A stretch of 64,000 nucleotides of DNA from Candidatus Harrysmithiimonas galli (GTDB lineage Bacteria > Bacillota > Bacilli > CAJFEE01): contig CAJFEE010000011.1 of NCBI GenBank assembly GCA_904373265.1, forward strand, positions 18,383-82,382, in the 5' to 3' direction. Positions 1 to 64,000 of this stretch are shown one piece after another. The stretch's first letter is position 1; each line of letters starts with the position of its first letter. The notes beneath the pieces were generated by a model. It did not search any database. It was given only the letters and a program-made list of their open reading frames with translations, and had not been told where the DNA came from. The translations under genes were made by a program, and so were the position numbers.

Positions 1-185
1 AAAGCTACATATCCTCCTCGATCGCTCCAATTCACAAGGTATAACCCATCTACTCCACCTAAACCTCTTATTTTTTCTATTGTTACTGAGTCACTGACAT
101 ATCCGGCTTCGGCACTTTCGATACTCCAGTTTACAATAGAAAATACGATTGCAAAACCTAATAACGTTGCAATAATTTTTCTCAT
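1..185 (-). CDS. Secreted protein of unknown function, N-terminal part only (runs off the left edge)
   Basis: Not in the ORF track; reverse complement from 185 reads MRKIIATLLGFAIVFSIVNWSIESAEAGYVSDSVTIEKIRGLGGVDGLY... with a signal peptide and an upstream GAGAGGAG RBS; open to the window edge. Confidence 0.7.
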   Translation of the reverse strand, partial: MRKIIATLLGFAIVFSIVNWSIESAEAGYVSDSVTIEKIRGLGGVDGLYLVNWSDRGGYVA

Positions 186-334
186 AAAAGCACTCCTCTC
201 ATAAATATGCTAAATATTTATTTTTACACATTTATGTAGAAATCCTTCTAAAAAATTTAAAAAATGCTAGGTGAAAACAAAATACCCAAAATAAGAAAAC
301 ATTAAAGTATTATATCTTTACAAGATAACACTTT

Positions 335-1999
335 TTATTTCATTTTAAAAAATGACAATGTCTCTACATTTTCATTTGCTAGTTTCTCCAAATACTGTGC
401 TTCCTTGGCGACATTCGCTAAAGAAGCATCCCGTGTTTCTACAGATTTTGTAATATCTAATGATGAAGCAGCAACTTCATCCGCTACCTCCGAAACAGTA
501 GCCATAGATGAAACAACCTTTTCTCGTTTTTCATGTAAATCATCAACATGTACAGAAATTTGTGAAATACCATCTGTCATTTTCTGAATTGCACTTTGAA
601 TATCTCCAAATACTCGTTCTGTTTCCTGGAATGAAAGGGTTTGTTTTTCTGAAACTTCTTCTGTTTCAATGACAGTCTTTACAGTTTTTTCCATTTCAGT
701 TCGAATGCTCGCGATTTTTTTCGCAATATCTTGGGTTGCTATATTTGTTTCTTCAGCAAGATCTTTTACTTCACCTGCTACAACAGCAAACCCTCTGCCA
801 ACCTCTCCAGCACGTGAAGCTTCAATTGAAGCATTCAATGCCAAAAGATTGGTTTGATCAGATATACTATTGATGGTATCAACGATTGAAGAAATTTCAT
901 GGATGCGCTCGGTTAATGAAGCAATGCTTTTTTCAATTCGTGAAATATGTGACTTTGTGACCTCTGAAGAGTTTTTCAATACATCCATTTGTCTAGAACC
1001 ATTTTGCACAACCATCTGTACATTTTGGTTTTGATCTGAAATCAGTGTATTGCTATTTGTAACCTTATCAATTGTTTCTGAAAGCTGTTTCATCAATAGA
1101 TGAATATCTTCAATTGTTTTTGCCTGATCCAAAGAACCTTTGGAAATTTCTGTGAAAGAACAAGAAATTTCCTTGCTACCATCCAATACGTCTTGATATA
1201 AAGCATTTAAGTTTTTTGCCACAGAGAACACTTCATTTGAAGATCGATTCAAACATGTGGTCATTTTTTGCAAAGTTTGAATGAGTTGATTTAATTTCCC
1301 TCCCAATACTCCAATTTGATCATTGGAAACAATGGGTATACTTGTATTTAAATGCCCCTGTGCAAGCACACTTACTTTATCTGCCATCTTAATAATTGGT
1401 CTTGCAATTTGATAACGAATCGCAAGATAGCCAACGATACAAATGGTTACACTAAGAATGCCACCAATTAAAGAAACCAACATAATTTTAAAAAGATCTG
1501 CTGTTGCTGTTTGCTCAATTATTTTAGTACTATTGTCTGCTAAGGAAAATAATTCATCACTTTGTTCTACAATATACTGTGCTGCTGTAGCATCCCCATT
1601 TATGAATGCGATCACCTTTTCTTTGAAAAGTTTCCAAGCATCTTCTAGTTGAGAAAACGATTCTAACGCTTTTGTAGGAAGTGCTTCGATATTTTCTTCT
1701 CGATTCCCATTTTTCAAATCTACAAATGTTTGATCATACTGCACGATCAATTCATTCAGCGTTGTCTTGATTTCTTGTTGTTTCTCTCCTTCTGTACTTG
1801 CATAAACCAACGTATATTTTGCAATGCTTTCTGATAATGCACGCTGCAATCCTGCAACATTAATGGTTCCACTTCTTGCTTTTTCATGTTGAAGTTGCAC
1901 TGTTGTATATATACAAACAACAAAACTAATTAAAATCAGCGTTGTAAATAAGATACTAAATTTTTTAGTTAACGATATGTCGAGAAGAAAACTTTTCAT
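335..1999 (-). CDS. Methyl-accepting chemotaxis protein
   Basis: Two TM segments, HAMP region, hallmark signalling hairpin [50 protein letters not shown]. Confidence 0.95.
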
Positions 2000-2870
2000 C
2001 TTTCAAATGGCTCCTTTATACTATATTTAAAATAATAATTATGTCATTTTATCATAATCAATCAGACTTTAAACTTTATAACGATTTTTGTTAAGAAACT
2101 GTTAAATTATGTATTATTGGACAAGGATTTCTCCTCTGCCTAATTTGTTTTTTCCAATCATTCTCATTCAACTTTCCCGTAAATTTCATGTAAGGATTAT
2201 CCTTTATAAGGAGCCAGCTCAACAAAGTATTAAACGAAGTATTGTGAAAAAGAAAGCTAGGTTTATGCCTGTGGGAAAACATAGTAATCAAAACAAAAGT
2301 TGGCAATTTCTTAAACAATATATTAAAAATTAGATCAAATTTTCAAACATCTGTTTACATTTTCATATTTATTTCGATATAAGCTAATTATAGTTATTAA
2401 TCTAAAAAATAGCAAAAGACATGAACTACTATTTTTATAGAAGAACGAAGCTTTTCTCCCTCAAAAAAGCGAAAAACCATCGTTCTTAAAGATCGCCATA
2501 ACAGTAAGTCATAAATACAATCCTTTTTTCCACACTTTTTTGTCATATTATGATCTTCTTAGCTTCACAATCTGGCTTGAACGAACATCTAACCGATTGA
2601 ATCTTGATTGCAATATTTTATTTGCCAACTTACATTCACATTTTATATGAACGATATCAGCACTATCTTTGATGCTTTCACCTTCTCTTTTTCGTATGAC
2701 CACATAAAAAAGCGAAAAACAGAGGTAACTTACTGATGAAAGGATTTCAGTCTAAAGAAAAGACAAGCGAGGATGAAAAATTTTATACTTGCTTGTTCGT
2801 TTTCTTTCAACACCATTCAGATTTCTCTTTCATTCCAATCGACGAACTATGATTCACAGGTGGATAGAAA

Positions 2871-3479
2871 TTATTGAAACAAATCAAACAGAAAAAATTT
2901 TACTTCGACTTCCTCTTGCTTCTCTTGATCTACTGTCTCTTCTTCCTCAGAAACACTTGAACTGGAAAAATCCAAAAAACAAAGCGGAGGAAACAACACA
3001 CACCACCAATTGGCACCTTTACCCTCACCCAATACAATTTTCAAAGCCTCATATGTTCCTGCTTGATACAAGGTACTTCCATACAATTTGGTTGGAAATT
3101 CTGTTTGCGTCAACTCAATAGTAAAAGGCTGAACCTGGTTTCTTTCTTCCATAATTGTTTCAATAATTTGACGCAGCTCTGGAATTTTATCCTGAATCAC
3201 CTGTGATGCCTCTTCTTTTGTTTCATAGTTTTTAATCCATTCATGAATATCCGCTGCAACTGCATCTCGGATTTTTCTTTTTAATGTTTGATCGGAAATG
3301 GAGTCACTGTTTGCCAAAATCCGTAGCCGAATGGCATCTTCAGGAATCGCATCTTGCGCTGTATATAAATCTTGGGCAGCAGACACATCACGGATTGAAA
3401 AATAGCCATTTGTAGCCAAAAGAAATAGTAAAAATAAAAGAACCCATTTTGTTTTTCGCTTTAATTGATACATATTCAA
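2871..3479 (-). CDS. spoIIR: Stage II sporulation protein R
   Basis: N-terminal signal plus IPEDAIRLRILANSDSISDQTLKRKIRDAV typical of SpoIIR; adjacent to prmC-prfA as in Bacillus. Confidence 0.9.
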   Translation of the reverse strand: MNMYQLKRKTKWVLLFLLFLLATNGYFSIRDVSAAQDLYTAQDAIPEDAIRLRILANSDSISDQTLKRKIRDAVAADIHEWIKNYETKEEASQVIQDKIPELRQIIETIMEERNQVQPFTIELTQTEFPTKLYGSTLYQAGTYEALKIVLGEGKGANWWCVLFPPLCFLDFSSSSVSEEEETVDQEKQEEVEVKFFLFDLFQ

Positions 3480-3610
3480 TTCCCCTTTGCTTTCTTTTCT
3501 TATCCAGCAGTATAGACAAAAGGAGAATCTTTTAAACTATTTTTTTCAAAAATAAAAATGTCAGCAACATAAATAAAGATAGACCGAGTCGCCATAAGCG
3601 ATGTCTACCT

Positions 3611-4489
3611 TTAAGATTCGGATAAAAAACCATAGGTCATGCGGTCTTTCCCATTTATATCAAAAACCACTTCGGTTTGAATACTTGGATACACCTTTTT
3701 CATCAATTGGCATACTAAAGCAGCCTGTCCGGTGCCAACTTCAAAAGCAAGCATCCCATTTACCTGCAAATATTTTGGACTTTCAGAAATAATTTTCTCA
3801 TAAAAATCCAGCCCGCTCTCGCCACCATTTAACGCATGCATCGGCTCATGCAACCGGACAATTTCATCCAGTGCTTCACAATCTGCCTGCGGAATATAAG
3901 GGGGATTAGAAACAATAATATCCAGATTCTTTGTATTAGCGGGCAAAGCTTCAAAAAGATCCCCTTTATAGAATTGAAGGTTTGCGCCGAGTTTGGCTGC
4001 ATTTTGTTTGGCAATCTGAAGTGCACCTACCGAAATATCTGATGCCAAAACTTTCAACCTTGGATGCTCCAACGCCAAAGTGATTCCAATAATTCCACTG
4101 CCAGTTCCTATATCTAATAGCCGTAAAGACTTGTGATTGGGAAAATGACGGTTAAATCGCTGTAAAAGACCAGCTACCAGCTCTTCTGTTTCAGGGCGTG
4201 GTATGAGCACTTCTGGTGTTACCCAAAATTTTCGACCATAAAAAATTTCATACCCACAAATATACTGAATTGGCTCACCTGCTGCATGACGTCTAACAGC
4301 GGATTCAAATTGCTTTTTGGTAACTGATGGCATTTCATCACGAAGCCGCAAAGCTAAGTCGGTTTGCGTCCAATTTAACAAACGACGCAGCAAGTACGCA
4401 GCCGCTGACTCTTCACGACGATAATTTTTTAAAAAAGTGGAAGCCCAAAACAAGACTTCTGCATATGTCTTTTTATACATATTCTCCAT
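3611..4489 (-). CDS. prmC: Peptide chain release factor N5-glutamine methyltransferase
   Basis: [32 protein letters not shown] motifs; start set at MENMYKKT. Confidence 0.93.
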
Positions 4490-5558
4490 CAGAACCCATA
4501 CGTTTGGCTTGATCATCGAGCACCAATGCATCGACAATCTCATCAATTTTACCAGTTAAGATCGTATCCAACTTTTGAATGGTTAAACCAATGCGGTGAT
4601 CCGTTACACGATTTTGTGGAAAATTATAAGTACGGATTCGTTCAGAACGGTCACCCGTTCCAACTGCATTCTTTCGATTAGAGTCATATTCATTTTGCGC
4701 TTCTTGCTGGACTTTATCATAAATTCGAGCTCGCAATACCTTCATCGCTTTTTCCTTATTTTTGATTTGCGATTTTTCGTCTTGGCAGGATACAACAGTT
4801 CCGGTTGGAATATGCGTCAAACGAACAGCTGATTTTGTTGTATTAACAGATTGCCCGCCAGGACCAGACGAGCAAAACGTATCTACACGAATATCATTTT
4901 CGTTCAACTCAATTTCAACTTCCTCTGCCTCTGGCAATACAGCAACGGTTGCAGTCGAGGTATGAATCCGACCACCCGATTCGGTCTCTGGTACACGTTG
5001 TACCCGATGTGCACCATTTTCAAACTTCAACTTAGAATAAGCACCTTTTCCATTAATCATAAAAATAATCTCTTTAAAACCACCCAGACCCGTTGGATTC
5101 GATTCAATCACTTCTGACTTCCATCCTTGCGCTTCGGCGTATCGGCTATACATTCGATATAAATCCCCAGCAAACAATGCCGCCTCATCACCACCAGCTG
5201 CTCCGCGGATTTCAACAATCACGTTTTTATCATCGTTGGGATCTTTAGGCAAGAGCAAGATCTTTAATTCTTCTTTGAGTAATTCGGCTTGTGTTTCCAA
5301 ATCATTGACCTCTTCTTTCACCATTTCCCGCATTTCTGTATCCAACTTTTCATCCAACATAGATTTTGCATCTAAAAGCTGCTGGGCAATCGTTTTATAC
5401 TGACGATAAGTTTCCACGGTTAATTGAATATCCGATTGCTCCTTAGAGTATTCACGCAGTTTTTTCGGATCATTGACAATATCTGGATCACTTAACCATG
5501 TATTTAATTGTTCATAACGATCCTCAACTGCCTGCAAACGATTCAACATCTTATTCAC
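4473..5558 (-). CDS. prfA: Peptide chain release factor 1
   Basis: GGQ motif ([24 protein letters not shown]), full-length RF1. Confidence 0.97.
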
Positions 5559-5623
5559 CTCTTTTTTCTTTCCAAGCTTTGAAATTTTCTATGATAGAAT
5601 AGCTAATTTGACTTATTTTTATC

Positions 5624-6208
5624 TCATTCAGGCCGTCCAGGCACTTCATGACAATTACGGCATCTCGCTTCATAGTGCTCTGTTGCACCAACCAAAATAA
5701 TCGGGTCCTCATAATGAGCTGGCAACCCGTCAAGCAGACGCTGTGTACGACTGGCATCCCGCCCACAACGTTGACAAACAGCATGCAGCTTCGTTACTTT
5801 TTCACTGATGGCCATCAAGTCAGGGACACAACCAAACGGTTCACCACGAAAATCTTGATCCAACCCAGCTAGCACCACACGAAACCCATAGTCAGCAAGC
5901 TGCGAAACCACCTGTACAAGATCTGAAGAAAAAAACTGCACTTCATCAATGGCCACCATATCATAATTCATCGTAACATGCTCCAAAATAGCTGCTTCAT
6001 GTGTGATTGGTGTTGCATCAACTGTCTTGCCGCTATGCGATACGACTTCACGTGCTTTGTAACGATTGTCAATAGCTGGCTTAAACACCATTACCTTTTG
6101 CTTTGCCAATCGGGCGCGCTGAATTTCCCAAATCAACGCCTCAGATTTCCCTGAAAACATCGAACCGCAAATCAGTTCAATTCGACCATATCTTTTACTT
6201 TCATACAT
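5624..6208 (-). CDS. tdk: Thymidine kinase
   Basis: [13 protein letters not shown]-loop, DEVQFF, zinc-binding cysteines. Confidence 0.95.
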
Positions 6209-6236
6209 ATGCTTAGCTCCTCAACCTGCAAAAAGA

Positions 6237-6264
6237 AAACAGGCAAGAATTTCCCTGCCTGTTT
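6237..6264 (-). terminator. Rho-independent terminator downstream of rpmE
   Basis: 9-bp perfect stem AAACAGGCA/TGCCTGTTT, followed on the minus strand by TCTTTTTG. Confidence 0.75.
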
Positions 6265-6276
6265 ATTTGATTCAAA

Positions 6277-6477
6277 TTATTTAAGACCGTATTTTTTATT
6301 GAAACGATCCACACGACCTGCTGCAGTCGCAAACTTTTGACGTCCTGTATAAAATGGATGGCATGCAGAACATACCTCAACTTTAATTTCTTCTTTTACA
6401 GAACCTGTTTCAAATTCGTTACCACATGCACATTTTACAGTCGCTGTTTTGTAATTTGGATGAATTCCCTGCTTCAT
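6277..6477 (-). CDS. rpmE: 50S ribosomal protein L31, zinc-binding (C+) type
   Basis: [26 protein letters not shown]...[17 protein letters not shown]. Confidence 0.95.
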
Positions 6478-7013
6478 ATATTCTTTTCAACTCCTTCCGC
6501 CCTAAACCATTGATTCGGTTTAGAATAAGTGTTGGATTTGTCATAGACACATGAAAGCATTATAACAATTAAAAAATAAAATTGCAAGCCACCAACAATA
6601 CAATTCCAAAAAGTTTTTCATCCAAAGAAAGATCAGGTACACAATGTGAAAGCCTTATTGATACTAAACAAACTTACTACTTTTTTCTAGAGAACACTTC
6701 AATGGTATAGAATCAAAAAAATAAACAGCTCCATTGATTATGTCAAAAGCAAAAATCAGAGAACTTCCTTCACTTTTTAACTTCTGTAAGCTTTGATTGA
6801 ACAATTACTCAATCACTGTTTACACCTACTTTCTATCGAAATTGCATGGTAGATTTAACAATGTATAGCCTTTACTCACATCATGTACAAATCATATGCG
6901 TAAGCAGCATCTTTCATTCTTCATCCTCTATACTTTTCTATTCATTAAACAATCTATAATCATCAAAATATGTAGATCCTTAATATAAGATCATAAAGAT
7001 AAAGACCTTCATT

Positions 7014-8300
7014 CTATTTTTTCAGATCTAAAGTCTGTAAAAATTCTTCGTTTGTTTTTGCATTTTTCAATGCACGTAAAAACTTTTCTGTGAAATCTGA
7101 GCTATCGCTCATTGTTTTGCGAACACCCCAAAGTTTCTCTAACTGATCCTTATCCAATAAAAGCTCCTCCTTACGGGTACCTGAACGACGAATATCAATC
7201 GCTGGAAAAATACGACGTTCTGCTAAAGAACGGTCCAGATGCAGCTCCATGTTACCCGTTCCCTTAAACTCTTCATAAATGACATCATCCATCCGAGAAC
7301 CTGTATCCACTAGAGCCGTTGCCAAAATGGTTAGACTGCCACCTTCTTCAATATTTCGTGCCGCACCAAAAAAACGTTTTGGACGATGAAACGCAGCCGG
7401 ATCAATACCCCCAGATAATGTACGCCCACTTGGGGGAATAATGAGATTATAGGCACGAGCCAGACGTGTAATGCTATCCATCAAAATAATCACATCTTTT
7501 TTATGTTCAACCAAACGCATCGCACGCTCCAACACAAGTTCTGCCACCCGCACATGATTTTCTGGTAAATTATCGAAAGTTGAACTGACAACATCCGCTT
7601 TAATAGAGCGCTCAATATCTGTCACTTCCTCTGGGCGCTCATCAATTAATAGTACAATGAGCTCCGCTTTGGGATAGTTACAGGTAATACTGTTGGCTAT
7701 TTCCTTTAATAAATTGGTTTTACCTGCTTTTGGTGGTGCAACAATTAATCCACGCTGACCGAAACCAACTGGAGCCAACATATCAATAACACGGGTGGAT
7801 AGTGGATACAGCCCTCTTTCCAGTTTCATTTGACGATTTGGGTACAATGCGGTAAGTCCCGGAAAATGCACCCGTTCCTTTGCAAGCTCTGGATTTTCTC
7901 CATTGACTGCCGCAATTTGTAAAAGTCCATGATACCGTTCATTATCCTTTGGTGGACGAACCTTTCCATACACCTTATCCCCATTTCGCAAATCAAAGCG
8001 TCGAATTTGTGAAGCAGAAATATAAATATCACCAGAACTCGGAGAATAATTCAATGTGCGTAAAAATCCATAACCTTCTGACTGAATAATATCTAGAACA
8101 CCTTCCATATAAAAATGATTTTCATCTGCATCTGGATTTGGTCTCTCAGAAATCTCTGCGCTCTCCTCTTTAATAATTGACACAATCAGCTCTTTTTTGG
8201 TCAATTTACTATAATATGAAATTTTATATTTTCGAGCAAGCTCATATAACTGTTTTAAAGTCATATTCTCCAGCTCTTCCATTCGGACTTGTTTTGACAT
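7014..8300 (-). CDS. rho: Transcription termination factor Rho
   Basis: Rho N-terminal domain, [19 protein letters not shown] Walker [14 protein letters not shown]. Confidence 0.97.
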
Positions 8301-9372
8301 AAATTCACCAACATTCCTTTTTTTATTTTCTACCATTCATTTCATTTGAGTATTCATCGATTTTATAGGTTAAACGAATATTTAAAATATTAAATTTTAT
8401 TTTTGTATGGTCAATAAACTTACTTTTATATATGAAGTAAAAATCGAAAGGTTATTGATCGAACGAAGAAGCGGTCAGAGGCATATCACAAAAACAAAAT
8501 GCTGAAATCATTTTTAAAGTATATAATATTATTGTACAGCATTTCCGCATAAAAAATAAAGCATACATTCTAAATGTGAAAAAAACTATGTAGCTATATG
8601 CACAAATCTACGAAGACTGATTACACAATCAAATCTCTTGGAAGCTTTAGGGAGTGGAGTATACTCAATAGATTATCCCGTATATTATTTGATGTTTAAT
8701 CTATGGTACATTTTATTTCTTTACAGTTATTGCCTTTTGCAAAAACAACCTAAAGGTTTACCATAGTTTATTTTAATGAATTTTATCAGACAAAAGTGAT
8801 GTGGTGATCTTTTACAATGCAAAATGATAAGCACTTTCGATCTATTTTATACATAGGGAATTTACATGCTCTATTCTTCTCCTCTACTACAGATGAAACC
8901 ACCTATTTATGAAAAAATATAACCATTGGCAAAAAATCCCACATATATCTTGAAAAATGTTTTGAAATCATAAAATGAATGCCAAAATCCTGGTTGACAC
9001 TGGTTCGGTTATAAATATTAAGAAAACAAAGTTCTTCTTAAAATTACATTCTTTTTATAAACAGAGCAGATCAATCATAAAAAAAGTGCACAAACCTTTA
9101 AGGTTATTGAGAACAGGATAAAGATGTTCATACAAATAAAGAAGAAATGATTTCTTAACTTGTTCACTTTGAATTTTCAAGGAGATTATAATGGATATAA
9201 AAATATATGCGATAGCACGGATTTAGCAAAGTATAACAAGAAATAAATCACTCTTCAAAAATAAGTATCTTCATCTCTGCCTTGGTATAACTTATACAAA
9301 ATCTTTTGTCAACTCAACTGTCCTATTGTATAGTCTACCATCTGATTTACCCAATGCAATTCCTTTCACAAA

Positions 9373-10335
9373 TTATTTTAATCTCGCCAATTTCCCTTGA
9401 AAATTATGCGTTCCTTCAATAAAGCGCACCGTACCCGTTTTGGCACGCATTACAACAGACGAAGTAGTCGCTTTCTTTCCTTTAAATTGTACACCCTTTA
9501 ACAATTCTCCATCTGTAATTCCGGTTGCCGCAAAAATCGCATCATCACCCTTAACCAAATCATCCATATAGAGTACCTTGTTTACATCATCAATCCCCAT
9601 TTTTTTACAACGTTGTACTTCTTTTTCTGTTTCGGGTTTCAATCGTCCCTGAAATTCACCACCAAGACATTTTAAGGCGACCGCTGTGATAACTCCTTCA
9701 GGTGCACCACCTATTCCAAACATAATATCAATTCCAGTTTCATCAAAACATGTGTTGATTCCTGCTGCCAAATCACCATCTGTAATCAGTTTAATTCGCG
9801 CACCAGCTTCTCGAATTTCTTGAATCATCCATGCATGGCGTTCACGATCTAAAATGGTTACCAAAACATCAGAAATCTCTTTGTTTTTCGCTTTTGCAAC
9901 AGCTTTTAAATTATCAGTTATGGAAGCGTTAATATCAATACAACCAACACATTCTGGACCAACTGCAATTTTTTCCATATACATATCTGGTGCATGCAAA
10001 AGATTTCCACGATCGGCAACAGCAAGTACAGCAATTGAATTCCATCCACCTTTTGCTACAAGATTCGTTCCTTCCACTGGGTCAACTGCAATATCAACCA
10101 TAGGACCTTTACCCGTTCCTAATTTCTCTCCGATATAAAGCATCGGTGCTTCATCCATTTCTCCTTCACCGATCACGACAATTCCTTCCATTGGGATGGT
10201 GTCAAACATTTTTCGCATCGCCTCAGTTGCAGCATGATCTGCCTCATTTTTCATACCACGTCCAACCCATCTAGCAGACGACAAAGCCGCAAGCTCTGTC
10301 ACACGAACAAGCTCCATTGATAAACTTCTTTCCAT
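9373..10335 (-). CDS. glpX: Class II fructose-1,6-bisphosphatase
   Basis: GlpX family signature [16 protein letters not shown] and DPVEGTNL; syntenic with rho/murA. Confidence 0.95.
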
Positions 10336-10372
10336 CTGATTTCCCCTCCAAAATTTATATTTTTTCTTTATT

Positions 10373-11662
10373 TCAGCTCTGCTTCAATATTTCTGCTTCC
10401 TCTGGTGTAATGTTTTCACGCCAAATTCTCGCTCCAAGTGCACACAGCTTCGGTCCAATTTCCTCATATCCCCGATCAATATGCTCTACATTAAAAATTT
10501 CTGTCGTACCTTCCGCCATCAAACCAGCGACAACAAGAGCCGCACCAGCTCTTAAATCTGTGGCACGAACCTTTGTTCCCTGTAAATGTGTTGGACCATT
10601 GACAAATGCATTCATTCCCTTTACCTTTACATCTGCACCCATACGGGCTAACTCATCAATATGTTTAAAGCGGGCATTGTAAATGGTATCTGTCACGATG
10701 CCATTGCCCTTGGCTTTCGTCAACAAAGCTGTAAACGGCTGCTGCAAATCAGTAGGAAAACCAGGATATACAAGACTTTTAATATCAACCATTTTCAGAT
10801 CTTCTTTACCATAAACAACAATGCGCTCATCATCCTCAATCTCAATCCGAACGCCCATTTCCCGCAGCTTTGCAATAACCGATTCTAAATGATAAGGAAT
10901 TACATTATCAACAACCACTCTTCCACCACAAGCCGCACCGATAATCATATATGTACCTGCTTCAATTCGATCTGGAATAATCGTATGATTACACCCTTTT
11001 AAAACATTTACACCTTCAATTCGGATTACATCTGTACCTGCTCCCTTAATCTTTGCACCCATATTGTTTAAAAATGTTGCAACATCAATAATTTCCGGTT
11101 CCTTTGCTGCATTTTCAATAATGGTTTGACCTTTGGCATATACGGCTGCGAACATAATATTAATCGTCGCACCAACGCTGACAACGTCCAGATAAATTCG
11201 AGCACCAACCAGCTCTTTTGCACGTAAATAAATGGCACCATGCTCATTTGTAACCTTAGCGCCTAAAGCTTCAAATCCCTTAATATGTTGATCAATCGGA
11301 CGTGGTCCCAAATAACATCCTCCTGGCAATCCGACAACCGCACTTTTAAAGCGCCCTAGCATTGCACCCATTAAATAATAGGAAGCACGTAAAGACTTCA
11401 CTCTGCCATTAGGCAAAGGCATATTGACCATATTGATTGGATTTACAGAAAAAACTTCATTTTCAAATGTGACTATGCCGCCAATTTCCTCCAATAAATC
11501 TTTTAACTGATATACGTCTGAAATATTGGGAATTCCTTCAATCATAACAGACTCTTTTGCCAAAATTGTCGCAGGAATCAGCGCAACCGCACTGTTTTTT
11601 GCACCACTGATTCGAACCGTCCCGTTTAATTGATGTCCACCTTCTATTTTTAGTTTTGCCAT
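10373..11662 (-). CDS. murA: UDP-N-acetylglucosamine 1-carboxyvinyltransferase
   Basis: [39 protein letters not shown]. Confidence 0.95.
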
Positions 11663-11721
11663 GAAAAACGCCCTTTCTCGTGGATCTTTATCGGGAATAT
11701 CCCATAATTTTTATCGAATGA

Positions 11722-12366
11722 TCAGTCCTTTTTTGACCAATCTGCCAAAAACTTTTCAATCCCTTGTTCAGTCAGCGGATGATGAATCATTTGCTCAAAC
11801 ACTTTATATGGAATCGTTGCAATATGCGCACCACTTAAGGCCGCTTGTGTTACATGCATTGGATGTCGGATTGAAGCCGCAATAATTTTGGTTTGAATAC
11901 GATGGATAGAGAAAATGGAAGCAATTTCTGATATCAAAGTCATTCCTTCCTGACCGATATCATCTAAACGTCCTACAAACGGAGATACAAATGTTGCACC
12001 TGCACGTGCAGCCAGCAATGCCTGATTCGCTGAGAAAATTAAGGTTACATTGGTCTGAATGTTCATCTGTGAAAATTGTCTCACAGCCGCCAACCCTTCT
12101 GCTGTCATTGGGACTTTAATCGTTACATTGAGATGGATAGCCGCCAACTTTTTTCCTTCTTCCACCATACCCGCAGCATCAAGTGAAAGTACTTCGGCAC
12201 TGATCGGACCATCAATCACTTCTGTAATTTCCTGAATTCTATCCTCAAAGGTAACATTTTTTTCTTTTGCCACCAATGATGGATTGGTTGTTACACCTGA
12301 AATAAAACCTAAACGATATGCTTGCTTAATCTCGTCTAAATTTGCCGTATCAATAAAAAACTCCAC
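11722..12366 (-). CDS. Fructose-6-phosphate aldolase / transaldolase-like (TalC/Fsa) family
   Basis: [47 protein letters not shown]. Confidence 0.93.
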
Positions 12367-12908
12367 AACTTCGCACTCCTTTTTATGTATAACAGATTTC
12401 TGGTAAATTGTATAACCTGTTTTTCTATTGTATATCGTAAAAGCTATGACTGTCCATTGTATTTATGATCTGAAAAACCACGAAATGAAAATAGCTCCTC
12501 TATTCCATTCAAATAAAAATAGTATTTCCACTGCTATAAATAAACAAATGCTTTCTAAAGCTGGTTGTCAATCGCTCATACAGAATCAAAAAGATTGTTC
12601 AAAAACAAAATACATCCACGCATCATCTTTACAGATCAAACCGAAAAAATAAAAGTCCCGGGCTTTTGATTTGTTCTTTGCGTACAATTTGCTTATACAT
12701 GTGTATGCATCTATGAGCATTATTTATAAGAAAAACAAATCCATTCCTTATTTCTCTCTTATAAACAACACATCAAGGCACCACACAATCACAAATCTTT
12801 TCAAGCTTCGAGACCTTTATCCTTTGTGTAACACGACCTCACCTATTAAAACAATATGTTTTGGATTCATTTGGCTCCGAAAATCATTTTACTTTTATTT
12901 GCCAGTCT

Positions 12909-13775
12909 TTATGCTTTACCGTTTGAACCAAACTCACGAATTTTCTTTTTCACTGTTTCTTTGATCATTTCACGACCAGGACCCAGATATTTACGTGGAT
13001 CATATACTTTATCATCTTTTGCCAAAATCTCACGAACTACTTTTGTAAACTCAATCTGATTCTCTGTATTTACATTAATTTTTGCTGTCCCAAGAGAAAT
13101 GGCTCTTTTAATATCTTTCTCTGGAATTCCTGTACCACCATGCAGCACCAAAGGCAAACCCGTTTCTTTCCCAATTTGTTCCATGCGATCAAAACCCAAT
13201 TTTGGCTCACCTTTATACGGACCATGTACAGAGCCAAGTGCTGGAGCCAATGTATCAATATGTGTTTCCTGAACCAGCTTCATACATTCCTCAGGAACAG
13301 CATACATCGCTTCGGCATCACTAACAATCAGATCATCCTCTTGACCACCGACACGTCCTAGCTCAGCTTCTACAGAGGCATTGACTTTTATAGCTTCGGC
13401 AACCACCGCTTTGGTCATAGCAATATTTTCTTCTAATGGATGGTGTGAACCATCAATCATAACGGATGTAAACCCTCCGTCCAACGCCGCCTTACAGCTT
13501 TCAAATGAAGAACCGTGATCCAAATGAATCGCAACCGGAACCGTAATATGATATTCCTCCATTAAAGCTTTGGTCATGTCCACACACAATCTATAGCCTC
13601 CCATATAGCGTGCAGCACCTTCAGATACACCCAAAATCACAGGGGAGTTTTCCTCTTGTGCAGCTTGTAAAATCGCTTGTGTCCACTCCAAATTATTAAT
13701 GTTAAATTGACCCACTGCATATTTTCCTTCTTTTGCTTTGTTTAACATTTCCTTCATGTTTACCAGTGACATCAT
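12909..13775 (-). CDS. fba: Class II fructose-1,6-bisphosphate aldolase
   Basis: [42 protein letters not shown]. Confidence 0.96.
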
Positions 13776-13909
13776 ACAATCCTCCCATTTGTTGTAAGTC
13801 GTATCAACAGCATTTTATATACCTATCCTCTATTTTTTCTTATTTTTATTTTTGCTTATTGTTCAAATGATATGTCTTTATGATACTGAGTGCAATTTAG
13901 GCGGTTTTT

Positions 13910-14281
13910 TTAAGAACAAATGCAATGCTTTTCTACCCGATTCAACAGCTCATTCAAATCAAACGGTTTTGGAATTACCTCGATCACGCCAAGCCCCAAT
14001 GCTTTACTTGCCAATTCCACTTCTCCAAACGCAGTCATTAAAATGGTAGGGATTTGTCGTTTTTGTTTTACCATATGCTCAATGAATGTAACGCCGTCCA
14101 TTACTGGCATCTTCATATCTATAAACGCAAAATCAAAATGCTGTTCTTGAATCAATTCTAACCCTTTCAAACCATTTGAAGCAACTGAAACCGCCCATCC
14201 GTTTTGGGTAAAAAATTCTTGCAGCAGCATACGGATTCCACTCTGATCATCGACAACGAGAATGTTTCCTTTTTTGCACAT
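13910..14281 (-). CDS. spo0F: Response regulator receiver protein, sporulation phosphorelay Spo0F
   Basis: Single receiver domain (DDQSGIR, FIDMKMPVMDG, TAFGE, KPFD) between pyrG and fba, as in Bacillus. Confidence 0.9.
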   Translation of the reverse strand: MCKKGNILVVDDQSGIRMLLQEFFTQNGWAVSVASNGLKGLELIQEQHFDFAFIDMKMPVMDGVTFIEHMVKQKRQIPTILMTAFGEVELASKALGLGVIEVIPKPFDLNELLNRVEKHCICS

Positions 14282-14380
14282 TTCAGAACCCCCTTATTTT
14301 GACATAAAACAATGTCAAAATAAGAAATTCTTTATAAAACCCAAAATTCCTTTTTCAATCGACAAAATTTCATAATTTTG

Positions 14381-16006
<1,626 letters not shown>

Positions 16007-16324
16007 TCATTTTTCCATAAATTTATTTCAACCTTTTCATAACACATGGGACATTATAGAATAAAAACAATCCTTTTTATTTTATCCACAGGAAAGAACA
16101 ATTGGCTTAAAATCGTTTTCTTTAAACAAATATGCCTGATTATGCCTACTAACACTCTGATCTGTTGAAAAGTCCCTTTATGTATTTACAATTTCCTCAT
16201 CAAGCTAAGCCCCTTTGAGAAGTGCTGCTTCTATGCAATGACCAAAAAAACAAGCAATCATTCTTCTTACATTTGTTCAGGGCTCTCCCGATCGATTGTA
16301 CCTATATTAGACACAAAACAAAAA

Positions 16325-16350
16325 ATGCTCCCATCCATAGACAGGAGCAT
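16325..16350 (-). terminator. Terminator downstream of rpoE
   Basis: Stem ATGCTCC/GGAGCAT with T-run on the minus strand (GGGAGCATTTTTTG). Confidence 0.7.
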
Positions 16351-16438
16351 CAATTTTTGAGCCCAAAATTGATTCTAACGATTTTTATATGGAATGTCAA
16401 GAATGGCAAGTCTTCATTTTCCTTGGAAAATACACAGG

Positions 16439-16996
16439 TTATCGTTCTCTTTCATCTGTCAGACCATCTGTTAAATCTTCTTCATCAAGCGCACGATCAT
16501 CATCCTCTAAAATAAAGCCCTCATCCAAATCATCAACTGCATCCAAGTCCATATCATCTTCTATAGCAATGCTATCGTTGATGTCCACTTCTTCATCATA
16601 TTCTGAGACAATAAATTCATCCTCATCATCGGCGAAATCTTCGTCATAAATATCCTCATCCAATAAATCAAAGTCCTCATCATCTTGTGTTTTTGATTTT
16701 TTACTTCTTGGTCTGGAAGTCGTAATGATATCATCTTCCAACTTTTCAAATGGATACCATTCACATAACCCCCATTGGTTATCCCCAACACAAATAAAAC
16801 GACCATCAATATTTAAATCTGTATAAAATTGAACGATTCTGTTTTTAATTTCCTCATCATTCAATCTTAATTGTTCACTTACTTCCCTAAACATAGATTT
16901 AAAGGAAATGGGCTCCTTTCTATCCTGTTTCAAAATCTCATACGCCAAGTCTACCAAAGATATTTCTCTAATATCCAATTCCTGCTTTGCAGCCAT
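16439..16996 (-). CDS. rpoE: DNA-directed RNA polymerase delta subunit
   Basis: N-terminal HARE-HTH-type domain, highly acidic C-terminal tail; adjacent to pyrG. Confidence 0.92.
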   Translation of the reverse strand: MAAKQELDIREISLVDLAYEILKQDRKEPISFKSMFREVSEQLRLNDEEIKNRIVQFYTDLNIDGRFICVGDNQWGLCEWYPFEKLEDDIITTSRPRSKKSKTQDDEDFDLLDEDIYDEDFADDEDEFIVSEYDEEVDINDSIAIEDDMDLDAVDDLDEGFILEDDDRALDEEDLTDGLTDERER

Positions 16997-17236
16997 GTGC
17001 GTTCTCATCCTTCCCATATCAATATATTCAATTCCAATTCATGAAATATAGACACATTCAATACTTGTAAATGATTCGCTATACTGGTTTAGCCTGATCA
17101 AAAACCATACCATTCATTATAATCCAATTCAATCAGATTATACCAGTTAAATTTGCAAATTTTCCTTTGCTTCTTTTCTTTTCAAACGTTTCAGAGGACA
17201 TAACACTCTGCTTCAATGATTTTCCCAAATTTTAAA

Positions 17237-17704
17237 TCAATGAAATACTTCTGTACCATTTGAAAGAATCGTAGGAAAAAATTGATGTGTAATTTTAAAA
17301 CAACCGATTCTTTCCTCACATAAAAATAACTGATAAACAAATGTAACCTGTTTTAATATACCTTGCTCATAGCAAATTTCAATTGATTCTGTATCTGTGT
17401 TAAAATCCATCGTACCGTATAAAGTTTGATACTGACTTTTTGTTTTTTGTCCCACAAGAAACACATGATCCTGTTCTATCGATCCTGCTCGCTTCAGTCG
17501 TATACGAGTACCATCCAAAGCTACCTGCAACTCAGAAACTGTTTTTTGCCCGTCCATGATTTCCTGATACGACACAATAAGCATATCACCTTGACGATGC
17601 CATACTGATTCTGTTTGTATACATGATCGATCCTCATGTCCGTTGACTGATACAACCTCTGTTTCAAGTACAAGATGGGACTTCTTTTTCTCCAAACCAA
17701 TCAT
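17237..17704 (-). CDS. DUF1934 family protein (YwiB-like beta-barrel)
   Basis: Size, position next to rpoE and DUF1934-like composition. Confidence 0.75.
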   Translation of the reverse strand: MIGLEKKKSHLVLETEVVSVNGHEDRSCIQTESVWHRQGDMLIVSYQEIMDGQKTVSELQVALDGTRIRLKRAGSIEQDHVFLVGQKTKSQYQTLYGTMDFNTDTESIEICYEQGILKQVTFVYQLFLCEERIGCFKITHQFFPTILSNGTEVFH

Positions 17705-17833
17705 CCTTCTTTGTTTATTTTCTTATACCTTTTCATTATTTAAGAATTTGAATCAAAAAGCAATCCTTTTTTAAAGGTTTAAAGAGAATCCGATCAACAC
17801 ATACTAAGCATATTCAGCAAAAAATTTCCAAGT

Positions 17834-19897
17834 GTGAGGTTTGATATGAAAAAACAATCCCAACCTTTGAAAAAACGAAAACATAGACGACGGTTTTTGA
17901 TGTTGTTTCTTGGCGGAATCTTGATGGCTTTTTCCGGTTTCCTTTTGGCAATTCATTTGTCTGATCCCCCTTCACTTGAAGTAAAGCAAACAACCATTCT
18001 GTACACGCATACTGGTGATATTTTGGGTCAACATACATATGGACAAAATCGAAGCTGGGTACCTTTATCTGAAATCAGTCCTTATATCATCCAAGGAACA
18101 TTGGCGATTGAAGATCAAAATTTTTATACACATCATGGCTTTGATTATAAACGCATTTTCGCAGCGTTGCTTGTTGATTTACGCCATATGTCTAAAGTAC
18201 AAGGAGCTTCAACCATTACACAGCAATATGCCCGAAACTTATATTTAACGCATGAAAAAACATGGAAGCGAAAATTAAAAGAGGCCTATTATACCTTGAG
18301 GTTGGAGGTCAAATATGACAAAGATACACTGCTTGAAGGCTATTTAAATACCATCTATTATGGGCATGGCATGTATGGGGTTGAAGCTGCCAGCCTGCAT
18401 TATTTTGGCAAATCTGCAAAAGATTTAACACTTAGTGAAGCCGCCTATTTAATCGGCATACCAAAAAATCCGAGCCTATATACACCGATCGAACAACCAG
18501 AAGCCGCAAACAAAAGAAAAGCAGTTGTTCTTTATGCAATGGAAAAGAAAAACCTCATTACAGCCAATGAAAAAAAAGAAGCTTTGGCACAAGTCTATGT
18601 TCCAAAACAGATCACAAAAACCAAACACCCAAATGACTTCGCACCTTATTTTCAAGATATGGTAATGAAAGAAGCTGCTAAGATTTTACATGTCAGCACA
18701 GAGGAAATTTCCAAATATGGGCTACGCATTTATACAACGCTGGATCGGAATATCCAAGAAAACTTGGAACATGTTGCCAAACAACAAATGCCCAACAATT
18801 CTGAGGTTCAGCTTGCCATAATGAGCATGGATCCAAAAACTGGCGCAGTAAAAGGATTGATTGGCGGCAAAGATTATGCGACCTCCCCGTTTAATCGTGC
18901 TACACAAGCTAAACGGCAGCCTGGGTCGACCATCAAACCAATTTTGTACTATGCCGCCTTAGAAAATGGTTTTACACCGGCCACCACCATGAAAAGTACA
19001 GATACTGCTTTTACATTGGAACATGAACAAACGGTATATCGCCCAGCAAATTTTAATCATGCTTATGCTGATGATTTCATCACGATGGCTTTGGCTATGG
19101 CAGTTTCAGACAATATTTACGCAGTCAAAACGCATCTGTCACTTGGAATGGACACACTTGTCCAAACTGCCAAAAAAATGGGCATTCAATCTGAAATGCA
19201 GGCGGTTCCAAGTCTTGCACTCGGTTCCTCTCCAACAAGCATGAGTGAAATGCTAAATGCTTATGCATTGCTGGCAAATGGTGGGAAGACCGTTCAACCG
19301 ACTTACATTCAAACCATTGTTTCACATGACGGGAAACTCTTATATTCCAAACAGACTGAAAAAAAACAGACACAAATTCTAAATCCACAAAATGCATTTT
19401 TAACCACCCATATGATGACTGGAATGTTTGATTCTTCTTTAAATGGTTATATGCGGGTCACCGGAGATTCCATTGCTCATCTACTCACACGCCCTTATGC
19501 AGGAAAATCTGGTTCTACAGATACCGATGCTTGGATGATCGGTTTCACACCTTCCCTTTTAACTGGCGTATGGATTGGCTATGATCGAGATCATCTACTG
19601 GACAAACCAACAGAAAAATTACTTGCCAGAAATATTTGGATAGATATTATGGAAAAAAGTTTGGCGTATACACCGATTGAAACATTTGAGCCACCAAAAG
19701 GGGTCACAGGCGCATGGATTGACCCGAAAACTGGACAGCTTGCTACAGATGCTTGTCCGCAAAGACGCTTTGTCTATTTTAAAACGCAGGATGTTCCAAC
19801 CACTATCTGTAATAGTCATCCTGAATTACCAAAACAAAAGCAGACTGAACCTAACAAATCTTGGCTAACACCTTGGAAAAAATGGTTCCCTTTTTAA
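17834..19897 (+). CDS. Class A penicillin-binding protein (transglycosylase/transpeptidase), PbpG/PbpF-like
   Basis: GT51 motifs AIEDQNFYTHHGFD, GASTITQQYARNLY; transpeptidase QPGSTIKP, KSGST. Confidence 0.93.
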   Translation: MRFDMKKQSQPLKKRKHRRRFLMLFLGGILMAFSGFLLAIHLSDPPSLEVKQTTILYTHTGDILGQHTYGQNRSWVPLSEISPYIIQGTLAIEDQNFYTHHGFDYKRIFAALLVDLRHMSKVQGASTITQQYARNLYLTHEKTWKRKLKEAYYTLRLEVKYDKDTLLEGYLNTIYYGHGMYGVEAASLHYFGKSAKDLTLSEAAYLIGIPKNPSLYTPIEQPEAANKRKAVVLYAMEKKNLITANEKKEALAQVYVPKQITKTKHPNDFAPYFQDMVMKEAAKILHVSTEEISKYGLRIYTTLDRNIQENLEHVAKQQMPNNSEVQLAIMSMDPKTGAVKGLIGGKDYATSPFNRATQAKRQPGSTIKPILYYAALENGFTPATTMKSTDTAFTLEHEQTVYRPANFNHAYADDFITMALAMAVSDNIYAVKTHLSLGMDTLVQTAKKMGIQSEMQAVPSLALGSSPTSMSEMLNAYALLANGGKTVQPTYIQTIVSHDGKLLYSKQTEKKQTQILNPQNAFLTTHMMTGMFDSSLNGYMRVTGDSIAHLLTRPYAGKSGSTDTDAWMIGFTPSLLTGVWIGYDRDHLLDKPTEKLLARNIWIDIMEKSLAYTPIETFEPPKGVTGAWIDPKTGQLATDACPQRRFVYFKTQDVPTTICNSHPELPKQKQTEPNKSWLTPWKKWFPF

Positions 19898-20009
19898 ATT
19901 GAATCAAAATTTTTCCAAAACAAAAGCAAAATAGGTCGTTTTCCTTTTAGCAATCCATTTGCAAAAATCACGCAAAAAAGAGGGATTTATATAAAGAAAG
20001 AAACAATGA

Positions 20010-20145
20010 AAAATCCCAGATTCCTTGCACAACTCCAAAAGTTAAACAAAATATTGTACAATGCCTAGGCTGGAATAAAGACGATATTCAATCGGACTGA
20101 TTCCAGCCGATTTTGCTTTTAAGCTTTTATGATTATAAGGATAAA
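20010..20145 (-). pseudogene. IS3-family transposase C-terminal remnant
   Basis: Minus strand reads YNHKSLKAKSAGISPIEYRLYSSLGIVQYFV*, then AACTTTTGGAGTTGTGCA resembling an IS3-family 3' end. Confidence 0.7.
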
Positions 20146-20296
20146 ATAGACCTTCATCTTATCCTTATTCATCTAAAGAAAGGTAAATCCTCCCATACTA
20201 TACTTTCTGCTGAAAATTTTCTCATAGATGACATGCCTAAATCATTTCTTTTACATCATAGACTTTGAAATAGTTATTTTTGGTCAAATCTTTCTT

Positions 20297-21495
20297 TCAG
20301 ACATCCGCTGCATACATACTTGTTTTTCTTGCCTTTCTTGCTTTTCTGCCATGTAAGATCTCATAAACCAAAAGCGTAAACAATGTGAGTCCACCTAAAA
20401 CCAAGTACATATTCGCATACCCTGTAAATGGAATGATCAGCCCTAAAATATATGGACCAAATCCAAGGCCTGCATCAAGAAAAATATAAAATGTAGATGT
20501 CGCCAAGCCAATACGTTTCGGACTAGCCGCCAAAACCGCAATGGCCTGCGCACTTGATTGAATATTTCCAAAACCAAGGCCCAGTAAAATACCTGCCAAC
20601 AGTAGCGCAATTGAACCTTTTGCAAATCCTAATACAAAAAGCCCGGCAGAAAATAATAAAATAGCTGGATACATGACGATATTTGCCCCTTTATTATCCA
20701 GCAAACGACCCGTAAATGGACGTGAAATAAAGATTGCAACAGAATAAACAACAAAGAAAAAACTTGCGGCTTTTACCAAATCTAACTCAAGTGCATATGC
20801 GTTCATAAAAGAGAGTACTGATGAGTAACAAAATGACCAAAGCAACGCAACCACGGAAATAGGCAGTGACTTGACTTCAATAAAATGAGAAAACGCAAAT
20901 AATTTTTCTCTTTTTTTCCTATGAGATGTAACCGGCTGCATACGTAGCAACAAAGCAAGAATCAATCCAATCACAGATAACGAAGTACAAAGCGCAAAAA
21001 TCAATTGAAATCCTGTGTGATGCATCATAAACAAGCCAATAAATGGACCAATGGCTGTTGAAATGTTGAGCTCATACTATAGTAACCAATTCCTTCTGCG
21101 CTTCTTGAACGCGGAATAACTTGCGCAACAATTGTGCCTGTTGCAGTACTGGCCACACCCAATGCCATTCCGTGGATAAAGCGCGCCAAAATTAACAATA
21201 AGATTCCTGCTTGAACAAAATAAAGCATAGATGTAAAAATCAATAAAATTAAACCGGTAATCAATGTTTTTCGGTGCCCAAATGAATCAATAAAGTAACC
21301 CGTAAACAAACGACCAAGTAATGTGCCAATAATAAAAATTCCCGTAATCAGCCCCGCTTGACTCACTGTTGCATCAAAAGTATTGGTCGCATAAACACCA
21401 ATAATCACAATTAATAAATAAAATACAAATGTAAGTGTCGCATTAATCGTTGAAACCAGAATAAAATTCTTTGTCCATAATCTTTCAACCTTCAT
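20297..21495 (-). pseudogene. MFS transporter split by a frameshift (two ORFs 20297..21034 and 21025..21495)
   Basis: N-half ends ...GIGYYSMSSTFQQPLV*; the other frame restores STAIGPFIGLFMMHHTGFQLIFALC. Both halves are MFS. Confidence 0.85.
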
Positions 21496-21922
21496 TTTGA
21501 ATCTCTTCTTTCATCATGTAATCTTGGACATATTCTAATGTCTGAAATAGAATGTGTTTATGTTCAGGAGAAATATCTTTTAGCATTTGAGTCTCCAACG
21601 CCGAAATTTGTTCTCGACAAAAAACATACATCTCTTCTCCTTTTTCTGTTAGCTGGATAATTTTCTCTCTTCGATCCAGTCCAGGAATTTGTTTGACAAG
21701 CCCAAGTGCTACTAGACGGTTCACACGTTTTGTAATGGTTGGTTTCTCAACTTCATAATAACGTGATATATCCACTAGTGTAGACGCACCGTTGATTTTG
21801 ATATAGCGAATGACCTCCCATAGTACATAAGACAAACCGTATGCATGCAATTTCTGATTCAAAAGCGCAATAATCGGCCGGTATGAAGTAATAATTAATT
21901 TAAAAAATCCTTCCAAACTCAT
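21485..21922 (-). CDS. MarR-family transcriptional regulator
   Basis: Winged-helix pattern, DISRYYEVEKPTITKRVNRLVALGLVKQIPGLDRREKIIQLTEKG. Confidence 0.93.
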   Translation of the reverse strand: MSLEGFFKLIITSYRPIIALLNQKLHAYGLSYVLWEVIRYIKINGASTLVDISRYYEVEKPTITKRVNRLVALGLVKQIPGLDRREKIIQLTEKGEEMYVFCREQISALETQMLKDISPEHKHILFQTLEYVQDYMMKEEIQNEG

Positions 21923-21933
21923 ACATCCTCTCA

Positions 21934-21972
21934 TTTAGTTAACCTAGTTAACTATTAACTAGGTTAACTAAA
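21934..21972. promoter_or_regulatory. 39-bp perfect inverted repeat, probable MarR operator
   Basis: TTTAGTTAACCTAGTTAA-CTA-TTAACTAGGTTAACTAAA, 18-bp perfect arms just upstream of the marR start. Confidence 0.85.
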
Positions 21973-22514
21973 TTCTGTAAAAATGTCAACGAATTTCTTT
22001 GTTATCAGATGTTTTATAAAATAAATGTCTACGATTATCGACTGGTTATGATAAAGAAGACCTGTCTATCATCGACAAAAAGCTTTGGGAAACATTTGCT
22101 CAAACCTATAAATATTCGTATAAAAAATCATGGTCATTATTTTCATACATAAGATGAAACCTAGAAAAATTATACGGATATCTTATAAAGATTAAATAAA
22201 AAATGGTCGATGGAATAAAAATCATTGCTCGATTTTTATCATTTCATATTTCTAACAGCCCAAAATCACCGCTTAAAATATTTTAACATATGTATGATAC
22301 CTATTCATAACCGAATCTGGTCAAAGTCACACTGCTATACCAAAATCACTTTGATCTACAGAATAAATTTACAAGGATTCTTGACTACTTGATACGGTTT
22401 TAACACTTAAACCAATCGTAACACTCAATCTTTACCATAACAATAAAACAGCAACTGCGATTGGATGCAAGGCGGACAATACCAATGATACAAAAATATT
22501 CTATTTGCAAAAAA

Positions 22515-22551
22515 AGGCTTATACATTATCCAATTGATAATATATAAGCCT
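22515..22551 (-). terminator. Terminator downstream of the ABC exporter
   Basis: AGGCTTATACATTATC...GATAATATATAAGCCT stem, followed by T-run on the minus strand. Confidence 0.75.
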
Positions 22552-22558
22552 CTTTTGG

Positions 22559-24271
22559 TTATATCATTTGAACTTGATGAAGATTTGCTAAAATACCACC
22601 TTTTTTAATCAATTCATCATAAGTTCCTTGTTCCTCAATGCCTTTTGGTGTTACAACAAATACTTGATCGGCATTGCGAACGGTTGCCAAACGATGTGCA
22701 ATTACAATGGTTGTACGATTTTCTGAAAGTTCCTCTAGTGATTTTTGAATGATTTTTTCTGTTTCTGTATCCAATGCAGAAGTGGCCTCATCCAAAATTA
22801 AAATGGGAGGATTCTTTAAAAACATACGTGCAATAGCCAATCGCTGTTTTTGACCACCTGATAATTTTAATCCTCGTTCACCAATTTGTGTTTCGTATCC
22901 TTCAGATAAATCTTGAATAAACGAATCCATATGCGCCCTTTTCGCTGCTTCTTGAATTTCTTCAAAACTCGCATCCAGTTTCCCATAAGCAATATTTTCT
23001 CGAATGGTTCCTGTAAATAAAAACACATCCTGCTGTACAATTCCGATTTGTTCACGAAGTGATCTTTGTGTCATATCCCGAATATCTACACCATCTATTG
23101 TAATGCTTCCTTGCTCCACATCATAAAATCTTGGAATTAACGAGCATATCGTTGTCTTACCTGCGCCAGAAGGACCGACAAAAGCAACCGTTTGCCCTGC
23201 TTGAATTGAAAAAGAAATATTTTTCAATACTTGTTTTTTTCCTTCATAACAAAAATCAACATTTTGAAATACAATATCCCCTTTTAAAGCTGAGACTTTT
23301 TTTGCATCGGACTTATCTTTAATTTCTGGCTCTTCACTTAGCAAATCACGAAAACGTTTAAAACCAGCCATTCCTTTGGGATACATTTCCAGTAAAGCTG
23401 TAATTTTATCAATCGGTTTAATTAAAACATTGGTATAAAGAACAAAGCTCACCAATTCCCCATAAGTTAAACGTCCAGTAAAACTCAACCATGCACCAAC
23501 TACCAAAACAATCAATGTCAATAAACGCGTTAGCATATAAATACTTGAATGTGTGCCTGCCATAACCTTATATGCTGTTAATTTTGCTTTACGAAACAAA
23601 GCATTTTGTGTTTGAAAACGGCTCATTTCAAATTTTTCATTGGTAAAAGATTTCACAACTCGAATTCCGGACACACTATCTTCAACACGACCATTTACAT
23701 CTGCAATTTTCCCATACATTTCTTTCCATGCCCGATTCATTTTACGATTGCTGTATACAATTAAAATGATCAAAAGTGGTACAATCACTGCAACCAAAAT
23801 AGCAAGTGTCGGATTGACTGTAAACATAATGATAAATGCTCCGACAAACGTCATAATCGCAATAAAAAAATCTTCTGGACCATGATGTGCAAACTCCCCA
23901 ATATCAAACAAATCATTTGTAATCCGACTCATGATATGCCCTGTTTTTGTATTATCAAAAAAACGAAAGGATTGTTTTTGCACATGATTAAATAATTCTT
24001 GACGCATATCTGTTTCAATGTTAATACCTAGTTGGTGTCCTAGATAGTTGACAATAAACTGTAAAAACGTACTTAATACATATACAAGTAATAATAGAAC
24101 ACTGACCTTTACAATGACATCCCATTCACCAGTGGGTAGGAGTGCATCAATAAACCATTGTACGGCAACAGGAAAAGCCAGTTCTAAAACAGCAACAACA
24201 ATGGCACTAAAAAAATCGATGAGAAATAATCGCCGATGTGGTTTATAATAAGAAAAAAATTGTTTGATCAT
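22559..24271 (-). CDS. ABC exporter, fused permease-ATPase (MsbA/MdlB type)
   Basis: GPSGAGKTTICSLIPRFY, LSGGQKQRLAIARM, DEATSALD; start set at MIKQFF. Confidence 0.95.
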   Translation of the reverse strand: MIKQFFSYYKPHRRLFLIDFFSAIVVAVLELAFPVAVQWFIDALLPTGEWDVIVKVSVLLLLVYVLSTFLQFIVNYLGHQLGINIETDMRQELFNHVQKQSFRFFDNTKTGHIMSRITNDLFDIGEFAHHGPEDFFIAIMTFVGAFIIMFTVNPTLAILVAVIVPLLIILIVYSNRKMNRAWKEMYGKIADVNGRVEDSVSGIRVVKSFTNEKFEMSRFQTQNALFRKAKLTAYKVMAGTHSSIYMLTRLLTLIVLVVGAWLSFTGRLTYGELVSFVLYTNVLIKPIDKITALLEMYPKGMAGFKRFRDLLSEEPEIKDKSDAKKVSALKGDIVFQNVDFCYEGKKQVLKNISFSIQAGQTVAFVGPSGAGKTTICSLIPRFYDVEQGSITIDGVDIRDMTQRSLREQIGIVQQDVFLFTGTIRENIAYGKLDASFEEIQEAAKRAHMDSFIQDLSEGYETQIGERGLKLSGGQKQRLAIARMFLKNPPILILDEATSALDTETEKIIQKSLEELSENRTTIVIAHRLATVRNADQVFVVTPKGIEEQGTYDELIKKGGILANLHQVQMI

Positions 24272-24395
24272 CGCATAGACTCCCTCCTTTTTTCCAAAAA
24301 ATTCATTTCCATTGGTTTTTCTTTCGCTCATGATAATAGACCTTGCAAGTGTATCATTTACCTATGACTTTCTCATCCATAGGTTTACACAGATA

Positions 24396-24434
24396 AAACG
24401 TTACAAAAAAGAACATTTCTTTTCTGTAACGTTT
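24396..24434 (-). terminator. Terminator downstream of the siderophore ABC ATPase gene
   Basis: AAACGTTACA/TGTAACGTTT 10-bp stem; minus strand loop and tail T-rich. Confidence 0.6.
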
Positions 24435-24475
24435 GTGTCAGTAATAGCATATATTTCCATTTTATATCCCCTAGA

Positions 24476-25258
24476 TTAAAGCAGATCATAGGATAAACAA
24501 ACCGGTTTATTTGTTCGAGGATCCGTCACGATTCGGGCATCAATCCCAAAAATCTCTTTCAAAACATCATTTCGCATAATTTCATCTACACTTCCTTGTC
24601 GCACAAGCGTTCCTTCGCGCATTGCAATCAATTGATGAGAAAAACGTGCCGCATGATTCAAATCGTGCAACACCATAATAATTGTACGGTTCTCTTTTTC
24701 ATTTAATGTTTTTAATAAGTTTAACACCTCTAATTGATGCGCCATATCTAAATATGTTGTCGGCTCGTCCAAAAAAATAATATCTGTCTTCTGTGCAAGC
24801 GCCATTGCAATCCATACTCGCTGTCTTTGTCCGCCTGATAAAGTATCAACAAAACGATATTTATATTTGAGCGTACTTGTCATTTCTAAAGCCCAATCAA
24901 TTATTTCATAGTCCTCTTCTGTCAGCTTCCCAAAACCGGATTGATGTGGATAACGTCCATATGAAACAAGCTCACCCACCGTAAGACCCGCGGGACTTTC
25001 TGTAACCTGTGGTAAAATGGCCATTTTCTTCGCAAGATCTTTTGTTTTCATTTTTGCAATGGCTTCTCCATCTAAATACACCGCCCCTTTGGCATGAGGA
25101 ATAATTCGTGTAATGGCCTTCAATAAAGTGGATTTCCCACAACCATTTGGTCCGATAATGGCTGTAATTTCTCCTTCATGAAATTGTACAGAAATATCCT
25201 GAATAATTTGTATATTGTCATATCCAACCGCAATATTTTTTACCTGTATATGATTCAT
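24476..25258 (-). CDS. Iron-siderophore ABC transporter ATP-binding protein (FecE/FhuC type)
   Basis: GPNGCGKSTLLKAI, LSGGQRQRVWIAMALAQ, DEPTTYLD. Confidence 0.95.
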   Translation of the reverse strand: MNHIQVKNIAVGYDNIQIIQDISVQFHEGEITAIIGPNGCGKSTLLKAITRIIPHAKGAVYLDGEAIAKMKTKDLAKKMAILPQVTESPAGLTVGELVSYGRYPHQSGFGKLTEEDYEIIDWALEMTSTLKYKYRFVDTLSGGQRQRVWIAMALAQKTDIIFLDEPTTYLDMAHQLEVLNLLKTLNEKENRTIIMVLHDLNHAARFSHQLIAMREGTLVRQGSVDEIMRNDVLKEIFGIDARIVTDPRTNKPVCLSYDLL

Positions 25259-25335
25259 ACTCCTGCCCCTACTCTAAAAGCGCTTCTCGCGAACGCCTCC
25301 TACATGATGAAAAACTAATCTTCTAAACAATCATT

Positions 25336-26313
25336 TTACTTTGTAAAAACCTTTTGGATATCATCAATGATTTGCGTATTTGCAATTGCTCCTGAATATA
25401 ACCAGCTTTCGTTTGGTGAATATGTATATACATGTCCAGCCTTTACAGCAGGTACAGATTGCCACAGTTTATCACTTAAAACTTCTGGCTTCTCACCATC
25501 ACTATTGATTAAAAAGATATAATCCGCATCTAATGTGACGAGCTTCTCAAGAGAAATTGCACTCCAATTCGCAGTTGCACTTGCAGAAATTTCTTTTACA
25601 ACTTCTGGAACCTTTAATCCCAAATCCTCATACATTACCGCTCCACTCGAAACATTTTCACCAACAACAAAAAAGCTGCCTCCAACTAGCCAAATTGCTG
25701 CCGTTGATGGCATTTCACCCTGTTTAGCAATCTCGGCTTTAACAGTTGCTATTTTTTCATCATATTGTTTGAGTACATCTTCAGCCTGATCTTTCATTCC
25801 TAAAACTTCACCAATTTGCAGCAACTCTGCACGCCAATCATTATTCACTTCCTTATCTACAACATAAGTTGGTGCAATTTTACTATATTGTGCATATTTA
25901 TCCCCTTCTACCATTGCCGCCGATTCCATCAAAATAAGATCGGGTGCATAACTTTGCACTGTTTCAAATGGTAAATCATGCGCAATCACAGGAACATCCT
26001 TTAAAGCATCCTGTAAGTAATTTTGAATACTTGTGCCATCATTTACACTCCACTGAGCAACTGGTGTAACACCAAGCGCAACTAAGTGATCTTCTAAATA
26101 AGAAGCAATAATCCGTTTGGGATTGACTGGTACTTGCACCTTATTTCCAATTGCATCAACCAATGTTTTTGTTTTTACTTGTGCTTCTTGCTGCACATCA
26201 TTCTCTGGATTGGTATGATCCCTACTTTCCATGCCACAGGCTACAAGTGACATTACTAGTAAGCTAGAACAAACTATTTTATAAAATTTTCTTGATGTGA
26301 AACCATTAGACAT
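25336..26313 (-). CDS. Iron-siderophore substrate-binding lipoprotein
   Basis: Lipobox LVMSLVACG; PKRIIASYLEDHLVALGVTPVA; periplasmic-binding fold pattern. Confidence 0.93.
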   Translation of the reverse strand: MSNGFTSRKFYKIVCSSLLVMSLVACGMESRDHTNPENDVQQEAQVKTKTLVDAIGNKVQVPVNPKRIIASYLEDHLVALGVTPVAQWSVNDGTSIQNYLQDALKDVPVIAHDLPFETVQSYAPDLILMESAAMVEGDKYAQYSKIAPTYVVDKEVNNDWRAELLQIGEVLGMKDQAEDVLKQYDEKIATVKAEIAKQGEMPSTAAIWLVGGSFFVVGENVSSGAVMYEDLGLKVPEVVKEISASATANWSAISLEKLVTLDADYIFLINSDGEKPEVLSDKLWQSVPAVKAGHVYTYSPNESWLYSGAIANTQIIDDIQKVFTK

Positions 26314-26360
26314 TTTTCTACACTCCTGTTTATGTTATAATGAACTCTACACTAAAAAAA

Positions 26361-26375
26361 TGAGAATCATTTTCA
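26361..26375. promoter_or_regulatory. Fur box in the divergent siderophore-uptake promoter region
   Basis: TGAGAATCATTTTCA, close to the 7-1-7 consensus TGATAATNATTATCA. Confidence 0.8.
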
Positions 26376-26432
26376 ACAAGAAGACTACCCGAAAAGTTAG
26401 TCTATGTCAACAACAATTTTAGGAGTTTTATT

Positions 26433-27482
26433 ATGCCTGATAAAAATATATTTAAAAAGTATTTCATGCATCATAGAAATGTATTTTTTCAAATTGGGAT
26501 CTTTATTTTTTCCTGTATTTTGGTTTGTCTTGCGATTGGAATCTCTATTCGATTTGGTGCAAGCAATCTAACCTATCAACAAATTTGGGATGGCGTTTTT
26601 CATTATGATGGAGAGAATTTTGAACATGTCATTTTACATGAATTAAGATTCCCGCGCGCAATCGCAGCATTACTGGTTGGGGCTGCACTTGGTGTAGCTG
26701 GTGCAATTATGCAAGGAATCACACGCAATGCATTGGCCTCACCTTCCATTATGGGCATAACAGCTGGTGCATCCTTCTTTGTTGCAATTGCCTATGCCAT
26801 ACAAGATCAACCTTCATTTTATCAACTGATTGCTGCCTCCTTTGTTGGAGCAGGACTTAGCACAGCACTTGTATTTGGCTTAACGGCTGTAAGTCGTGGG
26901 GGAATTTCACCAATAAAGCTTGCGTTGGCAGGAGCTGCAATGACTGCCTTACTCAATTCACTATCCACTGCAATTGGATTAAAATTTGATATTGCAAAGG
27001 ATATAAGCTATTGGTATGCAGGCGGACTCCACACAATTCAACCCATGCATATTCAAATTGCTTTTCCATTTGTTATTATAGGAATTATTCTTGCCATCAT
27101 TCTTTCACGTTCCATTTCAGTTTTGAACTTAGGAGAAGATGTCGCAAAAGGCTTGGGTCAACGTACCAACCGAATTCGAGTGTTATGCACAATTGCCGTA
27201 CTTTTACTTACGGGGGCTGCGGTTTCAATTGCCGGAATGATCGGATTTGTTGAACTTGTGGTTCCACATATTGTCCGTGCACTTGTTGGAGTTGATTATC
27301 GTTGGATCATTCCAATGTCTGCTGTTTTTGGGGGCACGCTTTTATTGTTTGCAGATATTGTAGCACGTGTTGTGAATCGTCCTTTTGAGACTCCTGTTGG
27401 TGCAATCACTGCATTAATTGGTGTACCATTCTTTTTATATTTCGCACGAAAAGATGGGAGAAGTTTATCATGCAAGGATTAA
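26433..27482 (+). CDS. FecCD-family iron-siderophore permease
   Basis: LRFPRAIAALLVGAALGVAGAIMQGITRNALASP, GMIGFVELVVPHIVRALVG. Confidence 0.95.
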   Translation: MPDKNIFKKYFMHHRNVFFQIGIFIFSCILVCLAIGISIRFGASNLTYQQIWDGVFHYDGENFEHVILHELRFPRAIAALLVGAALGVAGAIMQGITRNALASPSIMGITAGASFFVAIAYAIQDQPSFYQLIAASFVGAGLSTALVFGLTAVSRGGISPIKLALAGAAMTALLNSLSTAIGLKFDIAKDISYWYAGGLHTIQPMHIQIAFPFVIIGIILAIILSRSISVLNLGEDVAKGLGQRTNRIRVLCTIAVLLLTGAAVSIAGMIGFVELVVPHIVRALVGVDYRWIIPMSAVFGGTLLLFADIVARVVNRPFETPVGAITALIGVPFFLYFARKDGRSLSCKD

Positions 27483-28492
27483 GAAAAGAGCGGATTCGCT
27501 TTTCCATCTATATTTTAGGATCCATTATGCTTATCATCATAGGTATCCTTATCAGTATCCATACAGGTTACTTAGATATCCCTATTTCCAGAATGATTGC
27601 TACATTTTTAGGAAAAGGTACCTCTGCAGATATACTGACCATTTTTGAATTTCGCTTACCACGCATTGTAATCGCTCTTTTGGTCGGAATGGGCATTGCC
27701 ATATCAGGAACAATCTTACAAAGCATTTCTAAAAATCCGCTGGCAGATCCAGGTGTACTTGGAATCAATGCTGGTGCGGGATTTGCGATTGTCACTTATA
27801 CATTCTTCATTCAAGGACTGATTTTTGCAGGCAGCCCACTCTCTGTTTTTGTAATGCCACTGATTGCATTACTTGGTGCACTTTTCGCTGCTGGAATCAT
27901 TTATTTGCTGGCATGGAGAAAAGGAAGCCTGTCTCCTACACGTATGTTACTCGTTGGAATTGGTGTAAATGCAGCATTTGGCGCTGCAATTACAGTAATT
28001 CAATTAAAAATGGAACCAACCGATTTCATGAAGACCGTCGTTTGGCTTTCAAGATCGATATGGAGTTCTTCTTGGACAATGATTTTTGCGTTGCTTCCTT
28101 GGCTTCTTCTTTTTATTCCGCTGGCTTTTTATAAGTCTCGTGTACTTGATATTCTTTCACTTAATGAAATAACCGCAATTGGCGTTGGCATTTCTTTAAA
28201 TAAAGAAAGAAGAAATTTATTGCTGATTGCAGTACTGCTCGCAGGAGCTTGTGTAGCTGTCGGTGGGGGAATTACATTTTTAGGACTAGTCGCACCACAT
28301 ATTGCACGCCGCCTGGTTGGTTCTTGGCATCAGCGTATTCTGCCGCTTAGTGCATGTATTGGCGCCCTGCTTGTTTTATTTGCAGATATTCTTGGCCGTA
28401 TTGTGATGTCTCCAGCAGAGCTGCCAGTTGGAATTATTTTATCCATGATTGGAGCACCGTATTTTATTTATTTGCTACTAAAAACAAAATAA
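27470..28492 (+). CDS. FecCD-family iron-siderophore permease
   Basis: FRLPRIVIALLVGMGIAISGTILQSISKNPLADPGVLGINAGAG. Confidence 0.95.
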   Translation: MQGLRKERIRFSIYILGSIMLIIIGILISIHTGYLDIPISRMIATFLGKGTSADILTIFEFRLPRIVIALLVGMGIAISGTILQSISKNPLADPGVLGINAGAGFAIVTYTFFIQGLIFAGSPLSVFVMPLIALLGALFAAGIIYLLAWRKGSLSPTRMLLVGIGVNAAFGAAITVIQLKMEPTDFMKTVVWLSRSIWSSSWTMIFALLPWLLLFIPLAFYKSRVLDILSLNEITAIGVGISLNKERRNLLLIAVLLAGACVAVGGGITFLGLVAPHIARRLVGSWHQRILPLSACIGALLVLFADILGRIVMSPAELPVGIILSMIGAPYFIYLLLKTK

Positions 28493-28532
28493 CCAAACAA
28501 CGAGACAGTTGAAAAACATAAATAGACTGATG

Positions 28533-28581
28533 AAAAATCACATGGATCAATCACTTTTCAGATCTGATATCATGTGATTTT
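28533..28581 (+). terminator. Terminator downstream of the siderophore permease genes
   Basis: AAAAATCACATG ... CATGTGATTTT. Confidence 0.6.
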
Positions 28582-28855
28582 CCTCCGTTGATATCTATAT
28601 TTCAATCTGCTTTTTGAATCATCAATAAAAATCATATATTCTATCTTCTTCTTTTTTGGGGCAAGTATCATACATAAAACAAGACCAAATGAACATAAAC
28701 ATAATAGATTTCATAGATTATGAAAATCATGCACGAATTCTGCTCAGCTCTTTTTCTTATAGGTGTTATGCCAACATAAAAGCAAAAAAATAATTTGAAC
28801 CAAGCAAAATAATTTGACACGATCTTCTGTACTTTTATCCCTGTTTACCAGAAAC

Positions 28856-29512
28856 TCAAAGAAACATCATCCAAAACGATTGCAGGAAATTCATTACAGC
28901 CGGTACAACAAAATGAAAAAATGGGTCAAAAGTGACTGCACGCGCCGGATCAAAAATCATACAGAACAACAGAACCAAAAACACATAAAAATAATATTTC
29001 TCCACCTTTTGACGCGCGCTGATTGGCATATAACTCTCCACAATTCGGTACCCATCAAGTGGTGGAATCGGCAATAAATTAAACAAAAACAAAACGACAT
29101 TAATTTGAATAAACACTGCCAAAAAATCGCTCAGTGTAGCAAAATAACCTGTCGCTGCTGAGCTAACCCCAATCTGAATCAAAATATAAAATAAAACCCC
29201 GACTGCTGCCAAAAGAAAATTGCTGAGCGGACCAGCAAGACTAACCAATACATTTCCGAACCTACCATATTTTAAACGGTTTACATTGACTGGAACTGGC
29301 TTTGCCCAACCAAACCCCATAAAAACCAGGGCGAGTGTTCCAATCGGATCTAAATGCGCCAACGGATTCAATGTTAGTCGTCCCATTGCTGCCGCAGTAT
29401 GATCGCCAAGCGCATAAGCAGAATATGCATGCGCAAGCTCATGAATTGTAAAGGCAATTAAAAGTGTAATAATCAAAAAAACAAGATATTCAAAAGAGCC
29501 AGTGCCAAACAT
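28856..29512 (-). CDS. Site-2 protease family membrane metalloprotease (M50)
   Basis: HELAHAY (HExxH), NLLPIPPLDG. Confidence 0.93.
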   Translation of the reverse strand: MFGTGSFEYLVFLIITLLIAFTIHELAHAYSAYALGDHTAAAMGRLTLNPLAHLDPIGTLALVFMGFGWAKPVPVNVNRLKYGRFGNVLVSLAGPLSNFLLAAVGVLFYILIQIGVSSAATGYFATLSDFLAVFIQINVVLFLFNLLPIPPLDGYRIVESYMPISARQKVEKYYFYVFLVLLFCMIFDPARAVTFDPFFHFVVPAVMNFLQSFWMMFL

Positions 29513-30383
29513 TTCTTACTCCCTTCCATATGCTATTTTATATAAAATATGATATAATGATTCTAGCTTTTTACAAGTAAGATATCTTTACCACTTTTCA
29601 TTGAAACAAACATAGCCCACCCATTTCACAATCAAAATGATGACAAGACGAGTCAAAATCTCCAAGTGAACCGACTTAAAAATCTTATTAGAATCCATTT
29701 CTTCTGTTCATTTTCGCAGCAATTGAAAAATTTCCTGCAAAATAATCAAAACGATTTCATTGATCTAGATCAAACAAAATACCATATATGACCACCAAAC
29801 CGATTGTAGATCACACCGAAGAACAAAAACAATAAAATGCAAAAAAAAGTAACCGACACCATAACAAAAAACGATTGGAGCATGAAAAGATAAAATCATC
29901 GTCTTTTTTGAAGATATCACAAAGAGAAATAAGCTATTTTTTGATCCATTGTTCCATCAAAATCCTTATGTACAATCCAACTCTTTTCATAGCGCCTTTC
30001 TTTTATAACTTCTATCTCCCAAGCAAATCAAAAAACAATAGAAACTCAAGCCCATTTCACGACTGATGATAAAACCATATCCCCATAGTTTTTGTGCTTA
30101 GCTAACCTTAGGTCGAATAAAAATTTAAAATGACACCTTTAACAGTCAAACCACTTTCAGCACTCTAAAGACCATACAAACCTCCTTTGCAATATATGTT
30201 CTTGAAGTAGGTTTGAACTTTGAGCACATCAACAAAATAGACCAAAAAGAAGCCTTCAAAAATGATTCTATTGCACTTTAGATAGAAATATCAAAAAATT
30301 ATATAATTTTTACAAACAGAACTTACACAAAATAAATCCGCTTTTTCACTATTAATGTTCAAATCACTTTCCAATCTCTTATT

Positions 30384-31688
30384 TCAATCTCTCATTTCTC
30401 GCAAATAGGCAATATAAGTCTCAATTTGTGGATCACCTGCTGCTCGCTGCAGTATGAAATCTTCAGGATAAAATAATTTAATATCTGTATACGTCTCTGT
30501 TAAAAACTGAACAAATTTAGATAATGCTTCAATTTCTGTATATGTATTGGTTCCAGTTTTAATATAGATATTTGTATCATTCAATATATTGCTTGGCAAA
30601 ACGGTATACGGACGATTCGAACTTTCGTCTATATCTAAATAGTAGGACGGATCAATATCTAAACGGCACAACAAAGCCGATAACTCATCATAAACAAAAG
30701 CATTTTCCTTTGTTACTCTGGAATAGTCAACATATTGAAACAACTTCCGATTTACAAAACGGTCACATAAGTCTTTTAGAATATCATCTGGCTCATCCAA
30801 CCACAACACAAAGCAACTGCCAAGCATATATTCATCCAATCGCAAATAATCCGCCAATGTAACTGTTCCTGCCAAAAACGGCTCCATAAATGAGGGTAAA
30901 TAGGCAAACGAGTAATCTGGATTTGCATACAGATATTTTGCTCGCTGAAAAATTTTACTTAACACAATTTCTGCACTTCTAGTAACTGGGTGAAAATAAA
31001 TTTGAATATACATCTGATAACGGCTCATTAAGTAGTCCTCAATGGCATGCAAGCCTGATTTTTTAAAGGCAAGCCCGTCCTTTTTTCGCTGCATGACACG
31101 CAAAATCCGATCCAAATCAAAATTGCCATAACTCACACCTGAAAAATATGCATCCCGCAGCAAATAATCCATACGATCAGCATCAATTTGGCTGGAAATT
31201 AGACTGACAATAATCGGATTTTGATACGTTTTGGAAATAACATCCGCCACATGTTGTGGCAAGTCTGAATAAAACTGTGTTAAGCAACTATGAATTTCGG
31301 TATTTCCCAATAAAATCTGCTTGGTAAATTCCTCGTGCCTTAAATGAAAAACTTTTTCAAAAGAATGCGAGAAAGGTCCATGCCCCAAATCATGCAAAAG
31401 TGCTGAACAAAGGGCAACCAGTCGTTCCTTTTCATCCAGATCTTTATTCCATTTCTCATCAACAATTCTTCGAACAATTTCATACACACCAAGAGAATGT
31501 GAAAAACGACTATGCTCAGCACCGTGAAAAGTGAAATAGGTTGTCCCCAGTTGACGAATGCGCCGAAGTCTCTGAAATTCTTTGGTTTGAATCAATTCCC
31601 AAATGAGTCGATCATATACATGAATCTGCCCATGAATCGGATCTTTAAACACTTTCACTTCCCCTAGCGCACCATTTTGTTTTTGCAT
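30384..31688 (-). CDS. HD-domain phosphohydrolase (YwfO-like)
   Basis: FKDPIHGQIHV, FSHSLGV, ALLHDLGHGPFSHSFE. Confidence 0.93.
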   Translation of the reverse strand: MQKQNGALGEVKVFKDPIHGQIHVYDRLIWELIQTKEFQRLRRIRQLGTTYFTFHGAEHSRFSHSLGVYEIVRRIVDEKWNKDLDEKERLVALCSALLHDLGHGPFSHSFEKVFHLRHEEFTKQILLGNTEIHSCLTQFYSDLPQHVADVISKTYQNPIIVSLISSQIDADRMDYLLRDAYFSGVSYGNFDLDRILRVMQRKKDGLAFKKSGLHAIEDYLMSRYQMYIQIYFHPVTRSAEIVLSKIFQRAKYLYANPDYSFAYLPSFMEPFLAGTVTLADYLRLDEYMLGSCFVLWLDEPDDILKDLCDRFVNRKLFQYVDYSRVTKENAFVYDELSALLCRLDIDPSYYLDIDESSNRPYTVLPSNILNDTNIYIKTGTNTYTEIEALSKFVQFLTETYTDIKLFYPEDFILQRAAGDPQIETYIAYLREMRD

Positions 31689-31831
31689 GCCATTTCACAT
31701 CCCTTAGATCAAATCTTTTCTAAACATAAGCAAAAGTAAGCACATTCAAAGACAAACTGTTCCATTCATTTTTCTTAATTATAACGCAAATATACAAGTA
31801 CCGAAAATAAAATATCCCAAAAATTGCAAAA

Positions 31832-31847
31832 AGCAGGATAAACCTGC
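31832..31847 (-). terminator. Hairpin with T-run on the minus strand
   Basis: GCAGG-TTTAT-CCTGC-TTTTTGC (reverse complement). Confidence 0.5.
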
Positions 31848-31981
31848 AATGATTTGAATCAACCCTACGATTTCTTAGCAAAGGAATTTGAAATTTATAG
31901 AAAACAAAATTTACAGAGCTTTTATTTTCCATTTCAAGCCAATCACTTACATTTCCCTTTGCCAAATCAGGAAACCAAAAA

Positions 31982-32022
31982 AAATAGGAAATGCCACAAA
32001 AAGAGTGCAAAATTTCCTATTT
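31982..32022 (-). terminator. Terminator, probably for the DUF1450 gene
   Basis: 11-bp stem AAATAGGAAAT/ATTTCCTATTT followed by TTTTT on the minus strand. Confidence 0.65.
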
Positions 32023-32310
32023 CAAGCCAAGCATTACAATAACTAGAAGCAAACCCATACACCCAATTGTTTTATATTTTTCATCTACTGCTGTACCATA
32101 GATGAATATAGAGGCTGCCAAAATTGTGCCTTTAAGTAACCATACACTTCCTTTTATTTAAGAACCGTAAGCCATTTTTCCTATCATTTCCAATTCAAAC
32201 ACAAACAAAAAATTTTAAATCCTGCTCTTTGTATGGTAAATTTCTATCTCTAATTGGCTACCAAATGAATTTTCCAATAAAACCTCTCGGACCTAAACTA
32301 TGGAGATTCT

Positions 32311-32535
32311 CTAACGATGACAGCGTGGTTTAACCTTTTCAATCAGTTCATCCTCTGTTCTGGCCGAAATGATACGATTATTGACAAACACAAACGGCTT
32401 TTTTCGTCCAGGTCCACAGTATGATTGGCAACCTTCTAAAATTGTTGCATTCGGATCAATTTTTTTCAACTTTTCAATCAAACTTTTCCGATTGACTGCC
32501 TGACAATCTGGACAAATCCGAAACTCATTTTTCAT
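32311..32535 (-). CDS. DUF1450 (YuzB-like) small protein
   Basis: CPDC ... [20 protein letters not shown] cysteine pattern. Confidence 0.75.
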
Positions 32536-32824
32536 TATTATGCACCTTCAATCTTCAAATCATACTTCCTCCTTAACATCAGTCCAGCGATCTTATTTTT
32601 CGGAAAAAAGTTCTCATTTCTTTTAAAAATACCCAGTAAAATCTCTATATATTTTACCCATTTCTGGGTCGGAAATCAATTGAAGCCAAGATAAATTTAA
32701 TAAACTACTACACTTTTAGTTCCCAGAGGTATATCTATTCAAAATTTGGTTAAAGATAGGTTTAAACACCCTGCTATTATTAAACAAAATCACAGAACAA
32801 AAAAGAATAGAAAGGAAGATCACA

Positions 32825-33613
32825 ATGGATGTAAAAACAAGACAGGACGCTTGGACACATGAAAATGATGTGCTTCTTGCAGAAACTGTACTCAGACATG
32901 TTCGAGAAGGAAGTACACAACTAAATGCTTTTGAAGAAGTGGGAGATTTATTAAATCGAACCTCTGCTGCATGTGGATTTCGATGGAATGCTGTCATTCG
33001 GCATAAATACGAGCATGCTTTACAATTGGCAAAAAAATACCGGAAAGAAAAAAAACGAGCAGAAAGTCAAATGAAAAGCGGAAAAGAAAGAAAAAATCTC
33101 TTGTATACGCCCCCAATGGCGCAATTGAAAGAACCTATCGAGCAGGTTTTCCACAATGAAATGCAAACAGAAGAAAAATCTCAAGATCCAATTATCTTAC
33201 CGTCTGCTGAGATATTCGTTACAAATGATGAAAAAATAGAGGAAAATCATAAAACAGGTGTACCAACCCAACCACAAGGCATGTATATTCCTGAAGGGAA
33301 AAAGTTGGAAATTGGAGATGTTATTGCCTTTTTGATGAATATTAAGCAGCAAACTTCTCAAAGTTCATTTATAGAATATGAGAACATGCGACTAAAAAAA
33401 GAAATTCACAGTCTACAAGCTAAAATTCAAGGACTTGAGACACAGATTAAGAAACTCGAATCTGAAGCAAACACAATGCACGAAGATTACGATACTGTCA
33501 TGAAAATTTTAAATCGAGCAAGAAAGCTGGTATTATTTGATGAGGAAGACAGTGGCTCAGTCCCAACCTTTAAAATGGACAAAAACGGAAATTTAGAAAA
33601 AGTTGCAGACTAA
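32825..33613 (+). CDS. rsfA: RsfA-like Myb/SANT-domain prespore transcription factor
   Basis: TRQDAWTHENDVLLAETVLRHVREGSTQLNAFEEVGDLLNRTSAACGFRWNAVIR; C-terminal coiled coil; same neighbourhood as in Bacillus. Confidence 0.88.
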   Translation: MDVKTRQDAWTHENDVLLAETVLRHVREGSTQLNAFEEVGDLLNRTSAACGFRWNAVIRHKYEHALQLAKKYRKEKKRAESQMKSGKERKNLLYTPPMAQLKEPIEQVFHNEMQTEEKSQDPIILPSAEIFVTNDEKIEENHKTGVPTQPQGMYIPEGKKLEIGDVIAFLMNIKQQTSQSSFIEYENMRLKKEIHSLQAKIQGLETQIKKLESEANTMHEDYDTVMKILNRARKLVLFDEEDSGSVPTFKMDKNGNLEKVAD

Positions 33614-33738
33614 TCCATACGTAATTTTAAACAATGGAAATAAAAAATCTAGTGAAATGATAGTCAGCAAGCAATGCATAACAAATTGACTGATCGCTCT
33701 TTGATATTGAGACTGGACAAAATAAGAAAAATATAATA

Positions 33739-33787
33739 AAAAAATCCAATATCAATCTATCTAAACTCCGATTGATATTGGATTTTT
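33739..33787 (+). terminator. Terminator downstream of rsfA
   Basis: AAAAATCCAATATCAAT ... ATTGATATTGGATTTTT, about 17-bp perfect stem with T-run. Confidence 0.85.
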
Positions 33788-33819
33788 CTATAGTCATCTA
33801 AGAAAATCAATCTCATTTG

Positions 33820-34030
33820 GGAGATTTTCGTTAAGTGTATCGCCATAAAAGCAAACCCTAATTCATTTTTTGCCTCCTTTGTACCCTAGATTGAAAGTCA
33901 AATTAGCTTTCAGGAATCCAAAAACCAGTTCTACATCTATTTTTCTTTTGTTTGTATATTTCCAGTTTTTTCATTTGAAAACCGTTTCATCATTTGATTT
34001 TTCAAGCAGTCTCAAGTGAAATTATTTTAG
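33820..34030 (-). pseudogene. Decayed IS1182-like transposase C-terminal fragment
   Basis: Minus strand: KYTNKRKIDVELVFGFLKANLTFNLGYKGGKK* then, shifted, NELGFAFMAIHLTKI; the KRKIDVE.VFGFLKAN..F hallmark. Confidence 0.75.
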
Positions 34031-34367
34031 AATCATTCAACTAAACTATACCGCATTTTTCTTTAACTGAATAAGAAAAACAGGATACACATTTATCCAT
34101 TTTGAAATCCTTTTACCTGCCCATTCAGCCAAATGATGCGCCAGACCAGATAACAGTTCACTCATTTCCTCCTTGACAGTTGTCCACTATCCTGCTATTT
34201 TTCTAAACATGTGGCGATTACAAATCCCAAGCCAAAACGAGCGATAAGGACTTTCATATACACCTTGTTTTCCTACCTTTTGTTATAGGGTATTCTCTCG
34301 CTGATCTCTATGAAAAAGCAAACACAAATTTTCTGCTGCTTCAGATTTGTGTAATGCCTCTTATCAC

Positions 34368-35339
34368 TTACAATGCCTGTGCTGCCGTAATTAATGCCAG
34401 CTTATATACATCATCCGCATTGCAACCGCGAGATAAGTCGTTAACTGGTTTATTTAAACCTTGAAGGATTGGACCAACCGCATCAAAACCACCCAAACGC
34501 TGAGCGATTTTATAGCCAATATTTCCTGCATCCAATGTTGGGAAAACAAAAACATTGGCTTCACCCATTATTTTTCCATCTGGCATTTTTTGTTTCGCCA
34601 CTGATGGAACAATCGCTGCATCAAATTGCAACTCACCTTCTAAAATCAGATCTGGTGCCATTTGCTGCGCCAACTGTGTAGCCTTAACAACCTTCTCAGT
34701 TTCTTCTGACTTTGCTGAACCATTGGTAGAAAAAGAAAGCATTGCAATCTTCGGATCAATGCCAAATTTTTCCGCTGTTTCTGCACAGCCAACTGCAATA
34801 CCAGCCAAATCTTCTGCATTGGGATGAATGGTAATTGCACAATCTCCAAAAATATATCTTGTATCTCCCTTTTCCATAACAAAAACACCAGCAACCTTGC
34901 TTACGCCTGGCTTGGTTTTTATAATCTGTAGTGCTGGACGAACTGTGTCACCCGTTGAATGAATCGCACCACTGACTAGACCATCCGCCTCTTTCATATG
35001 AACAAGCATTGTACCATAATAGTTTTCATCCTTTAATAACTCTTGTGCCTGTTCTTCTGTTGCTTTTCCCTTGCGACATGCTACAAATTCAGCAACCTTC
35101 TCGGAAAAATTTTTATCTGTTGAATGATGTAAAATTTGAATGCCATCCAATGATAAACCTAGAGACTTTGCTTTTGCTTGTAATTTTTCTGCCTCACCAA
35201 TTAAAATTGGAACAACAAGTCCTTCCTTTGCCAATCGGACAACTGCTTCTAAAATACGAATATCTTCCCCTTCTGGAAACACAATTTTTTTATTTTTTCC
35301 TTGTACCTTCTCCTTTAACTCATTAAACAACTTCGACAT
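34368..35339 (-). CDS. pta: Phosphate acetyltransferase
   Basis: VFPEGEDIRILEAV, VSGAIHSTGDTVRPALQIIKTKPGVS. Confidence 0.96.
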   Translation of the reverse strand: MSKLFNELKEKVQGKNKKIVFPEGEDIRILEAVVRLAKEGLVVPILIGEAEKLQAKAKSLGLSLDGIQILHHSTDKNFSEKVAEFVACRKGKATEEQAQELLKDENYYGTMLVHMKEADGLVSGAIHSTGDTVRPALQIIKTKPGVSKVAGVFVMEKGDTRYIFGDCAITIHPNAEDLAGIAVGCAETAEKFGIDPKIAMLSFSTNGSAKSEETEKVVKATQLAQQMAPDLILEGELQFDAAIVPSVAKQKMPDGKIMGEANVFVFPTLDAGNIGYKIAQRLGGFDAVGPILQGLNKPVNDLSRGCNADDVYKLALITAAQAL

Positions 35340-36041
35340 GTTGACTGCTCCTCTCTGTATTTTTCTATATTTTATAATACTTTTATCATACAACTTTTAA
35401 CAAAACTTGAAAAGAATAAGAAGCAAAATAAGCAAGTGATTACATCTGACCTTAAACTACAAAAACAGCCTAACGTAAGAGAGCAGAAATTTTTTGGCAT
35501 ATGTATTTTATAAAACAAAAAGATGCTGAGTTCAAAATAAAAACAATCACTGGAAGAACGTTTTCCCTATTCTAAACTTACCATCTGGTTGCTTTTGTAA
35601 ACAATATCTTCTTAACCTTTATTGCAAGGTTAAAGCTTCTTTTATTGCACCAATTTATGATCATAAACTAAAAGATGAACACCCTAAAGTATACATGTGC
35701 AACAAATAATAAAAACAAATGATACAAAATACATAATGAACAGCTTTAAAAAGATTTGAATGCACGAAAAAATCTGTTTTATTTTAATTTTAAAATATTA
35801 TATTGTTTTATTTCAAGCTAAGAAAGAAAATATTGATGATTCATTAACATACAGTACTTATCAATAATGAAACAAACAAAAAAGTTTATTTTACCATTTA
35901 TAAACAAGCTTCGATATGACCAAAGGAAAATGATACAAAACAGTGTCGCTCCCTTTCATCACATATGCACTTATCTTACTTTATTTTGATTGTAAATTTC
36001 AGAAATGAGTCTCCTCTTTATCATTTTCCATAATGCTATGA

Positions 36042-36461
36042 CTAGAATTCTATCTTTTCTTCAACCCCTAATTGAGAACGGAATTCTGCAGTTGCATTTT
36101 CTAAGTGAAATATTTTCAACTGATATCCTGTCTGTTCATTGTATATTTTTTGCATAGCTGGTGTATGACTTAAAACCATATTCGCAATAGTATCATCTGC
36201 TTCAAATACAGCTTTTCCATAATATCTTAAAAAACCTGTATCTTTCTGAGCGCATAACTCAATATACGGATGATTCTGCATTTGCTTATATACCTCTTTA
36301 AACGAACCAATTCCAAAGTATATTTTATCATTGGATAACATATGAAATGCAATCGGACGACATTTAGGTTTGTTACCATCTACTGTTGTCAAGAAAAAAA
36401 CTGGACATTCTTTCAAATAATTTTCTACCTTTTCAATATTACTCATATATTTTCCCTCCAT
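36042..36461 (-). CDS. Pyridoxamine 5'-phosphate oxidase family protein
   Basis: FFLTTVDGNKPKCRPIAFHML, split-barrel flavin-binding pattern. Confidence 0.85.
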   Translation of the reverse strand: MEGKYMSNIEKVENYLKECPVFFLTTVDGNKPKCRPIAFHMLSNDKIYFGIGSFKEVYKQMQNHPYIELCAQKDTGFLRYYGKAVFEADDTIANMVLSHTPAMQKIYNEQTGYQLKIFHLENATAEFRSQLGVEEKIEF

Positions 36462-36595
36462 TATTGATTACCTGCTGCTTGTCGTATTTTATAATTATTA
36501 CAGTTTAATTATATATCGAATGATTTACATAACAAGTACGATATTTTATAATACCTACTATTTCATTGGATACTGAGGAGAGGAGAGAATAGAAT

Positions 36596-36928
36596 ATGAA
36601 AAAAGATTTATACGGAGCTTGCCCATTTGTTACCACACAGAAAATTTTACAAGGCAAATGGGCAATTCTCATATTACATTATTTGAGTGATGGTCCAGTA
36701 AGATTCAATGCATTACAAAAAATGGTACCCAACATGACACATGCCACATTATCAAAACAATTAAAACAATTAGAAGCATATAACTTGATCATTAGAAAAG
36801 AATATCCACAGATACCTCCGAAAGTGGAATACGATTTGAGTGAAGTTGGAAAAAATTTTTTACCCGTTTTAGATAGTATTAAAGATTTTGGGAATAAATA
36901 CATTGACTATTTACAAACAAGACAGTAA
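36596..36928 (+). CDS. HxlR-family transcriptional regulator
   Basis: CPFVTTQKILQGKWAILILHYLSDGPVRFNALQKMVPNMTHATLSKQLKQLE. Confidence 0.95.
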   Translation: MKKDLYGACPFVTTQKILQGKWAILILHYLSDGPVRFNALQKMVPNMTHATLSKQLKQLEAYNLIIRKEYPQIPPKVEYDLSEVGKNFLPVLDSIKDFGNKYIDYLQTRQ

Positions 36929-37396
36929 TTCAAAATAATCTTTTATTTCATTACTATATTATTGAAAAATAAAAGATGTTTACGTTTTGTTCCTTACCCT
37001 GTCAATCTTTTTGTACCCATATAATCTCACACAAGAGAAATCGTCAGCAGACTTCTGCACATGAAGCAAGGACTATTTTCTTTACGCGCATAATGATTTA
37101 TCATTTTCCCCAAGCAAAACAAGAACAAATTTAAGAAGAGATACAAGATGTCCTATGTCCTCTAAATAAAATCCCCAAAACACCGATAAAATCAGGTTTG
37201 GGGAACATGTAACAACTGATGAAAAGATAATCAGAAATCCTTTTGAGTTTTATGTTCAATCCAAAAAGTCTATCCTTTCTTTACGTTTAAGACTTTTCTT
37301 CCAATATCAAACCGCCAAATCCAAGCAAAACATTCGCACTTCCTCTTGGACATGTTATAATTAGAACGAATTCAATCCATAAGGAGGTTTTTATTT

Positions 37397-38164
37397 ATGA
37401 AAGAGATGCCAACAGAGGGACGGCGTGTTGAAGCTGTCAAAACAACTGAGGGCTGGTGCTCACTAAACATATTTTATCATATGGACTGGCCTGCATGGAG
37501 ACAAGTTGATCAAGCGCTGCAAACCGAATACATCAATCAATTGATTGCTGTTTTAAATCAATGGACAGAGGTAGAAGCTGCTGAAAAAGGATCACATGCT
37601 TTTTACTCCGTACTTGGTCAAAAAGCCGATCTACATTTTTGGATTTTACGTCCAACAATGGCAGAAATTCATGATGCACAGCACCAGTTAGAAAAGCTGC
37701 CAATTGCAGACTTCTTTATCCCGGCTTACTCCTTTGTTTCCATATTAGAGGCAAGCAATTATTTGCCAGTTGAATTTACTGATGACCATCCGATGGTTCG
37801 TGCCAAATTGTACCCAACCATTCCAAAACTTATGTATAGTTGTTTTTACCCAATGAATAAAAAACGTGATTTGGATGACAACTGGTATATGCTTTCACTT
37901 GAGCAACGTCGTCCACTCATGGCTTCACATGGTGAGACCGGACGCAAATACAAAGACACACTCAAACAATATACAGCTGGCTCCATCGGCTTAGACGACT
38001 GGGAATGGGGCATTACACTGATCGGCGATGATCCAGTCGAATTCAAAAAAATCGTGACTGAAATGCGTTTTGACGAAGTAAGTGCACGATATGGAGAATT
38101 CGGTCCGTTCTATATCTCAAAACTTCTTCCTATGGATCACATCCAAAATCATTTTAAACTATAA
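37397..38164 (+). CDS. hemQ: Coproheme decarboxylase (chlorite dismutase family)
   Basis: W.SLNIFYHMDW, YPMNKKRDLDDNWYMLSLEQRRPLMASHGETGRKY; adjacent to pta as in Bacillus. Confidence 0.95.
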   Translation: MKEMPTEGRRVEAVKTTEGWCSLNIFYHMDWPAWRQVDQALQTEYINQLIAVLNQWTEVEAAEKGSHAFYSVLGQKADLHFWILRPTMAEIHDAQHQLEKLPIADFFIPAYSFVSILEASNYLPVEFTDDHPMVRAKLYPTIPKLMYSCFYPMNKKRDLDDNWYMLSLEQRRPLMASHGETGRKYKDTLKQYTAGSIGLDDWEWGITLIGDDPVEFKKIVTEMRFDEVSARYGEFGPFYISKLLPMDHIQNHFKL

Positions 38165-38409
38165 CAATAAAAAATAACGTTAAAAACATATTCAATCATA
38201 AAACAGAGGTAAACTTAAGCACACTTTGAATTTTGCTATGTAGGAGCTGATAAAATTCTTAAATTACTTGCTTGGATTTACCTCTTTTTCCTTTTGTCTC
38301 CTAAATAAAAAAGTGCACCATATCTTTTTTCATTTCTTTTCACATTTCATACGCATTAGGCATACATATAAAAAGAATCACATACTGGCCCAGGAGGTGA
38401 AAAATTACA

Positions 38410-38835
38410 TTGAGTGTCATTAAATATACGAGTAAAGATGTTGACTTGCTTGCTCGATTAATGCGTGCAGAAGCAGAAGGAGAGGGGCAAGAAGGCATGT
38501 TAATGGTGGGAAACGTTGGTGTGAATCGTGTGTTATCTGACTGCTTAGATTTTAAAAACATCCGCAATGTTAACGACATGGTTTTTCAGAGTCCTGGTGG
38601 ATTTGAAGCAACACAAAAAGGATATTTTTATCAAAGAGCACGTGAGCAAGAAAAAAAGCTGGCCAAACGTGCTTTAGCAGGAGAACGGATTCATCCAGCA
38701 ACATATGCGCTTTGGTTTTTTCGTCCAACTGGAGAATGTCCCAGCACCTGGTACAATCAGGTGAACTCTGGACGGTATAAAAATCACTGCTTTTTTATTC
38801 CAACTGAGCAAGATTGTCCGAATGTTTATCGTTAA
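38410..38835 (+). CDS. cwlJ: Spore cortex-lytic cell wall hydrolase
   Basis: LARLMRAEAEGEGQEGMLMVGNVGVNRV, SLT-like hydrolase_2 fold; TTG start; next to gerQ. Confidence 0.93.
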   Translation: MSVIKYTSKDVDLLARLMRAEAEGEGQEGMLMVGNVGVNRVLSDCLDFKNIRNVNDMVFQSPGGFEATQKGYFYQRAREQEKKLAKRALAGERIHPATYALWFFRPTGECPSTWYNQVNSGRYKNHCFFIPTEQDCPNVYR

Positions 38836-39072
38836 CAACTAGATATCAAAAACCAAAGCAAAACTGGTTTTTTTGTGTGTTCCATGTAGTTTTCTTTTCT
38901 TAGACGAGCGAGCTACAAATCTATAACAAATTTGGGCTTAATTTGTACTCTTCTTCTATAATAAATTTCACTCATGCAAAAGCACTAGAAAAAATATGTT
39001 CAAACCAGCTACTTTAATTTTCTGCAAAGACACTTTTTGTTCCTGTTTCTTTCAATAAAAAGGAGGTTTACC

Positions 39073-39651
39073 ATGTACGGAAATCAAGAATTTGGAAATC
39101 AAAATTTGATGTATCGTGGGCAAGGCGGGTTTTTTGAGCCAGCTGGAGGTTATTTACCACCCAATTATACAGGAGCGGCTTATCCCAATGCACCGCAACA
39201 AGGGCAATCTGGTAGCCCAACACAACCTGCCATGATGACAACCGTTCCAAAAACAAGCGGTTCACAAAATCAAACCACATATGGTCCTTTTGGTGTAACT
39301 GGTCCGCGTCAAGAGGAATCCTATATTGAAAATATTTTACGCGTAAACGTTGGAAAGCTTTGCCGTGTATATATGACCTATGATGGAAGTAAAAGCTGGA
39401 CAGATAAAGCATACGAAGGTATTTTAGAAGCAGCCGGAAGAGATCACATCGTTATAAAAGATACCCAATCAGACAGACGGTATTTACTTTTAATGATTTA
39501 CTTGGATTATGTGGAATTTTTCGAGAAAATCAATTACTATTATTTTGTAAACAACTATTATATTTCCAATTTCACTGAGGCAGATTTGGATCCGGCAATT
39601 AAAAAAGCAATTTTTCCAGTTGGTCCGGCTGCTAGCACATTACAACAGTAA
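39073..39651 (+). CDS. gerQ: Spore coat protein GerQ
   Basis: ESYIENILRVNVGKLCRVYMTYDGSKSWTDKAYEGILEAAGRDHIVI; AGGAGG RBS. Confidence 0.95.
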   Translation: MYGNQEFGNQNLMYRGQGGFFEPAGGYLPPNYTGAAYPNAPQQGQSGSPTQPAMMTTVPKTSGSQNQTTYGPFGVTGPRQEESYIENILRVNVGKLCRVYMTYDGSKSWTDKAYEGILEAAGRDHIVIKDTQSDRRYLLLMIYLDYVEFFEKINYYYFVNNYYISNFTEADLDPAIKKAIFPVGPAASTLQQ

Positions 39652-39870
39652 AAAAATAAAATCAAGGTTGGGGAATTTTATCAAACAATTGTAAATCAAG
39701 TTTTCCTATGAAAATCTTATGCCCACTGTGCAAAAGCATAAGTGCACACAGGCTGCTCGAAAAAACAATTATTTTGGCTGAGTTGTGATATGCACATCGG
39801 GCAGATTATTTTTTTAGAAAAATACAAGTACTTTGCCCCGGCCTTTGATTGATAATCGGATGGTGACCCA

Positions 39871-40680
39871 ATGAAACAGATGCTTCAACAAGCTCAAATG
39901 ATTTTTTTTGATATGGACGGAACATTATACGAAGGCAGAAAACATTATGATACATATGCCCAGCAACTTATGCTGCAAGTTCCAAAAAACAAACAAAAAA
40001 GCTTTTGGCATAATTATACACAAGCGATGAACAAGCAACTACCGTTAAAGCCTGGAACAATTTTCTTAAAACAATCCCAAAACATTATACAAGTTGACCC
40101 TTTCACATTATCCTCCATTTTTATATCAGACTGGAATGGAAATCGAGTTTATGAATCCATCCATATTAAAGATTTACCTTCTGACTGCTATATTCCTGTT
40201 GGTGATGCTTGGTGGATCGCTTATGTCTGTGCTGTTCAGGCGGGCAGTTCTCCGGATTTTTCCGCTTATGAAAAAACAAAAGAGATCATGTTGACTGCAC
40301 AATACAACTTTCCCAAAACAAAAAATCTAAAAGAAAGTTTATCTCGACTAAAATCAAAACAAAAAATTTTCATTTGCATCACAAACAGCTATGCAGAAGA
40401 TGCCAAAAGTTTGTTAAAATTTTTGGGATTGTATGATGTGTTTATGCATATTGTGGCACCTGGAAATAAACCACAGGAAATCAAAAATCACTTTTATCGA
40501 TATTTGAATCTTTACCACTTGAAACCTGAACAGGCACTTTCTATCGGTGACAACATTTTTAATGAAATTATACCCGCACTGCAAATGGGTATGCCTGCCA
40601 TTTTACTTTCTGATTGGGGGGAAGACTATACACATCCGAGACTAAAAATTGTTCCAACATTGGAAAATATATTCGATTAA
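39871..40680 (+). CDS. HAD-family hydrolase
   Basis: FFDMDGTLY, SIGDNIFNEIIPALQMGMPAIL. Confidence 0.88.
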   Translation: MKQMLQQAQMIFFDMDGTLYEGRKHYDTYAQQLMLQVPKNKQKSFWHNYTQAMNKQLPLKPGTIFLKQSQNIIQVDPFTLSSIFISDWNGNRVYESIHIKDLPSDCYIPVGDAWWIAYVCAVQAGSSPDFSAYEKTKEIMLTAQYNFPKTKNLKESLSRLKSKQKIFICITNSYAEDAKSLLKFLGLYDVFMHIVAPGNKPQEIKNHFYRYLNLYHLKPEQALSIGDNIFNEIIPALQMGMPAILLSDWGEDYTHPRLKIVPTLENIFD

Positions 40681-40768
40681 AATCAGCTATAATTATAGAG
40701 AAAGAATCTTTTAAACATGATCTGCTTTCCAACGTAAAATCCAAAAACAGTCTAGGAGAACCACAAAT

Positions 40769-40825
40769 AAAACCCTCTATCCTTACAAAGAGGCAAATTT
40801 TGCCACGCACTAGGTAGAGGGTTTT
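40769..40825. terminator. Structured convergent terminator between the HAD gene and napH
   Basis: AAAACCCTCTA ... nested GGCAAATTTTGCC ... TAGAGGGTTTT; A/T tails on both sides. Confidence 0.65.
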
Positions 40826-40837
40826 TCATCACATATT

Positions 40838-41713
40838 TTATGCGCTTTTTTCTTCTACTTTCTTCATATCATTTTCCTTTTTTGCTACCAAGGCAAGTTT
40901 GGGAACAATCCGCAACGCATTATCATTGCAATGATCCACGCATTTGCCGCATAACATACAGTCTCCAGCCGTAACATAAATCGCACCTTGATCAACTACT
41001 GGCACCAATATTTCCGAATCCGCAAGACATACCTGTTTACAATGATTACAATGGATGCATTTATCATGGTCTATTTTTACATGAAAATTCCCCGCTTTAC
41101 CCACCACTTGGTAAAAACCACCGATTGGACAAAGCGAACGACACCAAATACGTGTTGCAAAAAACACTTCGGCAATCACAATAGCAATAAAACTCCAAAC
41201 GCCAAGACCCGTTGCAAAAATAATTCCTTTCATCACTGTACCGATCGGATTAAACATTTCATAAACTGGAAGACTTGAAGCAAATGATAAAGCAAGAATA
41301 ATTAACGCAATCCATATTTTGGTATAACGATTGACTTTGACATCGTATCGTTTTTTAATTTTAAACAACTTCCGCAGCCTATTGCAAAACTCTAAAATTA
41401 GGTTTACAGGACAAACCCAACCGCAGAATACACGTCCACGAATGAGAAAATAAAATGCAAAAATAGTTACAGCTCCAATTAGCAAAACAGTATGAACTGT
41501 TTTAGAAGCAAAAATAATTTGCAAGGCACCAAAAGGATCGGTTAGCATAATCCCCAAAATTTCCGAGGACGATAAAGTCCCGAAAAAAAAGTTTTCACCC
41601 TCGATTTCAGCCAAGAAAGGCGTTAAAAATAAGAGCAGGACAGCAAATTGAACAATTCTTCGTACAATCGTCCACTTTGGCAGCTTTTTTGAATGATTTT
41701 TCATTCCAATCAC
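40838..41713 (-). CDS. napH: NapH-like quinol dehydrogenase membrane ferredoxin
   Basis: VFCGWVCPVN, WCRSLCPIGG, CIHCNHCKQVC, CMLCGKCVDHC; multiple TM. Confidence 0.88.
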   Translation of the reverse strand: MIGMKNHSKKLPKWTIVRRIVQFAVLLLFLTPFLAEIEGENFFFGTLSSSEILGIMLTDPFGALQIIFASKTVHTVLLIGAVTIFAFYFLIRGRVFCGWVCPVNLILEFCNRLRKLFKIKKRYDVKVNRYTKIWIALIILALSFASSLPVYEMFNPIGTVMKGIIFATGLGVWSFIAIVIAEVFFATRIWCRSLCPIGGFYQVVGKAGNFHVKIDHDKCIHCNHCKQVCLADSEILVPVVDQGAIYVTAGDCMLCGKCVDHCNDNALRIVPKLALVAKKENDMKKVEEKSA

Positions 41714-41737
41714 CCTTATATCAAAATTTTATGTTTA

Positions 41738-42301
41738 CTATGTTGCTCGACTGGGTCGAATAACCAATGCCTTCGGGTCATGAATGCAGGCTGAAACACA
41801 ATAGCCACAACCCGTACATTTTTCTTGATCTACAACCGGCTTTCTGTCTGGGAATGACAACGCTCCTTCTATCGGGCAGGCTCGCATACAGTAATCACAC
41901 ATCACCTGCTGATACGCAACGCAATTGGAAGGTCGTACAGTCACTTTTGCCAATGGCTGATACGCTTCTTCGCTTTTTCTAAGCGCACCTGTTGGACAAA
42001 CCTCTATGCATTTCTCACAAAAGCTACAAGGTGCCTCATTCAATCGCATATAAGGTGTATTCATTAGAACTGTGCCTTTTTTATGACCAAATAATGCGAT
42101 TGTTTCTGTGGGACAAATCATTTTGCATGCATTACAGCGCGTGCACAATGAGAGAAATTCAATTTCATCCACTGCACCTAACGGTCGGATAAAATCACGT
42201 TCCTTTTTTATTTGAGGACCGACTACCTCAGCTAAAAAACGGATGGAAGATTTCCAATTCAGTCTTAGAAAATCACGACGATCCATTTCTTCTGTCATCA
42301 T
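41738..42301 (-). CDS. napF: NapF-like [4Fe-4S] ferredoxin
   Basis: Four CxxCxxCxxxC clusters; N-terminal MDRRDFLRLNW twin-Arg-like sequence. Confidence 0.8.
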   Translation of the reverse strand: MMTEEMDRRDFLRLNWKSSIRFLAEVVGPQIKKERDFIRPLGAVDEIEFLSLCTRCNACKMICPTETIALFGHKKGTVLMNTPYMRLNEAPCSFCEKCIEVCPTGALRKSEEAYQPLAKVTVRPSNCVAYQQVMCDYCMRACPIEGALSFPDRKPVVDQEKCTGCGYCVSACIHDPKALVIRPSRAT

Positions 42302-42564
42302 TAAACTACCTTATTCTTCAATGTTGGATCATCTTCAAAATTACAATAGATTAGATTCACTGCAAGAACTCCTGTAATTTGAATAAAATCCTTTGTCAAG
42401 TCATAGCTTGCATCGAGTGTTTCAGCCTCAACTGTAATAATAATTTTATAACCTTCTACATGATGTACTTCTACACCTTCACACTCTCCTAACTTTTCAG
42501 CGACCTGCTTGACTTTATCCTGTACGGTTTCCACTACAATACTTGAAATGACCATTTCTTTCAC
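42301..42564 (-). CDS. napD: NapD-like nitrate reductase maturation chaperone
   Basis: ISSIVVETVQDKVKQVAEKLGECEGVEVHHVEGYKIIITVEAE. Confidence 0.85.
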   Translation of the reverse strand: MKEMVISSIVVETVQDKVKQVAEKLGECEGVEVHHVEGYKIIITVEAETLDASYDLTKDFIQITGVLAVNLIYCNFEDDPTLKNKVV

Positions 42565-42584
42565 TCCTAAAAGGTATAAAAATG

Positions 42585-42618
42585 ATTACCTGCCATAAGT
42601 TTGTTCATGACAGGTAAT
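42585..42618 (-). terminator. Hairpin with T-stretch between napB and napD (intra-operon attenuator candidate)
   Basis: ATTACCTG/CAGGTAAT 8-bp stem; minus strand continues CATTTTTAT. Confidence 0.5.
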
Positions 42619-42626
42619 TCACTGCC

Positions 42627-42989
42627 TTATTTTTGAATGACCGGATGACAAGTAATACAAACTTCACGCGCTGGTGCTACACCTTTGGAAGTCGTTTCGT
42701 CCACAAAATGATTCTTTGGCACTGTTGTATCACTTGCATATTGATTGGCTGCACTTTCATTATGACATACCAAACATGCGTTATAATTTGACCCCCCCTT
42801 TTCCCAACGTCCTTCATGGTCTGAAGGTTGTAAAAGCGGTGCACCTGTCAAAAATTCTCCATTATTAATATCTTTAGCGGCTTCTGTATCAGAACTACTA
42901 AATATGTTGGAAAAATTAAATACACTGGCAACAATCATTCCGACGAATAAACAAACAACAAATACGAGAATACCACTCTTTTTAGACAT
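42627..42989 (-). CDS. napB: NapB-like dihaem cytochrome c
   Basis: CLVCH and CITCH haem-binding motifs, N-terminal TM anchor; directly after napA. Confidence 0.85.
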   Translation of the reverse strand: MSKKSGILVFVVCLFVGMIVASVFNFSNIFSSSDTEAAKDINNGEFLTGAPLLQPSDHEGRWEKGGSNYNACLVCHNESAANQYASDTTVPKNHFVDETTSKGVAPAREVCITCHPVIQK

Positions 42990-43004
42990 GATGTTTTCCT
43001 CCTA

Positions 43005-45566
43005 TTAAACTTTCTCAATACGGACACAAGTTTTCTTGTAATCCGGTTCTTTTGAAAGCGGGCAATAATAATCATGTACCGCTAAGTTAATCAATGTTTC
43101 CTCTGCAAAGAATGGAGCAAATACCATACCCGGATTGGGTTGTGTACGTCCTGCTGTCGAAACCTTAATTTCAAATTCGCCATGGCGGGAAATCACTTTA
43201 ACCTTGTCACCATTTTTAATGCCAAGTTTATTACAATCCTCTCGATTCATATCCAATAGTGCTTCTGGTAACGCACGATTTAATTCTGGTACACGACGTG
43301 TCATAGAGCCAGAATGCCAGTGTTCAAGAAAACGACCTGTACAAAACCAGAATGGGTACTCTTCATCCGGAGATTCTGCCGGTTCCTCGTACGGACGGAA
43401 AACCGCACTTGGCTTTTTATCAGCTGATTTATAGAAAGATACATCATTTGCCAAACCAACATCGCCATACGTTTCCACACCGATTTGGTCATAGCCTTCT
43501 TCCTGCTTACCATAGGAGAATCGCCATTTTGTTTCCAACCATTGACCATTCACCTCACGAACTGGCCAAGTCATACCATTATGACTTAAATACTCATCAT
43601 AAGGCGCAAGCTGTTTATTTTCCATTTTTAATCCTGATTCAAACTTACCTTCTGTGTTTTTATTAATGGCTTGTGCAGCCGGTTTTAATTCTGGATTTGA
43701 GAAAATACGATATTCTTCAAATAACAAACGATTGGTTTTTCGTGCATCCCCGACAAAATCATCTTTTTCCTTATCCCATACAAACCCAAACAACACATCA
43801 AACGCAGGCTTATCACCGATTTTCACATCGGCAAGCACTCGTTTCGCCACTTGAACAAAAATCCATCCGTCCCATTTTGCTTCACCCATTGGCTCCACAC
43901 ATTTTTCAAAAACTGCAGTCCGGCGCTCGGCATTTCCAAATTGCCCTTCACGCTCTACCCACATCGCTGCTGGGAGTACAACATCGGCATATTGTGCGGA
44001 TAATGTAGGATATACCTCATTGACAACAATAAATCCGTCAATAACTCCTTGATATTCAGGTTTTTTCGCCAAAAAGCGTGTCAAATTCGGCATAGAAACC
44101 GCCCAATTGTTTGAAGCAGTCCATAAGAAATCTATATTTCCTTTGGAAAGCTCACGGAAAATTTTTACCGTATGGAAACCAGGAGTCTCAATCGGATCCA
44201 AATACCCTTCTGGTAAATCCCAAACCGCCTCTGTAAATCGACGATGCTGTGGGTTGTTAACCACCAAATCTGCTGGCAAACGATGAGAGAACAAACCAAC
44301 TTCACGTGCTGTACCACACGCAGATGGCTGACCTGTTAATGAGAATGGTCCACATCCAGGTTTTGCAATTTTACCAACTAAAAAATGAATATTGTAAATA
44401 TTATGATTCATCCATGTGCCACGCGTATGTTGGTTAACACCCATTGTCCATAAAGACAAGACTTTACGGTTTGGATTGGCAAACTCTTTCGCCAGCTCTT
44501 CAATATCACTTGCAGGAACACCTGAAAGCTCGGAAACATATTCAAGCGTGTACTTACTCATCATCTTTGCAAATTCCGCAAACTCAATATTCCAAACATC
44601 TCCACCCTTTTGACCAATCTCCGATGCATCATATCCGTCCTCATAAGCATGACTCAAATTCTCTGTTCCTGCTTTAAATTGTACATGATCATGAATAAAC
44701 TTCTCATCATACAGCTTATTTTGAATAATATAGTTACAAATGGCATTGGCGATCGCTAAGTCTGTCTGTGGCTTAAAAAGTAAAACCTTATCCGCTGTTT
44801 CAGAGGTACGTGTACGAAGCGTTGTAATATCATAATGACGTACCCCTTTATTGCTTACCTTACGTGCTGTCAAACGTGAATACAATACAGGATGCGCCTC
44901 AGCCATGTTTGCACCCCATGTCACAAATACATCCGCTTCATCTAAGTCGGAATATGAACCAGCAGGCTCATCAGTTTGGAAAACATTCATAAAGGCAACA
45001 ACAGCACTTGCCATGCATAAGCGCGCATTGGGATCAATATTGTTACATAATAACCCAGCTTTCCAGAACTTAGACATAATATATCCTTCTGTAATGGCCA
45101 TTTGTCCTGAACCCCAAAATGCAATACGAGATTTATCTTTTGCATGTGCTTCTTTTAATTTTTGTGCAACAAGATCCAATGCTTCATCCCAAGTTGCTTC
45201 TCGAAATCCATCCATCGAACCTTTTGTTGTTTTATCATCACGAATCAACGGTTTGGTTAGACGATCTTCTCCATACATAATCTTTCCTAAATAATAACCC
45301 TTCACACAATTTAGACCTTTGTTTGAGCCATTATCTGGATCACCGATTGTCGCAACCAATTTCCCATCTTTTACACCACATAATACACCACATCCCGTTC
45401 CACAAAAACGGCAAACCGCTTTTTTCCATTCATCTGGTTGCACTGCACTATCTTGTTTGGCTGATGTAGAAGATGATTTTGAACTGCTACAGCCCGCTGC
45501 CGCTAAGGCAAAGGATACAGCCGCTGCTTTTAATAAAGATCTTCTTGATAATTCCAAGGTAAGCAC
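43005..45566 (-). CDS. napA: Periplasmic-type nitrate reductase catalytic subunit
   Basis: SRRSLLKAAAVSFALAAAGC Tat-lipobox; CRFCGTGCGVLCGVKDGKLVAT..., NCVKGYYLGKIMYGEDRLTKPL. Confidence 0.95.
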   Translation of the reverse strand: MLTLELSRRSLLKAAAVSFALAAAGCSSSKSSSTSAKQDSAVQPDEWKKAVCRFCGTGCGVLCGVKDGKLVATIGDPDNGSNKGLNCVKGYYLGKIMYGEDRLTKPLIRDDKTTKGSMDGFREATWDEALDLVAQKLKEAHAKDKSRIAFWGSGQMAITEGYIMSKFWKAGLLCNNIDPNARLCMASAVVAFMNVFQTDEPAGSYSDLDEADVFVTWGANMAEAHPVLYSRLTARKVSNKGVRHYDITTLRTRTSETADKVLLFKPQTDLAIANAICNYIIQNKLYDEKFIHDHVQFKAGTENLSHAYEDGYDASEIGQKGGDVWNIEFAEFAKMMSKYTLEYVSELSGVPASDIEELAKEFANPNRKVLSLWTMGVNQHTRGTWMNHNIYNIHFLVGKIAKPGCGPFSLTGQPSACGTAREVGLFSHRLPADLVVNNPQHRRFTEAVWDLPEGYLDPIETPGFHTVKIFRELSKGNIDFLWTASNNWAVSMPNLTRFLAKKPEYQGVIDGFIVVNEVYPTLSAQYADVVLPAAMWVEREGQFGNAERRTAVFEKCVEPMGEAKWDGWIFVQVAKRVLADVKIGDKPAFDVLFGFVWDKEKDDFVGDARKTNRLLFEEYRIFSNPELKPAAQAINKNTEGKFESGLKMENKQLAPYDEYLSHNGMTWPVREVNGQWLETKWRFSYGKQEEGYDQIGVETYGDVGLANDVSFYKSADKKPSAVFRPYEEPAESPDEEYPFWFCTGRFLEHWHSGSMTRRVPELNRALPEALLDMNREDCNKLGIKNGDKVKVISRHGEFEIKVSTAGRTQPNPGMVFAPFFAEETLINLAVHDYYCPLSKEPDYKKTCVRIEKV

Positions 45567-45580
45567 ACCTCCTAAAATAA

Positions 45581-46177
45581 TTAAAATAATCCTTCTATCT
45601 CTCGGGGTTTGATACGAATTGCAACGGGTTCACTGACAACACAACGTTCCTCACAAATTCCACAACCCACGCAATACTCTTTGTTAATGATCGGTTCAAA
45701 TATGGTATGAATATTGTCACCTTCACGTAGTTTATAATTGATGGTAATCGCTTGATCGATCAATGGACAGGCACGATAACAAACCTCACAGCGATTCCCT
45801 TTTAACGCAATACAATTTTCACGATCTAATACGGCTACACCCATTTTGACATCCGAAACCTTCTTGATTCCAGAAAGTGCCTCCGTCGGACAGACCTCTA
45901 CACAAGGGAAATCCTCACATAGCTGGCAAGCTCCCTCACGTGGTACAATATACGGTGTCCCAATCCCTACACCATGTGATGCATCGCCTACCTTAATGAC
46001 ATCATGTGGGCAGGCCTGTACACATTTATCACATCGAATACATTGTGCCAGAAAGCTATCTTCATCTGAGGCACCCGGCGGACGCAATACACTTCTTGTC
46101 CCCTTCTTCATCAAACTCAATAGTTGGTAACCTGCCAAACCACCAACCAAAACTTTTAATCCTGTTAAAAAGTTCAT
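45581..46177 (-). CDS. napG: NapG-like ferredoxin
   Basis: CIRCDKCVQACPHDVI, CQLCEDFPCVEVCPTEAL, CVGCGICEERCV; start set at MNFLTGLK. Confidence 0.88.
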   Translation of the reverse strand: MNFLTGLKVLVGGLAGYQLLSLMKKGTRSVLRPPGASDEDSFLAQCIRCDKCVQACPHDVIKVGDASHGVGIGTPYIVPREGACQLCEDFPCVEVCPTEALSGIKKVSDVKMGVAVLDRENCIALKGNRCEVCYRACPLIDQAITINYKLREGDNIHTIFEPIINKEYCVGCGICEERCVVSEPVAIRIKPREIEGLF

Positions 46178-46313
46178 ATTCAAAACCACCTTCTCCATAT
46201 CCAAAAAGACGTATTGAACCTTTGTTCGTTCGTCCAAAAGAGAGATCTCCACCCCCAAAATACAACTATACTTTTGTCAGGTGGAGATACTTCATTTACA
46301 TCCCGCTCTTATT

Positions 46314-47762
46314 TTATTGTGGAGCTACATTTGGGAAGTAATCTGTAAGTGCATGATCACGTTTTTTCGTGCTGTCTTGCTCTGCTTGAACGGCAGCAAT
46401 TGTTTTGTCAATTTCAGCGTTCAATTCATCTAAATCAACACCTTTTTCTACCAGTGCTGCAGTTGCAATTTCAATTGCTTTTAAGGATGCAACGGTAGAA
46501 GTTTTACAGTTTTGCATACCGATTTGTGGTGCATGGAATCCGGCACCATTTTCAGCTGCCACATAATCCCAATACATTTGTCCTTTACGCACATATTGCT
46601 GTGCTTCTGCAATAATTGATTGATCTACCTTAGATGTAATCATTTTATTTACATAATAATGTGCTTTGGCAGACGCTTCCTCTGCTTCATGTAAAGCAGC
46701 AATATGGTTATCTTGAATATCTCCAACCAGTCCTTTTAATTGGTCAACTGTTTTATCAGAGTGACAACCTTGACAAGAAATCTCAACTGTTTTCAATGGA
46801 GAAGTCCATTGGTGAGAAGAGAATTTCTTACCATCTTGAACCATATAAGGCATATGACAATCTGCACAAGCTACACCCGCTTTATAATGTGGCCCTTGTG
46901 AGAATGTTTCAAAATCCGGATGCTGCATTTTAATAATGCTGGTACCTGAAATTGTACTTACATAGTCTTTTGCAAACGAACCGTCACCATTTGTTGCAGA
47001 TTTAGACTCATAGTACTCCCACATTGCATCAGCGCTTACACCTTTATCCCATGGGAATGTTACAGTTTTGCCATCATCAGCAAAATAGTACTCCACATGA
47101 CATTGGGCACATACTAAAGTACGCATTTCGTTTTTAGACGCTGTTTTCCAATCAATGCCAATCGCTTCAAATCCAGTTTCAGCATATTGGCGTGTAATAC
47201 GCAATTCCATAGTTTGTGGATCATGACAGTCAGAACACCCAATTGGAGAATGTCCCATTTCTTCCGCTTTTGGCCACACATCATTTAAAAAACTTCCAGA
47301 GTAATAATCTGTACCCATTGTTTCAATCAATGTTGGAACCGCACTCGATTTACAAGATAAACAAGCTCCTACTTGTTTTTCGTTATCACCGATACGAAGT
47401 GTACGATTTTCACCACCTGTATCTTCTAAAGCAAATGGATGTCCACGATCTTCAGCATAGTCAAGCGAGAAAGCATAACCTTGCCATAAAATCGGTAACA
47501 ACGGCTCTTTGTCATCCATAAATTTGGAACGGCGAACAGAACCGCCATACTTTGTATCTGATTCATCGTTTGCTGCAGCATAATAACTTTCATACTGTAA
47601 TGGATATAAATCTTTAAACGCTTCATTATTAATTGTATCCGCAGGTAAGCCAGTTGAGGCCACTTTGTTTTCCGATGCGGTTTCATCATTGAAACAACCG
47701 GAAAGTGCCAGTGCCAAAACCACCGCAGATGAAATCAATAAACTCTTTACTTTGGATTTCAT
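46314..47762 (-). CDS. nrfA: Ammonia-forming cytochrome c nitrite reductase, catalytic pentahaem subunit
   Basis: CLSCK active-site haem plus CSDCH, CAQCH, CADCH, CQGCH; lipobox LALSGC. Confidence 0.96.
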   Translation of the reverse strand: MKSKVKSLLISSAVVLALALSGCFNDETASENKVASTGLPADTINNEAFKDLYPLQYESYYAAANDESDTKYGGSVRRSKFMDDKEPLLPILWQGYAFSLDYAEDRGHPFALEDTGGENRTLRIGDNEKQVGACLSCKSSAVPTLIETMGTDYYSGSFLNDVWPKAEEMGHSPIGCSDCHDPQTMELRITRQYAETGFEAIGIDWKTASKNEMRTLVCAQCHVEYYFADDGKTVTFPWDKGVSADAMWEYYESKSATNGDGSFAKDYVSTISGTSIIKMQHPDFETFSQGPHYKAGVACADCHMPYMVQDGKKFSSHQWTSPLKTVEISCQGCHSDKTVDQLKGLVGDIQDNHIAALHEAEEASAKAHYYVNKMITSKVDQSIIAEAQQYVRKGQMYWDYVAAENGAGFHAPQIGMQNCKTSTVASLKAIEIATAALVEKGVDLDELNAEIDKTIAAVQAEQDSTKKRDHALTDYFPNVAPQ

Positions 47763-47782
47763 AACCTAAACCTCCCACATCA

Positions 47783-48298
47783 TTATTTTTCACTTGCACG
47801 CTCATTCACACTTGTATTTGCAGGCTCTTTAAATTCATCAGTCTTAAAAAATTGTTTTCCATGCGGCATACCTCTATGACAATCTGTACAGAGTTCTTTT
47901 GCATCATGCGCTACATCTGTTAGTACATTTGAATGACAGCTACGACAATTCTCATCTACAACTTCAATTGTCCAATCGGTTGCCTGCATCACATCTGGGA
48001 TTTTACTGCTTGCAAAGTTGTTGTAATAAATATGTCCCAAACCTACCCGAGCTTTGGATACCAACTTGCCAACAGTACTTTCATGTGGCAAATGGCAATC
48101 ATTACAACTCAACTGTGCATGTGAAGAATTCAACATAGTGGCCACAGGTGCCTTCATAATGTGACAACTTGCACAAAATTCCGGAGAATCTGTGTACTCC
48201 AGAGTTTTTTGCGCGCCCACAATCAAGACAATCCCAACCACCAGACCAACGAGTGCAACCATCCATAACTTGCCTTTATTTTCTTTTACCTTACTCAT
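47783..48298 (-). CDS. nrfH: NrfH-type tetrahaem cytochrome c quinol dehydrogenase
   Basis: CASCH, CNDCH, CRSCH, CTDCH plus N-terminal TM; precedes nrfA. Confidence 0.95.
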   Translation of the reverse strand: MSKVKENKGKLWMVALVGLVVGIVLIVGAQKTLEYTDSPEFCASCHIMKAPVATMLNSSHAQLSCNDCHLPHESTVGKLVSKARVGLGHIYYNNFASSKIPDVMQATDWTIEVVDENCRSCHSNVLTDVAHDAKELCTDCHRGMPHGKQFFKTDEFKEPANTSVNERASEK

Positions 48299-48450
48299 TT
48301 TACAGTACCTCCTCCCTAAGTTTTTTGTGAAATAAACACCCCATTTATTTCAATTAAATTATACATATATTACATCAGCATGTATGTGTCATCTTTGTTA
48401 AAAAAAATGCAGCCTTTCTGCACATTTTCTCAGAAAAATTTGCACGGTAT

Positions 48451-48479
48451 AGTAAAACATTCACATATAGTGTTTTACT
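48451..48479. promoter_or_regulatory. Perfect inverted repeat upstream of nrfH
   Basis: AGTAAAACA-N11-TGTTTTACT, about 150 bp upstream of the nrfH start; a TATAAT lies nearer the gene. Confidence 0.5.
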
Positions 48480-48972
48480 TATTATTACTCTGTTTTTCTA
48501 ACATGAAATTGTTTTAAATCCACTTACTTTTTTCTGGAGCAGATACATATGCACCATTCAAATAGTGTATATATCACTCAAATATGAAAACGAATTTTTT
48601 ATGAATTTTTTTATCTAAATGATATTTTAAGAGGTATTCCAACAAAATGATAAAGCTTCAATCGATCCAAAAAGATTCCTAATTAAAAAATATATTCTTT
48701 TTAAAAAGTTTATACTTAATATTTTTACTATAACTTCACTACTTAACTCTATATATTTTATATTCCCCGATCTAAAAAAGACAAAAAAGACTGTGAGAAA
48801 AATCGAAAATGACTGCTTTGTATTTGAGCTATTCTTTGTGAATAAACTACAAACAGATTACAAACCAAAACGGTTAGATTTGTGCGATGTCTCTTCTTCT
48901 ATAGATTGCTAATCTATATAAGATGTTTTGCAAAGAACATTTTTGTTTCAGTGATTTTTCAACCATACAAAA

Positions 48973-49007
48973 AATACCGAGCCCCAAATTCTTGGGGCAC
49001 CGGTATT
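48973..49007 (-). terminator. Terminator at the end of the ccm operon
   Basis: AATACCG-A-GCCCCAA/TTGGGGC-A-CCGGTATT with T-run on the minus strand. Confidence 0.85.
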
Positions 49008-49008
49008 T

Positions 49009-49653
49009 CTATTGATATTGATCAACAAGAATCTCTAGATTTCGGGCAGTCGTTTCACCAATAATTCGCTTTTGCACAATCCCATTTTTATCAATGATAA
49101 TGGTTTCTGGCTGACCAGTGACACCGTAATCTTTCATAATTTCACGCCTCTTATCAAACAGATAAACTGCATTTGAATCATGCCGATCAATAAATGTCTG
49201 GACGGTTTCTTGCAATTCACCAACATCAACAATAAAAAATTTCGCTTTTTGGGTTTCTTCCATTTTTTGATGGAATTGCTCCAGTTCATCTGCTTCCGCT
49301 ACGCAAGGTTCACACCAAGTTGCAAAAAAGTTCAAAACGATAACCTCACCTTTATAATCCGCCAGATCAAACATTTCTTTATTGATATCTTCCAATTGAA
49401 AAAACTTTGCCGGATCTCCTTCGTTAATTGCACTGGAGGCACTTCGCAGCCCGAGTGCCATAAAAATAATCAAGACAATAATGACAGCCAGAACAATGAC
49501 AACCACCCATGTTTTTGGGCCCTTTTGCACAGCTTGCTCTTCTTTAAAAGTTTCTTCCTGCAAAATTGTTTCCTCCTTATTTCCTGGAATCACTTTAGAT
49601 GCCAAAGATTTGGCAGACAGTATCGTTTGACCGACAAACAAAATTCCTAGCAT
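49009..49653 (-). CDS. Membrane-anchored thiol-disulfide oxidoreductase (ResA/CcmG-like)
   Basis: TM anchor, VLNFFATWCEPCVAEADELE thioredoxin-fold active site. Confidence 0.9.
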   Translation of the reverse strand: MLGILFVGQTILSAKSLASKVIPGNKEETILQEETFKEEQAVQKGPKTWVVVIVLAVIIVLIIFMALGLRSASSAINEGDPAKFFQLEDINKEMFDLADYKGEVIVLNFFATWCEPCVAEADELEQFHQKMEETQKAKFFIVDVGELQETVQTFIDRHDSNAVYLFDKRREIMKDYGVTGQPETIIIDKNGIVQKRIIGETTARNLEILVDQYQ

Positions 49654-49678
49654 CCAATATGGTCTAAAACTTTGCGAC

Positions 49679-49816
49679 CTAGCTCTCCATATCTTTTAAA
49701 AACTGGATCTCTTTTAAAATCCTATCTTGTTTTTTATTTAGATAAAATAAATAGCCTGTATACATCAGCCAAGCAATTCCATAAACTGAACCAACAAAGA
49801 GTAAAGTATTATCCAT
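49679..49816 (-). CDS. CcmD-like small membrane protein (45 aa)
   Basis: MDNTLLFVGSVYGIAWLMYTGYLFYLNKKQDRILKEIQFLKDMES; single TM then basic helix, directly after ccmC. Confidence 0.65.
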   Translation of the reverse strand: MDNTLLFVGSVYGIAWLMYTGYLFYLNKKQDRILKEIQFLKDMES

Positions 49817-49827
49817 TTTTATTTCTC

Positions 49828-50568
49828 CTATCCTAAAATTTTTTCTTGCAGATGTTCTTTTGCCTGCTGCACAGCAATACGTGCCTTTTCGATATAAACA
49901 CCTTTTTGTAAAAGTACAAGATAAATCAGTGTGAATGTAATGAAAGAAAATATCATAGTAAAAAGCATATTCCCCTCCATTCCACCACCACCTTTTCCAA
50001 GCACGACTGGATGAAGCTTGGCATTCCACCAACGAATGGCCATAAAGACAACTGGTACATCAAGCGCACCAATAATTCCAATAACCGCAGACATTCTCGC
50101 TTTCTTATCCCAAGGGGCATCCATATGACGAACAACCAGATAAGCAACAAAAATAAACCACAAAATCAAAGTGGTCGTCAGCCGTGGCTCCCATTCCCAC
50201 CAGGTGTTCCAGCTTGAACGCGCCCAAAACATTCCAGATAAAAGCGCAAATGAAATCAGCATAACACCCAGCTCTGCACTGGCTCCCGCATAGATGTCAT
50301 AAATTCTTTTTCTTGTGATTAAGTAAGCAGCACCACAAATTGCAACTACAATAAAAGATAAAAACGCTGTCCATGCTGCTCCAACGTGAAAATAAAAAAT
50401 CTTTTGAACCGGTCCCATCACCTTTTCAATACTTGAGTAAATAAAAATTAAATATAAAAGAACAAACATCATCAATGTAGAAATCCACATCAAAGCCTTA
50501 TGATATTTTGGAACTGGCAGCAGTTCATCCACATATTGTATTGCATCGGTCTGTTTGCTTTCTTTCAT
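49828..50568 (-). CDS. ccmC: Cytochrome c maturation haem transporter/handling protein CcmC
   Basis: KIFYFHVGAAW, WW-rich haem motif SSWNTWWEWEPRLTTTLILWF, six TM. Confidence 0.93.
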   Translation of the reverse strand: MKESKQTDAIQYVDELLPVPKYHKALMWISTLMMFVLLYLIFIYSSIEKVMGPVQKIFYFHVGAAWTAFLSFIVVAICGAAYLITRKRIYDIYAGASAELGVMLISFALLSGMFWARSSWNTWWEWEPRLTTTLILWFIFVAYLVVRHMDAPWDKKARMSAVIGIIGALDVPVVFMAIRWWNAKLHPVVLGKGGGGMEGNMLFTMIFSFITFTLIYLVLLQKGVYIEKARIAVQQAKEHLQEKILG

Positions 50569-50571
50569 CCG

Positions 50572-51252
50572 TTACACCTCCTGAATGTACTCATACAGTA
50601 AAAAACCGGCAGCAAAAATAATTACGTCATATGCACCAACCAATTGAATCCACGATATTGCTGATGAAAGATTTTCAGGGCTATTTAAAAATACCTTTGT
50701 CGCTTGGGTGACACCAATTAAAAGTGGGCTGACGATTGGAAACAATAAAAGCGGCAAAATCATTTCTGCACTTTTGGTTTGCGCAGACAATGCCGCAAGC
50801 AATGTGCCCGCACTAATAAAACCAAATGTTCCAATCAACAGTACAAGTATAAAATGACCTAAATAAGACAAATCAAATTTATAATCAAATAACAAGAACA
50901 GAAACGGAATCGCAATAAGCTCCACAATCAAAAGCAAAATAAAATTTGCCAAACATTTGCCTAAATAAACAGATGATGCATCAATCGGAGCAATATTTAA
51001 GGCAAATATCGTATCATTTTTTGATTCTGCAACAAATGCCCGATTCAAACCAAGCATTCCACCAAATACAACAAGCACCCAAATCAATCCTGGAATCAAT
51101 GCTTGTACATTTGCTCGCATCGGATCAAAAGCAAAGCTAAACACCAACACAACAAGCATGGAAAAAATTAACATAGCACCAATGGTTGCTTTTGTTTTCC
51201 ATTCCGTATATAAATCCTTTTTGGCAATCTTTAGTGCATCTTTGATTAGCAT
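50572..51252 (-). CDS. ccmB: Haem exporter membrane subunit CcmB
   Basis: Follows ccmA; six TM; LLLFPIVSPLLIGVTQATK region. Confidence 0.9.
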   Translation of the reverse strand: MLIKDALKIAKKDLYTEWKTKATIGAMLIFSMLVVLVFSFAFDPMRANVQALIPGLIWVLVVFGGMLGLNRAFVAESKNDTIFALNIAPIDASSVYLGKCLANFILLLIVELIAIPFLFLLFDYKFDLSYLGHFILVLLIGTFGFISAGTLLAALSAQTKSAEMILPLLLFPIVSPLLIGVTQATKVFLNSPENLSSAISWIQLVGAYDVIIFAAGFLLYEYIQEV

Positions 51253-51971
51253 CCGGCTTTCCCTCCCTCTACGACTTGTTTGTATCTTTCGTAAAGAATT
51301 GCTGCATCACCTTCAGCTACAGAAAAATCATCTGCAACTCTTCCACCTTTAATAATAATAAAACGATCGCAAATTTTTGCCGCCTGCATAAAATCATGGG
51401 TTACCATTAAAATCGTCGCTTGATCTTTTTTCATTTCTTCAATCACTTGGTTCAAAATTTCAACTGCACTTTGATCCAAACCAGTATGTGGTTCATCCAG
51501 CAATAAAAGCTGCGGTCGATGAATCATTGCACGTGCAATTGCAATTCGTTGCATCATACCACGTGAAAAAGAACGAACCGGCTCGTGTGTAAACAGCTTT
51601 AAACCGACTTGGTCAATCAGCTCTGAAACACGAAGTTCCAAATCAGGGATATGATAAATGGAACCAAAAAATTTGAGATTCTCATAAGGGGAAAAATGGT
51701 CATACACCATACTGGCATGTGGCAAAAAGCCGACCATTTGCTTCAGGGCTGTTGCATTTTTCCGAATATCTTGACCAGCAATGGTTACTGTACCAAAAGT
51801 TGGCTTCATAATCATTGCCAGCACCTTCAAAAGTGTACTTTTTCCGGCACCATTTGAGCCAAGAATTCCAACCGTTTCGCCTTTATTTATTTTTAACTGT
51901 ATACCGCGCAAAATGGTTTTGTCTCCAATTCTTTTGACAAGTCCGTTCACTTCTATCATTACATGTTCCAC
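51246..51971 (-). CDS. ccmA: ABC ATPase CcmA
   Basis: GSNGAGKSTLLKVLA, FSRGMMQRIAIARA, LLLDEPHTGLD; overlaps ccmB. Confidence 0.9.
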   Translation of the reverse strand: MEHVMIEVNGLVKRIGDKTILRGIQLKINKGETVGILGSNGAGKSTLLKVLAMIMKPTFGTVTIAGQDIRKNATALKQMVGFLPHASMVYDHFSPYENLKFFGSIYHIPDLELRVSELIDQVGLKLFTHEPVRSFSRGMMQRIAIARAMIHRPQLLLLDEPHTGLDQSAVEILNQVIEEMKKDQATILMVTHDFMQAAKICDRFIIIKGGRVADDFSVAEGDAAILYERYKQVVEGGKAGC

Positions 51972-51973
51972 CT

Positions 51974-53023
51974 TTAGTCAAGAAACTTATTCAACTCTTG
52001 ATTGACTTGTACAAGCAATTGCTTATAAGCGAGATTTTTCTGTACAAACTCTTCTTCACTTACTTTAGAGGATTCACGCTTTTCTTCCAGCTCAACAATT
52101 TTTTCCATAATGGCGCGTTTTCGCTTCACAAGCTGCTGAAATTCTTGCTCCTCTTTATTTTCCAAAACTTTTTTCTCTTCCTGACGACGCTTAGCTGTAA
52201 AATAACCGAAAAATGAAATTCCTGCTACAACGATCACACTCATTAAAATTAAGAAAATATGCGGATCAAAATTGCCTAGCACCGATGTTTTCCATAGACG
52301 GATATGTCCAGCTGTATGAAAGGCCGGACTGTTGCGTGTAACTTGATTGGTTGTACTTCCAGAATTCTCCGTCGTATCGCTGTTTGTACCTGAGCCGTCC
52401 GTATTTTGCGCAGCCGCTGCTTCTTTTTGAATTTGCTTAAATTTTTCAAGTCCGTTTTCTTTTAACTGATAATGAATTTCCAGCGTTTGTCCAGCCCGAA
52501 CCTTTTCTGCCACATAAGAATGTACATTGTTCTCGCTGCCTGCATCCTGGATTGTGATTTCCCCCACAAATGTAACATCCTGTACCTCAACTGGGAATTG
52601 CAGAAGAAGCAAAGAAATATCTGTCGGGAACTGATAAGAAAGAACTGCTTCCCGATTATTTAATGAAAATTCACAAACATAGCGCCCTTGTACTCCCGTT
52701 TCACTATTTGCCTCTACTTTTACCGGGACGACAAACGTTTGATTGGTAAATTGTGCAAGTGTCGGATCAATACCTGGATCAATATTCTCATAACCGGCTG
52801 GTAACGGCAATTCTACATTGCCCTGAAACATACTGGTACCTTGATTTAAAATTTGGTAAAAACCAACAATTTCAATCGAATTTTCGCTTTGTGGTGAGAT
52901 GATAAGTGCTTGTGTCTTCGTTTCAAGCGTTGCCGTATTTGCTGATACCCCTGGCAACGGCAGCACAAATAATAAGGAAAAAAGCAAACAGAATGCTATC
53001 CATAATCTTGCCTGTCGTTTCAC
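51974..53023 (-). CDS. Uncharacterised secreted-domain/TM/coiled-coil protein in the ccm operon
   Basis: Signal peptide, about 200-aa beta-rich ectodomain, one TM (HIFLILMSVIVVAGISFFGYF), C-terminal charged coiled coil. Confidence 0.7.
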   Translation of the reverse strand: MKRQARLWIAFCLLFSLLFVLPLPGVSANTATLETKTQALIISPQSENSIEIVGFYQILNQGTSMFQGNVELPLPAGYENIDPGIDPTLAQFTNQTFVVPVKVEANSETGVQGRYVCEFSLNNREAVLSYQFPTDISLLLLQFPVEVQDVTFVGEITIQDAGSENNVHSYVAEKVRAGQTLEIHYQLKENGLEKFKQIQKEAAAAQNTDGSGTNSDTTENSGSTTNQVTRNSPAFHTAGHIRLWKTSVLGNFDPHIFLILMSVIVVAGISFFGYFTAKRRQEEKKVLENKEEQEFQQLVKRKRAIMEKIVELEEKRESSKVSEEEFVQKNLAYKQLLVQVNQELNKFLD

Positions 53024-53389
53024 TTATTTGCCACCCTCTTTTCTTCTTGCCAATTCTTCTTCGATTTCTTTTTCAACTTGGCGCATCATTTCATCATCAA
53101 TACTTTCAAGATTGGCAACTGGTTCTCGGATTTCCATTAAATCCGCTGCTTCCTTTTCATGCTTTTTCTTTAATTCTTCGTAGTCTTCTTTTGTTACTTT
53201 TCCCATTCGATATTCAAGTTCAAGCTCGTTTAATGTTGTGAACACAACCTCTTTTAATGCTTCTTTACTTGGCTTTTCCTTTTGTATACTACGTACAAAC
53301 GGAACTTGTCCGGAAAACAAAGGCATAACTGTAATAAACAAAGCGACCACAACAAGTACTACGGTCAATATAAATCCGATAACGTCCAT
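53024..53389 (-). CDS. CcmI N-terminal-domain-like membrane protein
   Basis: N-terminal TM then TLNELELEYRMGKVTKEDYEELKKKHEKEAADL. Confidence 0.6.
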   Translation of the reverse strand: MDVIGFILTVVLVVVALFITVMPLFSGQVPFVRSIQKEKPSKEALKEVVFTTLNELELEYRMGKVTKEDYEELKKKHEKEAADLMEIREPVANLESIDDEMMRQVEKEIEEELARRKEGGK

Positions 53390-53400
53390 TTTTTCACATC

Positions 53401-53964
53401 CTAAAGAAACTTTTTGCGCTCATCTTCAATCATTTGGCGAATGACATCCGATTCTGCCTCATTTTCAGATAATTTAACATTCTTTTCTTTTTCTTGTGTA
53501 CTTCCACTTTTTTTCACCCAAATACGAACCGCTGCAAAAATTACAACGGCCACAACAGCAATAAGAAAAAATGGGATCACATAAGCAGAAAGGGTATTCA
53601 AACTTCCATGTGGCTTCAATAAAATTGATTCCCCGTAATTTTCTACAAAATAATCCAAAATTTCATCCGTTGTTTTTCCTTCATTCAACAACTCAACTAT
53701 TTTATCCTTGGCTGTTCTTGCAAGCGGACCACTTGGGCAGGCGTAAAGCGAACTGCAACTATCCTGACTGTGAAGCTGCTCCGCAACCGCCTTAAACTCC
53801 GGTGTGTAATACTCCGGTCGGTTTGGATCAAAATCCAACGGATCCGCTTCTTTTGCATATCCATGAAGCAGCATACTTTGTCCAAATAAAGCCATCAATA
53901 CAATGAAGCTAAGTAAAAAATATTTTTTCAAAATAAACAGCCTCCCATCTCTTACTTGAGACAT
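53401..53964 (-). CDS. CcmH-like protein with atypical cysteine motif
   Basis: CcmH-like DKIVELLNEGKTTDEILDYFVENYGESILLKP and C-terminal TM, but SCSSLYACPSG in place of LRCxxC. Confidence 0.75.
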   Translation of the reverse strand: MSQVRDGRLFILKKYFLLSFIVLMALFGQSMLLHGYAKEADPLDFDPNRPEYYTPEFKAVAEQLHSQDSCSSLYACPSGPLARTAKDKIVELLNEGKTTDEILDYFVENYGESILLKPHGSLNTLSAYVIPFFLIAVVAVVIFAAVRIWVKKSGSTQEKEKNVKLSENEAESDVIRQMIEDERKKFL

Positions 53965-53973
53965 GAATCTAAA

Positions 53974-55959
53974 TCAGTTCACTTCTTTTTGCACTCCAGT
54001 ATATCTTGGTGTTACATTTCCATAGCGTCCATGCCAAACGGCAAAGATGGACCCAATAACCAAAATTACTGCACCAATCCACATATACATCATCAATGGA
54101 ATGGTCTTAATGTGTAAAGTTGCACTTCCATCACTTTCCCAACCGTTCAGTGTCACATAAATATCTTCCTTCCAATTGGAATGAAAAGCAACCTCAGTTG
54201 AGGGGGTTTCCCAAGTTTGGTAGAAAATTTTCTCCGGATTTAACGTATCAATTAATTGATCATCTTTATAAACCTCCAAGGTCGCAAAAACAACCGTGTT
54301 TAAATCCTCTTGCACCTCTTGCAAACTCGTATATTTAAAAGTATAGTCACCCAGCTCCATACTTTCATTCGGAGCCAAGGTCTGCATCTTCTCCATTTCA
54401 TAATTTTGCGAACCAACAATGGCAATAGCCATAAATGCAATTCCAATGTGAACCAAATATCCGCCATATCTTCTGCGATTTCGGATCATCAAACGATACA
54501 TCGCAGTAAAAATATTTTCTTCTGTCATTTTCTTACGGGCAAGCGTTCCGACAATAAATTCTTTAATATGTGTAAACAGCATAAAGAAAGCAACCGTAAA
54601 TCCAATTAATGGCCAAACTTGTGTCACACCGCCGAAAACCGCAAGACAGATCACAATCACAAGAGTGATCATTCCCGGAACCATAATGCTTCTTGCCAAC
54701 TTTCCAATTGTTGATTTCTGCCATGCGATGAGTGGACAGATTGCCATCAATAAAACCAGTGCTACTAGAATCGGTGCACTGACCGCATTAAAATACGGGA
54801 TACCAACAGTGATCTTTGTACCCGTCAAAGCCTCAGAAATCAGTGGGTAGACCGTTCCCCAAAGTACCGCAAATGCACAACCAACCAGCAATAGATTATT
54901 CAATAAAAAGCTAGATTCCTTAGACAAATAGGATTTAAATTGCCCGCTGTCCCGACGAATTAAGCTTAAGCGGCTAAACATGACATACATGGCTCCGATC
55001 ACCGCAATGGTCATATAAATTAAGAAATACGTACCAAGTGTAGAATTTGAAAATGCATGAACGGATGTTAAAATACCGCTTCGTACTAAGAATGTACCAA
55101 ATAAAGTTAACGCATAGGATAAAATAATCAATGCGATATTCCAAATTTTCAGCATGTTTTTCCGTTCTTGAATCATGACTGAATGTAAAAATGCGGTTGC
55201 TGTTAACCAAGGCATAAAGCTTGCATTTTCAACTGGGTCCCAGGCCCAATAACCACCCCAACCCAATTCAACATAGGCCCATTGACCACCTAAAATATTT
55301 CCTAGACTTAAAAACAACCAAGCAATCAGTGTCCAACGTCTGGTCATCTTAATCCAGAAGTCATCCATATTACGCAATAAAAGTGCGGTCATTGCAAAAG
55401 CAAATGGAACCGCCAAACCAACATAACCCATATACAAAGTTACTGGATGTGCCACCATACCTGGATTTTGCAGCATTGGATTTAGACCATAACCTTCCTC
55501 TGGTATATAATCCAACAAGGTAAACGGTTGTGAAACAAATGAGAGAATAAAGAAGAAAAACACCGCGTTTGCCATTAAAATAGCCGTAACATAAGGTACA
55601 TAAGGTGTTCCCTTCAATTTTCTTGAGAAAATAATTACAACAATATAAAATGTAAGCAAAAAGTTCCAAAGCATTAAAGAGCCTTCATTTCCTGCCCATA
55701 ATGCCGAAAGCTTATATAAAATGGTTAAATCTGAACTTGTATAATCAAATACATACTTCACTTGAAAATTCGATGTTGCCAAAAAATAAAGCATCACAAC
55801 TGTTGCCGTTGTCATGGATAAGAAAACACCAATTGATGCACCTTTACCGGAATTAATCAATTTCTGGTTTTTCTTAACAATTCCAAAAACAAGTACTGCC
55901 AAAGCATATATTGATAACAGAAATCCAAGATATATGGATACATTTCCTAAAATATGCAT
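53974..55959 (-). CDS. ccmF: Cytochrome c haem lyase subunit CcmF
   Basis: WAGNEGSLMLW, LGWGGYWAWDPVENASFMPWL (WWD), about 15 TM, 661 aa. Confidence 0.95.
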   Translation of the reverse strand: MHILGNVSIYLGFLLSIYALAVLVFGIVKKNQKLINSGKGASIGVFLSMTTATVVMLYFLATSNFQVKYVFDYTSSDLTILYKLSALWAGNEGSLMLWNFLLTFYIVVIIFSRKLKGTPYVPYVTAILMANAVFFFFILSFVSQPFTLLDYIPEEGYGLNPMLQNPGMVAHPVTLYMGYVGLAVPFAFAMTALLLRNMDDFWIKMTRRWTLIAWLFLSLGNILGGQWAYVELGWGGYWAWDPVENASFMPWLTATAFLHSVMIQERKNMLKIWNIALIILSYALTLFGTFLVRSGILTSVHAFSNSTLGTYFLIYMTIAVIGAMYVMFSRLSLIRRDSGQFKSYLSKESSFLLNNLLLVGCAFAVLWGTVYPLISEALTGTKITVGIPYFNAVSAPILVALVLLMAICPLIAWQKSTIGKLARSIMVPGMITLVIVICLAVFGGVTQVWPLIGFTVAFFMLFTHIKEFIVGTLARKKMTEENIFTAMYRLMIRNRRRYGGYLVHIGIAFMAIAIVGSQNYEMEKMQTLAPNESMELGDYTFKYTSLQEVQEDLNTVVFATLEVYKDDQLIDTLNPEKIFYQTWETPSTEVAFHSNWKEDIYVTLNGWESDGSATLHIKTIPLMMYMWIGAVILVIGSIFAVWHGRYGNVTPRYTGVQKEVN

Positions 55960-56051
55960 GTCATTTCACCTTTCAATCTAAAATGTCATCGCCAATTCCA
56001 AAGAAAAAGAGGCAATCTTTCCTATACGCCTCTCTTCTTTTATTTTTTCTC

Positions 56052-56552
56052 TTAATTTTTTGTCTCTTCTGATCCTTCAGCTGGTGTAAAAGTATGCGTT
56101 TCTGGATCATACGTGCCATTCATTTGTTCATGCATGTTTGCATCGTATTGATCCTCTTTTCCTTCATACTTAGAAGGACATTTTGTTTTTACTGATTCTG
56201 CAATAAATAAACCAGCCTCTGTTTCTGATGGTGCACCTTCAATAATACAAATAATTTCATCTGTAAAATTATCTGGTTTCACACCATTGTACCGCACTTT
56301 CAATTGTGAGCCATCTTGTTCATCTTCAACCATAAAAGTCAGCTCCAAATTCTGTGCATCCCATTCGATTGTTTCCGCCATTAACAAACCTTCAGTTGTC
56401 ACATACTTATTTGTGTAATCTTGCTGATTGTCCAATATTTCTTTAATCTCAATCTCTACGCCCGCCGAACCAGTTGAAGCACCAATTAAAATGAAAAGAA
56501 TCGCTGCTGCAATCACTCCGGCACCAATAAACATTTTCTTGTTTTTTGACAT
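56052..56552 (-). CDS. ccmE: CcmE-like haem chaperone, CXXXY variant
   Basis: N-terminal TM, OB-fold-like domain, ...AESVKTKCPSKYEGK where the HXXXY motif is expected. Confidence 0.85.
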   Translation of the reverse strand: MSKNKKMFIGAGVIAAAILFILIGASTGSAGVEIEIKEILDNQQDYTNKYVTTEGLLMAETIEWDAQNLELTFMVEDEQDGSQLKVRYNGVKPDNFTDEIICIIEGAPSETEAGLFIAESVKTKCPSKYEGKEDQYDANMHEQMNGTYDPETHTFTPAEGSEETKN

Positions 56553-56593
56553 TTCGTTTCCTCCTATCAATATCATTCATGATTTATATATTT

Positions 56594-57664
56594 TTAAAGC
56601 AACTTACTCATTTTGCTGTCATACGTTTTTTGATCAATCTCTCCGGCCAGAAGCTGTGACCGAAGCTTTTTCTTTTCCTCCTCAGTCGTAGATTTTATTC
56701 CCTTCTTCACTTTTTGCGGCTCTGCTTCGATGTTCTTTTGTTGCTGTGATGAAACCTCAGATGTCTTTTTCTTATAAAGGATGGCCACGATAATTAACAC
56801 AGCCGCTAAGATAACCGAAGCTGAAATCAAAAGCGCTCCAATTGTACCAATCAACGGCTTTGTCACCGCAGTATTTGAGGTTGCATCTCCCGATTCCCCT
56901 GATCCATTATTTAACATGCTATGTGTTTCATCAGTCGGAATATTCCATTCTCCATCATTAATCATTTCCTGTGTAGATTTATTATCAGCTTTTGTGTATG
57001 AAATTGGGAAATTCTTTTTCTCACCGGCTTTGACTTCCTCAAATGTATACCCATAACGCAATGTGCCATAGGGTGTCAGTGAAGTTTGTGCACCCTCCAT
57101 ATCAATCAAAAATGCGTCCGATCCAGCCGGTTGATCAATTAAAACACCCAATTGCTCTGCTGCAACTGGTGAAGTCAATGAAAAGGTAAAAGATTTATTC
57201 CCCTCTTTGCTGGTTTCAATCGGATTATAGAAAAATTCTAATACATAGCTATAAACCTCATCGGTTTTTATGCTATAGTTTGGTCTCCAAGTTAAAGTCC
57301 TCGCTTCTTCATCAATTGTATAATCTTGAATCGCTTTTACTTGTGTGGAATCACCTTGGAAATCCCCCAATGTTGTCAACATAAAATTTGTTATATTATC
57401 TGGTAACGAAATGGTTATTTCCTCATTTAATAGCTCCTCATTACCTGTATTTTTAAGATAACCTAGATATGCAACCAAAACATTCGGTGTATCCTCAGGA
57501 TAATCCTCTGGCTCTGTATATTCTGGTGCGATCTGAACAACAAAATTCACATAGGTTAAATCATCAGATAAACCTGCTGCATGGATACGCATTGGTTGCA
57601 CCACGGTTCCAATCCATAAACCAATCATTACAATAAGCATAAATCGGCTTTTTTTCATAATCAT
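56594..57664 (-). CDS. Uncharacterised secreted-domain/TM protein with SHOCT-like C-terminal hairpin, first gene of the ccm operon
   Basis: Signal peptide, beta-rich ectodomain, TM (GALLISASVILAAVLIIVAILY), C-terminal EEEKKKLRSQLLAGEIDQKTYDSKMSKLL. Confidence 0.7.
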   Translation of the reverse strand: MIMKKSRFMLIVMIGLWIGTVVQPMRIHAAGLSDDLTYVNFVVQIAPEYTEPEDYPEDTPNVLVAYLGYLKNTGNEELLNEEITISLPDNITNFMLTTLGDFQGDSTQVKAIQDYTIDEEARTLTWRPNYSIKTDEVYSYVLEFFYNPIETSKEGNKSFTFSLTSPVAAEQLGVLIDQPAGSDAFLIDMEGAQTSLTPYGTLRYGYTFEEVKAGEKKNFPISYTKADNKSTQEMINDGEWNIPTDETHSMLNNGSGESGDATSNTAVTKPLIGTIGALLISASVILAAVLIIVAILYKKKTSEVSSQQQKNIEAEPQKVKKGIKSTTEEEKKKLRSQLLAGEIDQKTYDSKMSKLL

Positions 57665-58494
57665 GAACCAATCTCCCTTAAAAAAACATTTTGACGTAAT
57701 TTGAATGAAATATTTCTGTAAACATAATATAAATGATAAAGCATCGTTTTCACCTACCTACCTTTGAAAAAATTGTGTATCCATAAAAAATCGAGAAATT
57801 CTCCATAAATGGTTCACTCTTTTGACACAACTCTGTAGGAACGATTTTTGCGGGTATGACACATATATAAGACAATGCAATGTTTTTTTAAAAAATTGAT
57901 ACCCAAAGAACGACAAAACCTCAAGAATAACAGAATGGAAACTTTTAAAATCACGAAATATTTTATTCCTGATGTGCGCTAGATTTTTTCTCCAATTTTT
58001 AAACCATGAAAAAACATTTATACACTACATCATCCACTTACACATGTATGCTTTTTCAAACTGAACCTTTACCTAGAAAATACAAAAATTTCAGTTACAA
58101 GATACACTCAATCAAGGGACATAAACACCCACTCTTTTTGTCTCTGCTTGCAAAATACCCAAAAACCAACATTTTGAATAGAACCGATAAGAAATATTCC
58201 TTCTCTAATCTTTAACTGAGCTTATTAAAGCCCCTAGCCCAGCAAAAAAAGGATACTCTTTCTGTATGTTGTACGGCAAAATAGTCTGTTGGAAACTTAT
58301 CAAACACTTTTTTTACATTTCACATAGGCAAAAAGTAAATGAAAGAAATGACCAAATAAGATATAATAAAAAGCAAAAACAGCTTAAATAAATGAAAACC
58401 TATCACAAAGAACAAATCCGGCAAAAGCAAAACATTTTCAAATTTGATATTCTCGACAAAAATTTATTGAATAAACAAGGAAAAATCCAAAGAA

Positions 58495-59104
58495 TGACGA
58501 CACAAAAAATGCAACAAGCACTTCATTACATGAAAAGTAGCTGCGCAAGGAAAAATAAAAAAGGAATTGCATTTATTTTTGCTTCAAATTTCATTTGGGG
58601 AGGCATCTTGATCATTCATACATTGCCCATTGACATAAAAGATAAAAAAATCTATATACATGAGTTATTGTGGCATACCTAATGTCATTGGTATTGGTCA
58701 TTACAAAATGACTAAAGATTAAATTCCAAAATAATGATAATCCAATTGAAAAATTAGGATTTTATATCACTTTGACACAAGTACTGTATATTTTAATTGT
58801 TTGTTTGTTTGAATCCATAGCTACACCGAATACAATAATTGGGATACTGGCTATGGTTTGGGGCGGACATTTATTATCTTTTGCTTGGTTATATCAATCC
58901 AAAAGATATACCATTCCCTCAGTAATGGCTACATTAGAAAGTTTCACAATAGGCCGCAATTTTTCAGCATGGATTATAGCATTATTTATATTAATTTTCG
59001 AAATAATATTACAATATATCTCGCATTTGAAAATAAAAAATGACGAATTATCGTGTTTAAAAAACAAATTTCCGTTTATCAGTAGGATATATAGAAGTCA
59101 GTGA
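58495..59104 (+). pseudogene. DUF7010-like membrane protein, disrupted
   Basis: KKGIAFIFASNFIWGGILIIHTL... in one frame, NPIEKLGFYITLTQVLYILIV...WGGHLLSFAWLYQSKRY in another; middle contains stops. Confidence 0.65.
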
Positions 59105-59401
59105 GAGCCAAGCAAAGGACTGCGGCAAACTGTTGTTGACAGTTCTGTTCGCTTAAAGTCCACAAGCAAGAAGTTGTAAATCACTTTCATTCATTCTGTA
59201 TAATGATAAAAATATACCGTTTTCTTTCTTCATAATCTTTCCATTATGTTGAGATGGCAAGCAAGTGTCAAACTGTCTTCCAATTCAGGTAATATATTTG
59301 TGGGTCTAGGATGTATCATATCACAAACCCACTTCTTTTCTGTTTCGCTATAAATATCATTTTTTAATAGAATATTGAAAGAAGAGGAGTACATACCAAT
59401 T

Positions 59402-60238
59402 ATGAAAATCGCTTATTTGGGACCAGAAGGTTCTTACAGTCAAGAAGCTGCCCAAGGCTATACGAAAAAAAAAAATCTGAGTGTATGCACGTTTGTTCCC
59501 TGCTCTGGATTTTCGGAAGTGATTCAAAAAGTTGAAACCGGACAAACCGAGCTTGGAGTCCTACCTGTTGAAAATTCCACTTATGGCGCGGTCGCTACTG
59601 CGATGGATTTGCTGTTACATTTGGATTTATCAACCGTAATTGACGAATATGTATTGGATATTCATAATAATTTTCTTGGAACAACAAAAGATGCCCAAAA
59701 AATTCAATACGTTTATTCGCATGAACAAGCAATTGAACAATGCTATCGTTTTTTTGAGAAACATTATCCGCATATTGAATTTATCCGCTGTCCAAGCACT
59801 ACACAAGCCTGCATCCTAGCACAAAAAGGCGGAGAACAATACGGAGCAGTTGCTGGAAAACGTGCTGCACACTTATATGGTTTGCATATTTTACATGAAA
59901 GTATTCAAGACAACGCATTTAATCAAACAAGATTTCAAATTATTTCCCAAAAAGCACCTTCCCCTTCAGGAAATGACAAAACATCCATTGTTTTTTCTAC
60001 GCATGCAGATACAAATTCTGGAAGCTTGTTTGATATTTTAAAAGCATTAGCCGAGCAGCAAATCAACTTAACAAGAATTGAATCACGCCCAGCTAAAAGC
60101 GCAGTTGGAAATTATATTTTTTATATTGATTTTATTGGACATCAGCAAGATATAACATGGAAAAAAGCTTATGAACAAATGAAACCGAATTTAAACTGGA
60201 TCAAAATTATTGGTTCTTATCCGATTTTTCAAAAATAA
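59402..60238 (+). CDS. pheA: Prephenate dehydratase
   Basis: MKIAYLGPEGSYSQEAA, GVLPVENSTYGAV, C-terminal ACT domain LTRIESRPAK; AGAGGAG RBS. Confidence 0.96.
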   Translation: MKIAYLGPEGSYSQEAAQGYTKKKNLSVCTFVPCSGFSEVIQKVETGQTELGVLPVENSTYGAVATAMDLLLHLDLSTVIDEYVLDIHNNFLGTTKDAQKIQYVYSHEQAIEQCYRFFEKHYPHIEFIRCPSTTQACILAQKGGEQYGAVAGKRAAHLYGLHILHESIQDNAFNQTRFQIISQKAPSPSGNDKTSIVFSTHADTNSGSLFDILKALAEQQINLTRIESRPAKSAVGNYIFYIDFIGHQQDITWKKAYEQMKPNLNWIKIIGSYPIFQK

Positions 60239-60295
60239 AACGGAATTCTTAAGAGATTCCGGCCAAAAATATATCTGTTTTTCCTATGCAAAAAC

Positions 60296-60333
60296 AGGCG
60301 GTTTCCCACAATCCTTTCGTCGTGAAACCGCCT
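60296..60333. terminator. Bidirectional terminator between pheA and tcyP
   Basis: AGGCGGTTTC/GAAACCGCCT 10-bp stem with A/T tails both sides. Confidence 0.85.
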
Positions 60334-60398
60334 AAATATTTTTGTTTGATCTATTTTTACATTTTTATACACATATATGCTGTGTTTATACAGTTTTT

Positions 60399-61853
60399 TT
60401 AAGAAACGAAATCCGTGTCATCTTCCGAATCAAGTTTGGCACGATATATATCAGCATCAAACTGCCCCAATGCTTTGGATGAAATCACACCGGATGTCAT
60501 CGCACCGGAAACATTTAAAGCAGTTCGTCCCATATCAATCAAAGGTTCCACAGAAACCAATAATCCCGCTAGTGCCACTGGTAAATTCATGGTTGACAAT
60601 ACGATAATTGCTGCAAAAGTCGCACCACCACCGACCCCAGCAACCCCAAAAGAAGAGATGGTCACAACAACCAAAAGCTGTAAAATAAACAGTGGATCCA
60701 GCGGATTGATTCCAACCGTCGGTGCAATCATTACCGCCAGCATCGCTGGATAAATCCCTGCACAGCCATTTTGCCCGATTGATGCGCCAAATGAAGCAGC
60801 AAAATTGGCAATTCCTTCTGAAACACCCAATTGCTTTGTTTGTGTCTCAATGGTAAGTGGCATTGTACCTGCACTCGTTCGCGATGTAAATGCAAAACTT
60901 AACACTGGGATCGTTTTTTTCACATATTGCATTGGATTTAAACCAAAAGCGGCAAGCAACAATAAATGAATAATAAACATAGTAATCAGTGCCAAATAAG
61001 AGGCCAAGACAAAAGTCAATAAATATTTCACGCCATTCCAACTGGTTGAAGCGACTGCAACAGTCATTAAGGCCAAAATACCATATGGTGTCAATTTTAA
61101 AATCATCTTTACAAGCTGCATCACAACAGCATAAAAAGCTTCTACAATCTTTGTAAAACTTGCAAATGCCTCCTCATTTCTTCTTTTTACTTTCAAAGCG
61201 GCAATTCCAACGAGAACAGAAAAAATTACAACTGCTATTGTTGAGGTTGAACGAGCACCAGTCATATCTGCAAATGGATTGGTCGGAATCACTGAGAGAA
61301 TTTTTTGCGGGATGCTTGTTGTTGCTGTATCCACACGCTCTTCAATTGCCTCTCCTCTCTCGATTTCCATTTCTCCTGCTTGAATTGCATCTGCGTTTAA
61401 ATCAAATACATTGGCATAAAAAATTCCAATTACTGCTGCAATCAATGTTGTAAAAATTAACATTCCAATCACCCATACAGCCATCTTGCCAATTCCTTTT
61501 GAAGCTTTCAGTCGTGTAATAGCAGAAATAATCGCAACCATAATTAACGGAATGACAATCATTTGCAAAAAGCCAACATACCCATTTCCGACAATTTTAA
61601 ACCAGTCAATAGAGGTTGACACAATATTGGACTCATAACCATAAATCATCTGCAAAATACCACCAAACAAAATGCCAAGCCCCAATGCTGTAAACACACG
61701 TTTTGAAAACGAAAAATGCTTCCGTTGCATCCAATAAACCACCAGACCTAACCCGATAAAGACCACCAGATTTAAAATAACATATACACTTTCCACATTT
61801 TCACCAACCTTATTAAAAATATATGTTTTATATATTATGTATAGAACGTCCAT
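60399..61853 (-). CDS. tcyP: L-cystine/dicarboxylate:cation symporter (TcyP-like)
   Basis: Sodium:dicarboxylate symporter family; FAFTSRTSAGTMPLTIETQTKQLGVSEGIANFAASFGASIGQNGCAGIYPAMLAVM. Confidence 0.9.
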   Translation of the reverse strand: MDVLYIIYKTYIFNKVGENVESVYVILNLVVFIGLGLVVYWMQRKHFSFSKRVFTALGLGILFGGILQMIYGYESNIVSTSIDWFKIVGNGYVGFLQMIVIPLIMVAIISAITRLKASKGIGKMAVWVIGMLIFTTLIAAVIGIFYANVFDLNADAIQAGEMEIERGEAIEERVDTATTSIPQKILSVIPTNPFADMTGARSTSTIAVVIFSVLVGIAALKVKRRNEEAFASFTKIVEAFYAVVMQLVKMILKLTPYGILALMTVAVASTSWNGVKYLLTFVLASYLALITMFIIHLLLLAAFGLNPMQYVKKTIPVLSFAFTSRTSAGTMPLTIETQTKQLGVSEGIANFAASFGASIGQNGCAGIYPAMLAVMIAPTVGINPLDPLFILQLLVVVTISSFGVAGVGGGATFAAIIVLSTMNLPVALAGLLVSVEPLIDMGRTALNVSGAMTSGVISSKALGQFDADIYRAKLDSEDDTDFVS

Positions 61854-62888
61854 TTGTCAATAAAAAAATTGTCAATAAAGCAAAGGAGTGAAAAAACAAG
61901 CAAATTCTTACACAAACCATCCCTACAAAATGAAAAACATCAAACATAAATCATCAAAGCAATCCTACGAATGATAATATTTATCTTTCCGTTTTTACAT
62001 CCTAGCAGATTTAAGATGGTAGAAAGAGACCCGCCCAAATAATAATGTTATGGATAGTATATGTTCAAGTCATAATAAAAATATATTCAAAAAATTTGAT
62101 TGCTAATCATATCCCTTAGCACTTGGATTTACTATAGTAAAACAAAAAAACCAGAAAATAATAACAGAATTTTCTGACATATTATCTTAAGGCTTGCAAC
62201 CATACCCAATACAATTTCTGTTATTTTTTTATCGTTTTAGAAAGAAATTGTAGTAGCATCAGATTTAAAGAAAAAACAGCTGATTTGTTTTAAAAAAATA
62301 GCAAGCGATAGATTGCTCTTAATTTCTTGTACATTACATGTGGCAAACGCCTTTTTGATGAAAACGAGATTCAGAAAAACAAACCGCTGGGTGATGAAAA
62401 CACCAAGAGGTCTAACGAAAACAATAGAGAATATCTAAAGGTGAAAATTTATGTGACATCCTTATCAAAATAATATTACTTAAAAAGTTTTATTTTTGTG
62501 ATAATAAGGCAAAATAAAACGGTATTGATACTGTAAGCAAGTTGATATTATTCCCTTTAAATCAACCATATAAAAAACTATTCTGAAAAGATGTTCACTT
62601 AAAGTATAAATGATACAAAATACCATGAAACCAATGAATTCTTAGGTGGCAGCAATATTCCAACGAATAACACATTTCTCTTTAAAACAGCGTTCTTCAC
62701 AGCCAGCATCCTGGGAAAAAGATTTTTCCTACCCCCTGTGGCGCACTGTGTCCACCCGTGTGCCATTTTTCGGCTGCGCTCGGAAAGTAACATTCAGCAG
62801 AGACTTTTGCTTGTTGGCTCAATTTAAGAAATAGAGGTTCCAACTCCAAATGCCAAATTTCACAAGGGCGAAATGTGTGCTGGTTAAA

Positions 62889-62945
62889 GGCATGGGTGGC
62901 TTTGCGCCACCCATGCCGCGGGATGTCGCCCGGCTTTGTCGGGCG
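62889..62945. repeat. GC-rich double hairpin element
   Basis: GGCATGGGTGGC-TTTGC-GCCACCCATGCC (12-bp perfect) then CGCCCG-GCTTTGT-CGGGCG. Confidence 0.7.
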
Positions 62946-63082
62946 GGAAAATCATTCTATTATCACTTCCATTTTTAGCCCAACAGTATCTTGTAAAGTT
63001 GTAAGATACAAATACGATTTTCGATTGTGAACTTTCATTAACACAACAAATCAACTTATACAGCTAACTCTATACAGCTAAT

Positions 63083-63508
63083 TTATTTTTTACATAATTT
63101 CTTCATGCATTCTTTTATGTCATATTCTGTCTTTTCCAGTCTTCCACAAGGAAACTTTCCATTCACATATGACATAATAAGTGAGTTTACCCACATATCA
63201 TTATAGTTTGTTAAATATGCCTTACATATAATTTCAAAATCATCAGAAACGCAACTAGCTATATCTCCCAATCCTGATAAATTATATGACTTTAAAAAGC
63301 TTTTTTCTCTAATATTATCAATCTTTTTTTTCTCAAAATCTCCTATTTCAAACTCATTTAAAGCATCATACACTCTCATCCATTCTGAATCAAATTCTTC
63401 ATCATCTCTCATATCTAATAATTCTTCCAAATCACAATTTTCAAAAAGATAGACTCTAATAACTCTATTACTCTCAACTTCAATTAGCAAGTTATTTAAC
63501 ATAATCAT
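63083..63508 (-). CDS. Candidate immunity protein to the adjacent toxin
   Basis: Small acidic cytosolic protein 13 bp downstream of the toxin C-terminus on the same strand. Confidence 0.5.
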   Translation of the reverse strand: MIMLNNLLIEVESNRVIRVYLFENCDLEELLDMRDDEEFDSEWMRVYDALNEFEIGDFEKKKIDNIREKSFLKSYNLSGLGDIASCVSDDFEIICKAYLTNYNDMWVNSLIMSYVNGKFPCGRLEKTEYDIKECMKKLCKK

Positions 63509-63521
63509 TTTCTCCTTAATG

Positions 63522-63998
63522 TTAATATAAACCTTGTTCCTTTAACCAATTTTGTATTAAATCAACTGCTTGCTTTGGTGTTACATCTGTCCCCAATGTA
63601 TAAGTTCCATTTGGTGATTTAATATCTACCTTGATATCATCTAATCCTTTATATGCATTTCTATATGCATCAAATAATTCATCATCAGTGCCAATAAAAT
63701 CTCCCTGTCGAGGATCTACATAATTTCTTTCTGCGTCATGTAATCTCCAATGATCATGGCCAGGATCACTTCCCTTTGAAAAAATTGTTGGCCTTGTTTT
63801 ATCACTTCTTGAGACTTCAAATGGTCTTCCTTTGGATTTTCTTACTGCTGGAACATGATGCCCTGAATCTCCAACATTAATTCTCTTTTCAGTCCCACTT
63901 CCCCCCTTATCCCTCACTTTTGTCTGTTTTGCTTGACCGGATTTTGCTATTTTTTCTCCTTCTTTTCCTTTGTTAGACCCAGTCTTCCCAACATCTCC
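63522..63998 (-). CDS. Polymorphic toxin, C-terminal domain (5' end beyond window)
   Basis: Frame stays open to the edge: GDVGKTGSNKGKEGEKIAKSGQAKQTKVRDKGGSGTEKRINVGDSGHHVPAVRKSKGRPFEVSRSDKTRP...GHDHWRLHDAERNYV. Confidence 0.75.
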   Translation of the reverse strand, partial: GDVGKTGSNKGKEGEKIAKSGQAKQTKVRDKGGSGTEKRINVGDSGHHVPAVRKSKGRPFEVSRSDKTRPTIFSKGSDPGHDHWRLHDAERNYVDPRQGDFIGTDDELFDAYRNAYKGLDDIKVDIKSPNGTYTLGTDVTPKQAVDLIQNWLKEQGLY

Positions 63999-64000
63999 TA

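Follow-up and report, generated by a model that had tools for sequence, protein, structure and literature searches.

The window, the whole 64,000-nucleotide stretch of DNA that was analysed, encodes an 11-gene minus-strand operon with the order orfA-ccmE-F-H-I-orfB-ccmA-B-C-D-G (49009-57664), in which all genes are in frame and intergenic spacing ranges from -7 to 92 nt. We consider it probable that this is a complete Bacillota-type System I* operon for cytochrome c maturation, that it is the only such machine recognisable in the genome, and that OrfA and OrfB are subunits of its synthase complex. The core of the operon is known biology: System I* with a CPSKY motif was described in Firmicutes in 2011 (PMC3601427), and System I genes ccmEFHABC linked to nrfHA were reported for Bacillus azotoformans in 2012 (PMC3475470). 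Within the libraries and literature searched, the new part is apparently the conserved accessory pair OrfA/OrfB together with the single-synthase setting. The features of the operon are listed below.

56594-57664, minus strand: OrfA, 356 aa; no family match; conserved upstream of ccmE; AlphaFold2 pLDDT 80
56052-56576, minus strand: CcmE, CXXXY-type haem chaperone (PF03100, E=7e-19)
56166-56180, minus strand: CPSKY haem-binding motif of CcmE, C133-Y137
53974-55959, minus strand: CcmF, holocytochrome c synthase, 661 aa (CcmF_C PF16327, 4e-66; Cytochrom_C_asm PF01578, 2e-34)
55237-55260, minus strand: WWD-type motif WGGYWAWD of CcmF
53401-53964, minus strand: CcmH-like protein without CXXC (PF03918, 1e-17); sole cysteines C70 and C76
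53737-53757, minus strand: CX5C (C70-C76) of CcmH, replacing the canonical LRCXXC
53024-53389, minus strand: short CcmI-like protein, 121 aa, with a transmembrane (TM) helix and a coiled segment (TIGR03142, 26.7 bits, E=5e-6, below the cut-off of 29.3; position conserved)
51974-53023, minus strand: OrfB, 349 aa; no family match; AlphaFold2 pLDDT 86; alignment evidence
52259-52321, minus strand: juxtamembrane motif of OrfB, F-H236-x3-H240-x3-W244-x2-S-...-P254-H255
51246-51971, minus strand: CcmA, ABC ATPase (TIGR01189, 140 bits, above the cut-off of 131.6)
50572-51252, minus strand: CcmB (PF03379, 3e-27)
49828-50568, minus strand: CcmC with a WNTWWEWEPR motif (PF01578, 5e-23; TIGR01191)
49679-49816, minus strand: CcmD-like protein, 45 aa (TIGR04391, 25.6 bits, above the cut-off of 24)
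49009-49653, minus strand: ResA/CcmG-type membrane-anchored thioredoxin, CEPC (C114, C117) (PF00578, 2e-23)
48981-48998, minus strand: terminator-like hairpin 3' of ccmG

An earlier, sequence-only reading of this DNA had listed CcmE, F, H, I, A, B, C, D and a ResA/CcmG protein on this strand between 49009 and 57664, and all of them were matched; the two unknown membrane proteins that it mentioned are OrfA (56594-57664) and OrfB (51974-53023). CcmB, CcmC, CcmE and CcmF score above the Pfam cut-offs and below the strict NCBIfam cut-offs, and the top NCBIfam score for CcmF is that of the NrfE model (TIGR03145, 468 bits), under the cut-off of the model. As expected of System I, CcmA, CcmB, CcmC, CcmE and CcmF are encoded along with CcmD, and the WWD motif is found in both CcmC and CcmF. 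CcmE has CPSKY in place of HXXXY and the system is therefore System I*, as the earlier call of a CXXXY variant had it. Two other hallmarks of System I, a redox-active LRCXXC in CcmH and a TPR apocytochrome-binding domain in CcmI, are missing here; the match to TIGR03142 is limited to the N-terminal part of CcmI, and a Pfam search of this protein returned no TPR family. CcmH and CcmI themselves are encoded, though altered, and the idea that they are missing was rejected. Some Bacillaceae CcmH-like proteins have only one cysteine close to where the redox motif normally lies (GHADHELSTC-like; L045:11959-12456, L046, L047, L050, L053, L054), and in these single-cysteine proteins the usual CcmH disulfide seems impossible. 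The CcmH of Neobacillus, unlike them, is cysteine-rich (CTCGCGQDHYECDPNTC).

The presumed client cytochromes of the operon are encoded nearby. The start of nrfH lies 710 nt downstream of the end of ccmG; nrfH and nrfA are on the same strand, and nap genes lie beyond.

47783-48298, minus strand: NrfH, tetrahaem quinol dehydrogenase, client (PF03264, 3e-19; 4 CXXCH)
46314-47762, minus strand: NrfA, pentahaem nitrite reductase, client (PF02335, 8e-121; 1 CXXCK and 4 CXXCH)
42627-42989, minus strand: NapB-like dihaem cytochrome, client (PF03892, 9e-8; 2 CXXCH)

Nap, NrfHA and Ccm are thus clustered, with the nap run (40838-46258) following nrfA on the minus strand and including NapA-like (43005-45566), NapB-like and ferredoxin-type proteins. 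FNR-like palindromes across the window are not in excess of chance (34 observed against 39 expected), sigma-70-like sites occur only at chance frequency, and an Rfam search gave 0 matches.

In order to see the operon in the context of its genome (2.70 Mb, estimated to be 100% complete), we can turn to the search for resB, resC and ccdA that the sequence-only reading had proposed, which yielded no ResB, no recognisable ResC/CcsA and one CcdA. ResB (PF05140) is absent from the genome and from its family mate, the other genome of the order. ResC/CcsA was not recognised beyond the operon, and the Cytochrom_C_asm (PF01578) proteins of the genome are exactly two, the CcmF and CcmC of the operon. The combination of ResB with ResC/CcsA that characterises System II was accordingly not found in the genome. 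The single CcdA is encoded on another contig, adjoined by a ResA-like thioredoxin. Because there is neither a ResB nor a further Cytochrom_C_asm protein, no cytochrome c maturation machine other than the ccm operon is recognisable, and judging by this gene content the visible cytochromes NrfA, NrfH and NapB must be matured by it. The earlier claim that the Ccm proteins mature NrfHA and NapB is supported by the lack of ResB and of any further CcsA/ResC-type protein. With no recognisable System II, a single CcmF would therefore serve both CXXCH and CXXCK haem sites. In E. coli, haem attachment to CXXCK needs the dedicated NrfEFG lyase; the CXXCK recognition problem could be tested here in a one-synthase system. 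A 2025 review assigns NrfHA complexes to System II (PMC12285233); the window genome has NrfHA with CXXCK and no recognisable System II.

The operon resembles several described systems and differs from each of them. In the System I* of Desulfovibrio a cysteine of CcmE likewise replaces the haem-binding histidine, and the Desulfovibrio operon yields holocytochrome c in E. coli (PMC3601427); however, that system functions without CcmG and CcmH, whereas the window encodes CcmH-like, CcmI-like and ResA/CcmG-like proteins as well as OrfA and OrfB. The streamlined CcmABCEF of Methanosarcina acetivorans shares the CXXXY type of CcmE, but archaeal Ccm systems are without CcmD, CcmH and CcmI (PMC9084895), while the window has counterparts of all three in addition to OrfA and OrfB. 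The ccmEFHABC cluster of B. azotoformans is alike in kind, in its Bacilli host and in its link to nrfHA; it is credited with six of the eight System I proteins, and the six named genes are given an apparent eight-tag range, BAZO_03265-03300 (PMC3475470). The window genome differs in being without System II. CcdA and ResA-like thioredoxins are common to System II of B. subtilis and the window genome, but ResB and ResC are absent from the latter.

Conservation of the gene order suggests that the two accessory proteins belong to the system. Dozens of further genomes show an identical ccm gene order, and it is therefore not a product of chance; the orfA-ccmE-F-H-I-orfB-ccmA-B-C-D architecture is present throughout Bacilli and in many other Bacillota families. 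A full-length CcmF of the operon's type was found in 32 of 399 sampled Bacillota genomes, with ResB co-present in 17 of these carriers and absent from 15. True NrfA is encoded in about 19 of 33 carriers (the 32 and the family mate), the rest having weaker multihaem matches or none, so the occurrence of the system does not depend on NrfA alone.

The sequence-only reading had proposed that this lineage acquired or retained a divergent machine. The CcmF tree that it suggested was built, by a quick method with SH-aLRT support only and without archaeal sequences, and in it the window pairs with its family mate (support 98), the two being sister to Bacillus/Neobacillus (98) within a Bacillota clade (99). 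The part of that proposal concerning acquisition of a divergent machine is not borne out, as CcmF nests in a Bacillota-wide clade and the operon is common (32/399). Recent transfer of the operon from another phylum, archaea or delta-proteobacteria, could be imagined because typical Bacillus use System II and because System I* is patchy in Bacillota (32/399 genomes); the nested position of the window in the tree (98/98/99, archaea not included) speaks against it, and such a transfer was rejected as very improbable.

OrfA follows CcmF closely. It is encoded in 29 of the 32 Bacillota genomes with the operon-type CcmF and in 2 of the 367 without it (Fisher p=2e-38); in one of these two exceptions the ccm region is cut by a contig end and in the other CcmF is a fragment. 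The distances of OrfA and CcmF are correlated across 52 loci (r=0.89; 0 of 1000 permutations). OrfA is missing from many System I* operons of other phyla, and both OrfA and OrfB are missing from several, in Nitrospinota and most Neomarinimicrobia; the pair is therefore not required for the core chemistry. This absence from some System I* operons, together with the lack of a family assignment for either protein, would fit a role of OrfA and OrfB as general envelope or assembly factors that are co-transcribed with ccm and stay outside the maturation complex. However, such a role is hard to reconcile with the strict co-occurrence of OrfA with the operon-type CcmF, the fixed gene positions, the co-divergence with CcmF and the existence of OrfB proteins that carry a fused cytochrome c domain, and we consider it unlikely.

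We examined the predicted structure of the two proteins. OrfA is predicted to consist of a signal/anchor helix, a two-part beta ectodomain, a TM helix (278-296) and a cytoplasmic SHOCT-like tail; it contains no cysteine and two histidines (H28, H248). OrfB is predicted to have a beta ectodomain followed by the His/Trp motif next to the membrane, a single TM helix and a CcmI-like cytoplasmic helical tail. Profile comparison relates OrfA to OrfB (99.2%, a signal that comes partly from TM and tail), and the predicted plan that they share is an N-terminal signal or anchor, a beta ectodomain, one TM helix and a CcmI/SHOCT-like tail end. An iterated OrfB profile pulled in CcmI via the shared tail, and subsequent OrfB counts were made with models ending at the TM helix or with the motif. 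No Pfam or NCBIfam family reaches its cut-off over either ectodomain, and a PDB sequence search with OrfA and OrfB returned nothing significant. In the AlphaFold2 models the ectodomains are predicted with confidence, and among the top PDB fold matches of both proteins are M1 aminopeptidases, with their N-terminal domain, and ribophorin I, a part of oligosaccharyltransferase (best Foldseek E 2e-8 for OrfA and 2e-7 for OrfB). The matches are modest, with a whole-chain TM-score of about 0.4, and beta-sandwich arrangements of this kind are common. One OrfA member has, independently, a weak sequence match to Ribophorin_I (PF04597, E=0.007). Ribophorin I/OST1 and the predicted OrfA and OrfB are alike in having two outside beta domains, one TM helix and a helical cytosolic part, but identity is only about 11% and the likeness is a structural analogy, for substrate presentation.

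The His/Trp motif of OrfB is located immediately outside the TM helix and appears in the AlphaFold2 model as a short helix facing the membrane surface. Among 34 Bacillota proteins H236 and H255 are invariant (34/34 each), W244 is present in 33 and H240 in 30. The ectodomain has been lost in Desulfosporosinus and in a Bacillus/Cytobacillus group, where motif, TM helix and tail are kept; it is therefore dispensable in Desulfosporosinus and some Bacillus, and the motif, as judged from the alignment, marks the conserved core of OrfB within Bacillota. The motif was not found outside Bacillota. The ectodomain extends to Chloroflexota, Spirochaetota, Calditrichota, Actinomycetota, Dadabacteria and others, its gene lying between ccmI and ccmA in most operons examined outside Bacillota, and it was found in none of five genomes with a His-type rather than Cys-type CcmE. 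In Dadabacteria, the ectodomain of OrfB is preceded by a fused mono-haem cytochrome c domain at the N-terminus (L095:12304-13587, L071:12365-14029). A haem- or metal-binding role of the Bacillota motif is putative.

The co-occurrence and co-divergence of OrfA with CcmF, the OrfB-cytochrome c fusion, the conservation of the motif and the fold likeness lead us to favour synthase subunits. By what is known of these families, CcmABCD would transfer haem onto the cysteine of CcmE, CcmE would hand it over to CcmF, and CcmG/ResA with the separately encoded CcdA would keep the apocytochrome thiols reduced. The CXXC-less CcmH may partner CcmF in a structural role, and OrfA and OrfB may be structural subunits of a CcmE/CcmF/CcmH synthase complex. 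The beta domains of OrfA and OrfB could keep the unfolded multihaem apocytochrome in place, or present it, near CcmF, which would be the task of the missing TPR domain of CcmI and, by analogy, that of ribophorin I in oligosaccharyltransferase. The cytoplasmic helical tails, akin to the CcmI arm, would tie the complex together, and the His/Trp motif of OrfB, on the outer side of the membrane, could handle haem or a metal next to CcmF. With CcmH lacking CXXC and CcmI apparently lacking its TPR part, it is a reasonable hypothesis that OrfA and OrfB substitute for CcmH/CcmI functions. A stronger version, in which the OrfB motif binds haem or ferrous iron and the pair replaces a redox CcmH and a TPR CcmI in a distinct synthase architecture, is possible but on balance doubtful; if true, this architecture would be used by many Bacillota and be partly common to several other phyla. 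A 2011 review noted that compensating features of System I* were not found by bioinformatics (PMC3601427), and OrfA and OrfB as subunits would help to explain a System I* with a CXXC-less CcmH and a TPR-less CcmI.

The two proteins might instead serve haem or iron supply rather than the apocytochrome, OrfA loading or releasing CcmE and the His/Trp motif of OrfB relaying haem from CcmC to CcmE. The gene order would suit this, with orfA directly upstream of ccmE and orfB directly preceding ccmA, and so would the resemblance of the OrfB motif to His/Trp haem sites and the extra OrfA copies at a feo operon (L155, L156) and in an OrfA-CcmH-FtrD cluster (L157). However, OrfA has no cysteine, its H28 and H248 do not fit a haem-site pattern, the predictions show no haem-binding fold, and the iron-linked copies are confined to two genera of the sample; we rate a supply role as rather unlikely, and retain the synthase-subunit reading.

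Two genomes of one genus have a further OrfA copy at the head of a FeoB/FeoA gene run for ferrous iron transport (L155:6950-7924, L156:3713-4711), with no ccm genes near it in the stretch examined. Another genome has, besides a full operon, a cluster of OrfA, CcmH and an FtrD-like protein (PF10080) without other ccm genes (L157:5445-7678). The copies beside iron-transport genes suggest another role for OrfA. Outside Bacillota (L076, L094, L109) the tail of OrfA is zinc-ribbon-like and not SHOCT-like. Finally, the CcmG/ResA protein of the window has about 48 residues ahead of its TM helix, more than in related operons, and the annotated start of ccmG (49009-49653) may be too early.
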